A stretch of DNA of 64,000 bases from Infirmifilum sp. NZ (GTDB taxonomy: Archaea; Thermoproteota; Thermoprotei; Thermofilales; Thermofilaceae): NCBI RefSeq assembly GCF_022693705.1, contig NZ_CP094288.1, forward strand, positions 1,256,443-1,320,442, written 5' to 3'. The notes under the pieces are model-generated. The model worked only from the letters and a program-made list of their open reading frames with translations. It searched no databases and was not told where the DNA came from. Each line of letters begins with the position of its first letter. Positions within the stretch are counted from its first letter, which is position 1. Positions 1 through 64,000 of this stretch are shown here, in pieces. The translations under genes and the position numbers were made by a program.

Positions 1-1
1 C

Positions 2-829
2 ATCGAAGTTAGGACGAAGGGAGAGCCTGTAACCCGCGTAAAGCTTGCGGCCGGAAGCTACATTGTATCACTAATCGACTCACCTAAGGGCTACAGTTGC
101 CGCTTGAACACTACCACCATCGAGTGGCGCGATACCACCGATCAGGCCCTGCTGGTAAACTGTTCTCCCGTGAAAGCTGAAAACAGGGCAAGCCTGGCGG
201 AGATCATCGAGAGTATCAGGAGCGAGGTGCAACTAAGCCGCAACGTATCAAAAACCATATCCCTTGGCACCATTACGCAGTACAACGGCCAGCAGCTCGA
301 CCTCGCGTCACTATCCCGGGAGAAAACGCTCGTCGTCGAGCTCTTCTACACGCAGTGCACGGGGTGCAAGTACATGATACCGCTCCTCAGAAGCCTGTCG
401 CAGAGAAACGACACTGTCGTGATCTCCCTTACGGTCTCGCCCTCTGATACACCCGAAATCCTGAAGAGGTACATGCTCGACAACAATATCACATGGTACA
501 TCGGCAGGGACGACGTGCAGCTCGCGAGCCAGGTCAACGCTACGTCTTTTCCAACAGTTCTGGTAGTCAAGGAGGGAAGTATCGTCTTTATGGGTGTAGG
601 TTCGAAGCGCGAGCTCGAAGAGTTAGCGCGTGCACCAAGTTCGATTAGCCTTGAGAGTTTGGTAGCCCCAGAAACCTTAATAATACTCGGCTGTGCCCTC
701 ATCCTGGCCACTCTTGCAGTAGGTGGTGGAGGTGCCAAGGAGAAAGGACAAGCTGAAGAGAGTGATATCTGGCCTTATAGTAGCCATATTCATTCTCTCC
801 ATACTGGCCTACGTGGCGATTACGCTTAA
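2..829 (+). CDS. Membrane-anchored thioredoxin-like protein (5' end outside window)
   Basis: The reading frame is open from the window edge, so the N-terminus is missing. A thioredoxin fold is recognisable: a redox motif C-T-G-C inside 'FYTQCTGCKYM' (near nt 345-375), followed about 60 residues later by the cis-proline segment 'SFPTVLVV' and a glycine-rich end. This matches the TlpA/thioredoxin family of extracytoplasmic disulfide oxidoreductases. A hydrophobic stretch (LIILGCALILATLAV) near the C-terminus could anchor the domain in the membrane. The last 30 residues look unlike natural protein, and another frame there encodes a better membrane helix (see next entry), so the true C-terminus is uncertain. 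The substrate is unknown. Confidence 0.75.
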   Translation: MEVRTKGEPVTRVKLAAGSYIVSLIDSPKGYSCRLNTTTIEWRDTTDQALLVNCSPVKAENRASLAEIIESIRSEVQLSRNVSKTISLGTITQYNGQQLDLASLSREKTLVVELFYTQCTGCKYMIPLLRSLSQRNDTVVISLTVSPSDTPEILKRYMLDNNITWYIGRDDVQLASQVNATSFPTVLVVKEGSIVFMGVGSKRELEELARAPSSISLESLVAPETLIILGCALILATLAVGGGGAKEKGQAEESDIWPYSSHIHSLHTGLRGDYA

Positions 830-836
830 ACCGTAA
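723..836 (+). CDS. Possible 38-residue single-helix membrane microprotein, or frameshifted tail of the thioredoxin gene
   Basis: Frame 3 opens right after a TAG at 720-722 with GTG and reads a basic start (V-P-R-R-K-D-K-L-K-R) followed by a clean 19-residue hydrophobic helix (GLIVAIFILSILAYVAI) and TAA. This is a classic positive-inside membrane anchor, while the overlapping frame of the thioredoxin gene is low in plausibility here. It is either a small overlapping gene started by the G-rich GGTGGTGGAGGTG stretch, or the natural second helix of the thioredoxin protein reached by a frameshift or a base error. The sequence alone cannot decide. Confidence 0.35.
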   Translation: MVEVPRRKDKLKRVISGLIVAIFILSILAYVAITLKP

Positions 837-859
837 CTAAGAATGCTACCTTCTTAGTT
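835..859 (+). terminator. Hairpin overlapping the stop codon
   Basis: A perfect 9-bp inverted repeat (AACTAAGAA, 7-nt loop TGCTACC, TTCTTAGTT) begins inside the TAA of the small frame-3 ORF and is followed by TTCCCTCATTT. The position and the pyrimidine-rich tail suit a transcription end or a 3' stabilising hairpin. Confidence 0.45.
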
Positions 860-964
860 TTCCCTCATTTCTTGCCCTGCTCGACCCACAGCCTCCTCAC
901 TCCCAACCAGTGAAGGAAGAGGTTACGGGAGAGTATCTGGACAAGCGTTTGGGACTCGAGCTTG

Positions 965-973
965 CTATATAAT
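965..973 (+). promoter_or_regulatory. Strong TATA-like box with no ORF downstream
   Basis: CTATATAAT is a near-ideal archaeal TATA element. Transcription would start near 995-1000, but no open frame of useful length follows on this strand before the convergent gene ending at 1251. It may drive a non-coding RNA. Confidence 0.4.
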
Positions 974-995
974 CGCAGCAGGTGTGTGGGTAAGG

Positions 996-1250
996 TAAGC
1001 TGGAGAGGGGAAAGGCTTTACTGTTTTCAGCCTAAGAGCTTGAGGCGGAGCAGCTCCGCTTCTCTCTGATCCCTCCCCTTCTCAGCCGCTCCTTCTCGGC
1101 AAACCTACTCGAGCACAGCGCTAGTAGGGAGTGTGCCTGCGGCGTCACATGCTGAAGTACGCTGGGGCGACCACTCCCAGGGGAACCCGTAACACCTCGA
1201 AGAGGGTCTCAGAAAGGTGAGGGAGTGGCTTAGCCAGGCGCGGCCAGCCG
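996..1250 (+). ncRNA. Candidate structured non-coding RNA (identity unknown)
   Basis: This gene-free stretch can fold extensively. GAGAGGGG at 1003-1010 pairs with CCCC-T-TCTC at 1075-1083 (one bulge). That stem encloses hairpin AGGCT/AGCCT (1013-1033) and hairpin GCGGAGC/GCTCCGC (1045-1059), giving a three-way junction. Further on, CCTACT/AGTAGG and a perfect GGGAGTG/CACTCCC pair with a ~40-nt insert are seen. The predicted start from the TATA box at 965-973 falls just before the first stem. No RNase P or SRP signature was convincing. The 3' end is not defined. Confidence 0.35.
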
Positions 1251-1940
1251 TCAGACGGGGCATCTTGAGGGTAGGCTCAGCGCTGCAGTGATGACGGTTG
1301 CTACAACAGGGACAGTTAAGTTATCTTCCGGCGAGATGAACTCGGTTACTGTTACAATGACTGAAGTCACAACTGCTTGCATAACGCTGCCTCCGCATAA
1401 AAGCAGGAGTGAAAGATACACGAGAAGGGCTATGACCTCTCCTCCAAGAGTTTTACCTTTTCTCCAGAGAAGGAGGCTTGAGATCGAGGCCACCGCGTCA
1501 ACGGCTGCCAAGGCAACAACACCGTAGAAGGTGTGACAAGGGTCTATTAGGAGACTCACAACAGCACCTATCATACCGTACAGCAGACCGACGTAGCCCT
1601 CTCTCTTCTCGTAATCTCTCTCAAGCAGGGATAGTTGCTTCTCGATGAAGCTGTGGAACTCGTCTATCGCCTCCTCGAGCACCGTGAAGGGCGTTCGAAC
1701 TCTTTCACCAAAGCTGTCGATGAACCTGTGGAGTTCCCTGGAAAAATCTTCCAGCTCGGTCTTGAGCTTGAACCTTTTCACGACGATGCTGTTGAGGAGG
1801 GCCGCTGCCAGCAACCCTAGGGAATAATAGATGTAAACATTTAGGAAGCTCGGTAGCGGGAAGAAGAACGGGTAAAGAAGCAGGAAGCTCAAAGCCAGGT
1901 GCACGAGCTTACGGTAGAGCTCACGCTCCACAAAGGACAA
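1251..1940 (-). CDS. CTP-dependent lipid kinase-like membrane protein (dolichol/diacylglycerol kinase family)
   Basis: The protein (about 229 residues) has a helix starting 'RKLVHLALS', a later cluster of membrane segments, an acidic D-A-V-A-S segment, K-T-L-G-G-E, and 'EDNLTVPVV' near the end. These match the CTP-using dolichol kinase / diacylglycerol kinase / phytol kinase superfamily (R-K-x-x-H, G/D-A, K-T/S-x-E-G and D-N-x-x-x-P). The likely reaction is CTP-dependent phosphorylation of an isoprenoid alcohol or lipid. Unusually, about 60 charged residues (roughly 55-115) resembling an amphipathic coiled coil are inserted between the first and second membrane clusters. It starts with TTG one base after the phosphoesterase gene's stop, so the two are probably co-transcribed. 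Confidence 0.65.
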   Translation of the reverse strand: MSFVERELYRKLVHLALSFLLLYPFFFPLPSFLNVYIYYSLGLLAAALLNSIVVKRFKLKTELEDFSRELHRFIDSFGERVRTPFTVLEEAIDEFHSFIEKQLSLLERDYEKREGYVGLLYGMIGAVVSLLIDPCHTFYGVVALAAVDAVASISSLLLWRKGKTLGGEVIALLVYLSLLLLCGGSVMQAVVTSVIVTVTEFISPEDNLTVPVVATVITAALSLPSRCPV

Positions 1941-1941
1941 A

Positions 1942-3213
1942 CTAAACCGCCTCGAGAGTATAAGATATAGCTTTGAAACCCGAGCTGACCAACTTTTTCA
2001 CGAGCTGTGAATCCAAGTTTAGAGCACCTTCTTTGAAGAGCACGTACTCTGCGCTTATCTTCATCGAATCCGCCTCACCGGAGGTTATCTCCCAGAACAC
2101 GTGGGCTTTCTTATCAACAGAGAAGATTTTCATAATGAGGCATAGCCTATGACTCCCCGCAGCGTCGTTGCACGAGAAAAGGTACTCGCTAAATGGGGTG
2201 AGTGCCTCGTTCCTCCTGGAGCCGTAGAACTCTATGACCCTGTCTTTAGGAACCTCGAGGATCTTCGACCCACCTGATGAGAACACGTCCTTAAAGACCC
2301 TTGTGACGATAATGTCCAGGAAGTCTTCAAGGGTAAGGTTGTCTTTGAGTGTGTAAAAGGGAATCTTCACCTCCCTCCTCTCAACAAGAGCCCCTGTTGA
2401 CGCGTCCCTGAAAGACAGAAGAGCCCTGTAGGGCACGCCGCTAACCCTCGCGAACTTCAAATCGGCTTTGTGCGCACACTTTCTGCAAAGAGCCCACTTC
2501 TCAGGAATGTGGACTACTCGGCCGCACCCGCTGCACTTCTTCCAGACACCGTTGATGAATCTCCACTCGACTCTTACATCTCCGTTGCCCGAGACGTCTA
2601 TGTACGCGTAGTTGCCTATCGGTTCACCGGTCTTAAGGAGCCTGTCAAGCCTAGCCACGTTGACGTAGACGGTGCCGTTGTGCTCCACCTCTAGGCCTCC
2701 GAAGCTATGGCTGTGACCGAAGATGTGGACGCGGGGTCGGTAGTGGTCGATGAGGTAATTTATCTCCACCACACCGGCATGGGGAGAGTGGTGGTAACTG
2801 TCAATAACCTTCCCGCGGTCCAAAATGCTGAAAGGAGGGTAATGCGTCACGAGCACAACAACCCTCGTCTGCCTCTCGAGTTTGAACGGCTCCACCCTTC
2901 TCCCGTGCCCCACCAATGCTATATCGCCGAAGTAAACAGGGCCTGTGGCGTCAAGGTCGAACACCTGTTGCGCGCCGCACTCCCGCTCAACGTCCCAGTT
3001 ACCCTTAACGTAGTATACAGGTTTCTGTAAGCTCTTGGATACCTTGCTGAGTATTCTGCACATGCTTCCAGGCCTTTGAGGGTTCCCGATGTCTCCAGCG
3101 GCGACGATCACGTCGTAGGAAACATTATCTCTCCTCGCCCATTCTATGAACTGGTCCACAATGTCCTCCTTGCCGTGGACATCTGAGACTGCGAGCATCC
3201 TGAGCTTAGCCAT
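1942..3213 (-). CDS. Calcineurin-like metallophosphoesterase with zinc ribbon and C-terminal extension
   Basis: The N-terminal half (residues 1-205) is a metallophosphoesterase: 'SDVHG' near residue 10, 'AAGDIGN' near 40, 'KGNWD' near 70, 'THYPP' near 125 and 'FGHSHSFGG' near 165 give the full metal-binding set (D-x-H, G-D, G-N-x-D, H, G-H-x-H). A four-cysteine zinc ribbon (C-x2-C ... C-x2-C) follows near residues 225-245, then about 180 residues of mixed sequence without recognisable family. It could be a nuclease, phosphatase or cyclic-nucleotide phosphodiesterase; the zinc ribbon hints at nucleic-acid or protein binding. It is the first gene of an apparent operon with the lipid kinase-like gene. 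Confidence 0.85.
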   Translation of the reverse strand: MAKLRMLAVSDVHGKEDIVDQFIEWARRDNVSYDVIVAAGDIGNPQRPGSMCRILSKVSKSLQKPVYYVKGNWDVERECGAQQVFDLDATGPVYFGDIALVGHGRRVEPFKLERQTRVVVLVTHYPPFSILDRGKVIDSYHHSPHAGVVEINYLIDHYRPRVHIFGHSHSFGGLEVEHNGTVYVNVARLDRLLKTGEPIGNYAYIDVSGNGDVRVEWRFINGVWKKCSGCGRVVHIPEKWALCRKCAHKADLKFARVSGVPYRALLSFRDASTGALVERREVKIPFYTLKDNLTLEDFLDIIVTRVFKDVFSSGGSKILEVPKDRVIEFYGSRRNEALTPFSEYLFSCNDAAGSHRLCLIMKIFSVDKKAHVFWEITSGEADSMKISAEYVLFKEGALNLDSQLVKKLVSSGFKAISYTLEAV

Positions 3214-3353
3214 ATCTTGAACACCAGGTCGCCATGCATGGACGCGAAGAATAAGCCCTCCAGCTTATAAAAATGCTCACCGCGAGGCCGGGCGCGCTCG
3301 CTCGCACCCTTCCTGGGAAAAGTTAATAAACCCATCATGCAAACACAGGTTGA

Positions 3354-3470
3354 GCCCCGGTCGTCTAGCCCGGTCAGCCTGCACGAGGGCCGAGAGGATA
3401 CGGCGTGAACGGCCGGCCTCAAATTGGCCTCTCGAGCCAAAGATCCCGGGTTCAAATCCCGGCCGGGGCA
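3354..3470 (+). tRNA. tRNA-Glu(CUC) with extra intervening sequence
   Basis: Acceptor arms GCCCCGG/CCGGGGC with discriminator A, T arm CCGGG-TTCAAAT-CCCGG and anticodon arm TTGGC-CTCTCGA-GCCAA (anticodon CUC) are all intact. The gene is 117 nt, against about 75 for the mature form. The best fit removes about 19 nt from the D-loop (around 3376-3394) and about 23 nt just before the anticodon stem (around 3401-3423), leaving the D-stem GTCT/GGAT. The anticodon loop itself is uninterrupted, so both are non-canonical introns; exact borders are not settled. A TATA-like TTAATAAA lies about 27 nt upstream. Confidence 0.85.
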
Positions 3471-3606
3471 CTCCACTCCGCACTTGATTGCTACCTGTTA
3501 CGCGAAGTCGCCGTAGTCGATCATGTAGACAACCGACGGAAAGCCTCGTCTCGCACCTCAAAGAAGGCGAAAAGCTGATAAGAGCCCCCGGGAATGATAG
3601 TGAATA

Positions 3607-3700
3607 GCCCCGGTAGCTCAGACTGGTGGAGCGTCGGCCTCGTAAGGTTAAGGTGTTCCGGGGGAGCCGAAGGTCCCGGGTTCGAATCCCGGCCGGGGCT
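3607..3700 (+). tRNA. tRNA-Thr(CGU) with 20-nt intron
   Basis: Acceptor GCCCCGG/CCGGGGC with discriminator U, D-arm GCTC/GAGC, anticodon stem TCGGC/GCCGA and T arm CCGGG-TTCGAAT-CCCGG form a full cloverleaf. The anticodon loop starts C-U-C-G-U-A (anticodon CGU). The loop is 27 nt instead of 7, so a 20-nt intron sits at the canonical 37/38 position. Confidence 0.93.
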
Positions 3701-3754
3701 TTTCTGCGCGCATTACTACGAAAACGTTTTTTGAGACCTAGCCTAATAAAGCGC

Positions 3755-5686
3755 GTGAAGTCGTCGTTCATCTTCGTCCTGCACTTCCACCAGCCTGTGG
3801 GGCAGAAGCACAGCATTATGCACAGAGTTCAGAGCAACAGCTATGAGATGCTCCTAGAGGTCCTCGAAACTTTTCGGGATCTGCCGCTGACTCTGCACTT
3901 TAGCGGCCCGCTTCTAATGCATTGGCGGAAACTCTACCCAGACTTTCTCGAGAGGTTGAGGAAAGCGCTGGAGTCAAGCAGATTTGAAGTTCTCGGAGGG
4001 ACATACTCCGAAAGCATACTCGCTTTACTCCCCTGGGAGGACAGAGTAGAGCAGCTGAAGCGGGGAAAAGCGCTCGTGATAGAGACTCTGGGGGTAGAGC
4101 CCCAGGGCGCATGGCTCGCTGAGCGGGTTTGGGATCCCACTCTTCCACCAGCAATTAGGGAAGCCGGCTACCAATACGTCATCCTCGACGATGAAGTCGG
4201 CTACAGGTCTGGCTTGTGGAAGGACGATACGCATGTAGCGCTTTTAACGGAGTACGCGGGTCAAAAGGTCGGCGTGTTCTTCATAGACACGAAGATCAGG
4301 TACATCCTGCCTTGGCGTCCCCACGCGGAAGTCCTCGACTACATAAGAAGTTTTCAGGATAGCGGTGGGTCAAGGTACGTGCTCTGGGGGAGTGACGCGG
4401 AGAAGTTCGGGGAGTGGTGGCCCCGCGATCAGGCGGAACCCTGGCTAAGATTATTCCTCACATACCTGATGCAAGACAACTCCATACAGACACTCACCCC
4501 CTCCATGTACCTGAAGAGGCACGGGTACTCCGGGCTGGCCTACTTGGGGCCTTGGAGCTACGACAAGATGATGGAGTGGAGCGGAGGGTACTTTCCCAAC
4601 TTCCTCAGAAAGTACCGAGAGTCCAACAACATGCACAAGAAAATGCTGTATGTTAAGGAAAAGCTGTCAAAGCTCAAAGCACCCCAGGAGGCGTGGGAGA
4701 GCTACTACTTGGCCCAGTGCAACGACGCATACTGGCACGGGCTCTTCGGCGGCACCTACATCCCGTCTCTCAGACAGGCTGTGTTCGAGCACTTGATCAG
4801 GGCCGAGCGTATAGCTGAGGAGAGGGGAGCATACTTCGTTGGCTCGTGGTACCGCGTAAAGGAGCTGGACTTAGATTACGACGGCAAAGACGAGCTCATA
4901 TTGGAAACACCGCACTCTAACCTGTACCTGAAGCCGGACGACGGCGGAACGCTCTTCGAGCTAGACATCAAGGCGGACGGAAAGGAGCACAACCTGATAA
5001 ACACCATGACTCGCTACGCGGAGCCCTATCTCCAAGGCGTTCAGGGCGCGAACCCCGACTGGTATCGCCGCGTCTCGTTCAGAGAGCACATCTGGAGGCG
5101 GGATACTAAGCTGTCGGACTGGATTAGCAACACTCCATTCGTCGACGTGAGCGACCTCGCACTGAGAAGGTACATAGTAGAGTACGTTGGGGAGGGGAAG
5201 GTCGTCCTCTCCGCAGTGGGTCGGGACTGGAGCGTGAAAAGCCAGCCTGCACGGATACACGTTACGAAGGTGTACGAAGCGGATAACGAGGGCCGCGCTC
5301 TAAGGGTTTCCTACTATTGGAGAAACCTGGAGAAAAGGTTCATCGATCCGAGAATATCGATAGAACTGTCGATAATGCCACGGCTTTCCTACGCTGAGGA
5401 CAAGGTGCCTGTGTACACTGTGGACGATGTTTCGAGGAGAAGTATGGGCGAGAGGTTCGAGAGCCCCTGGTCCAGGACTATAAGGGTGCAATCGGACGGT
5501 GCGCCCGAGATAGTCATCGAGAGCTCCAAGCACGCTGAAGTGTGGATAGCACCCATTGAGAGCACGTCCAGGACTGAGAGAGGCCTGAAAAGCGAGATAC
5601 AAGGTCTAGGCATAGTGTTCAACCACGCTGTGGCATTAAACCCTGGCGAGTCCTTTGAGACGCAGGTGGTTCTGCGTTGGCTCTAA
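3755..5686 (+). CDS. GH57 4-alpha-glucanotransferase / alpha-amylase
   Basis: This 643-residue protein has the five GH57 conserved regions: 'HFHQP' at 10-14, 'GGTYSES' with the likely nucleophile Glu86, 'WLAERVWDP' at 120-128, 'GSDAEKFG' with the likely acid/base Asp214, and 'YWHGLFGG' further on. The rest resembles the C-terminal beta domains of Thermococcus-type enzymes (about 650 residues). It would rearrange or hydrolyse alpha-1,4-glucans in the cytoplasm; no signal peptide is present. The frame continues upstream into the tRNA-Thr gene, so GTG at 3755, directly before 'KSSFIFVLHFHQP', is chosen. The glycogen synthase gene overlaps its end by 10 nt, which implies coupled glycogen synthesis and remodelling. 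Confidence 0.92.
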   Translation: MKSSFIFVLHFHQPVGQKHSIMHRVQSNSYEMLLEVLETFRDLPLTLHFSGPLLMHWRKLYPDFLERLRKALESSRFEVLGGTYSESILALLPWEDRVEQLKRGKALVIETLGVEPQGAWLAERVWDPTLPPAIREAGYQYVILDDEVGYRSGLWKDDTHVALLTEYAGQKVGVFFIDTKIRYILPWRPHAEVLDYIRSFQDSGGSRYVLWGSDAEKFGEWWPRDQAEPWLRLFLTYLMQDNSIQTLTPSMYLKRHGYSGLAYLGPWSYDKMMEWSGGYFPNFLRKYRESNNMHKKMLYVKEKLSKLKAPQEAWESYYLAQCNDAYWHGLFGGTYIPSLRQAVFEHLIRAERIAEERGAYFVGSWYRVKELDLDYDGKDELILETPHSNLYLKPDDGGTLFELDIKADGKEHNLINTMTRYAEPYLQGVQGANPDWYRRVSFREHIWRRDTKLSDWISNTPFVDVSDLALRRYIVEYVGEGKVVLSAVGRDWSVKSQPARIHVTKVYEADNEGRALRVSYYWRNLEKRFIDPRISIELSIMPRLSYAEDKVPVYTVDDVSRRSMGERFESPWSRTIRVQSDGAPEIVIESSKHAEVWIAPIESTSRTERGLKSEIQGLGIVFNHAVALNPGESFETQVVLRWL

Positions 5687-7308
5687 ACGTCTGGATGCTC
5701 ACATTTGAGGCCACGCCCTTCGTCAAGGTTGGAGGGCTAGCTGAGGTTCCTACAAACCTCTGCGCATCCCTGGCGGGGAAAGGAGTTAGCCCCGTCATAG
5801 TTCTGCCTGCCCACTCGCCCAGCATCGACCCAGCGTCAGAGACCGCAGAGCTGAACGCCCACGGGAAAATCTATGTGTTTGAGAAGACAGCACATGGTAA
5901 CGTTTCTTTCATTAAGGTTCACGGCGGCTTTTTGGACGACCCGCGCGTCTACGCGGACGACATACTAGAGGGCAAAATTATAGACTTCACCACTGCCTTC
6001 TCGCTCCTCCTTGCGGAGAAGGAAAGGCTGGGGTTAGCGGAGCCCGACATCATACACTTCCACGACTGGCACTCCGTACTCCCGCTCCTTAAGGCGAAGG
6101 AGCAACGCGGGACCCGAGCGAAGCCTGCGCTTATCTATCATGTTCACCTATTAGTGAGGAAAAAGCTGGATAAAGCTCTCTTTGAAAAGGTGGGCCTCCG
6201 CCTGGACTGGCCTCACACAGTCTACCTGAATGGTAGGTACACGGAGCTCCCTCTACGTGAGGTTTACGAGAGGACAAATGGAGTCGCTGAAAGGATAGGA
6301 TTAGCGGAGGCAGATAAGCTGGTGACCGTGAGTAAATCGTTCCTTGAGGAAGACCTCCGGTCAGCTCTCGGGGAGGACGTCCTAGGCCGAGGAACGTTCG
6401 TTTACAATGGTACGGACTGGAGCTACGAGTCACTATACCGTGAGGTTCTATCCCTGCATGGGGAGAAGCTCCGCGAGCTCTACGGGTCGAGCCCCAGCAG
6501 GCTTGAGCTACGCAGATACCTGCTTCTCCATGCTTTGGGCAACTTGCCGACAGGCGAACCAAAGCTCCAGGACGACAGGCTGAGAAACTATATCGCTGAG
6601 AGGGTAGCCCCACCTTTAAGAGACGACCTCGGGGTCGAGGCGTTCCGCTTCGACGGGCCTCTGCTGATAACCACCGGCAGGCTCTCGCGCCAGAAGGGCT
6701 TCGACGTGCTTGCCGAGGCCGTAGAGCTCCTACTGCAGGACTTGGGCGAGGCTAGGGTAATCTTCCTGGTGCTACCTGTCTGGGGCGGTGAAAGCTACGT
6801 AGACCTCTTGGTTAGCCTCTCCCGGGAGTATCCTGGAAACGTCAGAGTGATCTTCGGCGTCGCCCCCTCGATTTACAAGCTTGCCCATCTATCAGCAGAC
6901 GTCTTCGCAGCCCCGTCGAGATGGGAACCCTTCGGCATCATGGCTGTGGAGGCGATGGCTGCTGGCTGTCCGGTTGTCGCCTCAAGAGTTGGAGGTTTGA
7001 AGGAGACTGTCACCGATATACGAAAGTTCGGGATCAAAGGCACAGGGTTGCACGTCGAGCCCGGGGATCCTTACGAGTTAGCAGATTCTCTGCGAGACAT
7101 GCTGGCGTTCATGGAGGCATCCAATCAAGGCCAGCTCGAAAAGTACCTCGGAAAGATCGGTGACAGAAGGCTCGCAGACCTGCTTGAAAACTACATAGAT
7201 GCTGGTGAAATAATTCGGAAGAACGCAATAGACAGGGTTGAATCCTACTTCACCTGGGAGAAATCCGCAGAAAAACTCCTGGCAGTTTACAAGGAGGTGC
7301 TCCGCTAG
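5677..7308 (+). CDS. glgA: Glycogen synthase (GT5 family)
   Basis: The 543-residue protein starts with a GT-B N-domain containing the sugar-nucleotide loop 'KVGGLAEV' (residues 17-24) and ends with the classic GT-B C-domain: 'GRLSRQKGFDVL' (330s), and 'EPFGIMAVEAMAAGCPVV' with 'VGGL' around 415-440. These are hallmarks of ADP/UDP-glucose glycogen synthases. It extends alpha-1,4-glucan chains. The TTG start lies inside the last codons of the GH57 gene, giving a 10-nt overlap. An insertion of poorly conserved sequence lies around residues 260-315. Donor specificity (ADP- or UDP-glucose) cannot be told from sequence alone. Confidence 0.9.
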   Translation: MALNVWMLTFEATPFVKVGGLAEVPTNLCASLAGKGVSPVIVLPAHSPSIDPASETAELNAHGKIYVFEKTAHGNVSFIKVHGGFLDDPRVYADDILEGKIIDFTTAFSLLLAEKERLGLAEPDIIHFHDWHSVLPLLKAKEQRGTRAKPALIYHVHLLVRKKLDKALFEKVGLRLDWPHTVYLNGRYTELPLREVYERTNGVAERIGLAEADKLVTVSKSFLEEDLRSALGEDVLGRGTFVYNGTDWSYESLYREVLSLHGEKLRELYGSSPSRLELRRYLLLHALGNLPTGEPKLQDDRLRNYIAERVAPPLRDDLGVEAFRFDGPLLITTGRLSRQKGFDVLAEAVELLLQDLGEARVIFLVLPVWGGESYVDLLVSLSREYPGNVRVIFGVAPSIYKLAHLSADVFAAPSRWEPFGIMAVEAMAAGCPVVASRVGGLKETVTDIRKFGIKGTGLHVEPGDPYELADSLRDMLAFMEASNQGQLEKYLGKIGDRRLADLLENYIDAGEIIRKNAIDRVESYFTWEKSAEKLLAVYKEVLR

Positions 7309-7748
7309 ATAGAGCGGAGGATCTCCTCGAGAGCTTTCCGCACGTTCTCAAGCTTTCTCTCAAGCTCTTCAACTCTCTTCCTCAGCTCTTCAACCTGGCT
7401 TTGAGACGCTGTTCCTAGGATCGGGATGTCGAGCTTGCCTCCGCTTTGTAAGAGCTTCTCGTATGTTTCCTTCACCAGCTTACCGGCCTCCGTTTTAGCC
7501 GCGAGGTGGTTTCTTATAGTCGCCTCGGTTCTCCCAAGCTCCTCCGCGATTTTAACTATGGAGTAGCCTGCGCGCTCCCGGGCAAGAGCTCCTGCGGCGA
7601 CCACGAGGCTGTCAAGCCAGGTGAGTTTGTCCTCAGCGTTCCTGATGGCATCGATGACTTCAGGTCTAAGCAGCGTGCCGAGGATAAGGGATAGCTCGAG
7701 CCTCCTCACGTCCTCTTTTCCAACAGGCTTGAGGGGTATTTCACTCAT
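7305..7748 (-). CDS. HTH protein with C-terminal coiled coil, partner of KaiC-like ATPase
   Basis: The 147-residue protein contains a helix-turn-helix segment (about residues 65-95: '[20 protein letters not shown]') and a heptad-rich C-terminus (about 115-147). It overlaps the KaiC-like gene upstream by 8 nt, so the two are translated together; its stop overlaps the convergent glgA stop by 4 nt. A regulatory or signalling role with the ATPase is inferred. It may bind DNA, but the target is unknown. Confidence 0.75.
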
Positions 7749-8514
7749 AAGAACCTCCCACCTCCACCTTGTAGGTAGCGCCCCTCAATTTAACTATTTT
7801 GTCACTGTACACGATGATCCCTTTATCCGTTATCTCGAAGGGCCTCCGCCTCATATCGTGCTTTGTTCCGCGCATCTTCCATATGATAAGAGATCGAACT
7901 AGTTCCCCGTCGATTTCGTCGAGGTCAAGCCTGACGATGCCGTCTACGGCGTGCTCTACGCCCGGTCCCCCGAACCCTCTTTCAGTCACGCTCACTTGCG
8001 ACACGAACAGGGATGTTGCCCCTAAGCCTGAGAGGACCCTCTTAAGCTGCATAAGAACGGAGCGCGCCGTCGCAGGTCTCGTGAGGTACAGCGTGGAAAC
8101 CGAATCAACCACAACTCTCTCGGCTTTAACGTCGCGTATCGCCTGCCTCACCACGTCTATCAGCTCACCAACGTCATCCACGCTCTTAACGACGTAGCGC
8201 TCCCTTTTCGCCGCCTCGCCGATCCCTCCAGTGAAAGCGTCGACAATCGCGAACTTGCCCTCGTCTTCGAATCTTCGCACGTCCCAGCCGAACGAGGCCA
8301 TGTTTCTCCGTATCTGAACGGGGTGCTCTTCTAACGCTACTAGCACGCCTGCCTCCCCGTTTGACAACCCGTAGAACAGGTACTGCTGGGAGAATATCGT
8401 TTTACCTGTTCCAGGTCCCCCCGAGAGTAGAACTATGTTTCGCTTCGGTATGCCGCCGTAGAGGAGCTCGTCGAAGCCAGGAATACCAGTTTTTATTTTT
8501 TCAATAACACTCAT
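7741..8514 (-). CDS. Single-domain KaiC-like RecA-superfamily ATPase
   Basis: The protein has 257 residues with '[12 protein letters not shown]' at 10-21, Walker A 'GGPGTGKT' at 32-39, catalytic 'LEEHP' near 61-65, and Walker B 'RVVVDSVS' with Asp137. This is the archaeal KaiC/GvpD-like family, single-domain form. Such proteins are usually signalling ATPases, not clock proteins, in archaea. The C-terminus ends with a short beta-rich tail. It is the first gene of a pair with the HTH protein. A TATA-like TTTAATATT lies about 40 nt before the ATG, with GGTGAT as a possible ribosome site. Confidence 0.88.
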
Positions 8515-8571
8515 TTACAATCACCCAAGTATTCTTTTCCTGCCCAAAATATTAAACCTTTTTTACCGGAT

Positions 8572-9873
8572 TCAATCGATAAGTGGCGGAATGAGATTGT
8601 AAAGAGTTGCAAGCGCAACCCGCACGTTTTCAGCGCGGTACATCGCCTCGTAGTAGGCCTCGTAGAGAGCCCTCTCGATGAACCAAGGAACCACTAGCCT
8701 AAAGATGTCCGTCAGCGACGACCCAGGCAGAAGTCTTTTGTCCACACTTCTCCGGTAGGCCTCCACGACCCTCTCACTCACCTCACGCGACCACTCGCGC
8801 ACGAGCCGGACGCGAGGATCGCTACCCCTAATGATTAAATTGAATGTTTCCGCACTATCAAGCCGCAAGCTACTCGATAGGGCGAAGAAGGCTATGTAAG
8901 AGATTCCTCTCAGCATCGAAGCTATATCGCGCACAGCTGGCTCGAGGTCCTGTTGAAACTCCGGGGGCCTGCCAGGCTCCCCCTCAAAGTCCACGATGAA
9001 GAACCTATCCTTCTGCATCAGCATCTGGGAGAAGTGTAGGTCTCCGTGCGTTCTAATGATCTTGTGTCCCAGCATTCCTCGAAAACCCTCTTCAGCGAGG
9101 CGCTCGAAATCTCCTGAGAGCCCGTTATCCCACCCGAGCTCGCGGAGCCTCTGTCGGTAAGTGTTTACTCGCCGTGCCCATTTCTCAATATCGCGCGGCC
9201 CCGCTTCACGAGGGCAACACCACTCTCCCCGACACTCGAGCATTCTGTTGTGGAAAAAGGAGACGGTTGTAGCTACGCCCTCCAGCAAGTCCGCCGGGAT
9301 CTCGTAGCCCCCGCCAAGCGTGCTGATAAGGGAATTGTAGAGTACTGAGCCGGGGTCGATGCCCCCCTCGATGTACCGGGTCATAACGCCAAGCGGCTGG
9401 TCGCCGACAAAGTAGGAGAGGATGAGCTGGGGTGCAATACCCGTATCGCTCAAGTACTCCAGGAACGCCGGCTCGGGGTTGAAGCGCGAAGCCAACCTGT
9501 ACCCCTTGAGAACGAATCTCTCGCCGCTCTCGGAAGACACAAGCGCGTGCGGGTTTGTAGCGTCCTCTGCTATCGAGCCGCGCACCCTTAAGGCTTGGCC
9601 TAGCACGCGTCCTTTGACTTTGATGGAATCGCAGTTGATTATTTTCTCTAGGAAATCCGCGCAGTACTCTGCTTCACAGTATCGCTCCCCGTTGTAGATA
9701 GCGCTATTCCTTGGAGAGCACGCGCACTTTTCGAGCGGTAGTACGTAGTTCACGCCACCTATGCTAAACTCTAGGATATGCACACCGTTGCACGCCGCCA
9801 CATGGCGAGGATTAACGCGCACTGGCCCCTTTGCTCGTAACCATCTCTTATTCTCAAGGAGGAGCAAGCTCAC
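8572..9873 (-). CDS. Maltokinase-like sugar kinase (aminoglycoside phosphotransferase fold)
   Basis: The C-terminal half carries 'THGDLHFSQML' and 'FIVDFEGEP' followed by 'RDIASMLRG', which match the maltokinase signature (HGDLHxGQ, DFEGEP, RDVAGMLRS) of Mak/Pep2 enzymes and of the kinase domain fused to some trehalose synthases. The family makes maltose 1-phosphate from maltose and ATP. The N-terminal 100 residues are cysteine-rich ('CACS', 'CEAEYC'), which is not typical, and may be a separate cap domain. The 433-residue length fits maltokinases. Its start overlaps the stop of the zinc-ribbon gene by 4 nt. Nearby GH57 and glgA genes support an alpha-glucan context, although substrate is inferred only. 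Confidence 0.75.
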   Translation of the reverse strand: MSLLLLENKRWLRAKGPVRVNPRHVAACNGVHILEFSIGGVNYVLPLEKCACSPRNSAIYNGERYCEAEYCADFLEKIINCDSIKVKGRVLGQALRVRGSIAEDATNPHALVSSESGERFVLKGYRLASRFNPEPAFLEYLSDTGIAPQLILSYFVGDQPLGVMTRYIEGGIDPGSVLYNSLISTLGGGYEIPADLLEGVATTVSFFHNRMLECRGEWCCPREAGPRDIEKWARRVNTYRQRLRELGWDNGLSGDFERLAEEGFRGMLGHKIIRTHGDLHFSQMLMQKDRFFIVDFEGEPGRPPEFQQDLEPAVRDIASMLRGISYIAFFALSSSLRLDSAETFNLIIRGSDPRVRLVREWSREVSERVVEAYRRSVDKRLLPGSSLTDIFRLVVPWFIERALYEAYYEAMYRAENVRVALATLYNLIPPLID

Positions 9874-10853
9874 TTCAGCCTCTCCCTAAGCTTCCTTATA
9901 GCCTCCTCGCTGCTTTCTCCACTTATAACCTCTACGTGCTCCGGCTTCCTTGAGAGGTCGGTAGGCACCCTTACGCCGACAATCAGGTGCTTCTCGCCTG
10001 TGTCCAGGGTTTTCCCGTAAGTGCTCAGCACTTCCTCACGCACTTTCGCGGGGTCAGCATCACGGGGGTAGACTGTGTAAACCACGAACCTCTGCGAGCC
10101 CTTCTCCAATAGCATCGGAACCCTCTTCTTCAAACCGCTGAGGCTCGTTACTTCAGCGTCAATATGCACCTTGTATCCCTGTGAAGCCGCGGCGTCTGCG
10201 ATCTTCCTGCTGAGGATCTGCCCGTAGATCTCCGCTAAGACAGTCCTCTCGACGGAGTACCTGTACACCTCCCTGTAAACGGCATCCTTGTGGTCGAAAA
10301 CGGCGCCGCAGGAAAGGCACTCAAGGGAGGCTACAGGAACGTTGAATGTGAGGCCGCAGCTCCTGCACCTGTAGGTTACGCCGATTACGATCCAATCTCT
10401 CCCCTGAGCGCCTAGGGGTCTTGAGCACTTGGGGCACAGCCTGTTCCCCCTTGCGTCCTTTGGGGCGCCTTCTAGTACGCCGATATAACCACACGGTACA
10501 TGGCTGAAAAGAGTGTTTCTTTCAACGTCCTGGGACCCGCAGCTGGGGCAGTTGTACCTTACCTTAAAGCCCGTGTGACCACACTTTGGGCAGAAGACAA
10601 GCCTATCGGCCACGAGGGGCTTCAAAATGCCTCTTTTAACCGCCTCCTCGAGGAGAGCGTCCTGGGATAGCCCGTACTTCTCTGCGATCCTGGAGCAGGG
10701 GCTAGTACCAGCTGGTTTCGAAAGCACCTCGCTGACCCCGCTTTCGAAGAGGCAGACTACCAGCTCCTGAAGAGCGCCTGCGAGGGACTTAAGGTACATC
10801 GCCTCGCTGCGGTGAAGCGCTTCAGGCCCGGCCACGATGACACCTATATGCAA
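9870..10853 (-). CDS. Multi-zinc-ribbon protein of unknown function
   Basis: The 327-residue protein has a string of cysteine pairs: 'CPKCGHTG' (near 89), 'CPSCGS' (near 101), a lone Cys-Gly (near 120), 'CPKCSRP' (near 140), 'CRSCGL' (near 159) and 'CLSCGA' (near 175). They would form two or three zinc ribbons. The arrangement recalls the TackOD1-type output domain of archaeal signalling proteins, but this is only a resemblance. The C-terminal 125 residues are alpha/beta ('RTVLAEIYG', 'HLIVGVRVP'). It begins with TTG, preceded by a TATA-like AGTATAATA at leaderless distance, and heads a two-gene unit with the maltokinase-like gene. Confidence 0.7.
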   Translation of the reverse strand: MHIGVIVAGPEALHRSEAMYLKSLAGALQELVVCLFESGVSEVLSKPAGTSPCSRIAEKYGLSQDALLEEAVKRGILKPLVADRLVFCPKCGHTGFKVRYNCPSCGSQDVERNTLFSHVPCGYIGVLEGAPKDARGNRLCPKCSRPLGAQGRDWIVIGVTYRCRSCGLTFNVPVASLECLSCGAVFDHKDAVYREVYRYSVERTVLAEIYGQILSRKIADAAASQGYKVHIDAEVTSLSGLKKRVPMLLEKGSQRFVVYTVYPRDADPAKVREEVLSTYGKTLDTGEKHLIVGVRVPTDLSRKPEHVEVISGESSEEAIRKLRERLK

Positions 10854-10944
10854 TGTGAAAATACAGCTATTATACTTTTACCTTTAATTAATCACGACAC
10901 TACGTTTTTAACCGAACTCAACGACTTACACAGAGGACGAATTT

Positions 10945-12477
10945 ATGTGCGCGCAGCTTATCAACACTCGAGTGGACGGGGGCGAGATTCTACTCGAGTT
11001 CTACGAGATAGCTCCCCCCTATGCATACGCTCTCGTTGTCAGGAAGCGCGACGGGGCGCTCGAGTATCGGTTAGTGGAGCCCCCTCTAACACCCGAGGAT
11101 GTTAGGATCCTCGAGAGGATAAAAAGAAACCTTCTGGTATCATCGACCGAACGGTATGACCAGGCGCTCAGGAAGCTGACGAGCGATCCCGAGTCCTTTC
11201 TCGAAGAGGAGGTAAAACGCGTTATTAAGCAGTACAAAATAAGCGTCTCGAGCGAGTCATTCGACAAGTACCTCTACTACATTATGCGGGATACTATAGG
11301 CTACGGCCGCATAGACGCGCTCCTAAAAGACAAGGAGATAGAGGATATCTCTTGCGATGGCGTCGGCGTCCCCGTGTACGTGTGGCACAAGCGCTACGAG
11401 TCAATCCCAACGAACGTGGTGTTTGAGGATCGGGAGGAGCTGGCGAGCCTGCTTTTAAAGCTGACCTACAGAGCCGGCAAGCAGGTCTCCGTCGCTCAAC
11501 CCATCGTCGAGGGCACTCTGCCCATGGGATACCGTCTCCACGTAACCCTAGACGAGGTTTCGAGACGCGGAGGAACATTCACGATCAGGAAGTTCCGCGA
11601 GGTCCCCTTCTCCCTAGTAGACCTCGTGAAGCTCGGAACCATTTCACCGAACCTTGCGGCCTACCTCTGGTACCTGATCGAGAACAACAGGAGCTTGATG
11701 GTGGTCGGCGCTACCGCGGGCGGGAAGACCACGACACTCAACGCCGTAGCAACCTTCATTAGGCCCGAAGCTAAGGTTGTGACGATCGAAGACACCCCCG
11801 AGCTACGCCTCCCCCACGAGAACTGGGTCCCACTTGTAACCAGGCCCAGCTACGAGGAGTGGGTCAGGAACGTCGACCTCTTCGATCTCCTCAAAAGCGC
11901 TATGAGGATGAGGCCAGACTACATAATTATCGGCGAGGTCCGCGGAGAGGAGGCATTTACGCTTTTCCAGGCTATAGCGACCGGTCACGCTGGGATGTGC
12001 ACCCTCCACGCGGAGAACATCGATTACGCTGTGAAGAGGCTGATCTCGCCCCCCATGAACGTCCCCATTTTCCTGTTACCCATGATGAACGTCGTTATAC
12101 TGGTGAGAAGGCTGAAGATAGGCGAGAGGATCGTCAGGCGTGTTGTTAGCGTACAGGAGTTGCTGGGGGTAGACGAGGAGGGGAAAACAGTTGTTTCACG
12201 CGAGGTCTTCAGGGTTAACCCGGTGCTGGACAGGATCGAGCAGGTAGCGGAGAGCGAGCACATTAGAAGGATAGCGGAGGAAAAGTTCACGACCCTGAGC
12301 GAGGTCCAGAAGGAGCTGGAGAGAAGAGTATCCGTGATAGAGTACATGGCTAAGGCGGGTATGACTTCGTACGAGCAGATAAGCCGGGTTGTTAGGGATT
12401 ACTACAGAAACCCGGAGGTGACCTACCGCCTCCTGATGGACGGCTACTACGCGAGGGAAGAAGTTAAGCAAAGGTGA
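10945..12477 (+). CDS. Type IV pilus / archaellum-type secretion ATPase (TadA/GspE family)
   Basis: The 510-residue ATPase has Walker A 'GATAGGKTTT' near residue 254, Walker B and Asp-box 'YIIIGEVRGEEA' near 325, and a His-box 'TGHAGMCTLHA' after that. These define hexameric type II/IV secretion and archaeal pilus assembly ATPases. It powers extension of a surface filament from the cytoplasmic side of the membrane. Two TadC-like membrane platform genes follow with a 4-nt overlap and a 3-nt gap, which is the usual archaeal pilus core. No pilin is recognisable in the window. It lies divergent from the zinc-ribbon gene with TATA-like boxes for both directions between them. Confidence 0.93.
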   Translation: MCAQLINTRVDGGEILLEFYEIAPPYAYALVVRKRDGALEYRLVEPPLTPEDVRILERIKRNLLVSSTERYDQALRKLTSDPESFLEEEVKRVIKQYKISVSSESFDKYLYYIMRDTIGYGRIDALLKDKEIEDISCDGVGVPVYVWHKRYESIPTNVVFEDREELASLLLKLTYRAGKQVSVAQPIVEGTLPMGYRLHVTLDEVSRRGGTFTIRKFREVPFSLVDLVKLGTISPNLAAYLWYLIENNRSLMVVGATAGGKTTTLNAVATFIRPEAKVVTIEDTPELRLPHENWVPLVTRPSYEEWVRNVDLFDLLKSAMRMRPDYIIIGEVRGEEAFTLFQAIATGHAGMCTLHAENIDYAVKRLISPPMNVPIFLLPMMNVVILVRRLKIGERIVRRVVSVQELLGVDEEGKTVVSREVFRVNPVLDRIEQVAESEHIRRIAEEKFTTLSEVQKELERRVSVIEYMAKAGMTSYEQISRVVRDYYRNPEVTYRLLMDGYYAREEVKQR

Positions 12478-13331
12478 GTCCCCTGTCGCTTGAAGCCTTT
12501 ACGGCTAGATTCCTGCAAATAGCGGAGCCTTTTAGGAGGTACTACGAGAGAGCGGGCTTCAGCATCTCCTTTGAAGCGTATGTTGAAAGCATCGTGAAAG
12601 CTCTTGTCCTCGCGGCTGCCTCAACGTTCTCGGTCCTCCTGTTCGTCCACTCCTACATCTTTAAAATCGCCCCGGTTTTCGCCGTGCCAGCCTCCCTCAC
12701 CCTCACTTTAGCGGTTCTACTCATCTTCACGGGATTTATGCTGTACTACCCTGTCTACAGGGCATACTCAAGGCGCGTAAGCATCGAGAAAGACCTCCCG
12801 TTTACGGTGGCATACATGGCGTCGCTAGCGTCCTCAGGCATGGGTCTTGAAAGGCTCCTGGAGAGGGTTGCGGTCTATGAGACGAATAAGGATCTGCGCA
12901 GAGAGTTTTTCCTGGTGTTGAGGGATATCAAGGCTCTAGGCCTCGACACTGTCACCGCTCTAGCCAGGCTGTCAGCCCGATCACCGAGCGCAGCCCTCTC
13001 GTCCTTCGCTCTCGCCCTGAGAGAAGCATACATAACTAGCGGTGATTTGAAGAGCGTGCTGATGCACTACGCGAAGCTGATGCTGGACGAGAAAACCCAA
13101 AGGCTACGCAACCTCGTAAACACTCTGTCCATGCTTGCAGAGGTGTACACAACGATGATGGTTGCCGCGCCGCTGATGTTCATAACCATGTTGATCGTGA
13201 TGAACATCCTCGGCGGGGGCGTTCTCGGCCTCTCTCCAGACATTCTGATCCTCGTGCTGACTTTCATAGTCATCCCGTTTTCCGCTGTTGGCATTTACGT
13301 AGCTATAGATGGATTGATGTCGCGGGTGTAG
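12474..13331 (+). CDS. Type II secretion/pilus platform protein, TadC-like (first copy)
   Basis: This 285-residue integral membrane protein has two helices near residues 40-85, a cytoplasmic T2SSF-type helical domain (about 100-210: 'DLPFTVAYMASLASSGMGLERLLERV') and two helices at the C-terminus. That is the archaeal TadC/FlaJ half-platform layout. GTG overlaps the ATPase stop by 4 nt. It should anchor the ATPase and the growing pilus. Confidence 0.88.
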   Translation: MSPLSLEAFTARFLQIAEPFRRYYERAGFSISFEAYVESIVKALVLAAASTFSVLLFVHSYIFKIAPVFAVPASLTLTLAVLLIFTGFMLYYPVYRAYSRRVSIEKDLPFTVAYMASLASSGMGLERLLERVAVYETNKDLRREFFLVLRDIKALGLDTVTALARLSARSPSAALSSFALALREAYITSGDLKSVLMHYAKLMLDEKTQRLRNLVNTLSMLAEVYTTMMVAAPLMFITMLIVMNILGGGVLGLSPDILILVLTFIVIPFSAVGIYVAIDGLMSRV

Positions 13332-13334
13332 GTA

Positions 13335-14249
13335 ATGCCTTACTTCATGCTCGACTCTAGGCGCACGGCGGTCCTACTATCCCTCGGGCTCGCGCTGGCC
13401 GCAATTCCGATCGCGTATGTACTAGTGGGGCTACGCTACGAGCTTCTTTCGAGCTTGAAGCTGGTAGGCGGTGCACTGATAGTGGTGACGTCTACGCGCG
13501 TTAACGTGCTACTGCTCACCGCGCTGATCCTGGTATTCCTCCCCTACGCTATTGTGGACACCCTTAACAGGATGTACATATCAAGGATAACGAGCATACT
13601 CCCGCACTTCTTCAAGTCCGTAGCGGAAGCCGTTAGGTCTGGTTTAACGCTACACGAGGCCCTGCGGTCGGTCGCGGAGACGGTTCCAGGCCCGCTCAGC
13701 TCCGAGATCAAGAAGGCGCTCGTAGAGGTGGAGCTGGGAGAGCCCCTAAACATTGCTCTTAGAAGGATACCTGTGAGGGTCAGAGACTTAAACGTTGAGA
13801 AAGCTGTGACCATACTGGTAACGGCTAACGAGAGCGGTGGCAGGGTAATCGACGTTCTCGAGTCTGCCGCCGACATCTTCGCGGCTTTAAAAACCTACGA
13901 GGATGAGAAGTCCACCACGATAAACCCACACGTGATAACGGTTTACATATCAACGATAATTTACCTCGTCTTAGCGCTGACAATACTCTACGTATTCGTG
14001 ATACCCCTAGGCGCGCTGCAGAGAACAGGAGGCTTCTTCGGGGCCCTCGACCCACCACTCTACGAGACCATAATGCTGTACTCCGGTGCGATAACAGCCC
14101 TGTCCGGAGGGTTAATTGTAGGCAAGATGAAGCACGGGAGGGCTTCCGCGGGGTTAATCCACTCGGCGGTGCAGCTCTCAATCGTTTCCGCCGGTTTTCT
14201 TCTCGCAGGAATGTACCTGACCCCCCTCACAGTCGTAGGCTCACCGTGA
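13335..14249 (+). CDS. Type II secretion/pilus platform protein, TadC-like (second copy)
   Basis: The 304-residue protein repeats the layout of its neighbour: two N-terminal helices, a cytoplasmic domain with 'ILPHFFKSVAEAVRSGLTLHEAL' (about residues 85-110), and at least three C-terminal helices. Paired platform proteins are common in archaeal pilus systems and correspond to the two halves of a bacterial GspF/FlaJ. It starts with ATG three bases after the previous stop and closes the operon; the following 244 nt hold no obvious gene. Confidence 0.86.
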   Translation: MPYFMLDSRRTAVLLSLGLALAAIPIAYVLVGLRYELLSSLKLVGGALIVVTSTRVNVLLLTALILVFLPYAIVDTLNRMYISRITSILPHFFKSVAEAVRSGLTLHEALRSVAETVPGPLSSEIKKALVEVELGEPLNIALRRIPVRVRDLNVEKAVTILVTANESGGRVIDVLESAADIFAALKTYEDEKSTTINPHVITVYISTIIYLVLALTILYVFVIPLGALQRTGGFFGALDPPLYETIMLYSGAITALSGGLIVGKMKHGRASAGLIHSAVQLSIVSAGFLLAGMYLTPLTVVGSP

Positions 14250-14493
14250 CACCGTTCTCTTGCATCAAGCAGCTGGTTGCTCTAAGCTAGCAGATCAGTG
14301 TTTCCCCGTTGCGCGGATCACCCCGACCTTCTCATGATTTTTAAGTATTGAGGAGATGCTGTATCGGCTTAACAATCGTTTATCGCCGTAGCTGATAGAC
14401 ACAGGAGCAAGATTGAATGTGGGGGTAAAAGAAGGTGTGTCGTAAAGCAAAGGGAGGTATATAGCCCGAAAGATATCGTTTTTAAGGTCGAAG

Positions 14494-17268
14494 GTGAAAA
14501 GAAGGAAGAGCTGGATGATCGCGAAAAGGATCCTGAGTCTTCCTCTAGTTTTTCTTATTGCACTGTCCAGCCTCTTGCTGATTGCTGATTCAGAGCACTG
14601 GTCTTCGTCGGTGGTCTCGTTTGACCGGTTTAACATACTCTCAGTTGCGGTAAGCCAGGATGGCAGTTTTGTAGCCGTGGCTTACGGAGACAACAGGTAC
14701 TACCAGCGCTTTGTCGACGTTTACGCGTCGAATCTATCGCTGGTTTACAGGCTCCAGCTCAACAGCTTCTCCGATGTATCCCCCATATTTCTGGATAACT
14801 CGACACTAGTGGTAACCGAGTTCGTGAAAAACGCCGAGGTTCCTTACTCTTATGTCCACCTCGTCGACATCATTAGGAAAATACATCTTCAGTCCCCTAG
14901 GGTTCCCGGCACCGATCTGAGCGGCGTTAGGAAAGCCGTTGTAGCAGGGTCGACACTGTACATACTGACGGGCAAGTACCTAGTGGGATTTACTCTGGAC
15001 CTGAGCCGTAGAACGTACCTGAAATCCTTTGTTAACACTGGTTTACAGGTGCTGCCGCTGGGTGACAGCGTGGTCGCGCTGTCTGTAGAGACTTTGTGCC
15101 ACATTTGCCTCATGCAAAACGAGAAAGTAATCACTCTGATTACGCCGCGAGGTGAGAGCTCCTACACGATCTGTCATGCTCTCTCGCTAGTAAGGCTACC
15201 CACAGGCAACATGGGCATCGTCTACGACAACTCGACCGTTGAGGAAATCACACTATCAGGAGCAGGCATCAAGCCACTTAGAAAACTCAAACTACCTTTA
15301 CCGCTACAGGGGGTTTCCGAGCCTAGCTACAGGCTCCTGTACTCGCTCGCCCTCAACGGCCTAGAGGTGAGGCTCTCCGTATACAGCTTCGCAGATAGGG
15401 CTCTAAGGGAGCTTCAGATTCCGTTGCCCTACTCGAAGGGCGATCAGATCGGTCTAAGGGTGTACGATGACGGAACCTATCTCGCGTGGGACAATGATAT
15501 CGTCGTGCTGGGTAACCTCAGCGGGATAACGGGTATCGTTAATGCTGGTTTCATTGTCAGAGACGCTCACTACACTAACGGGAAATTATACGTTGTAGGT
15601 GATACCAATCTGGCGATTTTCCAAAGAGCCCCAGCGAGTAGTAGCTATACTCTGACCTTTGAGGTAGTCCCCGAGCAAGGAGGGAGTATCGGCAACCTCA
15701 CCGTGATCGTGAACGGTGCAACGGTAGGCTGTTTTGCAGGATGCTTCAACTTGACTTTACCCAGCGGATTTTACAACGTCACAATCACAACTCCAGGATA
15801 CGTGGCTGTAACAGTCCCGGTGAACCTAACCAGCAACGCGAGGTACACGGTAGTGCTGCAAAGGGTGAAGTGCCCCCTCATCGTCTACGCGTCATCGACG
15901 ACCGGTGGCCAGCCCGAGATTATCGTCTACAGAGGGAATGCGAGCCTGGCTCGTGGCGTAGGGTACCTCGAAGTGCTACTTCCGGAGGGTAATTACACCG
16001 TAGTTGTATCCTACGGCAACTTTACTCAAACCAGAACTGTCAGCCTTCGTGGCAGAACAGAGATAAGAATCATAGTAAACAGCACTTACACTCAGCAGGG
16101 CCTCAATGCCTCAGAACCTAACACCCCGGTCGAGGGAAATTCCAGCATTACGGCCGTCGTGTACGGAGAGGAGACGTGCCCCGACTGCAGGCAGACGAGA
16201 GAGTTGCTCAGCAGAGCTGTAGAACGTTTAGTCTTCAAGGATATCTCCAACCAAACGTTCCTTGCGGAGTACAACTACCTGTACCAGCTTGCCCTAAGAG
16301 AGTTCCCCAGGGTAGTCCCCCTGACGCTCGTGTTTAAGGGAGAACGGTTGCTTGCTGTCGTTGTTGGTCCCCAGGACGAGGCAAGCTGGATCAAAATCCT
16401 GAGCTTAAACCCGGGCAATGCCACGTTAGTGGTCACCTACCAGGGTGAGTGGGTGTACCGCTCATTCAACTCGACCGAAGCGTACAGGATTGCCCTGCAG
16501 GAGGCCCCACCTCCAAGCCCCACTCCAACAACAAAGACCAGCGAGCTTCTGCCTACGATCCTAGCCTTAGCGGCTGCGGACTCCATTAACCCCTGCACTC
16601 TCATGGTGTTCGCGGCTTTGATCATGGCCGTCATGGGGATAAGCGGGAGGAGGAAGGCTGTGTCGGCCTCCGTCGCGTTCATTTCGGCGGTGTACGTCTG
16701 CTACCTACTCTTAGGATTAGGGTTGATAAGGTTCATGTCTCTCTTCAGCTGGCTGAAGTACTTCGTTGCTATGGTTACAGTGGTGGCAGGTGCTTACGCG
16801 GTGATCCAGTCGACTTTCACGTGGCAGGAGGGCTGCAGAGACGAGCATGCAGGGCAGAAAGCCTATTCCTCCAACATTCGCCGATACTTCGACCTTATCT
16901 CCCAGAAACTCAACAGCGCGTCGCAGCTATTTCTCACAAGGGCTCAGAAGGGTAGTATTGTCGCTGCGTTCCTCGCCGGAGCTGCTGTGAGCTTTACGCT
17001 TCTACCCTGCAGTAGCGGACCATACATCGTAGCTACCTACATGCTCGCAGGCGAGAGCCCTGCGGTTGCACTCCTCCTTCTACTGCTTTACAACTTCGTC
17101 TTCGTCCTACCCCTCGTTGCCATAGCGGCGGGCACGATTATCGGCGGGAGGCTACTCTTAATGGTCGATGCAGTCACAGTGCATTTGAATGCTTTGAGGA
17201 GGTGGACCGAGCTTGCACTCGGCCTGCTCCTGATCTTGCTGGGGATTTATATAGTGCTTTTCCGCTGA
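14494..17268 (+). CDS. Multidomain envelope protein: beta-propeller, PEGA-like, thioredoxin, CcdA-like membrane domain
   Basis: This 924-residue protein starts with a basic signal/anchor segment (about 1-30). Residues 35-375 have repeated beta strands like a propeller. Residues 387-545 hold two PEGA-like beta domains ('GFYNVTITTPGY', 'PEGNYTVVVSYG'). Residues 550-660 are thioredoxin-like with Cys562-P-D-Cys565 and 'RVVPLTLV' around the cis-proline. The last 240 residues are six or so helices with 'SINPCT' near 700 and 'LPCSSGPY' near 836, as in CcdA/DsbD electron conduits. It likely passes electrons from the cytoplasm to the outer thioredoxin domain. GTG 14494 is used, but a TATA-like TTTTTAAG at 14480-14487 would favour ATG 14515. 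Confidence 0.8.
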   Translation: MKRRKSWMIAKRILSLPLVFLIALSSLLLIADSEHWSSSVVSFDRFNILSVAVSQDGSFVAVAYGDNRYYQRFVDVYASNLSLVYRLQLNSFSDVSPIFLDNSTLVVTEFVKNAEVPYSYVHLVDIIRKIHLQSPRVPGTDLSGVRKAVVAGSTLYILTGKYLVGFTLDLSRRTYLKSFVNTGLQVLPLGDSVVALSVETLCHICLMQNEKVITLITPRGESSYTICHALSLVRLPTGNMGIVYDNSTVEEITLSGAGIKPLRKLKLPLPLQGVSEPSYRLLYSLALNGLEVRLSVYSFADRALRELQIPLPYSKGDQIGLRVYDDGTYLAWDNDIVVLGNLSGITGIVNAGFIVRDAHYTNGKLYVVGDTNLAIFQRAPASSSYTLTFEVVPEQGGSIGNLTVIVNGATVGCFAGCFNLTLPSGFYNVTITTPGYVAVTVPVNLTSNARYTVVLQRVKCPLIVYASSTTGGQPEIIVYRGNASLARGVGYLEVLLPEGNYTVVVSYGNFTQTRTVSLRGRTEIRIIVNSTYTQQGLNASEPNTPVEGNSSITAVVYGEETCPDCRQTRELLSRAVERLVFKDISNQTFLAEYNYLYQLALREFPRVVPLTLVFKGERLLAVVVGPQDEASWIKILSLNPGNATLVVTYQGEWVYRSFNSTEAYRIALQEAPPPSPTPTTKTSELLPTILALAAADSINPCTLMVFAALIMAVMGISGRRKAVSASVAFISAVYVCYLLLGLGLIRFMSLFSWLKYFVAMVTVVAGAYAVIQSTFTWQEGCRDEHAGQKAYSSNIRRYFDLISQKLNSASQLFLTRAQKGSIVAAFLAGAAVSFTLLPCSSGPYIVATYMLAGESPAVALLLLLLYNFVFVLPLVAIAAGTIIGGRLLLMVDAVTVHLNALRRWTELALGLLLILLGIYIVLFR

Positions 17269-17460
17269 AACAAGCTCTTCTCTTTCCTAAATCTCTCGCG
17301 GTGAATAAGCCCTGGGAGCAGTTTTTCACTTGGCAACTGCGGGTTTGAGCCTTTTCACGGCACCAAACCTCACCCCCTCCCTTTCTCGGCTAGTTGTTAG
17401 CTGAGCTCCTGCTGACGACACTTTTAAAGGGAACTAACAAGGGCCTAGAAAGAGGGAAAC

Positions 17461-18660
17461 GTGTACCTGGAGCCTGAAGAGGAGAAGATTCTGAACGGTG
17501 AGTTCGGGCAGGGTAAGGCCCTTGCGCTCAAGGCTGTCGTCAAGGTGGGTGAGGCGCTGGGGGCTGAGCGCCTAATTAGGATTAAGCACGCCCATGTGTC
17601 GGGGGTTTCCTACAAGAACATCGGAGACGAGGGGTTAGAATTCCTCGAGGAGCTTGCTCGGAGTGGCGCGCGGGTAAGCGTCCCGGCGACGATGAACCCG
17701 GGGGGTTTCGACACGGCGCTTTGGCCGTACATGAGAGTTTCTGCAGACTTCGTCGAGAAGCAGAACAGAATAATCAAGGCTCTATCCGAGATCGGCGTTA
17801 GGCCCACTCTCACCTGCACTCCTTACCTGTACGAAAAGGTGAGCTACGGGGATCACATAGCGTGGTCTGAGAGCAACGCGGTGCTCTACGCCAACAGCGT
17901 TATCGGAGCTAGGACAAACAGGGACGGGGGCCCGCTCGCCCTCCTCGAGGCCATATCTGGGAGAGCCCCCCTTGCTGGCCTTCACCTGGAGTCGAACAGG
18001 AGACCCCAGCTCATAATAGACTTCGAAGAAGTGGGATCGCTTGTAGCTGAGAGAGGGCTCTACCACGTTGCAGGCCTCGTAGTGGGCAGGACTGCTGGCG
18101 ATAGGGTGCCGCTGGTTAGGGGCTTACCGCTGAGGCGGGAGAACGTGCCAGAGATAAAGGTGTTTTTGGCGGCTGTTGGAGCAGCGGGTGGGACGGGGCT
18201 TGTTCTGATCGAAGGCATCTCCCCTGAGCGCTACGAGGCACGTGACTTGGAGAGGGTGCCTGTGGACGCGAAGTCTTTGTATGAGACTCTCGAAGAGTAC
18301 CAGGGGAGCCCTACCGAAAGTGCGGTGGTGGTGCTTGGCTGCCCTCACTTATCTCTCGAAGAAGTTATGGACGTAGTTAGCTTCTTCTCTGATAGAGGGC
18401 CGGCAAGGCGAAGAGTAATACTTTACACAAGCAGAGAAGTGTATGAAGCGATTAGCGGGCACGTTGAGAAGCTCAGGGCAAAGAACCTGTACGTTTTCGC
18501 GGATACATGCATGGTTGTTTCACCCCTCTCCATGTACGCGGGGAGAGAGGTTGTGACGGACTCAGGTAAGGCGGCCTTCTACCTGAAGGCGCAAGGCTAT
18601 AAGGTCGTTTTGAAGTCCCGCAGAGAAGCGCTGGAGTATGCTGCAGGTGGTGGCGGATGA
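17461..18660 (+). CDS. Phosphomevalonate dehydratase large subunit (AcnX catalytic)
   Basis: The 399-residue protein is an aconitase X large subunit: 'HAHVSGVSYKNIGDEG' near residue 43, 'NPGGFD' near 79, 'TPYLYEK' near 120, 'WSESNAVLYANSVIGARTN' near 140 and 'GGTGLVLIEG' near 240. In archaea the AcnX pair dehydrates mevalonate 5-phosphate in the modified mevalonate pathway (shown in Aeropyrum). It would hold a 4Fe-4S cluster. The small-subunit gene follows with a 4-nt overlap. TTTTAAAG at 17421-17428 is a plausible TATA box. An AcnX hydratase acting on proline derivatives is less likely in an archaeon needing isoprenoid lipids. Confidence 0.88.
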   Translation: MYLEPEEEKILNGEFGQGKALALKAVVKVGEALGAERLIRIKHAHVSGVSYKNIGDEGLEFLEELARSGARVSVPATMNPGGFDTALWPYMRVSADFVEKQNRIIKALSEIGVRPTLTCTPYLYEKVSYGDHIAWSESNAVLYANSVIGARTNRDGGPLALLEAISGRAPLAGLHLESNRRPQLIIDFEEVGSLVAERGLYHVAGLVVGRTAGDRVPLVRGLPLRRENVPEIKVFLAAVGAAGGTGLVLIEGISPERYEARDLERVPVDAKSLYETLEEYQGSPTESAVVVLGCPHLSLEEVMDVVSFFSDRGPARRRVILYTSREVYEAISGHVEKLRAKNLYVFADTCMVVSPLSMYAGREVVTDSGKAAFYLKAQGYKVVLKSRREALEYAAGGGG

Positions 18661-19064
18661 GAGTTGTGGGGCGCCCTGTTTCGGAGGGGATAGGGAGGGG
18701 CGAGGTGCTCGTCTCAGAGGAGCCTATAACCTTCTTCGGCGGCGTCGATCCGGCAACCTCTGAGGTCGTCGAGCCCTCACACCCTCTCAAGGGGGTGAAG
18801 CTTGCTGGCAAGGTGCTGGTCTTCCCTCACTCGAAGGGTAGCACGGTTGGCTCCTACATCCTGCTCAGGTTAGCCAAGCGCGGCCTAGCTCCAGCAGGCA
18901 TCGTCACGGTTAAGCCCGACGAAGTTGTGATAATAGGGTGCATAATAGCCGGCATTCCGTCCATGACCGGCATAAGTGAGGAGGCTCTGGGCGAGATACC
19001 CTCGGGAGCGCTAGGAGAACTGCGCGTGGGGCGGGATCATGCAGAGCTCAGAATCAACGAGTGA
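18657..19064 (+). CDS. Phosphomevalonate dehydratase small subunit (AcnX swivel domain)
   Basis: The 135-residue protein has the swivelling-domain signature of AcnX/DUF126: 'RPVSEGIGRGEVLVSEEPITFFGGVDP' in the first 30 residues, 'GKVLVFPHSKGSTVGSY' near 50 and 'GIPSMTG' near 100. It completes the heterodimeric dehydratase encoded upstream (4-nt overlap). It also overlaps the next gene by 26 nt. Confidence 0.88.
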   Translation: MRVVGRPVSEGIGRGEVLVSEEPITFFGGVDPATSEVVEPSHPLKGVKLAGKVLVFPHSKGSTVGSYILLRLAKRGLAPAGIVTVKPDEVVIIGCIIAGIPSMTGISEEALGEIPSGALGELRVGRDHAELRINE

Positions 19065-19692
19065 GTGTGCTAGAGTACGCGAGGAGCTCGAAAGAGTAGC
19101 TGAAGAGATAAGAAAGTGCTCGCGCTGCCCCCTTTCCACCACCAGGATTAACGCTGTACCCGGTGAAGGCGACCCGTGCAGCCGCATCGTCTTTATCGGT
19201 GAGGCTCCGGGCTCTAACGAAGACCAGCAAGGCCGGCCCTTCGTCGGCTCTGCAGGCCAGCTCCTAAACTCCCTACTCCACTCGATCGGCGTGCCACGAG
19301 AAAGCGTCTTCATAACCAACGTCGTGAAGTGCAGACCTCCAGCAAACCGGGATCCCCGCGACGAGGAAATACAGGCCTGCCTACCTTACCTCGTCAGGCA
19401 GCTGGAGCTCATAAAGCCGCGCCTAATAGTAACCCTTGGCAGGCACAGCACGAGAACGCTCCTAAGCTTGTACGGATACAGGGCTGAATCCATAATGTCT
19501 ATAAGGGGGAAAGTCTTCAAGGCTGAATCGAAGTGGGGACAGCTAACAATCTACCCGACGTTGCACCCTGCTGCGGCTCTCTACAACCCACGCCTAAAAG
19601 CACTACTTGAAGAGGACTTCCAGCGCATTTCAACGCTGATTAAATCTCAGGCAAGCCGAGGTCAGAGCTCGCTAGACATGTTCTTCCATTAG
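19039..19692 (+). CDS. udg: Family 4 uracil-DNA glycosylase (4Fe-4S)
   Basis: The 217-residue protein has C-x2-C at 27-30, 'GEAPGSNEDQQGRPFVG' (near 55-71) as the catalytic/uracil pocket, 'NVVKCRPP' followed 15 residues later by another Cys (iron-sulfur ligands), and 'LHPAA' near 175. These identify family 4 UDG, which removes uracil from DNA, the main repair of cytosine deamination at high temperature. ATG at 19039 lies within the AcnX small-subunit gene (26-nt overlap), so the three genes are likely co-transcribed although functionally unrelated. Confidence 0.93.
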   Translation: MQSSESTSECARVREELERVAEEIRKCSRCPLSTTRINAVPGEGDPCSRIVFIGEAPGSNEDQQGRPFVGSAGQLLNSLLHSIGVPRESVFITNVVKCRPPANRDPRDEEIQACLPYLVRQLELIKPRLIVTLGRHSTRTLLSLYGYRAESIMSIRGKVFKAESKWGQLTIYPTLHPAAALYNPRLKALLEEDFQRISTLIKSQASRGQSSLDMFFH

Positions 19693-19764
19693 GGAATAGC
19701 ATTAGCCTTCTCGCCCATATTCTGTTTCCTGGCCGCGCCTGGCTCATTTGCCCCCTTCACTTGT

Positions 19765-19946
19765 CTGAGGGCCCCCTAGGGTCATGGGTCGCCCCCTTTC
19801 GGGGCGGGCCGCCCTGGCTGGGCGGCCTTCAGCCCGCGTTGCCGCGGGCACATCCCCTCCTCGCGCCGCGCGCGGCACCCGGCAAGCGGCCCATCCCTCT
19901 GTGTCGCCGTGCCGGGAACTGGAGCCGGGGCCTGCATGTCGCTGGG
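19765..19946 (-). ncRNA. Candidate TnpB-associated omega RNA region (four GC-rich hairpins)
   Basis: Just downstream of the tnpB stop lie four perfect GC stems within 90 nt: 19790-19806 (6 bp), 19807-19827 (8 bp, GGCCGCCC/GGGCGGCC), 19833-19848 (6 bp) and 19865-19876 (12-nt palindrome GCCGCGCGCGGC). TnpB guide RNAs are known to come from the 3' end of tnpB and the element's right end, so this position and structure fit. Exact ends and guide are unknown. Confidence 0.5.
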
Positions 19947-21371
19947 CTACCTCGCCATGTTTCGCGGCGCTCCGTGGACCAGTGCCTTGGAGGCGCGCAG
20001 CCACCTGCTCAGCGCCTCGAGGTTTTTCTCGGCTTTGCAGGCTTTTAGGAAGAGCTTGGCGGCGTTGGCGCAAGCGGCCCAGTCCCTGCCGTAGGTTACG
20101 TCGCACCTGGTGCATCGGTAGTAGCGCTTCTCCAGCTCTACGCCCCGAGCTCCGCAGACCGGGCACTGCTTCCCGCTGATGTTGCTCTCCGGCTGGAACC
20201 ACTTGGCGCCCTCGTAGAGCGCTAGGTTCTCCAGCCTCTCCGCGACCCTGAGCAGTGTTCGCTGGAGCTTCGTTCCCCTGAGGGACTCGGCCCTGGGCAC
20301 GTCCGCGACGAGTACGACCATATAGCCTTGGTCCCTAAGCCTCCTGACCAGGTCTCTCAGCTCCTTTAGGGTTGCCCTGACCCAGTCCTCGTTCACCTTC
20401 TTCACCTTCCTGAGGGCCTGCCTGGCAATCCTCTCGGCGCGCTCCGGCGTTAGGTTCATCTTCGCCCTGAGCCTCTCCGCCAGCCTCAAGGCCTCCTCCA
20501 CCGCGTAGCCCCTCCCTGTTCTCCCCAGCTTTTCGGCACCTCTCTCCTGTCTGAACCTCTCAACGGCCTGCTCCCAGCTCTTAACCTTGGAGTAGCTCGC
20601 CATGACAGCCGCGAGGAGCCTCAGCAACGTCGTGTTGGGAGTCTTAAACACGCGCTGAGCCACCAGCCTCACGTCCTTGTCGAAGGCGAAGGCCATCACA
20701 TAGAGCCCGTGATTCGAGTTCACGTCCACCGCTACGATGGCCAATTTGACGTCGCCGTCCCACCACGCCCGCCTAACCTTGCGGTGAGCCACCAGCCTCA
20801 GTCTCCCCTTTGCGGTGAGCTGCAACGTGAGCTTGACGTCGCCGAACCTTTCGATGTCCTCGAGCACAGCCCTGACCATTGAGGGCTTCAGCCTTATCGC
20901 GACGCTAGCGCTGGGAACGCGTAGCTCGCCCCTGGAGGCGTCGAGCACCGCAACAGCGGCAGTGTTGCCGTGAAGCCTCTCGCCACTGTTGACCACCTTG
21001 ACCAGTAGCGGCACTGGAGGCGGGGTGAACCTGCTGCGCCTCCTCGACTTCCTCCTGGCCTCCGCGACCATCCTGCGCCACTCCACGGCGTACCAGAAAA
21101 GGCCCTTCGGCAGCCCAGCAATCCTCGAAGCCTCCCCGATCAGCTCTTCGCTGAACTTCTCCGGCTCCTCCCTGAAGGCCTCGCCGTGCCTCTCTTTGAG
21201 GACCTTGCACGCCTCCTTGACCGCGCTCGACAGCCTCACATAGAGCCGCTGAAGCCTCAGCCTCACCTCCCTGCTGGCCTTTACCTCCCAGACCCTGTAG
21301 ACGTCGACGAGCCTATCGCCGCCCCTCTTGTTCTCCCAGCCCCATGTTGCCACTTCCAGGGAGCCTGGCAC
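19947..21371 (-). CDS. tnpB: TnpB-like RNA-guided nuclease/homologue, possible catalytic Glu missing
   Basis: This 474-residue protein has the TnpB plan: helical N-terminal part, beta/helical recognition part, RuvC-like motif 'AIVAVDVNSNHG' (Asp216), a C4 zinc finger (Cys403, 406, 420, 423) and the final 'YGRDWAACANAA' with Asp430. The second RuvC position, normally Glu in 'VxEDL', reads 'VLVADVPRAES' here, with Ala356 where Glu is expected; Glu362 is the only nearby acid. The protein may thus be nuclease-inactive, or the alignment shifts. A 44-residue tail follows Asp430. Start GTG is as read; a TATA-like box near 21433 lies about 65 nt upstream. GC content is high compared with neighbours. 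Confidence 0.85.
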   Translation of the reverse strand: MPGSLEVATWGWENKRGGDRLVDVYRVWEVKASREVRLRLQRLYVRLSSAVKEACKVLKERHGEAFREEPEKFSEELIGEASRIAGLPKGLFWYAVEWRRMVAEARRKSRRRSRFTPPPVPLLVKVVNSGERLHGNTAAVAVLDASRGELRVPSASVAIRLKPSMVRAVLEDIERFGDVKLTLQLTAKGRLRLVAHRKVRRAWWDGDVKLAIVAVDVNSNHGLYVMAFAFDKDVRLVAQRVFKTPNTTLLRLLAAVMASYSKVKSWEQAVERFRQERGAEKLGRTGRGYAVEEALRLAERLRAKMNLTPERAERIARQALRKVKKVNEDWVRATLKELRDLVRRLRDQGYMVVLVADVPRAESLRGTKLQRTLLRVAERLENLALYEGAKWFQPESNISGKQCPVCGARGVELEKRYYRCTRCDVTYGRDWAACANAAKLFLKACKAEKNLEALSRWLRASKALVHGAPRNMAR

Positions 21372-21479
21372 GCGTTGCGGCCCCGAGCCCTGCCTGCGCT
21401 TGAGCCCCGCACATAGTTGCGCTACGCGGCCTTATATCCCTGCGCCGAAAATAAACGCCGAAACTGAAAACACAACTAA

Positions 21480-21671
21480 AGGGGCAACCGCCAACTCATA
21501 GCGGCTAAGCCGGACGACACCTACCCCTGGTACAACGTCTGGATGAGCGGCAGAAGGTACGGGTGCGACTGCTTCTTCAGGGCCTACGGCTACGTCCGCA
21601 GGGCGAGGGTATGCAGCCACATAGCAACAGTCATGCTCCACAGGAGGCAGCTGAGGCTCCGCGCCGGATGA
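21480..21671 (+). pseudogene. SWIM zinc-finger protein remnant or short gene lacking a normal start
   Basis: The frame after TAA (21477-21479) encodes 'YPWYNVWMSGRRYGCDCFF' and then C-S-H, giving C-x-C-x(13)-C-x-H, the SWIM zinc-finger pattern. There is no ATG, GTG or TTG before the conserved part; the first ATG would remove half of the domain. It could be a truncated gene next to the mobile element or be read from a non-standard start. The 3' end overlaps an antisense winged-helix gene. Confidence 0.5.
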
Positions 21672-21933
21672 GCCTCAGGGCAACCTCGCCGCACGCCACC
21701 TCCTCGATGCTGTAGCCTAGCAGCGCGAGCAGTCCGCAGGCCCTCTCAGTCAGGTAGACGTAGCACACGTTGCCGACCACCGCCTCTTTCACGAATCCGG
21801 CTGAGCGGAGCCTCTCCAGGGCGCTGGCTATGTGCCTGGTGTTGCGCGTGCCGAATGCCCTGCTGATGGGCTTGGGCTGTCTGAGGCGCCACAGAGTCTT
21901 TGCGAGGCCGGTCAGCTCGAGCCACCTCACCAC
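21631..21933 (-). CDS. Small winged-helix protein
   Basis: The 100-residue protein has a winged-helix layout: 'ISRAFGTRNTRHIASALERLRSAGFVKEAV' looks like the recognition helices, followed by a wing with 'NVCYVYLTERACGLLALLG'. It resembles archaeal transcription regulators of the MarR/ArsR type. GTG start. It overlaps the SWIM remnant in antisense, so one of the two may be decaying. Confidence 0.6.
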   Translation of the reverse strand: MVRWLELTGLAKTLWRLRQPKPISRAFGTRNTRHIASALERLRSAGFVKEAVVGNVCYVYLTERACGLLALLGYSIEEVACGEVALRLIRRGASAASCGA

Positions 21934-22167
21934 GCTCCCCTCAGACCTCTCCGCTGACCTCGACCATCAAGGCTAAGCGCTAGAAGGGGGTTATAAGTGT
22001 TCACAGGTACTGAGATTGATAAGATCCGATGGAGGCGTATAGGTGTTGCTCGAACACCCTCCCACAACCCCCCCCTCCAAGCTCTCGGGAGTGAGGGAAA
22101 GTGCGAGTCAAACACAGGAGGAAACAAGAGAAAAACTAAAAATAGCATTGCTAGGCGTAAAAAAATC

Positions 22168-22782
22168 GTGTCTCTCACCCCTCGGGAAAGAGCAAGAAGG
22201 AGGGCCAAGCTTTTAAAGGAAGTGATAGAAGACCTGGACGCTATACGTGCTTTACGGCTTTTTAACCCCTCAAGAGCTTTGCGCAACCTGTCGGAGCTCG
22301 GCTTGGAGGGAGATCTGTGGAAGGAGCTCCGTGAAGCGCTTACAAGAATAGCCTTGATCCCGTCACGGGATAAATCCTACCCAAGGCTCAAGAGAATAGA
22401 CTCTATTTCCGATGCGATGTTCATAGCATCTTTCGCCTCCATGGTAGGCGCCTTAATCCTGGTCCTGCTCAACTACGAGCCTTTAATATCGTACTTCGCG
22501 CTTCTTCTCTCCCTGATAGCGCTGAACATCTCATACCTGCTTAAGTTCTACGTCAGCGTTAAGCTAAGGGGTATCTACCTGTCTAATTCCAGCATAGTGA
22601 AGGCTCACGGCGAGCTCCTGAAGAGAGCGACAGATAGCCTAATTTCACGGCTCAGGGGCGAGCTGAAAAAAGCCGGCGTCGACGCGCGGCAGGTTAAGTT
22701 CAACTTATACAACAGCGACTACTCCGGCCTGGTCGTGGTTGAGGCGAAAAGAGGAGTATACAAAATGAGGCTTAGGGAGTAG
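22168..22782 (+). CDS. Membrane protein of unknown function with two helices
   Basis: The protein of 204 residues has a basic, helical N-terminus ('RERARRRAKLLKEV'), two adjacent hydrophobic helices (about residues 92-140: 'FIASFASMVGALILVLL', 'FALLLSLIALNISYLL') and a C-terminal region with 'RLRGELKKAGVDARQVKFNLY'. No family was recognised. The frame stays open upstream to 21997, but that part is low in plausibility. GTG at 22168 is chosen because CTAAAAATA lies about 27 nt before it. It overlaps the convergent zinc-finger gene by 11 nt. Confidence 0.6.
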   Translation: MSLTPRERARRRAKLLKEVIEDLDAIRALRLFNPSRALRNLSELGLEGDLWKELREALTRIALIPSRDKSYPRLKRIDSISDAMFIASFASMVGALILVLLNYEPLISYFALLLSLIALNISYLLKFYVSVKLRGIYLSNSSIVKAHGELLKRATDSLISRLRGELKKAGVDARQVKFNLYNSDYSGLVVVEAKRGVYKMRLRE

Positions 22783-23047
22783 TTCCGAGTTTCCGGTAGC
22801 ACTCGATGCAAAGCAGAGCTGGACCTCGCTCAACGCTACAGTCCTCGCACACGAGTCTACCGCACCTAGCGCAGTAGCCTACCGCGAGCTTTCTGCCGCA
22901 GACCTCGCACATTGTTTCCTCGCATGCGACGCATATACCCTTATCCCCCCTAAAGTGCTCCCGGCAAACTCTCCTACCACAAACCCTGCACTTGTAAAGC
23001 TCTACGTTTTCCTTCCCGCAGATCTCGCACTTCCCAAGATACTCCAC
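22772..23047 (-). CDS. Cysteine-rich tandem zinc-finger protein (B-box/RING-like spacing)
   Basis: The 91-residue protein is nearly all zinc-binding: C-x2-C near 7-10, 'CRVCGRRVCREHF' near 20-32, 'CVACEETMCEVCG' near 38-50, 'CARCGRLVCEDC' near 57-68 and a last C-x2-C, enough for three or four zinc sites with cross-brace spacing. Such proteins usually mediate protein-protein contacts. The frame extends to 23206, but GTG at 23047 is chosen since TTATTAAAAAG sits about 27 nt before it on this strand. It is divergent from the winged-helix gene at 23110. Confidence 0.65.
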   Translation of the reverse strand: MEYLGKCEICGKENVELYKCRVCGRRVCREHFRGDKGICVACEETMCEVCGRKLAVGYCARCGRLVCEDCSVERGPALLCIECYRKLGTTP

Positions 23048-23065
23048 GCCTATCGCCTCGCACAA

Positions 23066-23080
23066 ACTTTTTAATAATTT
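23066..23080. promoter_or_regulatory. AT-rich shared divergent promoter
   Basis: The segment around ACTTTTTAATAATTT can act as a TATA box in both directions: leftward to the zinc-finger gene (GTG 23047) and rightward to the winged-helix gene (start near 23110). Confidence 0.45.
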
Positions 23081-23109
23081 CTGTTCAAGAGCGAAGTTGG
23101 TGGTTTTTA

Positions 23110-23520
23110 TTGCCGGTGAAACTGGACCAGGCCGATAAGAGGCTTCTCTACCTACTTTACTCTTACGGGAAAGCGGTATCCAGGCGGAGGCTTCACGAGC
23201 TGGCATTCAGGCTTCAGAAAGATTACGGAGTTGACCTAGGCTTCGAGTTTTCAGGACAACCACCGTTCTCCAAGGAGCTCGACGAAAAGGTTCAAAGCTT
23301 AGCTGAGAGGGGGTTGCTCAAAGTCGTGTACTCCGTGGGCCGCAGCTACCTTAACCTATACAAGCCGTACTACAAGCTCACCGAGAAGGGTGCGCGCGTA
23401 ATCGAGAAGACGGAGTTCTCGAAGACGGACAAGGAGCTTATAGAGAAAATGGTAAACGAGATACGAGCTTCGAGATCCAGCGAGCGTTTAGCGACCACGG
23501 GGCCCATGGATCAGCAATAG
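23110..23520 (+). CDS. Winged-helix protein of unknown target
   Basis: The 136-residue protein opens with helices 'DQADKRLLYLLYSYGKAVSRRRLHELAF', followed by 'QSLAERGLLKVVY' and a wing, then 'YYKLTEKGARVIE' and a helical tail. This is the archaeal winged-helix style seen in proteins of the Panacea/SocA-like or PadR-like groups. TTG at 23110 or GTG at 23116 could be the start. It may regulate the divergent zinc-finger gene or the coiled-coil genes downstream. Confidence 0.65.
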   Translation: MPVKLDQADKRLLYLLYSYGKAVSRRRLHELAFRLQKDYGVDLGFEFSGQPPFSKELDEKVQSLAERGLLKVVYSVGRSYLNLYKPYYKLTEKGARVIEKTEFSKTDKELIEKMVNEIRASRSSERLATTGPMDQQ

Positions 23521-23556
23521 CAATTTATCCATGCGCGTGTACTTTTGAACAGAGGT

Positions 23557-24222
23557 ATGTCTGATCCTGAATCAGGAGACGAAGTCGAGATAGTGGAGGT
23601 CGGGGAAGGGGACATTGCGGTCCTGCTTGCTGCTCTGCGCAGACTCAACAACGGCGTTTACGCCTTAAAGGTAACAGTTGATTTTCTGAACTCCCGCGTT
23701 GGGTCTTTGGTGGATAGCATTAAGGAGCTTGAAAAATCACTGGAAAGCCATCTTGAAGGTTTCAAAATTGAGGGAGAAAAAATCACCTCAGAGAATAGAA
23801 AGGTTCTCGAAGAGCTTAAACAAGAGTCTAGAAGTATGACCCAGGAAATAAAGATCTCGATGGATGTTTTTCTTGAAAAGCTTTCTCAGGAAATCAATAA
23901 GCTCTACGACTCGATTCAAATCATTAATGGAGATGTGAATACTATTCTCTCGCAGATGAAAGAGGTAGAGCTAGTGATGACCGATACGACGGCTTCTGTG
24001 AAAGCAGAAGTCAGCACTCTGAGGACAAAGTACCAGGACACTGAAGTGCTTCTTAGCGAACTTTCGCAGCGGGTGGGCCGGCTTGAAGAACTGTTACTAG
24101 CCGCAGTCAATGAGTTGCGTATATCTAACCAGGAAATCTCGCTTAGGATGCTTAATGTGGAGAAGCGTCTCTCCGAGCTAGCTCAAATAAAAGCCGCGTC
24201 GGGCTCATCAACTCCCTCCTAA
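23557..24222 (+). CDS. Coiled-coil protein of unknown function (short member of a pair)
   Basis: The 221-residue protein has an acidic start and then uninterrupted heptads ('LRRLNNGVYALKVTVDFLNSRV', 'VDSIKELEKSLESHLEGF', 'LSQRVGRLEELLLAAVNELR'). It has no signal peptide or membrane helix. ATG 23557 with AGAGGT a few bases before it is preferred to TTG 23545. It sits directly before a 540-residue coiled-coil gene on the same strand. A structural or scaffold role is possible, but no family is recognised. Confidence 0.7.
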   Translation: MSDPESGDEVEIVEVGEGDIAVLLAALRRLNNGVYALKVTVDFLNSRVGSLVDSIKELEKSLESHLEGFKIEGEKITSENRKVLEELKQESRSMTQEIKISMDVFLEKLSQEINKLYDSIQIINGDVNTILSQMKEVELVMTDTTASVKAEVSTLRTKYQDTEVLLSELSQRVGRLEELLLAAVNELRISNQEISLRMLNVEKRLSELAQIKAASGSSTPS

Positions 24223-24346
24223 CTTTTCATCCGAGCTTTCTCTTTTCAAAGAATAAGAGACACTGCATCAATGCGTTTTCGATGGGGTGAATATTCAGCG
24301 ATACTAAATTATATGTTAGTTACTGTATCGAAATTGGGGTGTAAAG

Positions 24347-25969
24347 GTGTCTTTTCTGCGTCGGACAAAGGAAAAGGAGACAGCTGAGGAAGACGTGATC
24401 ACTCAGATTCAGGCATCTCTTTCAAGCATGGATCGCAAAATTTCATCTTTACCGGAGTCGTTGCAAGAGCCTATAAGAACAAATCTCAGGACTCTCCAAG
24501 CACAGCTCCAAGCTTCACTAGAAGAGCTACGTGGAATGATCGCTGATACCGTTGAGATGCTTCAAAGGCAGCAGACCGTTCTTGAGACGTTACCTGAGCT
24601 TCAGAAAAATCTAGGCGTAGTAAATGAGCTCAAATCCTCACTTGATGCACTTTTAGACAGCGTTGAAACGATCCTTAACACATTACAGAAGAGTGAGGTT
24701 AACTTCAGCACTCTTCCCTCCCTCAAGGCTCAGCTGGACGAACTAGTAACAAGGCTTGAGAATTTTGGCGAGACTCTGAGCTCCAAGCTTGATAGTTTTT
24801 CCGAGGCTTTGAGCTCCAAAACTGCTACCTTAGAGGACTCTATATCCTCTAAAATCGCGAACTTAAAGGAAATACTTGAATCAAGAACCTCGGGTCTTGA
24901 GGAGCTAAGGAAGGTAGTGGATGAGCTACGTGGAATCTCGGAGACTCACAATTTGTTGCGAGACTCCCTTGACAACATGGCTAAGCTAATTGAGGGTCTC
25001 AGCACAACTTTCGAGAACGCCGAGGCCCTAGTCAAGGCTCTGACCGAGGAAACCCAAAAGTACACAAAGCTGGTCGACGAGTACGCTCAGCTGTCGGCCA
25101 AGGCGGAGAGCTTATCAAGGCAGGTCAAAGAGCTGGAAGAGCTACGTGCGGCTCTAGAGCAGAAGGAAAAAGACCTGCTTGAGCGCGAGCGGGCTTTAAC
25201 CCCCCTCTTTGAGCAATTGACCAAGGCGGTGTCGAGGATCCCGGAGGTAGGTGAGCTGGTCAAGTACATAGAGTTCCTTAGGCAAAAGGAGGCGGAGCTA
25301 AATACCAAGCAGGTGGAGATCGAGAGGAGAGAAGCGGAGCTCAAGGCCTTTGCCACTAAAGTTGCGGGCGAGAGTGATGAGCTGAGGAAATTGAGGCTTG
25401 AGCTGGCGGAGCTTGAGAAGAAGCTCAAGGCTTGGGAAGAGGATCTGATGAAGCGGGAGAAGAGCTATGCGGAGAAAATGGAGGAGCTCGCTAGGATTGA
25501 GCGTGAGCTCTCAGAGAAGGAGCGCCGTGTCAGCGCTTTGATGAGCAGGTACGAGGAGCTGTCCAAGCAGGTCGCCGAGAAAGAAGCCCAGCTCAAAAAG
25601 CTCAGCGAGGAAGTAGCGGCTAAAGAGCGCCTGATCAAGGAGGAGCTAGAACCATACCGCGAGAAGCTGATGAAGGAGCAGGAGAGGCTCATCGAGTGGG
25701 AGAAGCGCCTCCTTGACAAGGAGAGGGAGCTGGTAGGCTACCAGCGCATGGTTGCATCAAAGGAAAGTGCCTTAATAGAACTGAGGGAACGGCTTGAGGC
25801 TAGGAAACTCGAACTTGACTCACGCGAGAAAGCCCTAGAGGAAAAGCTGAAGCGGCTGTCCGAACTCGAGGCCAAGGTGCAGCAACTGGAGCGCGAAAAC
25901 GCGGCGCTGAGGGAGGAGATAAGGAAGCGGGACGAAGAAATCCAGAACCTGAAAAAGCTACTGGGCTAG
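24347..25969 (+). CDS. Long coiled-coil protein of unknown function
   Basis: The 540-residue protein is almost all coiled coil. The N-terminal half (1-250) has shorter, Ser/Thr-rich repeats such as 'ETLSSKLDSFSEALSSKTATLED'. The C-terminal half (250-540) has dense Glu/Lys heptads of the type 'ELEELRAALEQKEKDLLERE'. There are no ATPase heads, so it is not an SMC protein, and there is no membrane segment. The GTG start lies about 35 nt after TAAATTATATG (24305-24315), which looks like its own promoter. It abuts a convergent gene with no gap. It may be a filament, scaffold or motor-adaptor protein. Confidence 0.75.
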   Translation: MSFLRRTKEKETAEEDVITQIQASLSSMDRKISSLPESLQEPIRTNLRTLQAQLQASLEELRGMIADTVEMLQRQQTVLETLPELQKNLGVVNELKSSLDALLDSVETILNTLQKSEVNFSTLPSLKAQLDELVTRLENFGETLSSKLDSFSEALSSKTATLEDSISSKIANLKEILESRTSGLEELRKVVDELRGISETHNLLRDSLDNMAKLIEGLSTTFENAEALVKALTEETQKYTKLVDEYAQLSAKAESLSRQVKELEELRAALEQKEKDLLERERALTPLFEQLTKAVSRIPEVGELVKYIEFLRQKEAELNTKQVEIERREAELKAFATKVAGESDELRKLRLELAELEKKLKAWEEDLMKREKSYAEKMEELARIERELSEKERRVSALMSRYEELSKQVAEKEAQLKKLSEEVAAKERLIKEELEPYREKLMKEQERLIEWEKRLLDKERELVGYQRMVASKESALIELRERLEARKLELDSREKALEEKLKRLSELEAKVQQLERENAALREEIRKRDEEIQNLKKLLG

Positions 25970-26296
25970 CTACGCTCCTTTAAGGAAGTATACGAGGAAC
26001 ACGAGTAGCGCGAACATAACCGAAAGTAGGATAGAGAAGATGTTTACCCCCTCTATAACCTTGAACGGTAGCTTGGATCCCCATTCCGGCTCCTCGTCTT
26101 TAGCCATCGTGAGTCCGATTACTGCAGCCAGCACTGCTACTGCCGCTAGGATCAGCGATCCTATAGCGTAAATGAGGGGCGAGCTGTGAGGGTTTACGTT
26201 AAACCCTTCGGTGATCACGAATATACCGGCGTTAAGGAAGAGCGGGATGAACGTCACGATTAGGAGCAGTGTGCTAGGCTTCGTCTTCTCCCCCAT
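25970..26296 (-). CDS. Small membrane protein, three helices, unknown function
   Basis: The 108-residue protein has three hydrophobic segments (about 9-30, 42-64, 82-106) with a charged loop 'AKDEEPEWGSK' between the second and third. No family is recognised. It lies 30 bp after the LysRS gene start region's end on the other side and directly abuts the long coiled-coil gene tail-to-tail. It could be co-transcribed upstream with LysRS (same strand, LysRS ends at 26327, 30 nt before... the ATG), meaning it is the second gene of that unit. Confidence 0.6.
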   Translation of the reverse strand: MGEKTKPSTLLLIVTFIPLFLNAGIFVITEGFNVNPHSSPLIYAIGSLILAAVAVLAAVIGLTMAKDEEPEWGSKLPFKVIEGVNIFSILLSVMFALLVFLVYFLKGA

Positions 26297-26326
26297 GTAG
26301 TCTGACCAGCCGGACGTTTACACCAC

Positions 26327-27952
26327 CTAAGTCAACGAGTAAGCTTCGGCTAACCTCCTAATCACGAAGTCTTTATTAAGCATAGCGAGGTAGGGGGCGA
26401 TTCTTGGCCCACTGCTTCTGCCGAAGAACAGCAGGTAAAGTGCCTGAAAGAATCTCCTCTCCTCTTCCTTGTCCTTCTTAAGCGACATCATGGCATTTTT
26501 AATGGCCTCCTCATCCCACCGGTCTAGAGCACTCAGGGAGGCTGAGAGATCTCTCAAAAGCCTCGCTACACGCTCATCCAGAACTTTAGCCAACTCCTCC
26601 ATCGGTGGCTTCTCCACAATAGATATCTTGTAGTGTTCCGGAGCGTAAAGCTCGAGCCACCTCTTAGCCAGCGCAATCCTGGTCTTCATTCTCTCGAGCT
26701 CCCAGGGCTCCAGCTCACGCGTGAGCTGCTTTGTCTCTCTTAGCCTCTCAATAACCTCGTTTACATCCTCCCCTCTGCTTGGGAGAACCTGCGAGAGTAT
26801 CATCGCGTTCATGTAACGTAGCTGGAACGGGGGGCTTGGATAGGGTTTTCCGAGCAAAGCCAGCTCATAGCTCTTTGACGCGTCTTCGTCCCCCTCCTCC
26901 AGCCCGTAGAACACGCGTTCCGCCTTATCGAAGGCGTCGTAGTAGTTTGGAACCTCCTCTAGGCTCAGGACAACCCGCCTCATAGGCGGTGTGAGGAGGT
27001 AGAGGAACCTCAGAACCTCTGGTTCAGCAACCTCAACCCACTGCCTCGGGGAAAAACCTATGAAGTCGCTCGAACCCATGTCTCCTACGTCTTTTCCTCC
27101 AACCCTGTACCCAACCCACTCGTATGCCAGGCCTACGGGCGGCTTGAACCCGTACACGTTAGTAGCAAGGTCGTTGCAGCTATCCCTTGAGCCACCAGGG
27201 GTGGCGTGGTCTTTTCCGTAAGGCTCGAACATTACTCCAAGGGAGTACCACACTCCCACCCACTCAACCCGCCAGTTGAGCTTCCCGGCGCTGAGGCTCT
27301 GCCAGCCTTCATGCCCGCAGTTCTTGCACACGTACCGAACCCGGAAATTGACAGGATCCACTTCAAGGGCTTCCGTCGTATCAATGCGGCCGCATCGCTC
27401 GCAGATGGGCTGGAAGGGGATAGCGTCTCTGCTGAGCTTCTTTTCCCCCCGATACTTATTGATTGTGCTGATAACCTTCTCGCGTAGACTTGTCACAGAT
27501 AAGAGCACGAACTCCCGCATCTTCTCGTTCCTCTCGTAAAGGTCTTTCGTCGTGACGACCTCGACTTTCTCCGCGAACCGCTCAAGGTAGGAGCCGAAGT
27601 CCTCCCAGTAGTGATCGACCCAGCTCGAGTGACATCCGTGAGGGTCTGGGACCCTATACAGCGGCCACCCTATGTATCCACGCGCCTCCTCGACGTCCTT
27701 AAACTGCCTCAGCTGCCCCTCTTTACCCTTCCAAGCATCTACAGTATATAGAGTCAAAAGGTGTTTTGTCTCCTTGCCGTTTTTCCTAGCAAGCCTCAGA
27801 ACAGTATCGACTATTGTTATCTCTCCCCTAAGCCTACCCACATGCTGTAGACCCGAGACCGATAGACCACCGTTCCCGACTATCAGATCGCTGTTAGCAT
27901 ACTCTGATACAACACGCTTTGCCACGGACTCCAGCCAGTGGGCACCGCTCAT
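26327..27952 (-). CDS. lysS: Class I lysyl-tRNA synthetase with atypical signature loop
   Basis: The 541-residue protein is the right length for class I LysRS and has its family segment 'VMFEPYGKDHATPGGS' (about 240-254) plus 'PPVGLAYEWVG'. HIGH-like 'LQHVG' is at 35-39. A C-x2-C...C-x2-C zinc site is at 184-212. The KMSKS-type loop, usually 'KMSGSKGN' in this family, reads 'VGDMGSSDFIGFS' near 289-301, so the lysines are missing. The protein attaches lysine to tRNA-Lys. TTTATAAC about 33 nt before the ATG may be the TATA box. Either this lineage has diverged, or another LysRS exists and this copy has shifted role. Confidence 0.85.
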   Translation of the reverse strand: MSGAHWLESVAKRVVSEYANSDLIVGNGGLSVSGLQHVGRLRGEITIVDTVLRLARKNGKETKHLLTLYTVDAWKGKEGQLRQFKDVEEARGYIGWPLYRVPDPHGCHSSWVDHYWEDFGSYLERFAEKVEVVTTKDLYERNEKMREFVLLSVTSLREKVISTINKYRGEKKLSRDAIPFQPICERCGRIDTTEALEVDPVNFRVRYVCKNCGHEGWQSLSAGKLNWRVEWVGVWYSLGVMFEPYGKDHATPGGSRDSCNDLATNVYGFKPPVGLAYEWVGYRVGGKDVGDMGSSDFIGFSPRQWVEVAEPEVLRFLYLLTPPMRRVVLSLEEVPNYYDAFDKAERVFYGLEEGDEDASKSYELALLGKPYPSPPFQLRYMNAMILSQVLPSRGEDVNEVIERLRETKQLTRELEPWELERMKTRIALAKRWLELYAPEHYKISIVEKPPMEELAKVLDERVARLLRDLSASLSALDRWDEEAIKNAMMSLKKDKEEERRFFQALYLLFFGRSSGPRIAPYLAMLNKDFVIRRLAEAYSLT

Positions 27953-28257
27953 GGGATCACTAACGGAGAAATGGTGGCGAGTTATAAACCTGGTGCGTTA
28001 AAGCATCTGCTCTCTAGTCGACATGTTACCTATCTCTCCTTAACCCATCTCAGAGACCGGCACCACTCCTCTTGTGCACTCCCTCTCGGGCACGCCCAGA
28101 AGAATGGATTTTGGCAATATTACTAGAACTATTGTTTACAAAGACTACATACGCCCGAGACTTTGGCGCAGGGATACACGTATCATGAAGCTGGCTTGGT
28201 GGTCAAAGGAAAAGCTTAGGCGAGAAGGAGGTAGGTGCACGTTACTTTCAAATTAGT
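27953..28257. other. Intergenic region with no supported gene
   Basis: It holds the leftward LysRS promoter (GTTATAAAC-type sequence near 27980). A 60-codon frame on the plus strand (28074-28256) ends just before the surface-protein gene but has no ribosome site or recognisable content, so it is not called. Confidence 0.5.
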
Positions 28258-30162
28258 GTGGGCCGTAAGGGACGTATGTCTTACATGCGCTCCGCACTAC
28301 TCTTTGCCCTCTCCTCACTTCTAATTGTGGCTACTTTAAAGGCTCTTCCAGTCCTTTACATAAACTACGCCGAAGTACTCGAGTGGGATGGAAACTCGTG
28401 GCGAAATACCTACATATCCTTCAGCGGCGAGACACTCAGTTTCACGACAAGCGGAAAGATCGTTGTGGTTCGCAACGACCCCTCTTCTGGGAAGCAGCCC
28501 GTGGATGTTCAAGTCGACGGGTATAGCTACGTTCCACCCCCCGGTACCGGAGTGTTGTGGTATGCTGTTGTCCTGCAGTTAGATGGCCTGCCGCATACTG
28601 TGATCATGCGTTACGCGGATACGCAGTCGAGAACACCGGTACTGGCGTTCTTTGCTGTCCCAGGTGGGTCGACGGACAGGCCTATTAACATCACCGTGCC
28701 ACGTGTTCCCGGCTTTGTATCTTTAGGCATCAAGGCTGAGGTGCTAGTGCGCGGAAGCAATACGAGTGGAATAATGGACAAGCCGTACTTCACCGTGAAC
28801 TCTTCGACGATCACTGTCCTAGGTGAAACGCTGACAGTTCTTGAGGTACTGGTACCGTTCGAGAACGTGAGCCTCAAGGGGGGCTTTATAAGCGTTCGGT
28901 ACTCTTACCTCTACGGTTTGCAGGGACTCTTCGGCTCAAGGATCAGGCTTCCCCCTTACCCCGAGGAGTATGTCTTCGCCAGTAGTCCTGCTCCTATGAA
29001 TGCCACGCAGGTCATCAACATTCTCAAAGGAAACCCTCCTAAGGTCATCCTCGCGGCGGTAAACTCATCCGAGGTAGAGTTCCCGAGGGTATCTTACAGC
29101 GTGAGTCTCGATGTTAAGCAGCCGAGTAGCCTGTGCGGAGCTACGGACCTCACCTACCGCGTGTTGGGGCAGTCGCTAACGCTAGGCCCCTCTGGGCGAG
29201 CCATAACCCTGAGCGGTGACAACACCACCTTAACGTTCAGATTCTTCGCTAGAGGAGTCTCGCTGGTGGACGTGATAGTGACGACTCCCCCGCCCACGCT
29301 CTCGGTGTCACCGCCACTATATACGCTCAGCTTCACCCTCTACGATAAGACGGGCGGTCGAGTCCGTAACGCCTACTTCACAGTCTACTCAAGCGGGAGG
29401 GTCGTCACCGCGGGAGCAGTCAAGGACGGAGAGGGCTTGGTGTGTCCATTACCTCCGGGGGAGTACATTATCGTGGCTTACCTGGCAAACAGCATCATAG
29501 CTAAGACCAGCGTAAAAATGACTGGCGATGCTTACCTACCCATAACCACCAATACGACCGGTGTGCAGGTGACATTGCTCCGCACTGGAAGCGGGGAACT
29601 GATAGAAAACTTCACGCTGCTCCTTCGAAGCGGCGTGGTGAACTACTCCGCTCAGGGTTTAAGTGGGAAGGCAAGGATCGAAGGGGTTCTCCCGGGCGTT
29701 TACACTTACGAGGTATACGTGTCTGGCGACAAGGTCTTCACAGGTGTGATTGAGGTGTCCGACTCGCAAAACACCTTCGTCCTCTCGATTCCGGTGTACC
29801 GCCTGAGAGTGCAGTTAGTAGGAGCGCTCAACCAGCCTCTCAGCGGGTTTAAGGTCTCGCTGATAGGTGCAGGTGTAAAGAGAGAAGCGGTCACAGATAG
29901 CTCAGGCCGTGTAGACTTCGGTCTCATCCCTAGCGGTTCGTACAAGCTTGCTATCGAGGAACGCACGCTCAACCTGACCATCGTATCTGACTCCTTCAAG
30001 CTCGTCGAGCTGGACGTGATCGCCCGCCTCTACGGCCTCACGATAACGACAAGCCACGTGGAGTTGGCGCTCCTTATTCTCTTCATACTCTTCGTCGTGC
30101 TTGCCGTGAGGAGAGTAGCTAAAGGTTTTAAGAAAGAGTCACAACACATCGTTGAGGTGTGA
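28258..30162 (+). CDS. Secreted, C-terminally anchored surface protein with beta-sandwich repeats
   Basis: The 634-residue protein has an N-terminal signal peptide ('SALLFALSSLLIVATLKALP', about 11-30), a large Ser/Thr/Asn-rich extracellular part with many N-x-S/T sites, two carboxypeptidase-regulatory-like beta domains (about 355-420 'FTLYDKTGGRVRNAYFTVY'; about 515-585 'NQPLSGFKVSLIG' and 'TDSSGRVDFGLIPSGSY') and a C-terminal helix (about 600-620) followed by a basic cytoplasmic tail. It likely sits on the cell surface. GTG 28258 or ATG 28276 may be the start. The next gene, a winged-helix protein, follows within 5 nt. Confidence 0.8.
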   Translation: MGRKGRMSYMRSALLFALSSLLIVATLKALPVLYINYAEVLEWDGNSWRNTYISFSGETLSFTTSGKIVVVRNDPSSGKQPVDVQVDGYSYVPPPGTGVLWYAVVLQLDGLPHTVIMRYADTQSRTPVLAFFAVPGGSTDRPINITVPRVPGFVSLGIKAEVLVRGSNTSGIMDKPYFTVNSSTITVLGETLTVLEVLVPFENVSLKGGFISVRYSYLYGLQGLFGSRIRLPPYPEEYVFASSPAPMNATQVINILKGNPPKVILAAVNSSEVEFPRVSYSVSLDVKQPSSLCGATDLTYRVLGQSLTLGPSGRAITLSGDNTTLTFRFFARGVSLVDVIVTTPPPTLSVSPPLYTLSFTLYDKTGGRVRNAYFTVYSSGRVVTAGAVKDGEGLVCPLPPGEYIIVAYLANSIIAKTSVKMTGDAYLPITTNTTGVQVTLLRTGSGELIENFTLLLRSGVVNYSAQGLSGKARIEGVLPGVYTYEVYVSGDKVFTGVIEVSDSQNTFVLSIPVYRLRVQLVGALNQPLSGFKVSLIGAGVKREAVTDSSGRVDFGLIPSGSYKLAIEERTLNLTIVSDSFKLVELDVIARLYGLTITTSHVELALLILFILFVVLAVRRVAKGFKKESQHIVEV

Positions 30163-30166
30163 AGCC

Positions 30167-30778
30167 TTGTCTCAGGACTGGCGGCTAGAGGTAGCGAAGG
30201 AGATTGGCCTAACGCCGGTTTTCGCGCCCACCCACGAGGACTTTACACTTCTCTTGCTGTACCTTGACGGACGAACCCCCTCTTACGGGGAAGAGGTTTT
30301 GCACGTCATCCTGTTCCTCTACCCCTATGTTCCGCTTTCCGCGTCCCCATCGGTTTTCCTCCCGTTTTCCTCCGACATCGAGCGGTCCCTTGCCTCCCTG
30401 AAAGAGAGGGGCCTCATCGAGGAAAAGATGGAGTTCAGGAGTGGGAGATACGTCAACTCCATCCGCTTGACGGACAGGGGGATAGCTGAGGCGAGGAAGG
30501 TCTATTCGGCGTTCTCGAACAGCTGGGTTCTTCTGAACGGCTTTGTTTTGAGAAAGGGGGCAGACGTGATCGCGGAGCTTGAAGCCCTCAAGAAGACCTA
30601 CAACGACAAATCCCCGCTCGAGCTCCTCAAAGTCTTGGCGTCAAAAGCGGAGTCGGAGGGAGAAGCTTTCGTTAAGCGCTTCAGGCTTCAGAGCGAAAGG
30701 CAGGAGAAACTTGTCCTAGGAATCGCCAAGCAGCTTTCCCGCGACTTAAAGCTGCTGACGCGTGAAACTTACTTTTAA
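30167..30778 (+). CDS. Winged-helix-like cytoplasmic protein of unknown function
   Basis: The 203-residue protein contains 'SFSSDIERSLASLKERGLIEE' type sequence (about 65-85) and 'SIRLTDRGIAEARKVY' (about 100-115), a winged-helix pattern like archaeal regulators, then a helical C-terminus. The TTG at 30167, preceded by GAGGTG, is chosen over TTG 30152 inside the upstream gene. It is 4 nt after the surface-protein gene and 18 nt before the flavoprotein gene, so all three may share a transcript. Confidence 0.6.
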   Translation: MSQDWRLEVAKEIGLTPVFAPTHEDFTLLLLYLDGRTPSYGEEVLHVILFLYPYVPLSASPSVFLPFSSDIERSLASLKERGLIEEKMEFRSGRYVNSIRLTDRGIAEARKVYSAFSNSWVLLNGFVLRKGADVIAELEALKKTYNDKSPLELLKVLASKAESEGEAFVKRFRLQSERQEKLVLGIAKQLSRDLKLLTRETYF

Positions 30779-30796
30779 CAGGGTAGGAGAAATGGG

Positions 30797-31948
30797 ATGG
30801 ACTACGACGTAATTATACTTGGTGGAGGCTCCGCAGGCCTCCAAGCGGCAAGGAGCATAGCTGAAATCGCGGGGCAGCTCAGCGTCCTGCTAATTGAGGA
30901 AGACGCACAGGTAGGCTTTCCGGAGCACTGCACGGGCCTCGTTAGCCTCAGCGGCATCGAGAAAGCCCTGCGGCTAAACCCGGAGCAGGTAGCCATGAAC
31001 TACGTTCGCGGGGCACACATAGTCTCGCCGAGCGGTTTTAGACTGACTGTTGAGAAGGAAGCGCGCGTAGCCGCAGTTGTCGACCGGCCCCTCTACGAGC
31101 AAAAACTCTTCGACATCGTCTCTAGAAGAGCCGACGTCGTGCTAGGGGTTAAGGCTGAGATAGACGGTGTCTCCGTAAAAATCGGCACTAAACGGCTGAG
31201 AGCGAGGTACCTTGTAGATGCCAGAGGTTTAAGGAGTCTCGTGTCTCGGAAGCCTGATGCTCGCAGGTGGGTTCTACCAGCCCTCCAGTACGATATACAA
31301 GTTTACAGCGCGGAGACTGACTACGTGTACATCTTTCTGGGCTCGAAGCTCTCGCACGGCTTCTTCGCCTGGGCCGTCCCCCTCGACGAGGAGAGATACA
31401 GGATCGGGGTAGCATCAAAAGGCATGGTGCTTACGAGGATAAGGTACCTCCTACGCCGCTTAGAGCGGCTCACGGACGGGGAAGTACGCCCTAGAGCGTT
31501 GCGGAAAGTTATAGGAGGGGGAGTCTACACGGGAGGGCTCGCGGATCAGGTTAAGGGTAACGTTTTCTACATTGGGGACTCGGCTGGGCAGACAAAACCC
31601 ACAACCGGAGGGGGGCTGGTATACCACTCCACAGCGGCTCTGCTACTGGCTAAGGCCCTCAAAGCGTGTGAGCCGCGCGCGTACTCTGCTGGCGTAAAGA
31701 GAGCGCTTGGGATGGAGATCTCAGGTCAGCGTTTCTTGAGGAGAGTCCTTAACAGAATACCTGATGGGCAGCTGGACTATATTCTGATGAGCGTTAAAGA
31801 GATCGGTGGGGAGGAGATTATCTCGCGCCACGGTCACATGGATGAACAGATGCGCGTGATGCTGAACCTCGGGTGGGAGATTCTGAGAAAGAGGCCTGAG
31901 CTCTACCTGTCAATACTTAGGTCCCTTTTTTATGCTATCGTATCCTAG
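30797..31948 (+). CDS. Geranylgeranyl reductase family flavoprotein
   Basis: The 383-residue protein has the FAD-binding start 'DVIILGGGSAGLQAA' (3-17), 'EHCTGLVS' (near 48), 'DARGLRS' (near 140) and the second FAD motif 'GNVFYIGDSAGQTKPTTGGGL' region (near 255-275). That is the geranylgeranyl reductase / digeranylgeranylglycerophospholipid reductase family, which saturates the isoprenoid chains of archaeal membrane lipids. Sibling proteins act on other substrates, so exact substrate is not certain. ATG follows a good ribosome site (TAGGAG). Its last 39 nt overlap the convergent iorB gene. Confidence 0.85.
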   Translation: MDYDVIILGGGSAGLQAARSIAEIAGQLSVLLIEEDAQVGFPEHCTGLVSLSGIEKALRLNPEQVAMNYVRGAHIVSPSGFRLTVEKEARVAAVVDRPLYEQKLFDIVSRRADVVLGVKAEIDGVSVKIGTKRLRARYLVDARGLRSLVSRKPDARRWVLPALQYDIQVYSAETDYVYIFLGSKLSHGFFAWAVPLDEERYRIGVASKGMVLTRIRYLLRRLERLTDGEVRPRALRKVIGGGVYTGGLADQVKGNVFYIGDSAGQTKPTTGGGLVYHSTAALLLAKALKACEPRAYSAGVKRALGMEISGQRFLRRVLNRIPDGQLDYILMSVKEIGGEEIISRHGHMDEQMRVMLNLGWEILRKRPELYLSILRSLFYAIVS

Positions 31949-32506
31949 CCTAAGCGCTTGGAGATTTATTTTCAGGAATTCCCCCTTGAACCTCTTCGAA
32001 AGGACCCCCTCTACCTCAGAAGACTCTAAGTCGAGCACCCCGGTGGCGACAACGGCTCCGAGCATGACCATGTTCAAAGCTATGTCTGACCCAGCTCTAA
32101 GCGCTAGCTCCCGGGCGTCCAGAACGTAGGTGTTCCCGCGTGGAAGAGCGGCCAGAAGTTCGTCGCGTGCGGGCACGGTCTTCGAACCCGGGGGTGGGAG
32201 AAGGAAGTCGTTGACTACTACAACCCCGTCTTTTTTCATCAAGGGCAGGCGTCTAACAGCTTCGATCAGCTCAAGCCCCACCAGGACGTCTCCCTCGCTC
32301 TGCGTGACTATGGGAGACACAGCCCCGTCGCCGTACTTGAGGAAGACGACTACCGACCCTCCTCGCTGAGAGAGGCCGTGAACCTCTCCTACGCTGACGT
32401 TGTAGCCTCTTGCCGCTAGTGCCTCGCCGAGAATACTCCCGATGGTGATCAAGCCCTGGCCGCCGACACCCGCAATTATGACGCTTCTCTTGACCACACC
32501 CCTCAC
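31910..32506 (-). CDS. iorB: Indolepyruvate ferredoxin oxidoreductase, beta (gamma-domain) subunit
   Basis: The 198-residue protein has 'VIIAGVGGQGLITIGSILGEAL' near its start and 'GEVHGLSQRGGSV' near 40, the signature of the 2-oxoacid:ferredoxin oxidoreductase gamma domain used by IorB. With IorA it oxidises aryl pyruvates (from aromatic amino acids) to aryl-CoA, reducing ferredoxin. It overlaps iorA by 4 nt on the same strand, and its 3' end overlaps the convergent flavoprotein gene by 39 nt. Confidence 0.93.
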   Translation of the reverse strand: MRGVVKRSVIIAGVGGQGLITIGSILGEALAARGYNVSVGEVHGLSQRGGSVVVFLKYGDGAVSPIVTQSEGDVLVGLELIEAVRRLPLMKKDGVVVVNDFLLPPPGSKTVPARDELLAALPRGNTYVLDARELALRAGSDIALNMVMLGAVVATGVLDLESSEVEGVLSKRFKGEFLKINLQALRLGYDSIKKGPKY

Positions 32507-34368
32507 CCCTCCTTCGGCTGAATGGCTTTAGCCGGGCATATCGCAGCGCAGACCCCGCAACCGGTACACATGTCCTGCAATATCGCGACTTTCCCATCAG
32601 TATCTCGCACGATAGCTGGGCACGCAAACCTGTCAACGCATATCCCGCAGTTGATGCACTTCTCCTTCACAACGGTGTAACGCTTGAAGGACTCTCCTCT
32701 ACGCCTCCTCTCGCGTAGCACGAGAAGTGCGCAGGGCCGCCTGGAGATCACCACTGCTGGCTCACCCGTCTCTTTCAAGAACTTGAGGGCACGCTGAACC
32801 GAGTCTCTCACAGCGGTAACATCGTACGCGTCGACCGTCTCCACAAACCTCACTCCCACGGCTTTCGCGATGTCCTCGATGCGCACGGTAGGCCTCTGCT
32901 CGCCCATCGCCCCTACTCCAGAGCCAGGGTGGGGCTGGTGGCCCGTCATAGCAGTCACGCCGTTGTCCATGACGATGACGAGCAGGGGTGTTTTGTTGTA
33001 AACGGCGTTGATCAGCGCCGGGATTCCCGCATGGAAGAATGTGGAGTCGCCGATGAACGCTATAACAGGCTCGCTGCCGAACCTCGCGATCCCGAGCCCT
33101 ATCCCTATAGATGACCCCATGCTCCACGTGAAGTCGGCCATCTGGTAGGGCGGGTAAAAGCCCAGAGTGTAGCAACCAATGTCGTTAGCGTACACCGGCT
33201 TCACACCTGCACGCTGAGCCGCAAGCTTAACAGCGTAGTAGGTGGACCTATGGCCGCAGCCTGGGCATAGGACCGGGGGTCGCCTCGGGAGCTCCACCAG
33301 CGGGACTGGTGCTGGAGGAGCCTCGTAGGGTATGCCTAGGATCCTCGATATGCCCGCTTTCACAATCTCCTTGTTTAGCTCCCCGACCCGCGGGAGGACG
33401 TCCTTACCGTGAATTCTCGCAGGCATGCCTTCATCGTATGCGAGAATCTTCAACTGCCACTCCAACACAGGCTCGAGCTCTTCCACCACGACAACCTGCT
33501 TGTAGGAGAGCGCCTTCAGCGCGAGCCCGCGAGGTAGAGGGAAAACTGAGGCGAACTTGAATACAGGCAGCCTGACGCCCAGCTCTTCAAGAGCTTCCTT
33601 AACGTAGTTGTAGGCGACGCCTGAGACCACGATGGCGGTGTCTTCCTCACCCTCTTCAACTGAGTTGAACTTGAAGTCAGAGAGGTGCTTGGAAAGCTCT
33701 TCAAGCCTCTCAAGGACCTCTCTGTGCTTCACCAAATTGTAGGGAGGTAGTAGCGCCCACCTCTCGGGGTCTCTGTGAAACGAAGCCCCTCTACCATGCC
33801 TCACTAACTCGCCGAAGACCACGGGGGATCTGCTGTGGGCGAGCCTCGTCGTTGTCCTGAGGATCACGCTCATCCGGAACTTCTCCGATAGCTCGTAGAG
33901 CTCCCTCGTAAGGTCCTTGGCCTCCTGCACCGTGGATGGCTCAAAGACGGGGATGTTGGCGTGTATCCCGTATATCCTGTTATCCTGCTCGTTCTGGCTA
34001 CTATGGGCGTTCGGGTCGTCAGCGCTGACGATCACGAGGCCGCCCACGACTCCTGTGTACCCGAGGCTCATGAGAGGGTCAGACGCCACATTCAACCCTA
34101 CGTGCTTCATGGCGACGAGCGCCCTGAGGCCCATCATTGACACACCTATACCGACCTCGAGCGCCACCTTCTCGTTCGTGCTCCACTCAACGTAGATCCC
34201 ATAGTCCCTTGCAACCTCTGCCAGAGACTCGACTATCTCTGTCGAGGGAGTTCCCGGGTAAGCTGTAGCTGCCGAGATACCAGCTTCCAGCGCACCCCTG
34301 GCGATCGCCTCGTTCCCCAGCAGAAGCCTCCTCTCGCCGGGGCCACCGGAAATAACAGCTTTCGCCAC
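32503..34368 (-). CDS. iorA: Indolepyruvate ferredoxin oxidoreductase, alpha subunit
   Basis: The 621-residue protein has 'LLGNEAIARGALEAG' and 'AYPGTPSTEI' at the N-terminus, the TPP-binding 'GDSTFFHAG' near 430, 'MDNGVTAMTGHQPHPG' after it, and two ferredoxin-type clusters at the end ('CINCGIC...CP', 'CTGCGVCAAICP'). This is the complete IorA layout. The frame stays open to 34413, but GTG at 34368 is preferred since GTTTAATTC lies 27 nt upstream on this strand. It is the first gene of the iorAB operon, for peptide or amino-acid fermentation. Confidence 0.93.
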   Translation of the reverse strand: MAKAVISGGPGERRLLLGNEAIARGALEAGISAATAYPGTPSTEIVESLAEVARDYGIYVEWSTNEKVALEVGIGVSMMGLRALVAMKHVGLNVASDPLMSLGYTGVVGGLVIVSADDPNAHSSQNEQDNRIYGIHANIPVFEPSTVQEAKDLTRELYELSEKFRMSVILRTTTRLAHSRSPVVFGELVRHGRGASFHRDPERWALLPPYNLVKHREVLERLEELSKHLSDFKFNSVEEGEEDTAIVVSGVAYNYVKEALEELGVRLPVFKFASVFPLPRGLALKALSYKQVVVVEELEPVLEWQLKILAYDEGMPARIHGKDVLPRVGELNKEIVKAGISRILGIPYEAPPAPVPLVELPRRPPVLCPGCGHRSTYYAVKLAAQRAGVKPVYANDIGCYTLGFYPPYQMADFTWSMGSSIGIGLGIARFGSEPVIAFIGDSTFFHAGIPALINAVYNKTPLLVIVMDNGVTAMTGHQPHPGSGVGAMGEQRPTVRIEDIAKAVGVRFVETVDAYDVTAVRDSVQRALKFLKETGEPAVVISRRPCALLVLRERRRRGESFKRYTVVKEKCINCGICVDRFACPAIVRDTDGKVAILQDMCTGCGVCAAICPAKAIQPKEG

Positions 34369-34406
34369 AATCTTTAAGTCGAGGCTGAGAATTAAACCTA
34401 TTCGTG
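34366..34406. promoter_or_regulatory. Interleaved divergent promoters of iorA and the SecB-like gene
   Basis: On the minus strand GTTTAATTC (34389-34397) precedes iorA GTG 34368 by 27 nt. On the plus strand CTTTAAG (34372-34378) precedes the SecB-like GTG 34404 by about 27 nt. Each start codon lies next to the other gene's TATA box, all within about 40 bp. Confidence 0.5.
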
Positions 34407-34808
34407 CAAACATCCATAGCCTTCACCTACCTACAGGCTGAAAAAATCACAGAGCCACCCCAGGGGCCGCTAAACGTCAACATGCAGCTCAACTTCCCAT
34501 TAAACGTTACAGCCACCGGAAACCAGCTTACGGCGGAGTTCATAGCCAGCGTCGAGAGCGCACCCCCCGTCTTCTCGGTGAAGGTGAAGGGAAAGTTCTC
34601 AGCAGTCGGTGACAGGTCCGAGCTGGAGGAGCTGAGCTCCAAGCTCCTGCGCGGCCCCCCTGACCCTCAGCTCCTGCAGCTCGTAACATCAATGGTTTTC
34701 TTCGAAGTGATGCTCCTACTGAAGGAGCTGGGGATCCCACCCATGCTACCGATCACCCCGCCCCAGCAGCCATCACAGCAGCCTCCCGACACCTTCCGGC
34801 CTCTGTGA
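34404..34808 (+). CDS. SecB-like chaperone-fold protein
   Basis: The 134-residue protein has beta strands 'NVNMQLNFPLNVTATGNQLTAEF', then 'PPVFSVKVKGKFSAVGDRSELEEL', a helix and 'LGIPPMLPITPPQQP'. This order (F-x-V-x-V-x-G-x-F-x-V, then helices, then G-x-P-P-x) is typical of SecB and of the archaeal SecB-like fold. It could bind unfolded exported or regulatory proteins. The match is by pattern only. GTG 34404 is likely leaderless. A 4-nt overlap links it to the next gene. Confidence 0.55.
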   Translation: MQTSIAFTYLQAEKITEPPQGPLNVNMQLNFPLNVTATGNQLTAEFIASVESAPPVFSVKVKGKFSAVGDRSELEELSSKLLRGPPDPQLLQLVTSMVFFEVMLLLKELGIPPMLPITPPQQPSQQPPDTFRPL

Positions 34809-35677
34809 ACCCCATGCTCATCGAAGCCGTTTACGGCGAGACTTGTCCCGGGAACGTGTTCTCGATTACCCCATGGGGGGAAACCCCTCCCTGGGCTTAC
34901 GCGCCTGAGTGGCTTATCTCAGAGGCCCTCAAGCACGACGTGGGCTTGCGCAAGCCTGGGAGATTGACTGTGCTCCTAGCCGATGCCCCAGGGCCGCACA
35001 CCGTCCACAAGGCCGCTGCAGTCGAGCCGGATGACTGGTGGGAAGTCCTGCGAGTAGCCCTTTACATGGCTAAGCCGAAGCCGAGCAAGAGCGTGCAGCT
35101 CTTACCCTTCGCACCCGCCACGTCCGCGCTGGCCGCGCTTGGGCAAAAAGAGGCGTGTATTCACGCAGAAAGCCTTACAGCCGACTATCTCCACTCGCTC
35201 ATTCACGCTCTCTCCTCTTCGGGCACGGAACGCCTCGTTTTGGTGAACCCGCCGCAGTTCAGCCTGTGGCAAAAGCTCAGAACTTCGGGTGTCACTGGTT
35301 ACTCGTTTGCTAGGCACTTGGCTCTTCCCCGCGCGCTCCAGTTGGGTGCTCTCAGCAGGAGCAGATATAATCTCCGAGAGAACGAAGCGCTCGGCGCTGA
35401 TGTGCCGCTCTTTAAGTCTCCGGTGATTTTCCGAGAGCAGAGCCTCGTCAAGTATGCGTTTGGGGACGAGTCGGAGCTGGCCGTGGCCCTGCTGAGCGAG
35501 CTGGAGGCGAGTGGGGGCGTGATGAGCCACAGAGCGTTCATGGACACAGCGTCGAGCTTGGGTCCCAGCAGTAGAGGCATTGCTCGACGGTTACTGTTGT
35601 ACGGTTACGTGGTCTTTAGACAGGCGCAGGTGGAGCTAACGCTGAAGGGTATCTTCGCCTTAAGCGAGGTAAAATAA
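34805..35677 (+). CDS. Protein of unknown function, possible C-terminal winged helix
   Basis: The 290-residue protein is alpha/beta and soluble; no family is recognised. The C-terminal third ('LAVALLSELEASGGVMSHRAFMDTASSLG', 'RRLLLYGYVVFRQAQVELTLKGI') resembles a winged-helix domain. It begins with GTG overlapping the SecB-like stop by 4 nt, so the two proteins may work together. Confidence 0.6.
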   Translation: MNPMLIEAVYGETCPGNVFSITPWGETPPWAYAPEWLISEALKHDVGLRKPGRLTVLLADAPGPHTVHKAAAVEPDDWWEVLRVALYMAKPKPSKSVQLLPFAPATSALAALGQKEACIHAESLTADYLHSLIHALSSSGTERLVLVNPPQFSLWQKLRTSGVTGYSFARHLALPRALQLGALSRSRYNLRENEALGADVPLFKSPVIFREQSLVKYAFGDESELAVALLSELEASGGVMSHRAFMDTASSLGPSSRGIARRLLLYGYVVFRQAQVELTLKGIFALSEVK

Positions 35678-35688
35678 CAGGGCAGAAG

Positions 35689-35760
35689 TGGACCGGCCGG
35701 GATTCGAACCCGGGACCTCCCGCATGCCAAGCGGACGCTCTCCCACTGAGCTACCGGCCC
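35689..35760 (-). tRNA. tRNA-Ala(GGC)
   Basis: The 72-nt gene has acceptor GGGCCGG/CCGGTCC, giving the G3:U70 alanine identity pair, discriminator A, D-arm GCTC/GAGC, anticodon arm TCCGC-TTGGCAT-GCGGG (anticodon GGC) and T arm CCGGG-TTCGAAT-CCCGG. It has no intron. It is on the strand opposite to its neighbours. Confidence 0.96.
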
Positions 35761-35861
35761 TTGCAGACCCAAGGAGTTATGGTTATGGTTGCCTTATAGG
35801 CTTTTCGCCGTAAACCGACGAGGAGCATGCGAAAATGTTTAGTAGATGCTGGTCCCCCTAA

Positions 35862-37589
35862 GTGCGAAGGCTCATGGAGCTCGATATTCACCGGATTGCC
35901 CTTAAGTACGCTCTAGCTAACGCTGTGAAGTACGGTGGGAAGGCCGATGTAAAGGCCGTTGCAAGCAAGGTCTTCGCGGAGGTTCCAGAGCTGAGGGCTA
36001 GGGCTAGGGACGTCGTCGCGGTGGTCAGAGAGGTCGTGGAGAGAGTTAACTCGATGACCCTGGAAGAGCAGGAGAGAGAGTTGAGGGACGTGTGGCCTGA
36101 GGCCTTTGCCGGGGGGAGAAGGGAGGAGAGGAGGGGTCTACCCCCGTTGCCTGGGGTGGACGAGGTTGGAGGAGTCGTCGTAACCAGGTTTGCCCCGAAC
36201 CCTGACTTCGTGCTTCACCTCGGTAGCGCTAGGCCAGCGATCCTGAGCTACTACTACGCGAAGGTTATGTACAAGGGCAAGTTCATCCTGCGCTTCGAGG
36301 ACACTGACCCGAAGACGAAGCGTCCGATGCCTGAAGCCTACGACCTCATCAAGGAGGATCTGAGGTGGCTCGGGCTTAGCTGGGACGAAGAGTACGTGCA
36401 GAGCCAGAGGATGGAGATCTACTACGCTCACGCGAAAATGCTCATCGAGAGAGGCGGGGCGTACGTCTGCACGCACTCCAAAGACGAGATAAAGAGGTAT
36501 CGGGACGCCGGCTTGCCCGATCCCTGCTCAACGCTACCTCCGGATGAGCACCTCGAAAGGTGGGAAAAGATGCTCGCCGGGGAGTACGGTGAAGAGGAAG
36601 CGGTTCTCAGGGTAAAGACAGACCCCGCCCACCCGAACCCCTCTGTCAGGGACTGGATTGCCTTCCGCATCATAGACACGAAGAAGTACCCGCACCCGTT
36701 GGTCGGAGACAAGTACATCGTCTGGCCAACCTACAACTTTGCCTGCGCGGTGGACGACCACCTGATGGGGGTTACCCACATCCTGAGAGGAGAGGAGCAC
36801 GCCGTCAATACGCTTAAGCAGGAGTACGTGTACAAGCACCTCGGGTGGAAGCCGCCAGTAGGTATACACTTCGGCAGGCTCAACCTTGAGGGCATGATTC
36901 TGAGCAAGTCCGTCATAAGAAAGGGCATCGAGAAAGGGCTCTACGACGGGTGGGATGACCTGAGGCTTGGGACCCTCATAGCTCTCAGAAGGAGGGGGAT
37001 ACTGCCTCAGACAATATGGGACATGGTCTTCGAGGTTGGGATCAAGCCTTCAACCGCAACTATAAGCATCGAGAAGATCCACGCCCTGAACAAGAAGTAC
37101 CTCGAGCCGATATCGAACAGGTACATGTTTGTTCGAGAGCCTCTTCGCGAAGTAGAGCTCAGAGGGCTGCAAACCCCTGTCACAGCGGAGGTCGTGGTCC
37201 ACCCATCGTACCCCGAACGCGGCAAGCGCAGGATCCAGTTTAGCGAGCCGCGCGTCGTGGTAGAGAGCGACTCGCTCGCCGGAAGAAACGAGGTTAGGTT
37301 AATGGGCCTTGGAAACTTCCGGGTCGTTGACGGAGGGAGTACTCTAGAGTTCTTAAACAACGATGTTGGGTACGCTAAAGAGAGGGATCTTCAGATTATC
37401 CAGTGGGTCCCCAAGGAGGACAACAATCCTGGTCGCATCCTGAAGGTTGAGGGCGACACTGTAAAAGTTATAGCAGGCCTAGGAGAGCCGGCGACCCGAC
37501 AGCTCAAAAGGGAAGACAGAGTCCAGTTCGTAAGGATAGGTTTCATCAGAGTGGAGGAGCCCGGACTCTACGTCTTTACTCATGAGTAG
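35862..37589 (+). CDS. gltX: Glutamyl-tRNA synthetase, archaeal type
   Basis: The 575-residue protein has a helical N-terminal extension (1-100), then 'TRFAPNPDFVLHLGSARPA' (HIGH motif as HLGS, near 108-125), 'FEDTDP' near 147, 'DDHLMGVTHILRGEEH' near 305, and 'ILSKSVI' as the KMSKS-type loop near 347. The beta-barrel anticodon domain of archaeal/eukaryal GluRS follows. It charges tRNA-Glu. GTG 35862 lies about 25 nt after TTTAGTAG, suggesting a leaderless transcript; ATG 35874 is an alternative start. The 3' end overlaps the convergent Trm112-like gene by 14 nt. Confidence 0.95.
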   Translation: MRRLMELDIHRIALKYALANAVKYGGKADVKAVASKVFAEVPELRARARDVVAVVREVVERVNSMTLEEQERELRDVWPEAFAGGRREERRGLPPLPGVDEVGGVVVTRFAPNPDFVLHLGSARPAILSYYYAKVMYKGKFILRFEDTDPKTKRPMPEAYDLIKEDLRWLGLSWDEEYVQSQRMEIYYAHAKMLIERGGAYVCTHSKDEIKRYRDAGLPDPCSTLPPDEHLERWEKMLAGEYGEEEAVLRVKTDPAHPNPSVRDWIAFRIIDTKKYPHPLVGDKYIVWPTYNFACAVDDHLMGVTHILRGEEHAVNTLKQEYVYKHLGWKPPVGIHFGRLNLEGMILSKSVIRKGIEKGLYDGWDDLRLGTLIALRRRGILPQTIWDMVFEVGIKPSTATISIEKIHALNKKYLEPISNRYMFVREPLREVELRGLQTPVTAEVVVHPSYPERGKRRIQFSEPRVVVESDSLAGRNEVRLMGLGNFRVVDGGSTLEFLNNDVGYAKERDLQIIQWVPKEDNNPGRILKVEGDTVKVIAGLGEPATRQLKREDRVQFVRIGFIRVEEPGLYVFTHE

Positions 37590-37980
37590 GTTGCGAGAGG
37601 TTCCAGGGCTTTCCACCCATCACTATTTTCTCGGGTAGCTTCTCTCTCACGCTCTCGAGGAACTTCAAGTCACTCTCCTTTTTACGAAGGTTATCCGGGA
37701 GGATTATCGGGATCTCGTCTTTGATCGGCCACCACCTGCCGCACTCGGGGCAGTACAGGACACCTGTCTTCACCTCGTACTTGATGCACTCGTCGCACCC
37801 TGGGTCAGAACCCTTAAGCTCCTCAACCTTTACTCCCTTAAACGCGCAGTAGAGCTCGCAGGCGGGCTTGCTCTTGAAGGTGAAAGTCCTCTCGTATCGG
37901 ACTTTCTCGATCACGTAGAGCTCAAGGGGGAAATGCTTGTCGTAGGGGCACGCCAACAGATCCATTAAGCGGAACTTCAT
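37576..37980 (-). CDS. Trm112-like zinc protein
   Basis: The 134-residue protein starts 'MKFRLMDLLACPYDKHFPLELYV' and later has 'CDEC' and 'GVLYCPECGRWWPIKDEIPIILPD', the Trm112 pattern (first Cys, then C-x2-C and I-P-x-x). Trm112 activates several tRNA and ribosome-factor methyltransferases. An insert of about 45 residues with extra cysteines separates the halves. ATG 37980 is chosen since CTATATATTTT lies about 30 nt upstream and GGGGGTG immediately before; the frame continues farther but without sense. Confidence 0.8.
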   Translation of the reverse strand: MKFRLMDLLACPYDKHFPLELYVIEKVRYERTFTFKSKPACELYCAFKGVKVEELKGSDPGCDECIKYEVKTGVLYCPECGRWWPIKDEIPIILPDNLRKKESDLKFLESVREKLPEKIVMGGKPWNLSQPTHE

Positions 37981-38246
37981 ACACCCCCTGCAGGTCGCAC
38001 AAAATATATAGGTATTTTGGTTCCCACAAGCCCCCTTAATAATCATCTTTCTTCGGCCTCGAGTTCGCCCTACAGTGCAATGTACTGCTCGGTTGGTCTG
38101 CCCCGAGGAGTAGATGGGGGCGACGAACGGTTGCAACAACGCAGGTCGACACGGGGGAGAAGCAACTAAAAAATAGTAAGAAGTAACTTTTACCACGATT
38201 ACCCACTCAGAAACGAATATTAGGTCGAGTAACCGTAGGCTTTCCT

Positions 38247-39584
38247 GTGGCATTACCCACTAATATTTTCAGGGCATACGATATTCGAGGAGTATTCGGG
38301 AAGGACCTCACACCGGACGTTGTAGCCCTAATAGGGGCCGCTCTTTCCAACCTGGAACGCGGGGACTACTGCGTCTGCCACGACGTCAGATTCAGCTCTC
38401 CTATACTCGCGCGGGCACTGGCGAGCGGTCTGATGGGCGCGGGGTCTAATGTCGTCGACTCGGGTGTCGGGCCCATCGGAATGGCTATTTACGCCTCGAA
38501 GCACTTGGGCTACCACGTTGCTTACATTACGGCCTCACACCTCCCTCCTGAGTGGAACGGCATAAAGATGTTCAGGCCTGGCGGAGAGCCGATATGCCTG
38601 GGGGACATAGAGAGGATAAGAAGCTTGCTCGAATCGGGGGTGATGTGGGCTGGCTTGAGCGGCTATGGTTCGCTGCGTGCAAGGGAGATTCTCCCAGAGT
38701 ACATCAAGTTCCTTCACAAGGTTGGAGGTCACTCCGGAGGGCTTAGGGTGCTCGTCGACTGCGGGAACGGCTCGGCCTCTCTCGTGGTCCCAAGGCTCCT
38801 CAGAGACTTGGGCTATGAAGTCATCACGGTGAACTGCGACGTAGACCCACGTTTCCCGGTTAGAGGTAGCGAGCCCACACCTGAAAACACTGCGTACATG
38901 TCGGCTCTGATCAGGGACCTAAAGGCGGACATAGGGGTCTCATTCGACGGGGATGGGGACAGGGTGATATTCTTCGATGAGACAGGGTCGCCCCTGGCGC
39001 CCGAGCAGGCAGCTGTGGTGATGCTCCGCGCGATGGGCAGGGCAAACGTCGCCGCTAACGTTGAGTGTTCAAGCGTGGTTGACAGGGTTGTAGCCGAGAT
39101 GGGAGGCAGGGTCATACGCGTCCCCGTAGGCAGGATATTCATGATCCTCGACGCAGTTAAATCCGGGGCTGAGCTGGGCGTGGAGAGTAGCGGGCACTTC
39201 GTGACTTACAACGGCGTCAACTTGGACGACGGTGTGCTGTCTCTGCTCTTCATGCTTGAGGCGGTCGAGAAGCTGGGGGGCCCCGTCTCAAGATACCGCG
39301 TGGCGATGCCCCCTACCAAGAAGCTTAAGGTGGATGTTCCCGACGAGGAGAAGTTCAGAATCGTAGAAGCCTTAAAGAACAAGTACTCTGCGGAGTACGA
39401 TAAAGTTACCACAATAGATGGAGTGCGCGTGGACACCGATAAGGGCTGGTTCCTCGTAAGGGCTTCAAACACGGAGCCGGTGATAAGGGTCACTATAGAG
39501 GCATACAAACCGGAGGATCTCGGGCTCATTGAGAGAAAGGTACTGAGAGATATCGAGGAGCTGATCAAAGGAAAAGATAAATAA
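38247..39584 (+). CDS. Phosphomannomutase/phosphoglucomutase
   Basis: The 445-residue alpha-D-phosphohexomutase has 'FRAYDIRG' (8-15), the phosphoserine loop 'TASHLPPEWNG' with Ser97, metal loop 'DGDGDR' near 234-239, sugar loop 'ESSGHF' near 315 and phosphate loop 'RASNTEPVIR' near 415. It interconverts hexose 1- and 6-phosphates (Man or Glc). It provides sugar nucleotides for glycan or glycogen synthesis. GTG start. The ATPase stalk genes follow after 29 nt, with a TATA-like GATAAATAA at its 3' end. Confidence 0.93.
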   Translation: MALPTNIFRAYDIRGVFGKDLTPDVVALIGAALSNLERGDYCVCHDVRFSSPILARALASGLMGAGSNVVDSGVGPIGMAIYASKHLGYHVAYITASHLPPEWNGIKMFRPGGEPICLGDIERIRSLLESGVMWAGLSGYGSLRAREILPEYIKFLHKVGGHSGGLRVLVDCGNGSASLVVPRLLRDLGYEVITVNCDVDPRFPVRGSEPTPENTAYMSALIRDLKADIGVSFDGDGDRVIFFDETGSPLAPEQAAVVMLRAMGRANVAANVECSSVVDRVVAEMGGRVIRVPVGRIFMILDAVKSGAELGVESSGHFVTYNGVNLDDGVLSLLFMLEAVEKLGGPVSRYRVAMPPTKKLKVDVPDEEKFRIVEALKNKYSAEYDKVTTIDGVRVDTDKGWFLVRASNTEPVIRVTIEAYKPEDLGLIERKVLRDIEELIKGKDK

Positions 39585-39613
39585 CGACGTGTTTTACGTT
39601 ATCGGGATCGCCC

Positions 39614-39943
39614 GTGAGCATAGTCGCCATTGGCGCGACAGAGACCGTGGACCCTTTGAGGCTTCTGGGATTCGAGGTTATCAAGGTGGGCAAGAAGCCG
39701 AACGCCGAAGAGGTCGAGAATATAGTTTCGAAGATCCTCGAGAACAGGGTGGCTCTCCTGGAGGGCGAGATCTACTCCGCTGTTAGAGAACGCCTCAACC
39801 AGGTCACCTCGATAATGAAGGAACCGCCACTTGTCGTGGTAATCCCATCATCCGACAAAGCGTCCACTAACCGCCTGGAAGAGTTATATAGCAGGCTTTC
39901 GCTAGCCGTAGGGGTGAGGCTCAAATGGGTCACGAAAGGTTAA
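39614..39943 (+). CDS. atpF: A-type ATP synthase subunit F (first F-like protein)
   Basis: The 109-residue protein reads like the CheY-like subunit F of archaeal ATPases: 'IVAIGATETVDPLRLLGFEVI' at the start, 'ALLEGEIYSAVRERL' near 47 and 'PPLVVVIPSSD' near 70. Subunit F sits on the central stalk. It overlaps the following subunit-H-like gene by 19 nt, and the three genes F, H and E form an operon. Subunits A, B, D, C, I and K are not in the window. Confidence 0.75.
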   Translation: MSIVAIGATETVDPLRLLGFEVIKVGKKPNAEEVENIVSKILENRVALLEGEIYSAVRERLNQVTSIMKEPPLVVVIPSSDKASTNRLEELYSRLSLAVGVRLKWVTKG

Positions 39944-40275
39944 GAAGCGCTGCTTCGTTGACGGATGAGCTAGACATCAGGGTAATACTGGAGGAGCAGA
40001 GGAAAGCCGAAGCCCGTGTGGCTGAGGCCAAGAAGATCGCTGACGAGATTATCGCAAAGGCGCGCGAGCAGGCTAAGCTGATGCTTTCTAAGGCCCAAGA
40101 CGTAGCCCTAGACGAGAGCGTGAAAAGAATGCTCGAGGAGGAGTTGCGCAAGGTTCAGGAGAGCCTGGATGCCCTTGAGAGAGCTGAGCGCCAAAAGCTG
40201 AAGATGGTGAAGATCGCCCTGGCGAAGAACGAGAACGAGGTACGGAAAGCCCTGCTTGAAGCTCTCCTTAGGTGA
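39925..40275 (+). CDS. A-type ATP synthase subunit H (peripheral stalk)
   Basis: This 116-residue protein is one long amphipathic helix: 'VILEEQRKAEARVAEAKKIADEIIAKAREQAKLML', matching the short coiled-coil subunit H/G that pairs with subunit E in the peripheral stalk. Its position just before the E gene (4-nt overlap) supports this. Confidence 0.75.
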   Translation: MGHERLRSAASLTDELDIRVILEEQRKAEARVAEAKKIADEIIAKAREQAKLMLSKAQDVALDESVKRMLEEELRKVQESLDALERAERQKLKMVKIALAKNENEVRKALLEALLR

Positions 40276-40916
40276 TGCGCATGAGCACGAACAAAAGCCT
40301 GATGGAGGTGCTGATCGAGGAGCTCAGGGCTGCTGCCGAAGAAGAGAGCCGCAGAATTTTAAAGGAGGCCGAGGAGCAGGCCCAGAAAATACTCCAGGAA
40401 GCCGCTGCAAGAGCAGAGGAGATAAGGGCTCAGAGGATTAAGCAGCTCATCGCTGAGGCGCGCCAGAAAGCTGAGAGCGAGCTAGCGCCGAGGAGGCTTG
40501 AGATAAGGCGTAAGTATTTGGCAGAGAGGTACAGTTACGCCCTCAACTATCTTGAGAGCATGCTGTCCCAAGTGGTGCGCGAGCTCAAGCAGAACCCCGA
40601 GTACTACGACATATTCCTTTCTCGCAGGCTCGAGGAGGCGATTCAGAGTATGCGTGCCTCCAAGCTGGTCGTACACCCGTGTACCGGCGACTCCCAGAAA
40701 GTCCACAAGATAATCAGAGAGAAGTTGACCGCTCTCTCAAAGCTGAAACCTGACCTCGAGGTGTCGCTAGGGGAGGAGGTGGAGTGTAGCGGGGGGATAA
40801 TCGCGGTCTCCAGCGACGGGAGGGAGTACTATAACGGAACGCTTGAGGCGAAGTTGACTGAAATAAGGGAGAAAACGTTCCCAGAGCTCCTAAGCACGCT
40901 CCTAAAGCTCCGCTAA
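40272..40916 (+). CDS. atpE: A-type ATP synthase subunit E (peripheral stalk)
   Basis: The 214-residue protein has a charged coiled-coil N-terminus (about 10-90, 'EELRAAAEEESRRILKEAEEQA') and a globular C-terminus (about 120-210) ending 'EVECSGGIIAVSSDGREYYNGTLEAKL', the conserved tail of subunit E (GG-x-x-V-x-S-x-D-G). It joins subunit H to form the stator that holds the A3B3 head. GTG 40272, ATG 40275 and ATG 40281 are all possible starts. Its stop overlaps the convergent F-like gene by 4 nt. Confidence 0.88.
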   Translation: MMRMSTNKSLMEVLIEELRAAAEEESRRILKEAEEQAQKILQEAAARAEEIRAQRIKQLIAEARQKAESELAPRRLEIRRKYLAERYSYALNYLESMLSQVVRELKQNPEYYDIFLSRRLEEAIQSMRASKLVVHPCTGDSQKVHKIIREKLTALSKLKPDLEVSLGEEVECSGGIIAVSSDGREYYNGTLEAKLTEIREKTFPELLSTLLKLR

Positions 40917-41188
40917 GAGTTCACGGGCTTCGGAACCCGGTTTGTCTCAAGCTCGACGATCGCTGGGAAAGGATTCCGGTATTTTATTTCGGAGAGCTTG
41001 CTCTTTCCTATCTGATTGGCAATGACGTCATCGACTAGCAAAAGGTCCACGTCCATTTTCCTAACAACCTCGTCTATCACCTTGAGGGCTTCCTGAGCCC
41101 CTGAGACTACGTACACCTTGTCCACGCCACTCTTGAGCATAGCCTTCTCTAAATCGCTTAGCACTACCGCACCGATCCTTAACTTCAT
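40913..41188 (-). CDS. Second ATPase subunit-F-like protein
   Basis: The 91-residue protein (from ATG 41188) also resembles subunit F: 'KLRIGAVVLSDLEKAMLKSGVDKVYVV', 'DVDLLLVDDVIANQIG' and 'PFPAIVELETN'. It lies on the opposite strand, tail to tail with the ATPase E gene (4-nt overlap). Both F-like genes in the window have the CheY-like order. One may be the real subunit F and the other a diverged paralogue. GTG 41212 would add eight residues at the N-terminus. Confidence 0.6.
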   Translation of the reverse strand: MKLRIGAVVLSDLEKAMLKSGVDKVYVVSGAQEALKVIDEVVRKMDVDLLLVDDVIANQIGKSKLSEIKYRNPFPAIVELETNRVPKPVNS

Positions 41189-41253
41189 ACCAGTCTTAAA
41201 CACCTGGTCCACCCTTAAGGCAGAGCGTTGCGTGGCAATAGCTTATCGCGGCT

Positions 41254-42111
41254 TTATATTCTTCGGCTCAGCAAAACGTCGAAGGCCAGCTTGTACACTC
41301 TCGGCGCGTATGGGGAGACGACACGCGCCTCCTGCAACTCTGCTTTGAAGCCGTGCTCCTCTGCCGATTTCCTAACGATCTCGAACCCTCTTTTGAACAG
41401 ATCGTCTTCACGGTCCCAGTAGTAAAAGTGAAGGACACCCCCTTCGCGCTTGAAGCACGCGAAGGCTTCGCGAAGGTACATGTAGGCGCCCTTCGGTAGA
41501 GGCATCACGACTCTATCAGCCTTGCCAGCGAACTTCGGTGCCTCCTCGCGGACATCGCCTAGAACCGGCACAACCTTCCCCTCGAGCCTGTTAAGCCGGA
41601 TGTTCTCCACCATGTACTTGTATGCGACGGGATTGATCTCGATGGCAACCACTTTATCGACCAGCGGCTGCTTTTTCGCGATGGCAATTGCGAAGGGGCC
41701 TACCCCAGCGAACATCACGACAACGAATTCTCCGGGCTTAACCTTGCTAGCGACCCTCTGCCTCTCGGTAGCCTCGCGGGGGGAGAAGTAAACTTGCGTC
41801 ACGTCGAGTTTAAGCAGGTAGCCGTGCTCCTTATGCAGGACCTCCCTCACGCTTTCTCCGCCGATAAGCTCCAGCTCACGTACCCTGTACTCGCCGGTCC
41901 TCTCCCCGAGTTTCCTGTACACCGCTCTAACGTTCTTGTGCAGCTCCATTATCTTCTCCGCGATAACCCTCTTGTACGGCTCAAGCTCCTCAGGTATCTC
42001 GACGATCGCGACGGCTCCAGCCCTAGAGCCTACTATGTCGAAGCTGGATGGAACGAGTTTCAAAAGATCCCCGGGTATCAGATCCTTGAGCAACTCTCTT
42101 AGGGATGGCAC
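41254..42111 (-). CDS. trm5: tRNA (guanine37-N1)-methyltransferase, Trm5
   Basis: The 285-residue protein is a class I SAM methyltransferase: 'VVVMFAGVGPFAIAIAKK' (SAM-binding loop, near 130), 'VVAIEINPVAYKYMVENIRLN' (near 152), and 'VVMPLPKGAYMYL' (near 200, replacing N-P-P-Y). This matches aTrm5, which makes m1G37 and in some archaea starts wyosine synthesis. The GTG start is 29 nt after TATTTAGC on this strand, consistent with a leaderless mRNA, and its promoter region is shared with the divergent amidohydrolase gene. Confidence 0.9.
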   Translation of the reverse strand: MPSLRELLKDLIPGDLLKLVPSSFDIVGSRAGAVAIVEIPEELEPYKRVIAEKIMELHKNVRAVYRKLGERTGEYRVRELELIGGESVREVLHKEHGYLLKLDVTQVYFSPREATERQRVASKVKPGEFVVVMFAGVGPFAIAIAKKQPLVDKVVAIEINPVAYKYMVENIRLNRLEGKVVPVLGDVREEAPKFAGKADRVVMPLPKGAYMYLREAFACFKREGGVLHFYYWDREDDLFKRGFEIVRKSAEEHGFKAELQEARVVSPYAPRVYKLAFDVLLSRRI

Positions 42112-42146
42112 AGTTTTATATAGTGAGCTGCGCTAAATACCCTACC
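42112..42146. promoter_or_regulatory. Compact divergent promoter of trm5 and the amidohydrolase gene
   Basis: TTTATATAG (42115-42123) lies about 27 nt before ATG 42147 on the plus strand. TATTTAGC (reading left, about 42132-42139) lies about 27 nt before the trm5 GTG on the minus strand. Both transcripts would be leaderless. Confidence 0.5.
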
Positions 42147-43625
42147 ATGCGCCTAGCCCTGGTTAACGTGTCTTACCCCCTCAACGATGACGTGGACAGC
42201 ATCGTTTTCTCCCCGGGGAAAGGGGTCCTCTACGCGGGCCGAGAGGAGGGGGTGAGGAGGTTCGAGCCGGTCAAGACGCTCGATGTAGATCAGAGGTTGG
42301 TTGTTCCCGGCATGACGGACGCTCACATGCACCTTTACTCCACCGCTGTAAGCCGCGGTAGGCTAGACCTCCGGGGTGTTCGATCCCTGGAGGAGCTGAG
42401 GGAGCAAGTGAGGAGAGCGGTATTATCGGCTGGCAAGGGGGAGTGGGTGGTAGGTAGGGGCTGGGACCAAGACAAGATGTCCGAGAAGCGCTTCCCCACG
42501 CGCTATGACATCGACGACGTCTCGAGAGACAACCCGGTACTCCTGGTGAGGGTGTGCGGGCACGCGGCCCTTCTCAACACAAAGGCCATGGAGATCCTCG
42601 GGTTGCTTGAGCCAAGCGTGGAGGGCGGGAAATTTATCCACGTTGAGGACGGTAAACCCACGGGGATAATCTTCGAAGACCTCGTCGGGTACGCTTTATC
42701 CAAGATTCCGCCGCCCCCGGCGGAGAAGGTAAAGAGCCTGGTGAAAACTTTGCTCTCTGAGTACCTTTCCTATGGGGTCACTTCGCTTCACTCGATGTCC
42801 AGCTCGCGATCCGAGCTCGAGCTGGTAAAAAGCTTGAAGGAGAGTGGGGAATTTATCCAGGAGTACAGGGCGTACATTGACTACCAGTCGTTCCTCGAAG
42901 GCGTCCACAGCCATTACCCTGACCTTGTTCAGGGAGTGAAAATCTTTGCCGACGGAAGCTTAGGCGCCAGGACGGCTGCCCTTCGGGAGCGCTACAGCGA
43001 CGGCGAGACCTCCGGGAGCCTACTGCTGACCGCTGAGAAAATAGCCGAAATAGCCGCCGAGGCAGCGGGGGAGGGGCTGGAGACCGCCGTACACGCTATA
43101 GGCGACCGAGCTGTTGAAGAAGCCCTGAAGGCCTCCCGGCGTGCCGCGGGCAAGCTCCGAGTAGAGCACGCCTCGGTAACGCCCCCCGACCTCCTCGAGG
43201 CCATAGCAGAGTTGAGACCAAGGATTTCGGTTCAGCCGCACTTCGTGCTCAGCGACACGTGGATCGCTGAGAGGCTGGGGGAGCGGACGAAGTGGGTTTA
43301 CACGTACAAATCCCTGCTCAGCACCGGGGCCACCGTAATGGGCTCCTCCGACTCCCCCGTGGAGCCAATAAACCCCTGGCTCGGGATCTACGCCGCGGTG
43401 CACCGGGGCGCACCCGAAGGATTGGCGATACACAACTACACGTGGTTTGAGGGCCTGAGCTTCGAGCAGGCATTAACCCTCTATGTCTCCGACCCTTCGT
43501 CACGCAGATCGCTAGTCGTCCTTAACGTCAGGAGCCCGCCGCGCTCTCTGCAGGAGTTTCAGGAGGTGAGAGCAGAAGTGGCTTTACTTCCAACCGGTCT
43601 AACTCACGTCAGCAAAGACCAATAA
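42147..43625 (+). CDS. Amidohydrolase of the YtcJ-like family
   Basis: The 492-residue protein has 'VPGMTDAHMHLYS' (metal-binding H-x-H near 60), 'RGWDQDKMSEKRFPTR' (near 107), 'GHAALLN' (near 140), 'GSLGARTAAL' (near 270), 'HAIGDRAV' (near 315), 'VEHASV' and 'GSSDSPVEPINPW' near 410 with the final metal Asp. These are the YtcJ/amidohydrolase-3 hallmarks. The substrate cannot be told; the family includes deacetylases and imidazolonepropionase-like hydrolases. ATG 42147 fits the TATA spacing, although an in-frame ATG lies upstream at 42105. Confidence 0.88.
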   Translation: MRLALVNVSYPLNDDVDSIVFSPGKGVLYAGREEGVRRFEPVKTLDVDQRLVVPGMTDAHMHLYSTAVSRGRLDLRGVRSLEELREQVRRAVLSAGKGEWVVGRGWDQDKMSEKRFPTRYDIDDVSRDNPVLLVRVCGHAALLNTKAMEILGLLEPSVEGGKFIHVEDGKPTGIIFEDLVGYALSKIPPPPAEKVKSLVKTLLSEYLSYGVTSLHSMSSSRSELELVKSLKESGEFIQEYRAYIDYQSFLEGVHSHYPDLVQGVKIFADGSLGARTAALRERYSDGETSGSLLLTAEKIAEIAAEAAGEGLETAVHAIGDRAVEEALKASRRAAGKLRVEHASVTPPDLLEAIAELRPRISVQPHFVLSDTWIAERLGERTKWVYTYKSLLSTGATVMGSSDSPVEPINPWLGIYAAVHRGAPEGLAIHNYTWFEGLSFEQALTLYVSDPSSRRSLVVLNVRSPPRSLQEFQEVRAEVALLPTGLTHVSKDQ

Positions 43626-43711
43626 TATCATCTTTCAAACTGACGTGCTGTCATCATCGAGGATCTATCTCAGGAAAAGAATAAATAACGTTAACTCTTT
43701 GGGCAGTTTGA

Positions 43712-43803
43712 GGGCCGGTCGTCTAGCGGGAGGATGTCGCCCTTGCAAGGGCTCCGCGCCCCAAGCGCGGCGGAGGTCCCGGGTTCGAATCCCGGCCGGT
43801 CCA
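43712..43803 (+). tRNA. tRNA-Ala(UGC) with 20-nt intron
   Basis: Acceptor GGGCCGG/CCGGTCC (G3:U70), D-arm GTCT/GGAT, anticodon stem TCGCC/GGCGG and T arm CCGGG-TTCGAAT-CCCGG fold normally. The anticodon loop starts C-U-U-G-C-A (anticodon UGC) and is 27 nt, so a 20-nt intron lies at 37/38. A TATA-like AATAAATAA is centred about 27 nt upstream. Confidence 0.94.
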
Positions 43804-43928
43804 CTTTACCGAAAATTTTTACAAATGGCTTACGCCGGCTCCATCTCCTATGCCCGCGTATGTTTTGTAATGATAAATGCACGGGAATGCTATTCAGTGA
43901 CTGTCTTAATCGTGTTTGTTGATCAACG

Positions 43929-45854
43929 ATGGGTGTGCTTCCGGTAGAGCAGAGGAAGGTCCTCACGACTAGACTCGAAGAGCTCAGGACTAAGGCGCTT
44001 GAAAACCCGGAAGAGTTCTGGGACGAGCACGCCCGCGCGCTGGAGTGGTTCAGGATTTGGGACAAAGTGCTGGACGACTCCCAGAAGCCCTTCTACAGGT
44101 GGTTTGTCGGGGGGAAGATCAACGCCAGCTACAACGCGCTGGATAGGCACGTCAGGACCTGGAGGAAGAACAAGGTCGCGCTAGTGTGGGAGGGTGAGGA
44201 TGGCGAGGTAAGGAAGTACACGTACAGGGACTTGTATGTGGAAGTTAACAGGGTGGCTGCTCTCCTCAAGAACTTCGGGGTTAAGCCTGGTGACAGAATA
44301 GCTCTCTACCTGCCGATGATCCCAGAGCTCCCGATCTTCATGCTCGCTGCCGCCAGGATCGGCGCTGTGCACACTGTGGTGTTCTCGGGATTCAGCAGCG
44401 ACTCCTTGGCCCGAAGGATCAACGACTCGAGGGCCAAGCTCCTCGTGACAGCCGACGGAGGGTTCAGGCGGGGGAAAGTAGTGCCGCTTAAAGAGATAGC
44501 CGACAAGGCGTTGGAGCAGACGTTCTCTGTCGAGAACGTTATCGTTGTTAAGCGCGCGGGGGTGAACGTGAACATGGTTGAGGGGAGGGACTTCTGGTTC
44601 CACACCCTAATGGAGGGCATAAGCAGGAGTGCGTACGTTGAGCCCGAGAAGCTGGACGCTAACCACCCGCTATTCATCCTCTACACATCCGGTACCACCG
44701 GTGCTCCTAAGGGAATCTACCACAGCACGGGGGGCTACTTAGTCTGGGTCTACTGGACGCTAAAGTGGGCTTTCAACCCCAACGATGAAGACGTGTGGTG
44801 GTGCACAGCCGACATCGGGTGGATAACAGGTCACAGCTACGTGGTTTACGGGCCTTTAATGCACGGCCTAACAACCGTGATGTACGAAGGGGCTCCGGAC
44901 TACCCAGCCCCCGATCGGACATGGAGCATCATCGAGAAGCACGGAGTCACCGCGTTTTACACTTCGCCAACCGCGATCAGGATGTTCATGCGCTACGGCA
45001 ACCACTGGGTTGAGATGCATGATTTATCGTCGCTCAGAATACTCGGCAGCGTCGGGGAGCCAATAAACCCCGAGGCCTGGGAATGGTACTTCAAGGTGGT
45101 GGGCAAGGGCAAGTGCCCCATCATCGACACGTGGTGGCAGACAGAGACCGGAGGCTTCATGATAGCTCCTACCGCGGGCATCGACCTAGTTCCCTTAAAG
45201 CCCGGCTCTTGCACCCTGCCACTCCCGGGCGTTGATGCGGAGGTTCTAACGGAAGACGGCGCGGTGGCTCCTCCAAACACTCAGGGCTACCTGGTGGTGA
45301 GGAAGCCCTGGCCCGGCATGCTGCTGGGCGTATGGGGCGACCCTAATCGCTACATCGAAACGTACTGGAGCAGGTTACCGGGCTTCTACTACCCGGGCGA
45401 CTACGCCATGAGAGACGAGGATGGGTACTTTTGGGTTCTCGGCAGGGCAGACGAGGTTCTGAAGGTTGCGGCGCACAGGATTGGGACGATGGAGCTGGAG
45501 AGCGCTCTAGTCTCGCACCCGGCCGTGGCTGAGGCCGCTGTAGTCGGGAAGCCCGACCCTATTAAGGGAGAAGTCCCGGTAGCGTTCGTGGTATTGCGGG
45601 AGGGGTTTACGCCGAGCGTTAAGCTCGAAGAGGAGCTAATGAACCTCGTCTCGGAGACCATAGGGCCGATTGCAAAGCCCGCTAACATCTTCTTCGTGCG
45701 AAAGCTCCCTAAAACAAGGAGCGGTAAAATAATGAGGAGTGTCATAAGGGCGATCGTGAAGGGGGAGCAGAATCTGGGTGATGTCACCACTATCGAAGAC
45801 CCCTCCGCTATCGAGGAGCTGAAGATGATTGTGGGGAACTCGAGAAGTCAATGA
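43929..45854 (+). CDS. acsA: Acetyl-CoA synthetase, AMP-forming
   Basis: The 641-residue protein has '[12 protein letters not shown]' (P-loop, near 255), '[21 protein letters not shown]' (near 293), 'WWQTETGGF' (near 400), '[34 protein letters not shown]' region (near 490) and 'KTRSGKIMR' (near 598) with the catalytic Lys. It is full length and activates acetate (or propionate) with ATP and CoA. ATG start. It stands alone just after the tRNA-Ala gene. Confidence 0.93.
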
Positions 45855-45896
45855 AAATATTTATCTTCTCTTGCTTCCCCTCTCTTCTAGTTGATA

Positions 45897-46154
45897 ATGC
45901 GAGTCGACCTCATAGTGATCGCCCGTATACTCGACGCGCTCTACAGTGAGGGTAGGATGAAGAAGACCCACCTCCAGATGGCGAGCAGGCTCAACTACCC
46001 GGCTTTTACCAGATACCTCGGCTGGCTGGAGGAAAAGGGGCTTCTGCGCGTTGTTGAGGGGGATGACGGGGAATACATAGAGCTGACGCAGAAGGGCAGG
46101 GAAAGCTACGAGAGGGTTGTTGTCTGGCTCAAAGAGTACGTGGGTAGGTTATGA
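45897..46154 (+). CDS. Small winged-helix regulator (HTH_45-like)
   Basis: The 85-residue protein contains 'DALYSEGRMKKTHLQMASRLNYPAFTRYLGWLEEKGLL' followed by 'IELTQKGRESYERVVVWL', a compact winged helix plus a C-terminal helix as in the HTH_45 group of archaeal regulators. ATG 45897 comes about 32 nt after AATATTTATC. Its stop overlaps the convergent sugar-kinase gene by 6 nt. It may control the acetyl-CoA synthetase or sugar-kinase neighbours, by position only. Confidence 0.75.
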   Translation: MRVDLIVIARILDALYSEGRMKKTHLQMASRLNYPAFTRYLGWLEEKGLLRVVEGDDGEYIELTQKGRESYERVVVWLKEYVGRL

Positions 46155-47756
46155 CTCGAGCTTTAACAGCAGGTGGACAAGCTTCTCGATGTCCCACGGT
46201 GGAGTGACCACCGGTACTTCGGCTAACTGCGAGACCTCCTTAAAATAGTCGTTAAGGACCTCGGCGAGCCTCTCGTAGAGGGAGTAGTAGCGACTGTAGA
46301 TCTCCACGGCGCCTGCCTCGGGCTTGATCCTCACTCTCTCCTTGAAGAACAACTTCGCCGCCTCTCCGTAGCTGCCGACGGCCCCGCTGGCAACCGCCAC
46401 CAGCATGGCGTCACCGCCGAGGGCGGCGTCCAGTAGCTCCGGCAAAACCACCTCCAGGCCTGTGACGTTCGACTTAATCCGAGCCCACGTGGGCGACTTC
46501 GCACCCCCGCCCATCAGCACGAGCTCCGACGGCTTTATCTCGAACTCTCTCAGAACCTCTAGGATCTTCCTCAACTCGTAGGCGACCCCCTCCATCATGG
46601 CTCTGAAGATGTGGGCCCTCGTGTGGAACACCGTTAACCCGAAGATGACGCCCCTAGCGTGGGGGTTCCAACGCGGACTCCGAGCACCGGAGAAAAACGG
46701 TAGGACTATTAAGCCGTTGGATCCGGGTGGAACGTACTCGGCCTCCATATCTAGGTACTCGTAGGCCCTGCGCTTGGTTGAGCTAGCCAGCAGGTTAACG
46801 CCCTCAGCGAGGTTGTCCCGGAACCACCTCAGTATAGCCCCAGCGGTCGACATACCAGCTTCAAGGGCCCACGTGCCAGGTATAGGCCCAACCCCCACAG
46901 AGAACCTCATCTTTGGGTCTAGGCGCGGCTCCCTGAGCAGGGTTGCCGTAGTCGAACCAGTGCCCGTAGACTCCTCCACTCGGCTGGGGTCAAGGATACC
47001 CGCCCCGAGGATCTCGGCGGTCCTGTCCCCCGTCCCGGCTAGCACCGGCGTGCCTGCCCTCAAGCCGGTCAAGGAGGCAGCTTCGGGTGTAACTTCGCCG
47101 GCGACTTCCCAGCTAGGTAGCGACTCCGGGAGGAGGTCAGCGTACTCGCCTAGCCCGAGGTCTCTTATCAGCTCGTCATCCCAGCGCTGGGAGTGTATGT
47201 TGAAAAGCATCGTTCGCGACGCTACAGTGTGATCTGTGACGGTTACCCCGGTCAATCTGTAAATAATGTAGTCTTTAGGCTGCAGGCCCACCTTAGCCCT
47301 TTTAAGAAGCTCGGGCTGATTTTCCTTGAACCACAAGAGCTTCGTTGCGGTGAACGTTGCGTCGACGACTAGACCCGTTTTCCTGTATATTTCCTCTGGG
47401 TTGATCCTCTCCTTTATTTTCTCGGCTTGCGGCGCGCTCCTCCTGTCCATCCAAATTGGAACACGTCCGAGGCTACGCCCGCTCTCATCTAGGAAAGCCA
47501 TGGTCTCCCGCTGGCTGCTTGCGCACACACCTAGAATACTCCCAGGATCCACCCTCGACTTCTTGAGGACACCTCGAACTACCTGCACTGCAGTGTTCCA
47601 CCAGTCATCCGGATCTTGCTCCGCCCACCCCGGGCGCGGGAAGTATGTCGGGTACTCCTGCCCCTCTAATGCGAGAAGCTTGCCGGTTACGTGAAACAGG
47701 GCCGATTTAACAGTGGTTGTGCCAACGTCTACGGCTAGAATGTACTCCTTCTGCAT
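46149..47756 (-). CDS. FGGY-family carbohydrate kinase (xylulokinase-like)
   Basis: The 535-residue protein has 'ILAVDVGTTTVKSALF' (ATP-binding phosphate-1, near 6-21), 'WAEQDPDDWW' (near 44), 'ASSQRETMAFLD' (near 80), 'WMDRRSAP' (near 103), 'GTGDRTAEILGAG' (near 240) and 'LMGGGAKSPTWARI' (near 410). The pattern is closest to xylulokinase/gluconokinase members. It phosphorylates a pentulose, polyol or related sugar. TTTATCTC lies about 31 nt before ATG. No catabolic partner is adjacent, but a sugar operon with isomerase and aldolase lies about 6 kb away. Confidence 0.85.
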   Translation of the reverse strand: MQKEYILAVDVGTTTVKSALFHVTGKLLALEGQEYPTYFPRPGWAEQDPDDWWNTAVQVVRGVLKKSRVDPGSILGVCASSQRETMAFLDESGRSLGRVPIWMDRRSAPQAEKIKERINPEEIYRKTGLVVDATFTATKLLWFKENQPELLKRAKVGLQPKDYIIYRLTGVTVTDHTVASRTMLFNIHSQRWDDELIRDLGLGEYADLLPESLPSWEVAGEVTPEAASLTGLRAGTPVLAGTGDRTAEILGAGILDPSRVEESTGTGSTTATLLREPRLDPKMRFSVGVGPIPGTWALEAGMSTAGAILRWFRDNLAEGVNLLASSTKRRAYEYLDMEAEYVPPGSNGLIVLPFFSGARSPRWNPHARGVIFGLTVFHTRAHIFRAMMEGVAYELRKILEVLREFEIKPSELVLMGGGAKSPTWARIKSNVTGLEVVLPELLDAALGGDAMLVAVASGAVGSYGEAAKLFFKERVRIKPEAGAVEIYSRYYSLYERLAEVLNDYFKEVSQLAEVPVVTPPWDIEKLVHLLLKLES

Positions 47757-47838
47757 CGTGTGTAAATCGCGTCCGCTATGAGATAAAGAGTAGTTACTAT
47801 GCGCTTTTATTCAATGACACATTTATCGGTAATAAGCT

Positions 47839-48444
47839 TTAACCGCTAGCTTTTCCAGCGGTTTTGAGGTGCTCCTTCTTTATAGCAACTTCTCGACCGC
47901 AGTGGGAGCACCTGAAGATAACGCTCTCACTAGTCTCACCAACCTTCTCTTTAAGCGGCCTCCCACAGTAGCACACGAAGCCTATGAGGCGGGCCGGGTT
48001 CCCCGCGACGAGACCGTGAGGTGGGACGTCTTTCGTTACAACGCTCCCGGCGGCGACCATGGCGTACTCGCCTATAGTGACTCCGCACACGATCGTAGCA
48101 TTGGCCCCTATGCTTGCCCCCCTCTTCACGACTGTGGGAACGACCTCCCAGTCGGTGGAGAATGCTCGAGGGTACTTGTCGTTCGTGAACACCGCATACG
48201 GTCCCACGAAGACGTCATCCTCGATGACCACGCCGCGGTAGACGGACACGCCGTTCTGTATTTTCACCCGGTCCCCCACCACGGCACCAGCGTCAATGTA
48301 CACGTCCTTACCTATGTTGCAGTTTCTCCCAATGCGCGCCCCGGATCTCACGTGCGCGAAGTGCCATATACGCGTCCCCTCCCCCACCTCCGCGCCCTCC
48401 TCTACTACCGCTGTGGGGTGCGCGTAAAAGCCTCTTTGGCTCAT
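47839..48444 (-). CDS. Hexapeptide-repeat acyltransferase with zinc ribbon tail
   Basis: The 201-residue protein has left-handed beta-helix hexapeptide repeats (about 8-150: '[21 protein letters not shown]', '[18 protein letters not shown]') and 'AGNPARLIG' at the end of the helix, like UDP-N-acetylglucosamine-type acyltransferases of glycan synthesis (WbpD-like). A C-terminal zinc ribbon ('CYCG', 'CSHCG', about 155-185) is an unusual addition. It likely acetylates a sugar nucleotide. It lies 31 nt after RNase HII on the same strand. Confidence 0.85.
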
Positions 48445-48475
48445 AGGTAACCCCCTCCTTGTTCCCCAAGGGATA

Positions 48476-49117
48476 CTACTTAAGGTTTTTCAGAGTGCTC
48501 CAGGACCTGCGGACTATTGGAGGTAGTGCCCCCTTCCTCTCAATCCACATGGCGACGAACCTGAGGGTCTTTGGATCCGATGGGTACCCTGAACCGAAGT
48601 CGCCGTAGATCTTCTTGAGCTCGCTCACTATTCTCTCGCGCTCGGCCTTAGCGATGATCGAAGCTGCTGAAACTATAATGTACTTTCTGTCTGCGTGGTT
48701 CTCGGCCACAACCTCAACTCCTCCGCCTATCAGCTCAGACAGCCTCCTGCCAAACCTCTCCGGTACCGGGTCAGGGGAGTCCACGTACACTTTCTCGACG
48801 GGAACCCTTTTCCTCGCCTCGAGCACCAGCTCAGCCATGACCCTAAGCTCCAGCTCGTTTAAGCTCGCGAACCCTACCCTCTGCACAGCCTTGTCTATCT
48901 CGTCCGGAGGGACAACGCGCAAAGCGGAGTATTCTAGGATGCTGTCTAAAGCTCTCCGTATCTTCTCCCGGCGTCCCGGGGAAACGAGCTTTGAGTCTTT
49001 AACGCCCAAAGCCTCCAGCCACTTGAGCTTAACAGGGTTGGCACACGCGATCGCGACAACCATTGGCCCTATGAGAGGCCCCCTACCCGCTTCGTCGATA
49101 CCTGCAACCACGCTCAA
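48476..49117 (-). CDS. rnhB: Ribonuclease HII
   Basis: The 213-residue protein begins '[18 protein letters not shown]' with catalytic Asp-Glu, continues 'GVKDSK', 'VYVDSPDP' (near 113) and '[21 protein letters not shown]' (near 140) then '[10 protein letters not shown]'. These are the RNase HII active-site blocks. It removes RNA primers and single ribonucleotides from DNA. TTG at 49117 follows AGGAG; GTG 49111 is an alternative. Confidence 0.95.
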
Positions 49118-49363
49118 AGCTCAACTCCTAGATACGTAATCCATGGTACTTTTTAGTTTTTCACCCGTTTTCTTCTGTGTTCGACTTATGCTTTCTCTCA
49201 CTCCCGAGGGTTGGAGAAGATGTTGTGGGAGGGTTTCGAGCTACATCCGTGGCCCCCTCGACGCTTAGCGGTCACAGCACATATGAAGAATTATAACGCT
49301 CCTCCCTGGAACCCCGAGGGGGCAAGACCACACCCTTTTTAGCTCCGCAGGCCTATCTACTCT

Positions 49364-49891
49364 GTGTTCGGTAGGACATTGTTCCCAGGACGTTTCCAAC
49401 CTGTTCACAAAGGACACGTTGAAGCCTTACGCTGGTTACTCGGGATCAGCGAGGAGGTGATCGTGCTGGTCACGGCGGCGCAGTACAGCTTCACGTTCGA
49501 GAACCCCTTCACCGCCGGGGAGAGGATTACGATGCTGAGGCGCGCGCTCAGAGAGGTTTGGGACAGGCTTTACGTGATTCCCTTAGACAACATTCCCGAC
49601 AATTCTCTCTGGCTAGACTACGTTGAGAAGCGTGTACCTGGATTCGAAGCCGTCTGCACTGGCAATCCCTTTGTGGAGCTCCTTGCACGCGCTAAGGGAT
49701 ATGAGGTCGTGAGGCCGCCAAACTTCGATAGGGAGCTTTTCCAGGGAAGGCTTGTGAGGAGGCTGATCGCAGAGGGAGGTAAGTGGGATGAGCTTGTCCC
49801 AGTGGAGGTTGCCGAGTACATTAAAAGCATAGGAGGGGAGGATAGACTGCGCCTGCTGGCTTCAACCGAGAACGTCGTGTTCAAGCTCTAG
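49364..49891 (+). CDS. nadM: Nicotinamide-nucleotide adenylyltransferase, archaeal type
   Basis: The 175-residue protein has 'GRFQPVHKGHVEAL' (H-x-G-H at 15-18), 'GSAQYS'-like 'TAAQYSFTFENPFTAGERITML' near 37-58 and 'VRRLIAEGGKWDELVP' near 125. This is the archaeal NadM signature. It makes NAD+ from NMN and ATP. GTG 49364 lies about 27 nt after TTTTTAGC, a leaderless arrangement. Confidence 0.95.
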   Translation: MFGRTLFPGRFQPVHKGHVEALRWLLGISEEVIVLVTAAQYSFTFENPFTAGERITMLRRALREVWDRLYVIPLDNIPDNSLWLDYVEKRVPGFEAVCTGNPFVELLARAKGYEVVRPPNFDRELFQGRLVRRLIAEGGKWDELVPVEVAEYIKSIGGEDRLRLLASTENVVFKL

Positions 49892-49905
49892 CTCAGGCAG
49901 AGCAG

Positions 49906-50874
49906 CTACCCGAGGACCCGCACAACCACCTTCACTGCGCCGCTTTTCGATAGCCTATACAGGGCGGACAGTGCCTCGCTTGTGCCGACCTCTCCTCTCC
50001 TGGCTACGAGCTCGACGAAGTCCGAGAACTCGAAGACTTTATTGTCGCTCGAGGAGGCCAGCCACAGCACAGACTCGAGAACCTTAGCTTCACTAGGTGC
50101 GAGGTTCTTGTTCAGGACTTCCTCCGCAGTGCTCTTAATCCTTCTAAGCTCCGCGTAGAACTTCTGCGTGTCCAGCGGCTGGGGGTTCACCTTGAGCTCC
50201 ACGAGCTCCTGCTCCAGCCTGTTAAGATTTTCGATCTCCCTTTCTAGGACGCTTTTCTCTTGGAGAACCGCGGCGGCAACGGCCCTTCTAGCCACTTCTC
50301 GTGTCGCCTGCAGATCTCTGAGTATGAAACCGAGAGCCTTCTCGTACTCGGCTCTCAGAGCTCTCTCTACTCTATCGAGCTCCTCCAGCCCCCTCTCGAG
50401 GTCTGCCAGAGTGGACATTTTAGGCTCTTTCAGTAGCAGCTCTTGAAACCTTCTCACCCTTGCCGCTGCTTTGGCGGCTTCAGAGGCCATCGTTGGGTTG
50501 AGCGGGCTCACGAGCTTCACGTAGCTCTCAACTCTTTCGACAGCCCTGTCTGCCTCCGGTAGCACTTTCTCAACTCTCTCAAGGAAGCTCAGTGTCTGTG
50601 TAAGCACCTCCTCAAGAGACCTGAGACCCCTCTCGTACTCCTCGAGCCTCTGAGGCAGAGCCTCGGACTCGGGCGGGAGGGGTGGGTCGGGGATCGTGAG
50701 CTCGGATGCTATTTTCTCTACGAGGGCCTTCAAGAAGGCGTTGGACTCGCCTTTCCTCAACAATTCCTCGTAAAGCCGCTCCACTCTGGAGATCTCTTCA
50801 CTCACTTTCTGGCTGGACTGAGCCAGGTAGTCGAGCAGGTACTTCTTCGGCCTCTTTTTAAGCAGGACTTCCAT
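49906..50874 (-). CDS. Coiled-coil protein with possible C-terminal winged helix
   Basis: The 322-residue protein is mainly helical heptads (about 15-245), with 'LEEYERGLRSLEEVLTQTLSFLERVEKV' and 'LEREIENLNRLEQELVELK'. The last 60 residues ('APSEAKVLESVLWLASSSDNKVFEFSDFVELVARRG', 'SALYRLSKSGAVKVVVR') look like a winged helix. No family is recognised. It might be a chromosome-associated or scaffold protein. It lies convergent to nadM with a 14-nt gap. Confidence 0.65.
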   Translation of the reverse strand: MEVLLKKRPKKYLLDYLAQSSQKVSEEISRVERLYEELLRKGESNAFLKALVEKIASELTIPDPPLPPESEALPQRLEEYERGLRSLEEVLTQTLSFLERVEKVLPEADRAVERVESYVKLVSPLNPTMASEAAKAAARVRRFQELLLKEPKMSTLADLERGLEELDRVERALRAEYEKALGFILRDLQATREVARRAVAAAVLQEKSVLEREIENLNRLEQELVELKVNPQPLDTQKFYAELRRIKSTAEEVLNKNLAPSEAKVLESVLWLASSSDNKVFEFSDFVELVARRGEVGTSEALSALYRLSKSGAVKVVVRVLG

Positions 50875-50940
50875 GAACCTCTAGGAAGAAGAGAAAGCTT
50901 GCAGCAAAATGTATGTATTGCTTAAAATGCTGTTGAACGG

Positions 50941-51282
50941 CTATATGAGGCCTTTCTCCTTAGCCTTCTTGATCACTTCTTCAACGAGTTCTTCCTTGGA
51001 CTTGCCCTCGGATTCCACGCCAAGCTTCTCGGCGAGCTTTCTAAGCTCCTCATCTGAGAGGGAGGTTGCTTGGGGTTTAGGGGATGCCGCCTCTTCAACC
51101 GAAGAGGTTATCTTCTGGCTCTCCTCCCGGAATATCCTGACAGCCTCACCGGCGGCCTTAGCGAGCTCGGGAAGCTTCTTCGGCCCAAAGAGTATTAGCG
51201 CGATTACGATGAGGAGGAGTATCTCGGTGGGACCTATGTTGAACTGAAGGGGGATCACCGGGTAGCCTCCAACCGGGTACAT
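50941..51282 (-). CDS. tatA: Twin-arginine translocase subunit TatA/Hcf106
   Basis: The protein (113 residues from ATG 51282) has 'GPTEILLLIVIALILFGPKKLPELAKAAGEA', the single membrane helix and F-G-P-x-K-L-P hinge of TatA, then an amphipathic helix and a charged tail that ends with a SAP-like helix pair ('DEELRKLAEKLGVESEG'). It forms the pore for folded protein export. ATG 51330 and a start at 51375 are possible upstream; the shorter one gives a normal TatA N-terminus. TatC is not seen in the window. Confidence 0.88.
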   Translation of the reverse strand: MYPVGGYPVIPLQFNIGPTEILLLIVIALILFGPKKLPELAKAAGEAVRIFREESQKITSSVEEAASPKPQATSLSDEELRKLAEKLGVESEGKSKEELVEEVIKKAKEKGLI

Positions 51283-51348
51283 TTGCGCACCAAAGCTTAG
51301 CTCAGCAAGGGTGGTAAAAAATATTTCCATGAAAGCCTTGCCTAAGCT

Positions 51349-52296
51349 GTGCCACGAGAAGTGCTCGTAATTCACGGCGGTGCGGGGAGGTTCAGACCCT
51401 CTATTTTGGAGGAGCGGGCAGCGATCGAGGAGGCATTGCGCTCAGCCCTCTATGATGGCATGAGTGCGCTATCCTCGGGAAACGCTCTGGATGCGGTTGA
51501 AGCGGCGGTGAAGAGCATGGAAGGCTCCGGCGTCTTCAACGCGGGAAAAGGAGCATCACTTAACCTTCTGGGAGAGCAGGAGCTTGACGCGAGCGTGATG
51601 TTCGGGAGAGACCTAAGCTTCGGAGCCGTAGCCTCGCTAAAGTACACCTGGAATGCCGTGTCGCTGGCGCGCAAGGTCATGGAGAGAACAGATCACGTCT
51701 TTCTCGTGGGCTACGGGGCCGATAAGCTGGCAGAGGCCTTGGGCTTCGAGCGTATCCCGCCCCCTTCGCCAAGGCTCCTCGAGAGGTATCGAGAGCTTCT
51801 CGAAAAGGTGAGGAGCCTCGGCTATGATTTATGGAGGAGGAATTTTGAGATCGTCAGGCTTTTTCTACCAGATACTGTCGGAGCAGTTGCCTTAGACAGG
51901 GATGGAAACCTGGCGGCTGCCACCAGCACTGGCGGGCTGTGGTTGAAGCTCCCGGGACGTGTGGGCGACACACCCCTCCCCGGAGCAGGCGTCTACGCCG
52001 AGAACGGAGTGGTGGCGGTCTCTGCTACCGGTATCGGGGAGCTCATCGCCAGGTACCTTGCAGCGGCGAGAGTGGCCTTCAAGGTGAAGTCCGGCGTAAG
52101 CGTTGAGCAGGCTGTTCGTGACGTGGTGCACGAGGTCACGAGGCTGTTTTCCGAGGAAAACACAATCGGGTTGATAGCCCTCGACGCGGCTGGGAACATC
52201 GGGATTCACTCCAACTGTGAGGTTTTCCTGAGAGGTTACACGTTTAAGGGCGGAGAGCCGCGGGTAGCGTTGCTAGGAAGCGAGGAGCCTCATTAG
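51349..52296 (+). CDS. Plant-type L-asparaginase / isoaspartyl peptidase (Ntn hydrolase)
   Basis: The 315-residue precursor has 'VIHGGAG' (7-13), 'AVEAAVKSMEGSGVFNAGKGA' (near 50-70) and the self-cleavage site 'DTVGAVALD' with Thr176 as nucleophile, followed by 'AAATSTGG' and 'GEGE/IARY'-like loops. It splits into alpha and beta chains and hydrolyses asparagine or isoaspartyl dipeptides, repairing damaged proteins. GTG start. Its end overlaps the convergent membrane-protein gene by 24 nt. Confidence 0.92.
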   Translation: MPREVLVIHGGAGRFRPSILEERAAIEEALRSALYDGMSALSSGNALDAVEAAVKSMEGSGVFNAGKGASLNLLGEQELDASVMFGRDLSFGAVASLKYTWNAVSLARKVMERTDHVFLVGYGADKLAEALGFERIPPPSPRLLERYRELLEKVRSLGYDLWRRNFEIVRLFLPDTVGAVALDRDGNLAAATSTGGLWLKLPGRVGDTPLPGAGVYAENGVVAVSATGIGELIARYLAAARVAFKVKSGVSVEQAVRDVVHEVTRLFSEENTIGLIALDAAGNIGIHSNCEVFLRGYTFKGGEPRVALLGSEEPH

Positions 52297-52770
52297 CACT
52301 TTTTCTGTCCTCTTGCCCTTTATGTACATGTGCGCTGATACCGCAGCCAGCACTGACGAGAAGACAAGCAGCGAGAGGTTGGCGTTAACTGCGGCGAGCG
52401 CAGCGGAAAGCAGCGCGAAAAACAGGCTTGCTGACGAGGTCGCTTTTGAGAGCTTGACCTTCGATGCTTCTCTCTCAAGGAAGCCGTGCGCAACTCTAAC
52501 CCTCAGTGCTGATGCGACAACGTAGAGTGTGCCGAGAGCCAGAACTAGCGATGCGAAGAGCATTGAGACCGTGCCTGCAGTCGCTTGCGTATGTCTTGTG
52601 ATGTTGCCTGACGGCTGGGAAGGTACCGTTGTTGTGTTAGAGGAAAGGGTTCTGATCTGGGTCGCTGTACTCACCTCCTCGCTTCGACCCTCCTGCCTCT
52701 CCAGCGAGGTAACTATCGTTGTCGATAGAAGCAGGATTGAGACGATCAATGCTACGATCGACCTGATCAT
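52273..52770 (-). CDS. Membrane protein of unknown function
   Basis: The 165-residue protein begins with a signal-like helix ('MIRSIVALIVSILLLSTTIV'), a Ser/Thr-rich spacer (about 25-55), and three or four more hydrophobic stretches (about 60-85, 105-145). No family is recognised. ATG 52770 is chosen because GTTTATTTG lies about 33 nt before it; longer open sequence upstream overlaps the AEC transporter gene and is unlikely. Confidence 0.55.
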   Translation of the reverse strand: MIRSIVALIVSILLLSTTIVTSLERQEGRSEEVSTATQIRTLSSNTTTVPSQPSGNITRHTQATAGTVSMLFASLVLALGTLYVVASALRVRVAHGFLEREASKVKLSKATSSASLFFALLSAALAAVNANLSLLVFSSVLAAVSAHMYIKGKRTEKVLMRLLAS

Positions 52771-52819
52771 ACTCCGATTACATGAAGCCGAAGATACAAA
52801 TAAACTAAACGTATCGAGG

Positions 52820-53695
52820 CTACAGCCGAACGAAGACGAGTAGCAGAGGTAGAACAGCAACGGTGCTTACAAGCGTGGACGTCACAACTATGCGTGCCAC
52901 CCGTTTAGCGTCCAAGCCAAGTTCCCGCGAGATAGGTACACAGGACGCGGCGCTGGGCATAACGCTCTCTAGGACAGCCACGCCCCTATCCACGCCCTCG
53001 AGGATACCTGTCTTGACGAACAGAAGTGTGAGGGGAACTACTACGGCGAGCCTGTACGCGTAGGACTTTAACCCCTCTGGGTCAAGCGCAGGCTTAACGC
53101 CGAACTCAACCCCTAACTGGACTAGGGCTATGGTCGCAGCGGCATCGGAAAACGGCTTCAGGAGCTGTATAACGAGGCTGGGCAAAGTTACCCTTACTGC
53201 TCCTAGCACCAGTCCCAGCATCACGGCGGTGATTGGCGGGAAGGACAGGATTCTTCTTGCCAGAGAGTATGGGGAGCTGATCCTGCTTGAGAGCGTGGGA
53301 GCTAAGACGTTAGAGACGGAGTTGTTACCGAAAATGTAAAAGCCCACACTCGCGACGCCCTCTGTGCCCCACAAGGACTGGGCGATTCCGACAGGCAAGT
53401 ACCCCGCGTTTGCGTACATTGAAGTTAAGACGACTTCAGCTTCCTCTTTCAGAGACCTTGTTAGCAAGAACGTTAAAACGACGCTCAGAGCGCTTAGAGC
53501 GGTGAGGGCGAATGGTCGCAGATCTGTTGCCTGGAAAACACGGCTGTACGTGGACGTGAACAGGAGTGCTGGCAGAAAGACGTAAAGGACCACCCTCGAA
53601 AAGAAGTAGAGCTCCCTTTCCCCGGGGCTCAGGCCGGCTCCGAGTAAAACCCCGATCACTATGGGCGTGTAAATACTTAGAACGATTTCTAGCAC
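52820..53695 (-). CDS. AEC-family transporter (auxin efflux carrier-like)
   Basis: The 291-residue protein has about ten hydrophobic helices in two halves, beginning 'YTPIVIGVLLGAGL', with 'VLYVFLPALLF' and 'ANAGYLPVGIAQSLWG' (the N-x-G-x-x-P-like crossing) and 'MPSAASCVPISRELG' near 255 in the second half. That fits the AEC family of permeases for small organic anions. It lies upstream of the membrane-protein gene on the same strand (50-nt gap). Confidence 0.85.
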   Translation of the reverse strand: MLEIVLSIYTPIVIGVLLGAGLSPGERELYFFSRVVLYVFLPALLFTSTYSRVFQATDLRPFALTALSALSVVLTFLLTRSLKEEAEVVLTSMYANAGYLPVGIAQSLWGTEGVASVGFYIFGNNSVSNVLAPTLSSRISSPYSLARRILSFPPITAVMLGLVLGAVRVTLPSLVIQLLKPFSDAAATIALVQLGVEFGVKPALDPEGLKSYAYRLAVVVPLTLLFVKTGILEGVDRGVAVLESVMPSAASCVPISRELGLDAKRVARIVVTSTLVSTVAVLPLLLVFVRL

Positions 53696-53746
53696 AAAAG
53701 CTGTTACTTAGCAAAGCTTTTAACTCTATTCACAGCTTTCAGCTTG

Positions 53747-54676
53747 ATGCTTGCCGTTTCAGTTAAAAAGGGGAGGAACGCCCACTTGGTCCCCTTCCCG
53801 TGGAAGATCAGCATCGTCGCATTCATGGCGAACCCTCCTCTAATGAAAAGCGACGTTCAGGCGGCTGTCGAAACAATAACGGTTCTAGCCAAAGACCCCT
53901 TCTTCGATGTCATAGAGGTTAACCTCATGAGCGATGAGGCTTGGGAAACCGTAGCGCCGATTCTCCAAAGCAGTGGAGTGGACGTCGCTGTTGGGCTTCA
54001 GCCGATGACTACAGCTCAAGGCCTGAACCCCTCATCTGTTAATGAGGACGAGAGAAGGAAGGCTGTCGAGGCTCTCTCGCAAGCAATAAAGATCGCGGCC
54101 GCAAGGGGGGTAAAGAAGGTAGGCTTCTCGAGCGGGGCTGACCCCGGCCCCGAAAACCGGGAGGCGGCAAAGGACTCGCTCGTCAAAAGCCTTAAGGAAC
54201 TTGCTAGCCTCGGCTCGAGGCTCGGCGTAAGCCTAATCCTAGAGACTTTCGACAGAGAGTGGGATAAGAGGCAGCTGATAGGGCCTATAGATGAAGCGGT
54301 TGAAGTTGTCCGAGAAGTCAGGCAGGAGTACAGCAACATCGGGCTACTGTGGGACCTCAGCCACGCGCCCATGCTGAACGAGAAGCCGGCCGCCCTATTC
54401 CGCGCGAAAGACTACCTCTCTCACATCCACATCGGGTGCTCTAAGAAGCTACCCGACGGCAGGATGGTCGACTGGCACCCAGGCTTCTACAGGCCAGGGG
54501 CTGTCAACGGGGTCGAAGACGTTGAAGAGCTGTTGAGGGTTCTCGCTGAAATCGGGTACAGCGGAGCCGTCGGCTTCGAGGTTAAACCCGAGGAGGGTCA
54601 GCACTGGAGGGAGGTGGTTGAGGCCGCGAAAGGTGTGCTCTACACGGCTTTCGCTCGGGTGGTGGAGCGTGAGTAA
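53747..54676 (+). CDS. Sugar phosphate isomerase/epimerase-like TIM-barrel protein
   Basis: The 309-residue protein has the xylose-isomerase-like barrel motifs: '[18 protein letters not shown]' (near 120), '[17 protein letters not shown]' (near 160), '[10 protein letters not shown]' (near 200), 'YLSHIHIGC' (near 225) and '[10 protein letters not shown]' (near 270), giving the metal Glu-Asp-His-Glu set. ATG 53747 lies 27 nt after CTTTTA (leaderless). It starts an operon with a cyclophilin-like gene and an aldolase gene, each overlapping the previous one, and likely isomerises the sugar that the aldolase cleaves. Confidence 0.8.
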
Positions 54677-55052
54677 GCTAAAGATAATCTTCCCCGAAAG
54701 CATAGGGGTAGTTGAGGTGGAGCTGACCGGGCGGAACCCCAAGACCGCAGAGGCTATCATCAAGGCTGCGCCCTTCGAGAGCAGGGTTAACCTTTGGGGG
54801 CAGGAAATCTACTTCTCCACACCCGTTAGGGTGGGCCAGGAGGTAGGCTCGGAGATCGTCGAGAGAGGCGACGTTGCCTACTGGCCTCCCGGAAACGCTA
54901 TTTGCCTCTTCTTCGGGCCAACTCCCGTGAGTAAGCCGGGTGAGATCAGGCCCGCGAGCCCAGTCAACGTATTTGGGAGGGTTGTGGGCGATCCAGACCG
55001 CCTGAAGGCTGTGAAGAGCGGCGAGAAAGTGAGAGTTGAGTGGGAGCCTTGA
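54669..55052 (+). CDS. Cyclophilin-like (DUF369/TM1367-type) protein
   Basis: The 127-residue beta protein has '[46 protein letters not shown]', then '[22 protein letters not shown]' and 'VNVFGRVV', which match the small archaeal cyclophilin-like family (TM1367). Its function is not established; some members lack peptidyl-prolyl isomerase residues. GTG 54669 overlaps the previous stop by 8 nt. The gene lies between the isomerase and aldolase and so may act on, or modulate, the same pathway. Confidence 0.78.
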
Positions 55053-55843
55053 GCTCCGGGAAGAAGCTGAGGCTAGCGAGGCTCTTCAGAGACGGCAAAG
55101 CCCTTATTGTTGCACTGGACCACGGGAGGAGGCACGGGCCCATAAAAGGAATTGAGGACATGCGGGCAACGCTTAGGATGGTTCTCGAGGGCTCGCCAGA
55201 CGCGGTTATGATGACCCCCGCGCTGATAGAGAAGTACTGGGAGATGCTTCCTGGCACCTTCATCGTGGCCAGGATCGATGGCACAGGAACAGTCAGGAGC
55301 CTCGACGAGACCGACGACAGGCTCATCTCAAGCGTGGAACGCGCGGTAAGGCTTGGGGCTGACGCCGTGAGCATCATGGTGTATCCAGGCTCCCGTAACG
55401 AGTCGGCCCTATGGGAGAAGCTGGCAACCGTGGTCGAGCAGGCCGAGTTACTAGGAGTACCTGTTATGGCTGAGGTCGTGCCTAAGCAGCCGGGCTTCCC
55501 TAGCGTGGACAGTGACGTCGTAGCCTACGGCGCGAGGATCGCGGCCGAGCTGGGAGCCGACATAGTCAAAACAATCTACACTGAAAACTTCTCCGAGGTC
55601 GTCCGCAAAACCCCAGTCCCCGTCGTTGTTCTGGGCGCGTCGAAGGCACCCCTCCTCGAGGTTTTGAGGAGAGTGGAGAACGCGGTTAGGGCCGGCGCCG
55701 CAGGAGCCGCCATTGGGAGGAATATATTCCAGCACAGCTCTCCTGGCCTCGTCGTGAAAGCGCTTATGAGCGTAATCCACAGAGGTGCTCCGGCCAGCGA
55801 GGTTATGGAGGAACTAGGGTTAAAGGAGGACCCGGTTATGTAA
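55040..55843 (+). CDS. Class I (Schiff-base) fructose-bisphosphate aldolase-like protein
   Basis: The 267-residue protein is a DhnA/FbaB/LsrF-type aldolase: '[14 protein letters not shown]' (near 22), '[10 protein letters not shown]' (near 145), '[11 protein letters not shown]' with Lys177 as the Schiff-base residue, '[12 protein letters not shown]' (near 195) and '[13 protein letters not shown]' (near 225). It may cleave a ketose phosphate. It follows the isomerase and cyclophilin-like genes with a 13-nt overlap. A downstream promoter begins the ArsR operon. Confidence 0.88.
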
Positions 55844-55887
55844 AGTAAAGCTTATATGTAAGATGCAGGTTACGGAGAATCGATGGC

Positions 55888-56190
55888 ATGGAAAGTAAAA
55901 AGCGAATTGAAGAGCTTACAGAGGTGTTGCACGTGCTAGCAAACCCTATCCGCCTCAAGATGCTAGCGCTAATAGCTGTGAAGCCTAGACACGCATACGA
56001 GCTCTCGAAGGTTCTTGGACTCTCCTACCCCTTGACTCACCTGCACGTCACCGCCCTCGAGAGAGCTGGCTTGATAAAAGGGGAGGTCGTCCCCGGCCCT
56101 CGTCCGAAGAAAGTGTACAGGCTCACCGACTTCAGGATTGAGGTCTCGCCCGATTCTCTGAGGGAGATAGGTGAGGAGCTTGAAGGCTAG
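55888..56190 (+). CDS. ArsR-type winged-helix regulator
   Basis: The 100-residue protein has 'LHVLANPIRLKMLALIAVKPRHAYELSKVLGLSYPLTHLHVTALERAGLI', a classic ArsR winged-helix with the recognition helix around 'LTHLHVTALE', followed by a wing with 'PRPKKVYRL'. No cysteine metal site is seen. CTTATATG at 55850-55857 precedes it. It overlaps the membrane coiled-coil gene by 20 nt, so it probably controls its own operon. Confidence 0.85.
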   Translation: MESKKRIEELTEVLHVLANPIRLKMLALIAVKPRHAYELSKVLGLSYPLTHLHVTALERAGLIKGEVVPGPRPKKVYRLTDFRIEVSPDSLREIGEELEG

Positions 56191-56554
56191 CGGAGTCTTC
56201 GCAATGGTATTATCCCTGTTGCTCGCCGCCCTGCTTGGCTTCTACGTTCCGCTCAAGATAGTGGAGGGGGTATCGGCCAAATCTCTGGACCCGATCTTCG
56301 GAGGCGTCGTTGCCGTCGTGAGCGTTATTGCGGGCGCGGCGCTGGGGTTCTTCGCCCTGGTTTTCACTGTAGTTCTACCCTTCGCGGAGAGCGAGGAACG
56401 CGGTGAAACATCTTACGCTCTTAGGCTCAGAGAGATAGAGGAGAGGCTGACCGTCTACCGTGCTAGGCAGAGGGCTATGCTAGAAGAGCTGGACGCGATT
56501 AAAAAGGAGTTGGAGGAGATAAGGGACATTCTGAAGGAGGGGATGGGGGTTTGA
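56171..56554 (+). CDS. Membrane protein with C-terminal coiled coil
   Basis: The 127-residue protein has two hydrophobic helices (about 10-33 and 42-70) and a charged coiled coil (about 82-123: 'REIEERLTVYRARQRAMLEELDAIKKELEEIRD'). Topology suggests both helices cross the membrane and the coiled coil lies in the cytoplasm. GTG 56171 overlaps the ArsR-like stop by 20 nt. It could anchor or recruit the bactofilin-like protein two genes downstream. Confidence 0.7.
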   Translation: MRSLKASGVFAMVLSLLLAALLGFYVPLKIVEGVSAKSLDPIFGGVVAVVSVIAGAALGFFALVFTVVLPFAESEERGETSYALRLREIEERLTVYRARQRAMLEELDAIKKELEEIRDILKEGMGV

Positions 56555-56685
56555 GCGGGGAGAAGCTCAAGTACGCGGAGGCTAGCGACGAGGAAGTGGA
56601 AGAAATGCTCCTGAAGAGGCTCAAGGAGATCAGGTCCCTCTTAGAGGAGATAAAGACGATTTTCAAGCAGGCAGGTGTTACCTAG
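56551..56685 (+). CDS. 44-residue acidic helical microprotein
   Basis: TTG at 56551 overlaps the previous stop by 4 nt (TTGA), and the stop TAG is directly followed by the ATG of the bactofilin-like gene. The product 'MSGEKLKYAEASDEEVEEML...' is short and helical with heptad-like 'LLKRLKEIRSLLEEIKTIFKQ'. The perfect spacing on both sides supports a true gene. It could be a coiled-coil partner of the membrane protein. No family is known. Confidence 0.65.
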   Translation: MSGEKLKYAEASDEEVEEMLLKRLKEIRSLLEEIKTIFKQAGVT

Positions 56686-57369
56686 ATGAGCGACTTGCTA
56701 GACCTCTACGAGGCTGAGCTTAGATCCAAGAAAGGTGGTAAGCGGCTGAGAGTGAGAGGCGCCGGTGTGGCGAGTGGAGGCTATTATAGGGAAGTCACCA
56801 TAAGCGGTGCTGGCAGAGTAGAGGGAGACATCGAAGCAGACACCGTGAAAGCATCGGGGTCTGCCGCCTTCAACGGAGGTATAGCAGCTCGGGAGGTGAA
56901 GTTCGCCGGCGCCGTAAAAGTCCGCGGCAACGTGAAGTCGGTTTTATTCCACGCGGCTGGTGCTGTTAGGGTTGAAGGGAGGATTGACGCGGAGGAAGTG
57001 AAAGTCGCGGGTGCGCTCAAAGCGCTAGGAGTAGCGGGTAAACGCGTGCGAATCAGCGGGTCTTTCAACGTCCAGGACGACATCGCGGGGGATGAAGTGA
57101 GCCTCAGGCTCTCCGATGACTCGAGGGCTAGGGTGATCAAGGCTGGCGTGGTCGAGGTTAAAGGTGGAGCCGAGCGTGAGCTGTCTTTACTCAACCTGCT
57201 CAGGTTACGTAGAACTACACGCGTGCTAGAGGTTAGTGAGATCAACGCTCAGGAAGTAACCCTCGAGGATGTCGTTGTTCGTGGTGTTATCAACGCGAAA
57301 AGGGTGAGGATGCGCGGTAAAGCTAGTGTAGAAGGTAGCGTTCTGGGTGAAGTAGTAAAAGAAGAATAA
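56686..57369 (+). CDS. Bactofilin-like polymer-forming beta-helix protein
   Basis: The 227-residue protein has a short N-terminal helix and then about 190 residues of short beta rungs with G at regular spacing ('ISGAGRVEGDIEADTVKASGSAAFNGG', 'VRGNVKSVLFHAAGAVRVEGRIDAEEVKVAGALKA', 'KRVRMRGKASVEGSVLGEV'). This resembles bactofilin and polymer-forming cytoskeletal proteins. It could assemble into filaments that shape the cell or attach to the membrane. It is last in the ArsR operon, which is translationally coupled throughout. Confidence 0.72.
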   Translation: MSDLLDLYEAELRSKKGGKRLRVRGAGVASGGYYREVTISGAGRVEGDIEADTVKASGSAAFNGGIAAREVKFAGAVKVRGNVKSVLFHAAGAVRVEGRIDAEEVKVAGALKALGVAGKRVRISGSFNVQDDIAGDEVSLRLSDDSRARVIKAGVVEVKGGAERELSLLNLLRLRRTTRVLEVSEINAQEVTLEDVVVRGVINAKRVRMRGKASVEGSVLGEVVKEE

Positions 57370-57377
57370 AGTATTTT

Positions 57378-58253
57378 CTACTCTTTCTTTTGCAAGTACT
57401 CATCTACAAACTCTTTAAGTGGGCTTAGAAGCCTGAAGAGCTCCATGGGTAGAACTATTTTGGTGGACGGCGATGAGGCTATGGACTGCAGAGCCGTCAG
57501 GTACTGGAGTAGCATGGTCTTCGGATCCAGCTTCCTCGCCTCCTCGTCCACATACCTGAGGGCGAGAGCTTGGCCCTCGGCTCTCAGAATTGCGGCCTGC
57601 TTTTCACCCTCGGCCTTGAGTATCAGCGCCTCCTTCTCACCCTGAGCCACTCTCACTGCGGCTTCCCGCTTGCCCTCCGCCTCCGTCACCATCGCCCGCC
57701 TGTTCCTCTCTGCGCTCATCTGCTTGATCATAGCCTCCTGGACTTCTCGGGGTGGAATGATCTCCCTAATCTCTACCGCAGTGACCTTAACACCCCACCT
57801 TGCCGTTACCTCGTCGAGCTTCTCCCTCAGGACCTCGTTGATGTACTCGCGCTTCGCGAGCACCTGGTCAAGGTCAATATCTCCCACCACAGCTCTGAGG
57901 GTTGTCGTCGCAATTCCTATGGCCGCGCCCCTGAAATCCGAGACTTCCACTACACTCTTCTTAGGGTCGATAACCCGGAAGTATATCAGGAAGTCTATGT
58001 CGACCGGAGCGTTATCCTTTGTTATACACGTCTGCTTCGTGACCTCAATGTACTGCTCTCTGAGGTCTACAACTACTCCCTTGTCGATGAAGGGTATCAA
58101 GAGCACTATCCCAGGCCCCGCTACCTTCACCACGCGCCCGAGCCTCAACACGACAATCCGCTGGTACTCCGGGACGACTCTTACGCTGCTAGCTATCACG
58201 CTGGCGAAGACGAGGAGCGCTATGAATATTAGGAACAGGGTTACGGGATCCAT
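57378..58253 (-). CDS. SPFH/stomatin-like membrane protein
   Basis: The 291-residue protein has a single N-terminal helix ('LFLIFIALLVFASVIASSVRVV'), an SPFH domain ('VPEYQRIVVLRLGRVVKVAGPGIVLLIPFIDKGVVVDLRE') and a long coiled C-terminus ('EAEGKREAAVRVAQGEKEALILKAEG'). Archaeal stomatins pair with NfeD proteases. Its partner NfeD gene lies directly upstream (36 nt) on the same strand. It forms membrane rafts or quality-control platforms. Confidence 0.92.
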   Translation of the reverse strand: MDPVTLFLIFIALLVFASVIASSVRVVPEYQRIVVLRLGRVVKVAGPGIVLLIPFIDKGVVVDLREQYIEVTKQTCITKDNAPVDIDFLIYFRVIDPKKSVVEVSDFRGAAIGIATTTLRAVVGDIDLDQVLAKREYINEVLREKLDEVTARWGVKVTAVEIREIIPPREVQEAMIKQMSAERNRRAMVTEAEGKREAAVRVAQGEKEALILKAEGEKQAAILRAEGQALALRYVDEEARKLDPKTMLLQYLTALQSIASSPSTKIVLPMELFRLLSPLKEFVDEYLQKKE

Positions 58254-58288
58254 TTCTAAATCATTGATTTACACCGCGGGGTTTCCTA

Positions 58289-59512
58289 TTAACTTTTCAC
58301 GCGCTGGACCTTCACTACCAGCCCCTCGAGACCTACAACGGTAACTTTCTCACCGGCGTGTATCTCTTCCTCGCTCTCAGCGGTCCATTCCTCGCTCTCC
58401 ACGAGCACGACCCCCCTTCTGCCGGGTTTAATCTCCGTTTTAGCGACTCCAACTTTACCGAGAAGCCTCTCCTCCACACTTAGTGTTTTCACTCTTAGCG
58501 CCTCGGAGGCCTTGAGTATTATGAACCCGACGAAAGCTATGGAGGCACCGAGGATTGCTACAATTGCTATCGTCGATGCAGTGAGTGCTACGTAGGGCTG
58601 TGCGTAGTACTCAATGAGCAAGGCGAGCATTACAAGAGCGGCGCCGCTGATACCGAAAAGCTGCACTCCCGGTTTAAGGAGCTCTACCAGTATGAGGGCC
58701 GTACCCGTGACTGCTAAGACGAATACCAGTAGGTTCACTCCGACAACGCCGAAAGTGTAAAGGGCTAGGAGCACCAGTACGGCCCCCAGCACACCCCACC
58801 CCTGGAATCCCGTGACATGAAACTCGAGAGCTATAAGAAGCACACCGAGTATCATAAAGAGGATAGCGACCCCGGGATCCATTACGAGCGAGAGGGCGTC
58901 GCTAACGACGTCTCCACCAACGTACTCGAGAGCAGCGTGCTCTAGCCCCTCCCGCCTCAGAACCTCTGTTAACAGGTTGGCTACACCATTAGCTATACCT
59001 GCCGCTACAGCCTCGTTGGTCGTGAGGGCCTTGCTCTCCAGTACGAGTTTCTCAGCAATATCTGCCGATCCGGCTACGCCCTTCTCCTCTAGCAGGCTCT
59101 TAATCCTAGAAACCATGTAGGACTCTACCTTCTCGTCGGCCGGGACGGGTTTACACGCCCCTATTACAGCCCCATCTCCCAAGTACAGCTTGCCCGCTGC
59201 CAAAGCAACTCCAGTTGCCGCGGAAACCGCTTTAGCGCCCGGAGGCACCCATGCTATAACTCTGCAGTTGCAGCCTTTAACAATGGAGATCATTTCGTCC
59301 ATTGACTTGAGGTAGCCGCCATAGCTGTTGATCACGACCAGCAGCGCTCCGCCCTCGGCTCGGTAGGCCGCCTTTCTCAGGAGATACACTTTGCCCTCAT
59401 CGATTTTCCCGTAAACTTCGACTACCACCACGCTTGCAGGCTGGGCGCTGAGGCACGGAAGCGTGAGGAGAATAACCGCCAGGACTGAAAGTGCTAGGCG
59501 AGCGCGCGTCAT
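58289..59512 (-). CDS. NfeD-type membrane serine protease homologue (ClpP-like)
   Basis: The 407-residue protein has a signal peptide, a ClpP/SppA-like domain ('GGALLVVINSYGGYLKSMDEM', 'PPGAKAVSAATGVALAAG', 'GDGAVIGACKPV'), four or five C-terminal helices, and the NfeD OB-fold tail ('GRRGVVLVESEEWTAESEE'). The serine thought to be catalytic in Pyrococcus PH1510 (A-S-A-A-S-A-G) seems retained as V-S-A-A, but the partner Lys is not clear. It cleaves stomatin in archaea. It forms an operon with the stomatin gene downstream. Confidence 0.88.
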   Translation of the reverse strand: MTRARLALSVLAVILLTLPCLSAQPASVVVVEVYGKIDEGKVYLLRKAAYRAEGGALLVVINSYGGYLKSMDEMISIVKGCNCRVIAWVPPGAKAVSAATGVALAAGKLYLGDGAVIGACKPVPADEKVESYMVSRIKSLLEEKGVAGSADIAEKLVLESKALTTNEAVAAGIANGVANLLTEVLRREGLEHAALEYVGGDVVSDALSLVMDPGVAILFMILGVLLIALEFHVTGFQGWGVLGAVLVLLALYTFGVVGVNLLVFVLAVTGTALILVELLKPGVQLFGISGAALVMLALLIEYYAQPYVALTASTIAIVAILGASIAFVGFIILKASEALRVKTLSVEERLLGKVGVAKTEIKPGRRGVVLVESEEWTAESEEEIHAGEKVTVVGLEGLVVKVQRVKS

Positions 59513-59535
59513 CGCCGTATGATCTCCTCAAAAGG

Positions 59536-60363
59536 CTATAATAAAGTTTGTAGGAATAATCCGAGTAATGCGACGATCCCGGTTGCCAGCAGATTCGTGA
59601 TCTCGTTCGTTACCCACGACAGCCCACCGACTCTTACTGTTTTCTCGCCGCAAAGGTGCACGGGTTTATCCGTAAGGGTCCGGCACCGGGGACAGTAGTA
59701 CTTCACTTGTAAAGTGGCACCTATTACGCTGTCGAGGACCTCCCCGAGCCAGCCCAGCAGAACAATCTGCGGTATAAGCGCGGCGCTCAAGGGCAGAATC
59801 CCCAATGCGCTCTCTAACAGCGCCACAAGACCCACCACCGCTGAGCCGGAAACCGCCCCAAGAGTGCCGAGAGGCGTCACGCCACCTGATGTCCCCGGCT
59901 CCACCTCGATGCCGGGTCTCGTGATCAGTCTCGGCTTCCCGCGGTAGAGTGCACCCACCTCCGCCGCCCACGTGTCGGCGTTGGAGGATGCAAGCACAGC
60001 CAGGGCGGGCACCAGTAGCTTATCTCGGTGGTCTGCGAGGATGCCGTACATAGCTGCCAGAACCGCCGCCACTAGGCCAGCGCCGATGACCTGGCTCGCC
60101 GACCTACCTTCCTCTCTCTCCGCCGCTCCTTTACTCTTTTTCGAGGCATAAGCGAGGCGTGTGGCTAGCGAGGAGGAGAAGAAGAACGCTAGAGACGGCA
60201 GGTAGAGGCCAACCCCGCCCGCGAAGTATAGCCCTGAGAACAGAATGCTGACCACTGTTGCTCTTTTATCGAGGTACTTCAGCTTATGCGCGATCAAGCC
60301 CAGTGGGATGCCGAGCGCTATCCCCGCCGCAAAGTTCACTGCAGCCTTCTCGAAAGCGTACAC
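59536..60363 (-). CDS. DUF92 membrane protein (TMEM19/VTE6-like)
   Basis: The 275-residue protein has about seven helices and the DUF92 segments 'KLKYLDKRATVVSILFSGLYFAGG', 'SSNADTWAAEVG' (near 128) and 'TSGGVTPLGTLGAVSGSAVV' (near 158), with an extra 'CPRCRTLTDKPVHLCG' zinc-like insertion near the end. Plant members (VTE6) phosphorylate phytyl phosphate, so an isoprenoid phosphate kinase is possible; the family is otherwise uncharacterised in archaea. Confidence 0.82.
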   Translation of the reverse strand: MYAFEKAAVNFAAGIALGIPLGLIAHKLKYLDKRATVVSILFSGLYFAGGVGLYLPSLAFFFSSSLATRLAYASKKSKGAAEREEGRSASQVIGAGLVAAVLAAMYGILADHRDKLLVPALAVLASSNADTWAAEVGALYRGKPRLITRPGIEVEPGTSGGVTPLGTLGAVSGSAVVGLVALLESALGILPLSAALIPQIVLLGWLGEVLDSVIGATLQVKYYCPRCRTLTDKPVHLCGEKTVRVGGLSWVTNEITNLLATGIVALLGLFLQTLL

Positions 60364-60403
60364 ATTGCGGAAACAGCGGCCTCTGGTAATTAAAAGTGAT
60401 GCC

Positions 60404-61099
60404 TTAAACGCCGGTAAGTGCGGAGCCGTGCTTTAGAGCAAGGTAGAGAAGATAGCCTACCGCAAGTAGGGTTACGTAGGGGAGCCCTACAACCGCCCAG
60501 AATTCCTCGCTCGGGGGCTGAGCCTCCCCCTCGGGTACATGAATGAGCGTGGATGCCTCCAGGCCCTGAACCGGTACGTACATGTAACTTCTCCGGCGGT
60601 ACTCCTCAAGGTTTATGTAGCGCATAGTCGCCAGCATCACTAGAATCCTCAAAGGCGAGGTTTCTCCACCAAAGCGCGGCTTCTTCGCAATGTTCAGAGC
60701 AACATTGTAGAGAGCATAGAGTAGTGAAGCTAGCCCCGCTAGCGTAACGATTGTTGCCAGCGGGATGAGCGTTAAAATGCTCGTGGCGGAAGGGGGCTCC
60801 GCCAGTCCCACGAAGGCCAGGGCTATGGCGTCAGCCTCTCCCATGAGCTTAAACCTCCACACGAAGAGCGCCAGGGAAACGGCTAGCGTGAGAGAAACCA
60901 GGTATAAGTCCAGCCTTAGGGATGCCACGGTGAATGCGAGAAGGGGGGCTGTGGCTAAGGAACCGACGACCCAGACCCTGTCGTCAACCTCCCTTTTTTT
61001 GTAATCGGTGTAACCTGCAACGGCGAGAGTTGAAACCACAAAAAGCTCTCGAAGTAGGTCAGCGAGGGGTAAAATGTACGGCAAAAACGCTCCCTTCAC
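60404..61099 (-). CDS. Prepilin peptidase (A24, archaeal type)
   Basis: The 231-residue membrane protein has 'VAGYTDYKKREVDDRVW' (Asp in T-D-Y, near 29) and 'GEADAIALAFVGLAEPP' (the second Asp, near 89), the aspartic dyad of type IV prepilin/preflagellin peptidases, within six or so helices. A 40-residue non-helical segment near 170-200 separates the last helix. It would cleave pilin leader peptides of the pilus-like system encoded near 11-14 kb. It overlaps the P1/L12 gene's stop by 1 nt on the same strand. Confidence 0.83.
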   Translation of the reverse strand: MKGAFLPYILPLADLLRELFVVSTLAVAGYTDYKKREVDDRVWVVGSLATAPLLAFTVASLRLDLYLVSLTLAVSLALFVWRFKLMGEADAIALAFVGLAEPPSATSILTLIPLATIVTLAGLASLLYALYNVALNIAKKPRFGGETSPLRILVMLATMRYINLEEYRRRSYMYVPVQGLEASTLIHVPEGEAQPPSEEFWAVVGLPYVTLLAVGYLLYLALKHGSALTGV

Positions 61100-61428
61100 T
61101 AAAAGCCGAAGAGGCTTGATAGGCCTTCTTCTATGCTCTCCTCTGGGGCCTCCTCCTTCTTCTCCTCCTTCTTCTCTTCCTCCTTCTTCCCCTCCGTGCT
61201 TGGGGCTGGAGCCGCAGTGGCGGCGGTTGTGGCTGGAGCTGCCACTACAGGCATAGCAGCTGTCTTAATGGCCTCCTCTATGTTGACCTCCTTGAGGGAG
61301 GCTACGAGCGCCTTCAACCTCACCTCGTCAACTTGCACACCTGCAGCTTCTAGGATTTTTCTGACGTTCTCTTCCGTGATCTCCCGGCCTGCGTGGTAGA
61401 GGATCAGACTCGCGTATACATACTCCAT
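61099..61428 (-). CDS. rpl12: Ribosomal stalk protein P1 (L12e)
   Basis: The protein (109 residues from ATG 61428) starts 'MEYVYASLILYHAGREITEENV', has an alanine-rich hinge and an acidic tail with 'EEGLSSLFGF', all typical of archaeal P1/L12. It binds elongation factors at the ribosome. ATG 61428 follows GGTGGA; the frame extends upstream to 61461. The usual neighbours L10 and L1 are not here. Confidence 0.95.
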   Translation of the reverse strand: MEYVYASLILYHAGREITEENVRKILEAAGVQVDEVRLKALVASLKEVNIEEAIKTAAMPVVAAPATTAATAAPAPSTEGKKEEEKKEEKKEEAPEESIEEGLSSLFGF

Positions 61429-61506
61429 TCGTTCCACCGCGAATCTTGCTTTTACAAACACACTACTTAAAGCTTTCGTCTAAAACCGGGGATGAGCTGG
61501 CGAGTA

Positions 61507-62556
61507 TTAGCGCATAGTTTTCAGTATCTCACGAGCGTAGACTTTCACGGGGTCTTCCATGGTCGATCGAGTTTTCTCTAGATAAGCTCTCCTCTCGGCC
61601 TCAGACCCTCCTCTTGAGAGTATAAAGTTTAGGATCCTGGAGTTGAGAGGGGCTTTGAATATTGGGAACCCTCTGGTTTTTATGTACTCGTGGACTTCAA
61701 GCTCACCGGGGTACGTTGACAGCGCAGGCGTCCCCATTAGCGCCGCCTCAGTGGCCATCGTGCCCCCACCGCTGACGACCAGCCTTGCATAAAACTCGAG
61801 GCTTACGAAATGAGCAGGCCCATCGAGGATCTTTACCCTGTTTTCCCACCGGCGTAATGCCCTTCTGAACAAGCTCGCCTGGTCAGGGTAGCGAGGGTAC
61901 ACCACGACGTCAAGGTCCGTACGCTCGAGTACATACTTGCATACTGCCAGTGGGGTAGTTAAAGCCCTACCGGGGTCGGGGTAGTAGTAGGCTTTGTGCT
62001 CGCCGGGGCGCACGACAACGTAGTTGAAGGGTTCAAGGCCGAGCTCTAAAGGCACCTTTGGATCCGGTTGCTCTCGGAGTAGCCACGCGAGCTCGAAAAG
62101 CCCTTTGAACGTGACTACCTCTACGAGGGCTTTGTATCCTTCGAAGCTCTTGGCGAGGAATTCCGGGACGACCAACTTATTTGAGAGAGGGATCGCGAGC
62201 CTGGAGACGGCGTCCGAGTGAGGGGAGTCGCTGGACGTTATGGCTTTTATTCCGAGGGCAAATGCCACCCTAGTTGAGTCTGGCGAAACGAACGTTACGT
62301 GCACGTCCGGCCTCTCGTGCGACACTATCCTTGCAAGAGCCCTCTGTCGGCTCACGCTTTCATATAGCTTAGCAAGAGGTGTGCTACCACCATAGCGCCC
62401 CACGATGTAGTACTTACTCCACAGCCTCGATGCTAGTGCAGCGTTTAAGTCGTAATCCCGTGTTGTTAGGAAAACCTCTGCACCGCTCAGCTCTTTCTGA
62501 AGGTATGAAAACAGGAGAACCTGCTTAGGGGTTAAGGCCTCGACCCAGATCTTCAT
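61507..62556 (-). CDS. DUF354 protein (glycosyltransferase-like)
   Basis: The 349-residue protein is GT-B like: N-terminal 'MKIWVEALTPKQVLLFSYLQKEL', 'ERPDVHVTFVSPDSTRVAF' (near 90), 'GIKAITSSDSPHSDAVSRL' (near 105) and 'VSGGGTMATEAALMGTPALST' (near 265). This is the DUF354 family of archaeal and bacterial glycan-associated proteins, related to UDP-GlcNAc epimerase/MurG folds. It may take part in surface glycan synthesis. ATG 62556 is preferred over 62568. Confidence 0.83.
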   Translation of the reverse strand: MKIWVEALTPKQVLLFSYLQKELSGAEVFLTTRDYDLNAALASRLWSKYYIVGRYGGSTPLAKLYESVSRQRALARIVSHERPDVHVTFVSPDSTRVAFALGIKAITSSDSPHSDAVSRLAIPLSNKLVVPEFLAKSFEGYKALVEVVTFKGLFELAWLLREQPDPKVPLELGLEPFNYVVVRPGEHKAYYYPDPGRALTTPLAVCKYVLERTDLDVVVYPRYPDQASLFRRALRRWENRVKILDGPAHFVSLEFYARLVVSGGGTMATEAALMGTPALSTYPGELEVHEYIKTRGFPIFKAPLNSRILNFILSRGGSEAERRAYLEKTRSTMEDPVKVYAREILKTMR

Positions 62557-62561
62557 GATAA

Positions 62562-62843
62562 CTACCACTCAGCCCCGGAGGAGGAGCCCCCTCCCACGTC
62601 CGCGTACTCCTCGCCCTGCATCTCCTCAAGCTTTTTCGTTACGAACCACATGAAAGCCGTGAGGCCTAGGAAGATCGCTGCGAGGAGAGCGCCTAGGAGC
62701 ATCATTGCCGGCCTCGACTCCTCGGGCGCGAGCCACGGGTAACCGCCGATAATATACTCGCCAACGGTTATAGGCAAAGGGGACCAGTAAAGAACTATCG
62801 CTATGGCGGAGATAGCCGCTACAACCATGAACTTGCCATTCAT
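62562..62843 (-). CDS. Small membrane protein of unknown function
   Basis: The 93-residue protein has two hydrophobic helices (about 5-22 and 46-68) and a charged C-terminal tail. ATG 62843 lies about 27 nt after GTAAATATGG reversed, a leaderless arrangement. Its stop is 5 nt before the DUF354 start, so the two are likely one transcript. Confidence 0.6.
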   Translation of the reverse strand: MNGKFMVVAAISAIAIVLYWSPLPITVGEYIIGGYPWLAPEESRPAMMLLGALLAAIFLGLTAFMWFVTKKLEEMQGEEYADVGGGSSSGAEW

Positions 62844-63222
62844 ACTTTCACCCAGACACCTAGCTGGTAAATATGGGTTTTTTCATCCTCTAGGGTCGTG
62901 TCCAGCACACCCCTCTTTACCTGTCTGAGAACCCTCTAGCAGGTGATCACGGCTTACTCATAGCGGGCGGTTGCCTTGTCCGGATATGCGCTTTTTCTGT
63001 CAATCCGCGAGAATGGGATCCTAAGGCTATGGAAGGGGGGAGGAGTTAATCTACCACGAGAGAAAAGTGATGGGCGAAGGCGGCTTCCGCCCAGCAAGTT
63101 CCACGCGCTAGCTGGGATCTTGAAGAGAATATGCTTTTCGGGAAAACTTGAGTCTAGCACATTTTATGGTCACGTAAAAGCTAAGGAGCTAATTCACGAA
63201 GATAGTTGATAGAAGGCACCTG
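62844..63222. other. Intergenic region with no supported gene
   Basis: It holds the promoter of the small membrane gene and a GC hairpin (63072-63092, GGGCGAAG/CTTCCGCCC with one bulge). A 77-codon plus-strand frame (62976-63209) has no recognisable family, no ribosome site and low-plausibility content, so it is not called. Confidence 0.45.
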
Positions 63223-64000
63223 TCAGGGCTTGGCTAGCTCAATATCTGCAATGTTGAAAGATCTATAGTATGGTTTTGCAACACTCAGTGTTAAGCCCGC
63301 AGCGAATGTAACTATAATGGCGGCTAGTATGAAGGGTAAGTGGGCGTTTATCTCGGCTATAAATCCCGCTATAGCTGGCATTGCTATCCCTATAAGCCCC
63401 CTTACAGCCGCGAGAGAGCCTAGCAGTGACCCCCTATACTCCTTTGGTATCGTGGAGAATAACACGTCCGTGAAGAAGGGGTCCACGAGCGCGTAGCCGG
63501 CGGAGGCCGCCATAGCCGCTAGAAGGGCTATTTCAACCTTGTAGGAGAAGCCGAGTAGGAGATCTGCTAGGGCTATAAGGCCCATACCCGATACAAGCAA
63601 CAGCACCCCGTACCTTCTATTATCACGTAGTATTAACGGTAAGACTATTACGGCTGGTAGCGCCGCAAAGGCCTCGTAGTAGGCGAGACCTAGAAGGGGG
63701 TTTCCGGCTATTTCTACGAAGAGGTTGGCCACCACTAGGGGCTGGCAGAGCTCGAAAGCTACACCGAAGACCATTATCGCTAGACTCATTTTTATAAATG
63801 CTTCCGGTATCCTTCTAAGTAGCAGTTGAGAGACCTTTATCCTTCTCACACCGATTCTCGGAAGCCATGCGAGAGCGAGAAACCCTAACGCCGTAGACGC
63901 GAGGGCAAACATACCCAGAGAGGTTATCTGAGCATACAGGCTGTCCGACAAGACTGCAAGCACATACCCTATCAAGGGGTACGTCGCGAGCTGTGCCAGA
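63223..64000 (-). CDS. Major facilitator superfamily transporter (5' end outside window)
   Basis: The frame is open to the window edge on the minus strand, so the N-terminal part is missing. What remains has about eight hydrophobic helices, including 'YRGSLLGSLAAVRGLIGIAMPAIAGFIAE' (near the end), like the second half of MFS transporters, and the cytoplasmic loop 'RRIKVSQLLLRRIPEAFIKMSL'. The substrate is unknown. Confidence 0.7.
   Translation of the reverse strand, partial: LAQLATYPLIGYVLAVLSDSLYAQITSLGMFALASTALGFLALAWLPRIGVRRIKVSQLLLRRIPEAFIKMSLAIMVFGVAFELCQPLVVANLFVEIAGNPLLGLAYYEAFAALPAVIVLPLILRDNRRYGVLLLVSGMGLIALADLLLGFSYKVEIALLAAMAASAGYALVDPFFTDVLFSTIPKEYRGSLLGSLAAVRGLIGIAMPAIAGFIAEINAHLPFILAAIIVTFAAGLTLSVAKPYYRSFNIADIELAKP

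Follow-up and report, generated by a model that had tools for sequence, protein, structure and literature searches.

How a single archaeal polypeptide might use its cysteines when it carries an extracellular part, a thioredoxin-fold domain and a polytopic membrane domain is the question raised by positions 14494-17268 of the window, by which we mean the whole stretch of 64,000 nucleotides of Infirmifilum sp. NZ analysed here. The initial annotation had described a single frame of 924 residues that joins an extracellular propeller-like part, two PEGA-like repeats, a C-P-D-C thioredoxin and a membrane domain with N-P-C and L-P-C motifs, and had read it as a self-contained redox device with a CcdA-type conduit. 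The order of domains that we recognize is a signal peptide, a propeller-like domain, two PEGA-like domains, a CPDC glutaredoxin-like domain and a membrane domain of six predicted helices; a further cysteine pair in the propeller, missed by the initial annotation, is central to our analysis. The features are as follows.

14494..17268, + strand: whole gene, 924 aa
14494..14592, + strand: N-terminal hydrophobic signal sequence, residues 1-33
14593..15648, + strand: beta-propeller-like domain, residues 34-385
15097..15108, + strand: invariant propeller CxxC, C202-H-I-C205
15649..15861, + strand: PEGA/CarboxypepD_reg-like domain 1, residues 386-456
15862..16083, + strand: PEGA-like domain 2, residues 457-530
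16144..16533, + strand: glutaredoxin/thioredoxin-like domain, residues 551-680
16177..16188, + strand: CPDC active-site motif, C562/C565
16543..17265, + strand: CcdA-like six-helix membrane domain, residues 684-924
16588..16596, + strand: N-P-C motif in helix 1 (C701)
17002..17010, + strand: L-P-C motif in helix 4 (C839)
1..829, + strand: C-terminal part of a propeller-PEGA-Trx-TM paralogue

The gene is one open frame with orthologues, and it is under purifying selection: since the copy in Thermofilum sp. NZ13, to which it is 94% identical, gives a dN/dS of 0.20 for the gene as a whole and of <0.3 for every domain, with the frame kept throughout, it is a real gene rather than a chance frame. 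The start codon is GTG, with an alternative ATG at codon 8. The search for related loci returned one genome (NZ13) only, and no viral relatives; AlphaFold2 models of residues 30-531 (pLDDT 38.3) and 543-924 (pLDDT 43.4), calculated from alignments of two near-identical rows, are uninformative. A hydropathy peak at residues 6-34 marks the signal sequence. Residues 34-683 contain 17 N-glycosylation sequons (shuffled mean 5.4; none of 2000 shuffles reached this number) and the membrane part, formed by the final 241 residues, contains none, which suggests that the former stretch is outside the cell and the C-terminal end in the membrane.

With the 924-aa sequence alone the library models do not detect the propeller. 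A profile of the family, however, matches WD40/BamB propellers in the PDB (Utp21, 2.3e-6; BamB, 2.9e-5), and Pfam WD40/propeller models match relatives of the protein; together these results suggest that residues 34-385 form a divergent WD40/BamB-like propeller, as the initial annotation had proposed in more general terms. Of the two PEGA-like repeats, the first is assigned with certainty on its profile match (PF08308, residues 402-454, 31.2 bits against a cut-off of 20.8, E 2.1e-7), whereas the second, for which no Pfam match above cut-off was obtained in the 924-aa protein, is a likely repeat judging by its pattern and by alignments with relatives, in which G499 and Y501 are nearly invariant. 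The CPDC motif also stands, but the domain around it is nearest to glutaredoxin rather than to classical thioredoxin, as indicated by PF00462 (0.0043, with the C-terminal piece as query) and by the match of its family profile to the PDB glutaredoxin 5cax (8.6e-6). Both cysteines of the motif are invariant in 18 homologues; in the cis-Pro region P609 is invariant in the eight fusion proteins described below and present in at least 90% of the wider family.

The N-P-C and L-P-C motifs fall in hydrophobic stretches whose pattern would fit six membrane helices. None of the library models, PF02683 and DsbD included, matches the membrane part of the 924-aa protein, and when only the membrane profile was searched against PDB sequences there was no match up to E 10. 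We compared by hhalign a profile of 18 relatives with one of 13 canonical CcdA domains from the same archaea: the match is 97.4% (E 1e-11) over the whole domain, with N-P-C701 placed on T-P-C and L-P-C839 on A-P-C, so that both cysteines are in register, while a control with an unrelated polytopic family (TadC-type membrane proteins of pili) gave 0.1%. The N-P-C motif is invariant in 18 of 18 homologues, as are the proline and cysteine of L-P-C; the initial annotation, which would have been refuted by CcdA cysteines that vary among homologues, is supported on this point. In the homologues the library matches are mixed: PF02683 reaches 19.7 bits, below cut-off, in one of them (G013); SfLAP (PF11139) matches three, at best with 3e-10, reaches 41.7 bits against a cut-off of 35 in one orthologue (G007), and has no above-cut-off match in the 924-aa protein; the ArsG permease model also matches three (1.3e-4), and DsbD is weaker in the homologues that match SfLAP or ArsG. 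Since the PF02683 and DsbD models do not match the protein and some relatives match SfLAP or ArsG instead, we call the domain CcdA-like and not a member of PF02683.

The distribution of these domains was studied in 81 genomes from the class and 398 from the phylum, a sample of one phylum in which several genomes are incomplete drafts. Propellers bearing the cysteine motif occur only in the Thermofilum order; weak propeller matches outside the order cover other stretches of the profile and are not members. Four architectures can be recognized. The fusion of propeller, PEGA, glutaredoxin-like and CcdA-like domains (architecture A) is found in eight genomes (G000, G002-G005, G007, G010, G012; the copies in the last three run to contig ends) and is kept in its own genus and two sister genera. 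Architecture B, propeller-PEGA-TM with 646-715 aa, is found in G008, G009, G011, G013-G016, G018, G022 and G024 (the G015 copy, partly masked, was excluded from the alignments). Architecture C, propeller-PEGA-Trx-TM, comprises 17 sequences, and architecture D, propeller-PEGA-TM-Trx-CcdA, is a single protein of 1116 aa (G019, L125:510-3857) with a different CcdA-like domain (hhalign 87%, E 3.9e-6); thus the propeller-PEGA unit occurs in two different fusions with a CcdA-type conduit. In the tree a branch (94/88) separates C from A, B and D, and among the latter A and B are not cleanly separated; either fusion or splitting may have happened repeatedly in one line, or the tree may lack resolution at this point.

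In the other genera of the family and order the propeller-PEGA-TM protein and a Grx-CcdA protein of ~395 aa are encoded by separate genes, and 9 of the 10 genomes with architecture B have the latter, complete or at a contig end. The split genes were not found adjacent to each other: they lie on different contigs, and in G008 both are mid-contig. The same domain order does recur in other Thermofilales genomes, where the initial annotation had proposed to look for it. Separate genes in relatives, which the initial annotation would have counted against its reading, are found as well, apparently unlinked; the fusion is real and conserved, but the notion of a self-contained device is weakened. The occurrence of propeller-PEGA and Grx-CcdA as one gene in certain lineages and as two in others suggests that they work together. 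Overall, Grx-CcdA is present in 102 of the 398 Thermoproteota genomes (about a quarter), mostly without a propeller, so it does not need one; it is found in 15 of 19 propeller genomes and in 87 of 379 others (Fisher 9e-7, a value that ignores kinship within the phylum sample). Among these proteins there are two genes in tandem in one genome (L016 and L028, G008:C13:81211-83576), and relatives with two glutaredoxin-like domains before the membrane domain (L020, L021).

The propeller itself is poorly conserved (10-56% identity to the 924-aa protein where measured) with one exception. An alignment of nine propellers has N181, T200, C202 and C205 as its only invariant residues; with 26 and then 35 propellers C202 and C205 alone are left. 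In the largest alignment, 241 columns have a residue in 90% or more of the rows; among these, both cysteines are at 100%, the threonine at 94%, and the next best column at 76%, the motif being mostly [DEN]T-x-C-x-x-C. It is present in every protein and, where the N-terminus is complete, lies at residue 171-231; a second CxxC within the first 400 residues is found in one protein only. Proteins that lack any thioredoxin domain retain it, as does the Trx paralogue. Because the propeller holds the only invariant residues of its family, it is probably more than an anchor for a target.

These results can be interpreted in several ways. Disulfides often stabilize the extracellular proteins of hyperthermophiles, and the propeller pair could be a permanent bond that stiffens a loop at high temperature, with the Grx-CcdA part reducing other exported proteins and propeller and PEGA domains serving for anchoring or display only; some members do have additional, unconserved cysteines in the propeller. 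We consider this unlikely, as a bond that merely stabilizes should have disappeared from some of 35 such divergent sequences, yet it is their only invariant feature, and cysteines spaced as CxxC are typically those of redox or metal sites. The latter possibility, in which the pair binds zinc as a hook between two molecules, or another metal, for dimerization, would agree with a single CxxC per propeller at a constant position; we regard it as highly improbable, given that a third or fourth conserved ligand was not found and that the repeated association with Trx/Grx and CcdA domains would be left unexplained.

Two other explanations were considered. Protein binding is a common role of both PEGA domains and propellers, and the propeller might be a sensor whose CxxC state, set by the glutaredoxin-like or thioredoxin domain, switches the binding of a partner (surface layer, pilus or other cells) without passing electrons on. 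The pilus assembly genes at 10945-14249 adjoin the gene here and lie near it in two other genomes; nevertheless, five further fusion genomes were examined and lack this linkage, the protein bears no signalling domain, and we judge a sensor quite unlikely. SfLAP and DsbD belong to one superfamily (LysE). The SfLAP and ArsG matches, among the best library matches of the homologues, raise the further possibility that the membrane domain is one of the LysE-superfamily transporters and moves a thiol-reactive solute (metal or metalloid) that its cysteines bind or reduce. This appears very unlikely in view of the two invariant Pro-Cys motifs at CcdA positions in a domain that aligns with CcdA throughout, and of the dithiol glutaredoxin-like domain that precedes it in 18 of 18 aligned homologues.

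We favor instead the view that the 924-aa protein is a DsbD-like transmembrane thiol-disulfide relay in one polypeptide, to which we assign a probability of about 0.5. Reducing equivalents from a cytosolic thiol donor would enter the CcdA-like domain at C701 and C839, be handed to the outward-facing glutaredoxin-like domain (C562/C565) and reach the propeller pair C202/C205, a terminal thiol unit on which surface targets would dock; the PEGA domains would act as spacer arms, and sister lineages would assemble the same relay from two proteins. What we observe is the arrangement of the domains, three pairs of cysteines that do not vary, an extracellular signature, and repeated fusion and separation; from this we infer the transfer of electrons, its direction from the cytosol outward, the step from glutaredoxin-like domain to propeller, and the target. 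The relay is favored by the invariance of C701, C839 and the glutaredoxin-like CxxC in the 18 homologues; by the match of the membrane domain to canonical CcdA (97.4%) against 0.1% for the control; by a propeller CxxC that supplies the only fully invariant columns and is kept without a thioredoxin domain and in the paralogue; by the joining of the propeller-PEGA unit to Grx-CcdA, to Trx-TM, and to Trx with a different CcdA-like domain; by the separate Grx-CcdA gene in 9 of 10 genomes with a stand-alone propeller-PEGA-TM; and by the sequons that mark residues 34-683 as extracellular. Against it are the poor AlphaFold2 models, the missing DsbD_TM match, the SfLAP/ArsG matches in homologues, the split partners that are not neighbours, and the confinement of the propeller to one order while Grx-CcdA is mostly found without it. 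That the propeller is itself a redox-active thiol-disulfide exchange domain, replacing nDsbD as the terminal hub of the transmembrane relay and combined, in a single order of archaea, with various Trx/Grx and CcdA modules, is a more tentative claim, for which we would put the chances slightly short of even.

In DsbD, electrons pass from cytosolic thioredoxin to a membrane cysteine pair, then to a thioredoxin-fold domain and to a periplasmic hub of the Ig fold (PMC3961690); there too, a thioredoxin-fold domain connects the membrane domain to a terminal domain of non-thioredoxin type, which argues for the relay. Both proteins combine an extracytosolic terminal unit of non-thioredoxin type, a thioredoxin-fold mediator and a membrane domain with a cysteine pair in one polypeptide, with three cysteine pairs in series. 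The terminal unit of DsbD, however, is an Ig fold with Cys103/Cys109 and not a propeller with a CxxC, and its mediator follows the membrane domain, whereas here a glutaredoxin-like mediator precedes it. The order is propeller-PEGA-PEGA-Grx-TM rather than n-tm-c, with PEGA spacers, in an archaeal protein whose membrane domain DsbD models do not recognize. Like CcdA (PF02683), the membrane domain has six predicted helices and one Pro-Cys each in helices 1 and 4; unlike CcdA, it shows NPCTF and LPCSSGP in place of the canonical PCxxPxxP context and is fused to glutaredoxin-like, PEGA and propeller domains. The stand-alone archaeal Grx-CcdA proteins (about 360-430 aa) are homologous to the C-terminal 375 residues and have identical invariant cysteines, but they lack propeller and PEGA domains. 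BamB and WD40 propellers, to whose fold family the profile matches point, are not known to have redox partner domains or a conserved CxxC.

A literature search found no description of an extracytosolic reducing pathway in these archaea, and no paper in which PEGA domain, beta-propeller, thioredoxin and archaea occur together. The protein, which belongs to hot-spring archaea of the Thermofilum group, looks like an independent counterpart of bacterial DsbD whose end domain is of a type not previously observed in that relay; if the relay is real, a propeller with its unvarying CxxC would add to the non-thioredoxin folds that end a CcdA-type relay, and the fused and split versions, together with the Trx paralogue, make its wiring directly testable.

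A second thioredoxin-membrane gene had been noted at the start of the window. It does encode a thioredoxin domain and a membrane helix, but what lies in the window is the C-terminal third of a propeller-PEGA paralogue of 843 aa (full gene G000:C1:1254740-1257271), in which a propeller (CELC, beyond the window) is followed by two PEGA-type domains, a thioredoxin domain (CTGC, at 356-367) and one membrane helix. Its CxxC thioredoxin domain beside a single helix resembles anchored thioredoxins of the TlpA/ResA type, which differ in having neither a propeller with its own CxxC nor two PEGA-type domains. The paralogue is probably a second branch of the relay, fed by another CcdA; as a guess, this may be the separate canonical CcdA of the same genome (G000:C1:677293-677844). 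Just outside the window, upstream of the paralogue (L186:6017-7738), are a gene for a UppS-like cis-prenyltransferase (PF01255 in the G004 copy) and one for a 147-aa coiled-coil protein, the latter adjoining the Trx-type propeller gene in most genomes of this order. Genes similar to those of HMG-CoA synthase and thiolase are also nearby.

The pilus genes mentioned above encode one T2SSE ATPase and two T2SSF membrane proteins of type IV pilus-type assembly. They adjoin the fusion gene in G000 and G005, are close by in G010 (3 of 8 genomes), and are absent beside it in G002, G003, G004, G007 and G012; a pilus link as a general rule was thus rejected. PMC4858521 deals with pilus loci of Thermofilum, and neither a propeller nor a PEGA protein is mentioned in its text. 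On the other side, at 17461-19064, the genes for the large and small subunits of aconitase-X (mevalonate pathway) adjoin the fusion gene in all the Thermofilum genomes that were examined. A functional link to these or to the glycogen/maltokinase genes was considered and set aside, the conserved gene order probably reflecting neighbourhood only. Farther downstream, on the - strand at 19947-21371, a frame of 474 aa with a CPVC...CTRC zinc motif encodes a putative transposon-associated TnpB.

Follow-up and report, generated by a model that had tools for sequence, protein, structure and literature searches.

Four coupled genes of the window (the whole stretch of 64,000 nucleotides analysed here) are, judged by sequence comparison, a real and conserved cassette of some heat-loving Thermoproteota, which constitutes an apparently undescribed bactofilin operon. 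All four are located on the plus strand and code for an ArsR/PadR-type winged-helix regulator (arsR, 55888-56190, 100 aa), a membrane protein (TMCC, 56171-56554, 127 aa), a helical microprotein (mp44, 56551-56685, 44 aa) and a bactofilin-type beta-helix protein (56686-57369, 227 aa). We predict, giving this reading an even chance, that they specify one self-regulated, membrane-attached bactofilin scaffold which serves the cell envelope.

The first-pass annotation had reported four coupled reading frames with junctions of 20 nt, 4 nt and 0 nt, and both the positions and the junctions could be reproduced from the window sequence. This coupling is not due to chance, since relatives show the same four frames in direct succession. 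Junctions in the relatives range from -33 to +22 nt, or from -20 to +22 nt without the fused locus of genome G323. For scoring, we took from the start codons not more than 45 nt from each stop codon, a limit chosen by us, the one that came closest to giving a short overlap; junctions without a start codon in this range were left unscored.

Occurrence and integrity of the cassette

The spread of TMCC and mp44 was surveyed in 398 genomes from Thermoproteota. A TMCC profile matched in 34 of these and an mp44 profile in 33, all of which are among the 34 TMCC-positive genomes. A wider TMCC model, which matched in 30 of the 81 genomes of the class, added G005, G400 and G403, resulting in 37 TMCC genomes. 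The regulator gene is found directly upstream of TMCC in 36 of the 37, the exception (G004) being cut by a contig end, and mp44 is found directly downstream in 36 of the 37, being absent in G323. With its profile matches and its identical slot in nearly all cassette loci, mp44 is a real gene. The fourth slot contains the start of a beta-rung gene in 34 genomes and a fragment in one more (G396); a contig end is reached in G001 and no gene is present in G323. A match to the bactofilin profile occurs in the fourth slot of 24 of the 37 genomes, including a broken gene (G008) and two genes cut by contig ends (G005 and G007), and diverged beta-rung proteins with a similar motif at their start occupy this slot in ten further genomes. 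The four genes had been taken for one operon in the first-pass annotation, and their order is indeed present in relatives and not unique to the genome of the window.

TMCC is patchily distributed even among close relatives, as indicated by the 30 matches in 81 genomes, and no match was obtained for the Thermofilum-genus genomes G014 (81% complete) and G015 (95% complete). The window's own genome gave one match to the bactofilin, and this bactofilin is 94% identical to a protein encoded on a contig from Thermofilum sp. NZ13. Compared pairwise across genomes, the four proteins have diverged in a correlated manner (Spearman rho 0.30-0.61, a value reached by at most 1 of 500 permutations; 20-31 genomes per pair, with G323, G149, G403, G008, G007 and G013 excluded beforehand), which would fit joint inheritance, but shared ancestry or species history alone could produce the same correlation.

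The ten diverged fourth genes all belong to families f7 and f8, code for 93-174 residues and start with MA[ED][KR]FD[RK]YY. Four of the ten were scanned and none of these matched PF04519 or another bactofilin model up to E 1, so that we call these proteins beta-rung only. Upon profile comparison with the cassette bactofilins a weak similarity was obtained (probability 59), which is restricted to C-terminal columns. The N-terminal motif is kept in the diverged proteins though their core is unrecognisable. G008 has a broken bactofilin frame (L067 9098-9740) beside intact arsR, TMCC and mp44 genes, which may indicate that the bactofilin is dispensable. Broken or fused frames were encountered in three loci (G149, G403 and G323). 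In G323, arsR and TMCC form one frame of 230 residues (L179 6908-7600, minus strand), and since mp44 and the fourth gene are missing there, this fusion may represent decay. Other apparent TMCC fusions of 218-230 aa in f7/f8 genomes were rejected because these frames are open upstream of the likely start; they overlie arsR in another frame.

The four proteins and the predicted promoter

Similarity of the last protein to bactofilins had been claimed from the sequence, and this has been borne out by a Pfam match to PF04519 (E 1.6e-8, 35.1 bits versus a cut-off of 27.9), by profile matches to bactofilins of solved structure and by a structure model that shows a beta-helix with confidence. Cassette proteins from L073, L075 and L076 match PF04519 at 50-60 bits. 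This model is not fully specific, and PF04519 alone would not settle the identity because a match above cut-off in G089 (30.2 bits) sits in an apparent sugar nucleotidyltransferase. With the profile of the cassette family, the top two matches in the PDB are both bactofilins, 6ria (E 4.7e-5) and 2n3d (bactofilin A, E 9.5e-5); the single window sequence reached E 0.063 at best. The AF2 model (pLDDT 89.2, pTM 0.83) has an N-terminal helix followed by strands, and its core is a beta-helix without membrane segment. The fold on which the earlier interpretation of the protein starting at 56686 depended is therefore present in the model. A loop at residues 164-175 is of low confidence. Foldseek returned no match at E <= 0.001 for this model (best E 0.037). 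With VIA-align, the solenoids 4i84, 6n2b, 6n2c and 3p4g were matched at an rmsd of 2.7-3.9 and those of the left-handed GlmU/LpxD/LpxA type at about 11. There was no bactofilin among the 50 matches listed in either of the two lists, and the fold comparison demonstrates a beta-solenoid only.

The phylum-wide PF04519 count (78 of 398 genomes, 49 above cut-off) was not used as a bactofilin count, because the matches in G089 and G101 lie in apparent sugar nucleotidyltransferases (L078 7188-8318 and L092 7182-8249) and the model thus picks up other beta-helices. Other Thermoproteota have separate genes for bactofilin-like proteins with a length of about 400 or about 210 residues, which are not accompanied by TMCC or mp44 (L034, L038, L041, L044 and similar loci).

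A motif near the N-terminus, [FLMI][DEKRN].Y...[LFMYI], is present in 19 of 24 cassette bactofilins versus 0 of 30 non-cassette entries, noting that the motif is short and was written after the cassette sequences had been seen. The non-cassette set (29 distinct sequences) was profile-matched and hand-picked from the fetched loci, and the first 45 residues were scanned. Four additional non-cassette proteins, from L072, the cut L061 and two from Geobacillus, also do not have the motif. The five cassette bactofilins without it are the broken copy from G008 and those from G106, G249, G253 and G400, which have related starts. In the window, the motif is found in an N-terminal helix (56692..56727, plus strand), which corresponds to residues 3-14 in the model, where confidence is low, and which we propose as docking element. 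This helix is not significantly amphipathic, as a fraction of 0.46 of the shuffled sequences reaches its hydrophobic moment; the corresponding fractions are 0.02 for L054 and 0.06 for L171.

TMCC matches no Pfam or NCBIfam family above cut-off, and the same is true for mp44 from the window. In the AF2 model of TMCC (mean pLDDT 74.4, pTM 0.32), a helix at residues 3-34 is followed by a short turn and a continuous helix at residues 41-125, and hydropathy analysis indicates membrane segments across the first 74 residues. The description of this protein as a membrane-anchored coiled coil holds insofar as it is located in the membrane and its tail is helical; the description has to be modified in that model and hydropathy indicate two membrane helices. 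The tail is presumably cytoplasmic. Its near-invariant part, YRARQRAMLEELD...LEEIRDILKEG (56456..56551, plus strand; conservation over 23 rows), ends in the helix that is common to mp44. Among the 23 aligned relatives, the mean fraction of the majority residue is 0.82 for residues 96-108 (the YRARQRAMLEELD block) and 0.63 for residues 109-124 (the last helix), compared to 0.26-0.37 for residues 1-95 (0.36-0.37 for the first 72 residues and 0.26 for the linker). The tail is far more conserved than the drifting membrane helices, and this argues for selection acting on it.

The mp44 family consists of helical proteins of 39 to about 51 residues, for which the alignments show the pattern LKY..LSDEE, the full motif being LKY..LSDEE...RL.EIK.LL.EI. 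A comparison by hhalign places residues 19-44 of mp44 on TMCC residues 102-127 (probability 96%, E 2.4e-9). The C-terminal helix of mp44 is thus probably homologous to the end of the TMCC tail, but a coiled-coil similarity helped by composition could also explain the match. Since 11 of the 12 secondary matches in the whole-genome mp44 search are inside TMCC tails, this is not a match to helices in general. That one helix occurs both in the tail of a membrane protein and in a free microprotein suggests co-assembly or competition. Conserved residues of the cassette proteins include RARQRAMLEELD, LSDEE and FDxYxxxL.

The claim of a linked ArsR-type regulator proved correct, both by a match to Pfam HTH_5 (E 1.8e-5, 24.9 bits versus a cut-off of 22) and by the constant position of the gene upstream of TMCC. 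The nearest solved chains are 1ub9 and 2p4w. The regulator stays below the cut-off of the NCBIfam metalloregulator model (33.1 bits versus 55) and of the PadR model (23.3 bits versus 27). Cysteine is absent from the protein from the window and, as read, from the regulators in 30 of 36 cassette loci, which makes thiol-metal sensing unlikely.

A promoter for the operon is predicted at 55838..55859 (plus strand) from the sequence and from the comparison of chosen upstream regions. A TATA-like box, CTTATATGT, is found at 55851-55859, 37 nt ahead of the arsR ATG, and is preceded by ATGTAA at 55838-55843, a possible operator. The comparison covers 15 of 36 upstream regions, with Thermofilaceae genomes G001 and G003 left out; in G003 there is no TATA-like box at the corresponding place. 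In all 11 Thermofilaceae regions compared, a TATA-like box occurs 35-38 nt before the arsR start, and in 9 of these 11 it is preceded at 13 nt by a hexamer RTRYAA. In the other four regions, the box is found 45-63 nt before the start. As the hexamer from the window shares nucleotides with the stop codon of the aldolase gene upstream, its conservation there may be partly coding. Autoregulation of the operon by the ArsR-type protein is plausible from this arrangement.

Genes adjoining the cassette

Upon annotation of the surrounding genes, a same-strand ABC-2-type exporter gene, which is sometimes broken, was found to adjoin the cassette in 18 of the 37 genomes. It is located downstream in seven cases (G003, G249, G400, G156, G106, G017 and G302) and upstream in eleven, these being the f7/f8 genomes except G149. 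One further exporter gene is divergent from the cassette (G009). The adjoining frames lie within about 100 nt, with the first start codon being 145 nt away in G003. In G255, G323, G372 and G403, the permease gene next to the cassette is fragmented or a remnant, and in G255 the full pair is found at a distance of 1.35 kb. Exporters from eight loci were checked against Pfam. The ATPases that were scanned match ABC_tran and some of them also match, at varying strength, the DrrA C-terminal model. Among the permeases, ABC2_membrane is above cut-off in L170, L178 and L186, ABC2_membrane_3 is just below in L075, and the one from L069 matches nothing. We counted the ATPase pieces in a total of 534,551 bases and found 23 within 2.1 kb of a cassette versus 3 farther off; each fragment of a broken gene was counted on its own here, and there is no independence between related genomes. 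The 18 genomes with an adjoining exporter represent only few independent events. In two further loci, an OPT or MFS transporter is next downstream. No exporter gene adjoining the cassette was found in the five loci from the Thermofilum genus, which include the window. The frequent exporter neighbours make a role in envelope or transport at least as likely as one in cell shape.

The stomatin (Band_7) and NfeD1b genes next to the cassette (57378-59512, minus strand) had been pointed out in the first-pass annotation as likewise membrane-organising. Among the loci compared, they are direct neighbours only in those from the Thermofilum genus, and we therefore reject them as part of the system and consider this a local link. 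Upstream of the cassette, the window contains overlapping genes for a TIM-barrel protein, a cyclophilin-like protein (PF04126) and a DeoC/LacD aldolase (53744-55843). This aldolase cluster is kept together upstream of the cassette in Thermofilum-genus loci, whereas L058 has it downstream on the opposite strand and L059 close to the bactofilin gene. These genes were treated as local context and not as part of the system. In two loci, a gene for a CxxCxxCC zinc/iron-chelating domain protein is found just upstream of the cassette (L075 10311-10820, L184 5865-6383). The window's genome has one actin-family gene, located outside the window (L139, G000:C1:1022702-1023451), presumably coding for a crenactin.

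Possible functions of the cassette

The computed features of the cassette are its conserved linkage, the fold class of the last protein, a two-helix membrane protein, a helix common to two proteins, a cassette-specific N-terminal motif and exporter neighbours. From these we infer topology, every contact, polymerisation, autoregulation and cellular role. TMCC would be anchored by its two membrane helices, with the conserved helical tail reaching into the cytoplasm, where mp44 would pack with this tail as a hetero-oligomeric helical bundle through the common last helix. The bactofilin, a presumably soluble and polymerising beta-helix, would be held at the TMCC/mp44 platform by its N-terminal helix of FDxYxxxL type, docking by this helix being the simplest reading of the motif. 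The ArsR-type protein would repress or tune the operon from the promoter directly upstream. The scaffold probably organises or protects membrane machinery, for example the ABC-2-type exporters often encoded beside the cassette. In a bolder version, to which we attach a small probability, the transcription factor would read the assembly state of the bactofilin polymer: TMCC and mp44 would either co-assemble or compete at the N-terminus of the bactofilin, and whichever partner is free would switch the ArsR-type repressor. If this is true, the cassette would represent a new class of membrane-state sensor, in which a cytoskeletal polymer controls the operon encoding it, and the exporters next to it, with neither nucleotide nor phosphorylation involved.

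Several known systems resemble the cassette in part. In Bacillus, yhbD precedes two bactofilin genes in a putative yhbDEF operon, and the role of YhbD is given in print as unknown, with a regulatory one being suggested (PMC4627819, PMC12837462). There, as in the cassette, a predicted DNA-binding gene is directly upstream of bactofilins (BacE/BacF), but these are two in number and the regulator is of an unrelated type. With a Geobacillus pair, the window bactofilin aligns end to end at 31 and 27% identity. In Geobacillus, the gene upstream of the pair matches DUF4004, while its HTH matches stay below cut-off; the locus differs in having no gene between regulator and bactofilins, and its bactofilins are without the FDxY-type N-terminal motif. 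Modules of HAAS-PadR-Toastrack or Lia type, which act in envelope stress, are described in PMC11237479 as combining a regulator, a helical or membrane partner and a beta-helix protein, and some of the operons also contain an ABC ATPase and permease. The cassette has an ArsR-like protein instead of PadR, TMCC instead of HAAS and a bactofilin instead of Toastrack: no HAAS (DUF1700) or Toastrack domain (DUF4097, DUF2807, DUF2154) is above cut-off in TMCC or in the window bactofilin, and in L075 DUF2807 scores 18.1 versus a cut-off of 24.2. It thus seems to parallel both yhbDEF and these modules while being built from other families. Halofilins from Haloferax volcanii are archaeal bactofilins as well, with roles in shape (PMC12186497); nothing in our data ties the cassette to shape. 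Bactofilin A (2n3d) and 6ria are related by sequence-profile homology and beta-helix, and the window protein differs from them by a longer solenoid, the low-confidence loop at residues 164-175 and the N-terminal cassette motif. An account of such a bactofilin operon in Thermoproteota was not among the matches listed for the openly licensed literature (titles and abstract openings).

The most serious competitor of the scaffold reading, which we nevertheless consider rather unlikely, is an envelope-stress signalling module in which bactofilin, TMCC and mp44 sense the membrane state and sequester or release the ArsR-type regulator, a mechanism proposed for bacterial HAAS-PadR-Toastrack systems, the scaffold being mainly a signalling platform. 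Its gene logic would be that of the Toastrack/HAAS-PadR contexts with their winged-helix regulator, helical or membrane partner and beta-helix (PMC11237479). The partners that vary least in the cassette are the regulator and mp44 (36 of 37 each), and with cysteine lacking from most regulators a protein signal is plausible. However, the HAAS and Toastrack models do not match, and it is linkage that ties the ArsR-type protein to the other proteins, the fused frame from G323 being found in a locus without mp44 and the fourth gene. A role as transport or resistance module, with the cassette regulating or positioning ABC-2-type exporters, is improbable in our view. While the 18 same-strand cases, the divergent one and the two OPT or MFS loci point in this direction, the five Thermofilum-genus loci are without adjoining exporter, the permease is broken or a remnant in 4 of the 11 upstream cases, and the number of independent events is small.

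Thermofilum is a thin rod, and the cassette could be a cell-shape determinant, as had been proposed, besides an envelope system, in the first-pass annotation. Archaeal bactofilins with shape roles are exemplified by the halofilins (PMC12186497). This proposal is not supported by our analysis and we judge it doubtful, only slightly less so than the exporter accessory role: TMCC is patchy within the class and within the genus (G014 and G015), the actin-family gene of the genome could serve shape, and exporters adjoin the cassette in 18 of the 37 genomes. A correlation with rod shape was dropped, as 17 of the 19 genomes of family f7 have no TMCC match. Finally, TMCC with its two membrane helices and its helical tail, and mp44 as a small helical neighbour, could be a membrane-active effector and its antidote, from a toxin-antitoxin or defence system, and TMCC has a very weak SLATT_4 score (E 0.48). 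We consider this highly improbable, since none of TMCC, mp44 and bactofilin has a PADLOC match up to E 0.1, the Csa3 match of the regulator (E 4e-12) is ascribed to its winged-helix region, and stable four-gene linkage with a bactofilin would be unexpected for such a system. The microprotein from L171 matched a helical region in the model of an anti-phage protein (E 4.3e-4, 18.7 bits versus a cut-off of 1100), which was taken as chance.

In summary, the scaffold reading is the one best supported; a role in shape is possible, though less probable than one in envelope or transport. Bactofilins are widespread, and the control of their genes is, to our knowledge, little understood. In the cassette, candidate components for recruiting and controlling a bactofilin are combined within a single compact unit, namely a platform in the membrane whose tail is near-invariant, a microprotein made from the last helix of this tail, a bactofilin marked by its own N-terminal tag, and a regulator dedicated to the operon. 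With TMCC and mp44, two families of proteins are added of which the window members are above the cut-off of no Pfam or NCBIfam model. Bactofilin recruitment thereby becomes testable with three small proteins. The parallel to Toastrack modules and yhbDEF suggests that beta-helix scaffolds may have become coupled to transcription factors at the membrane more than once.
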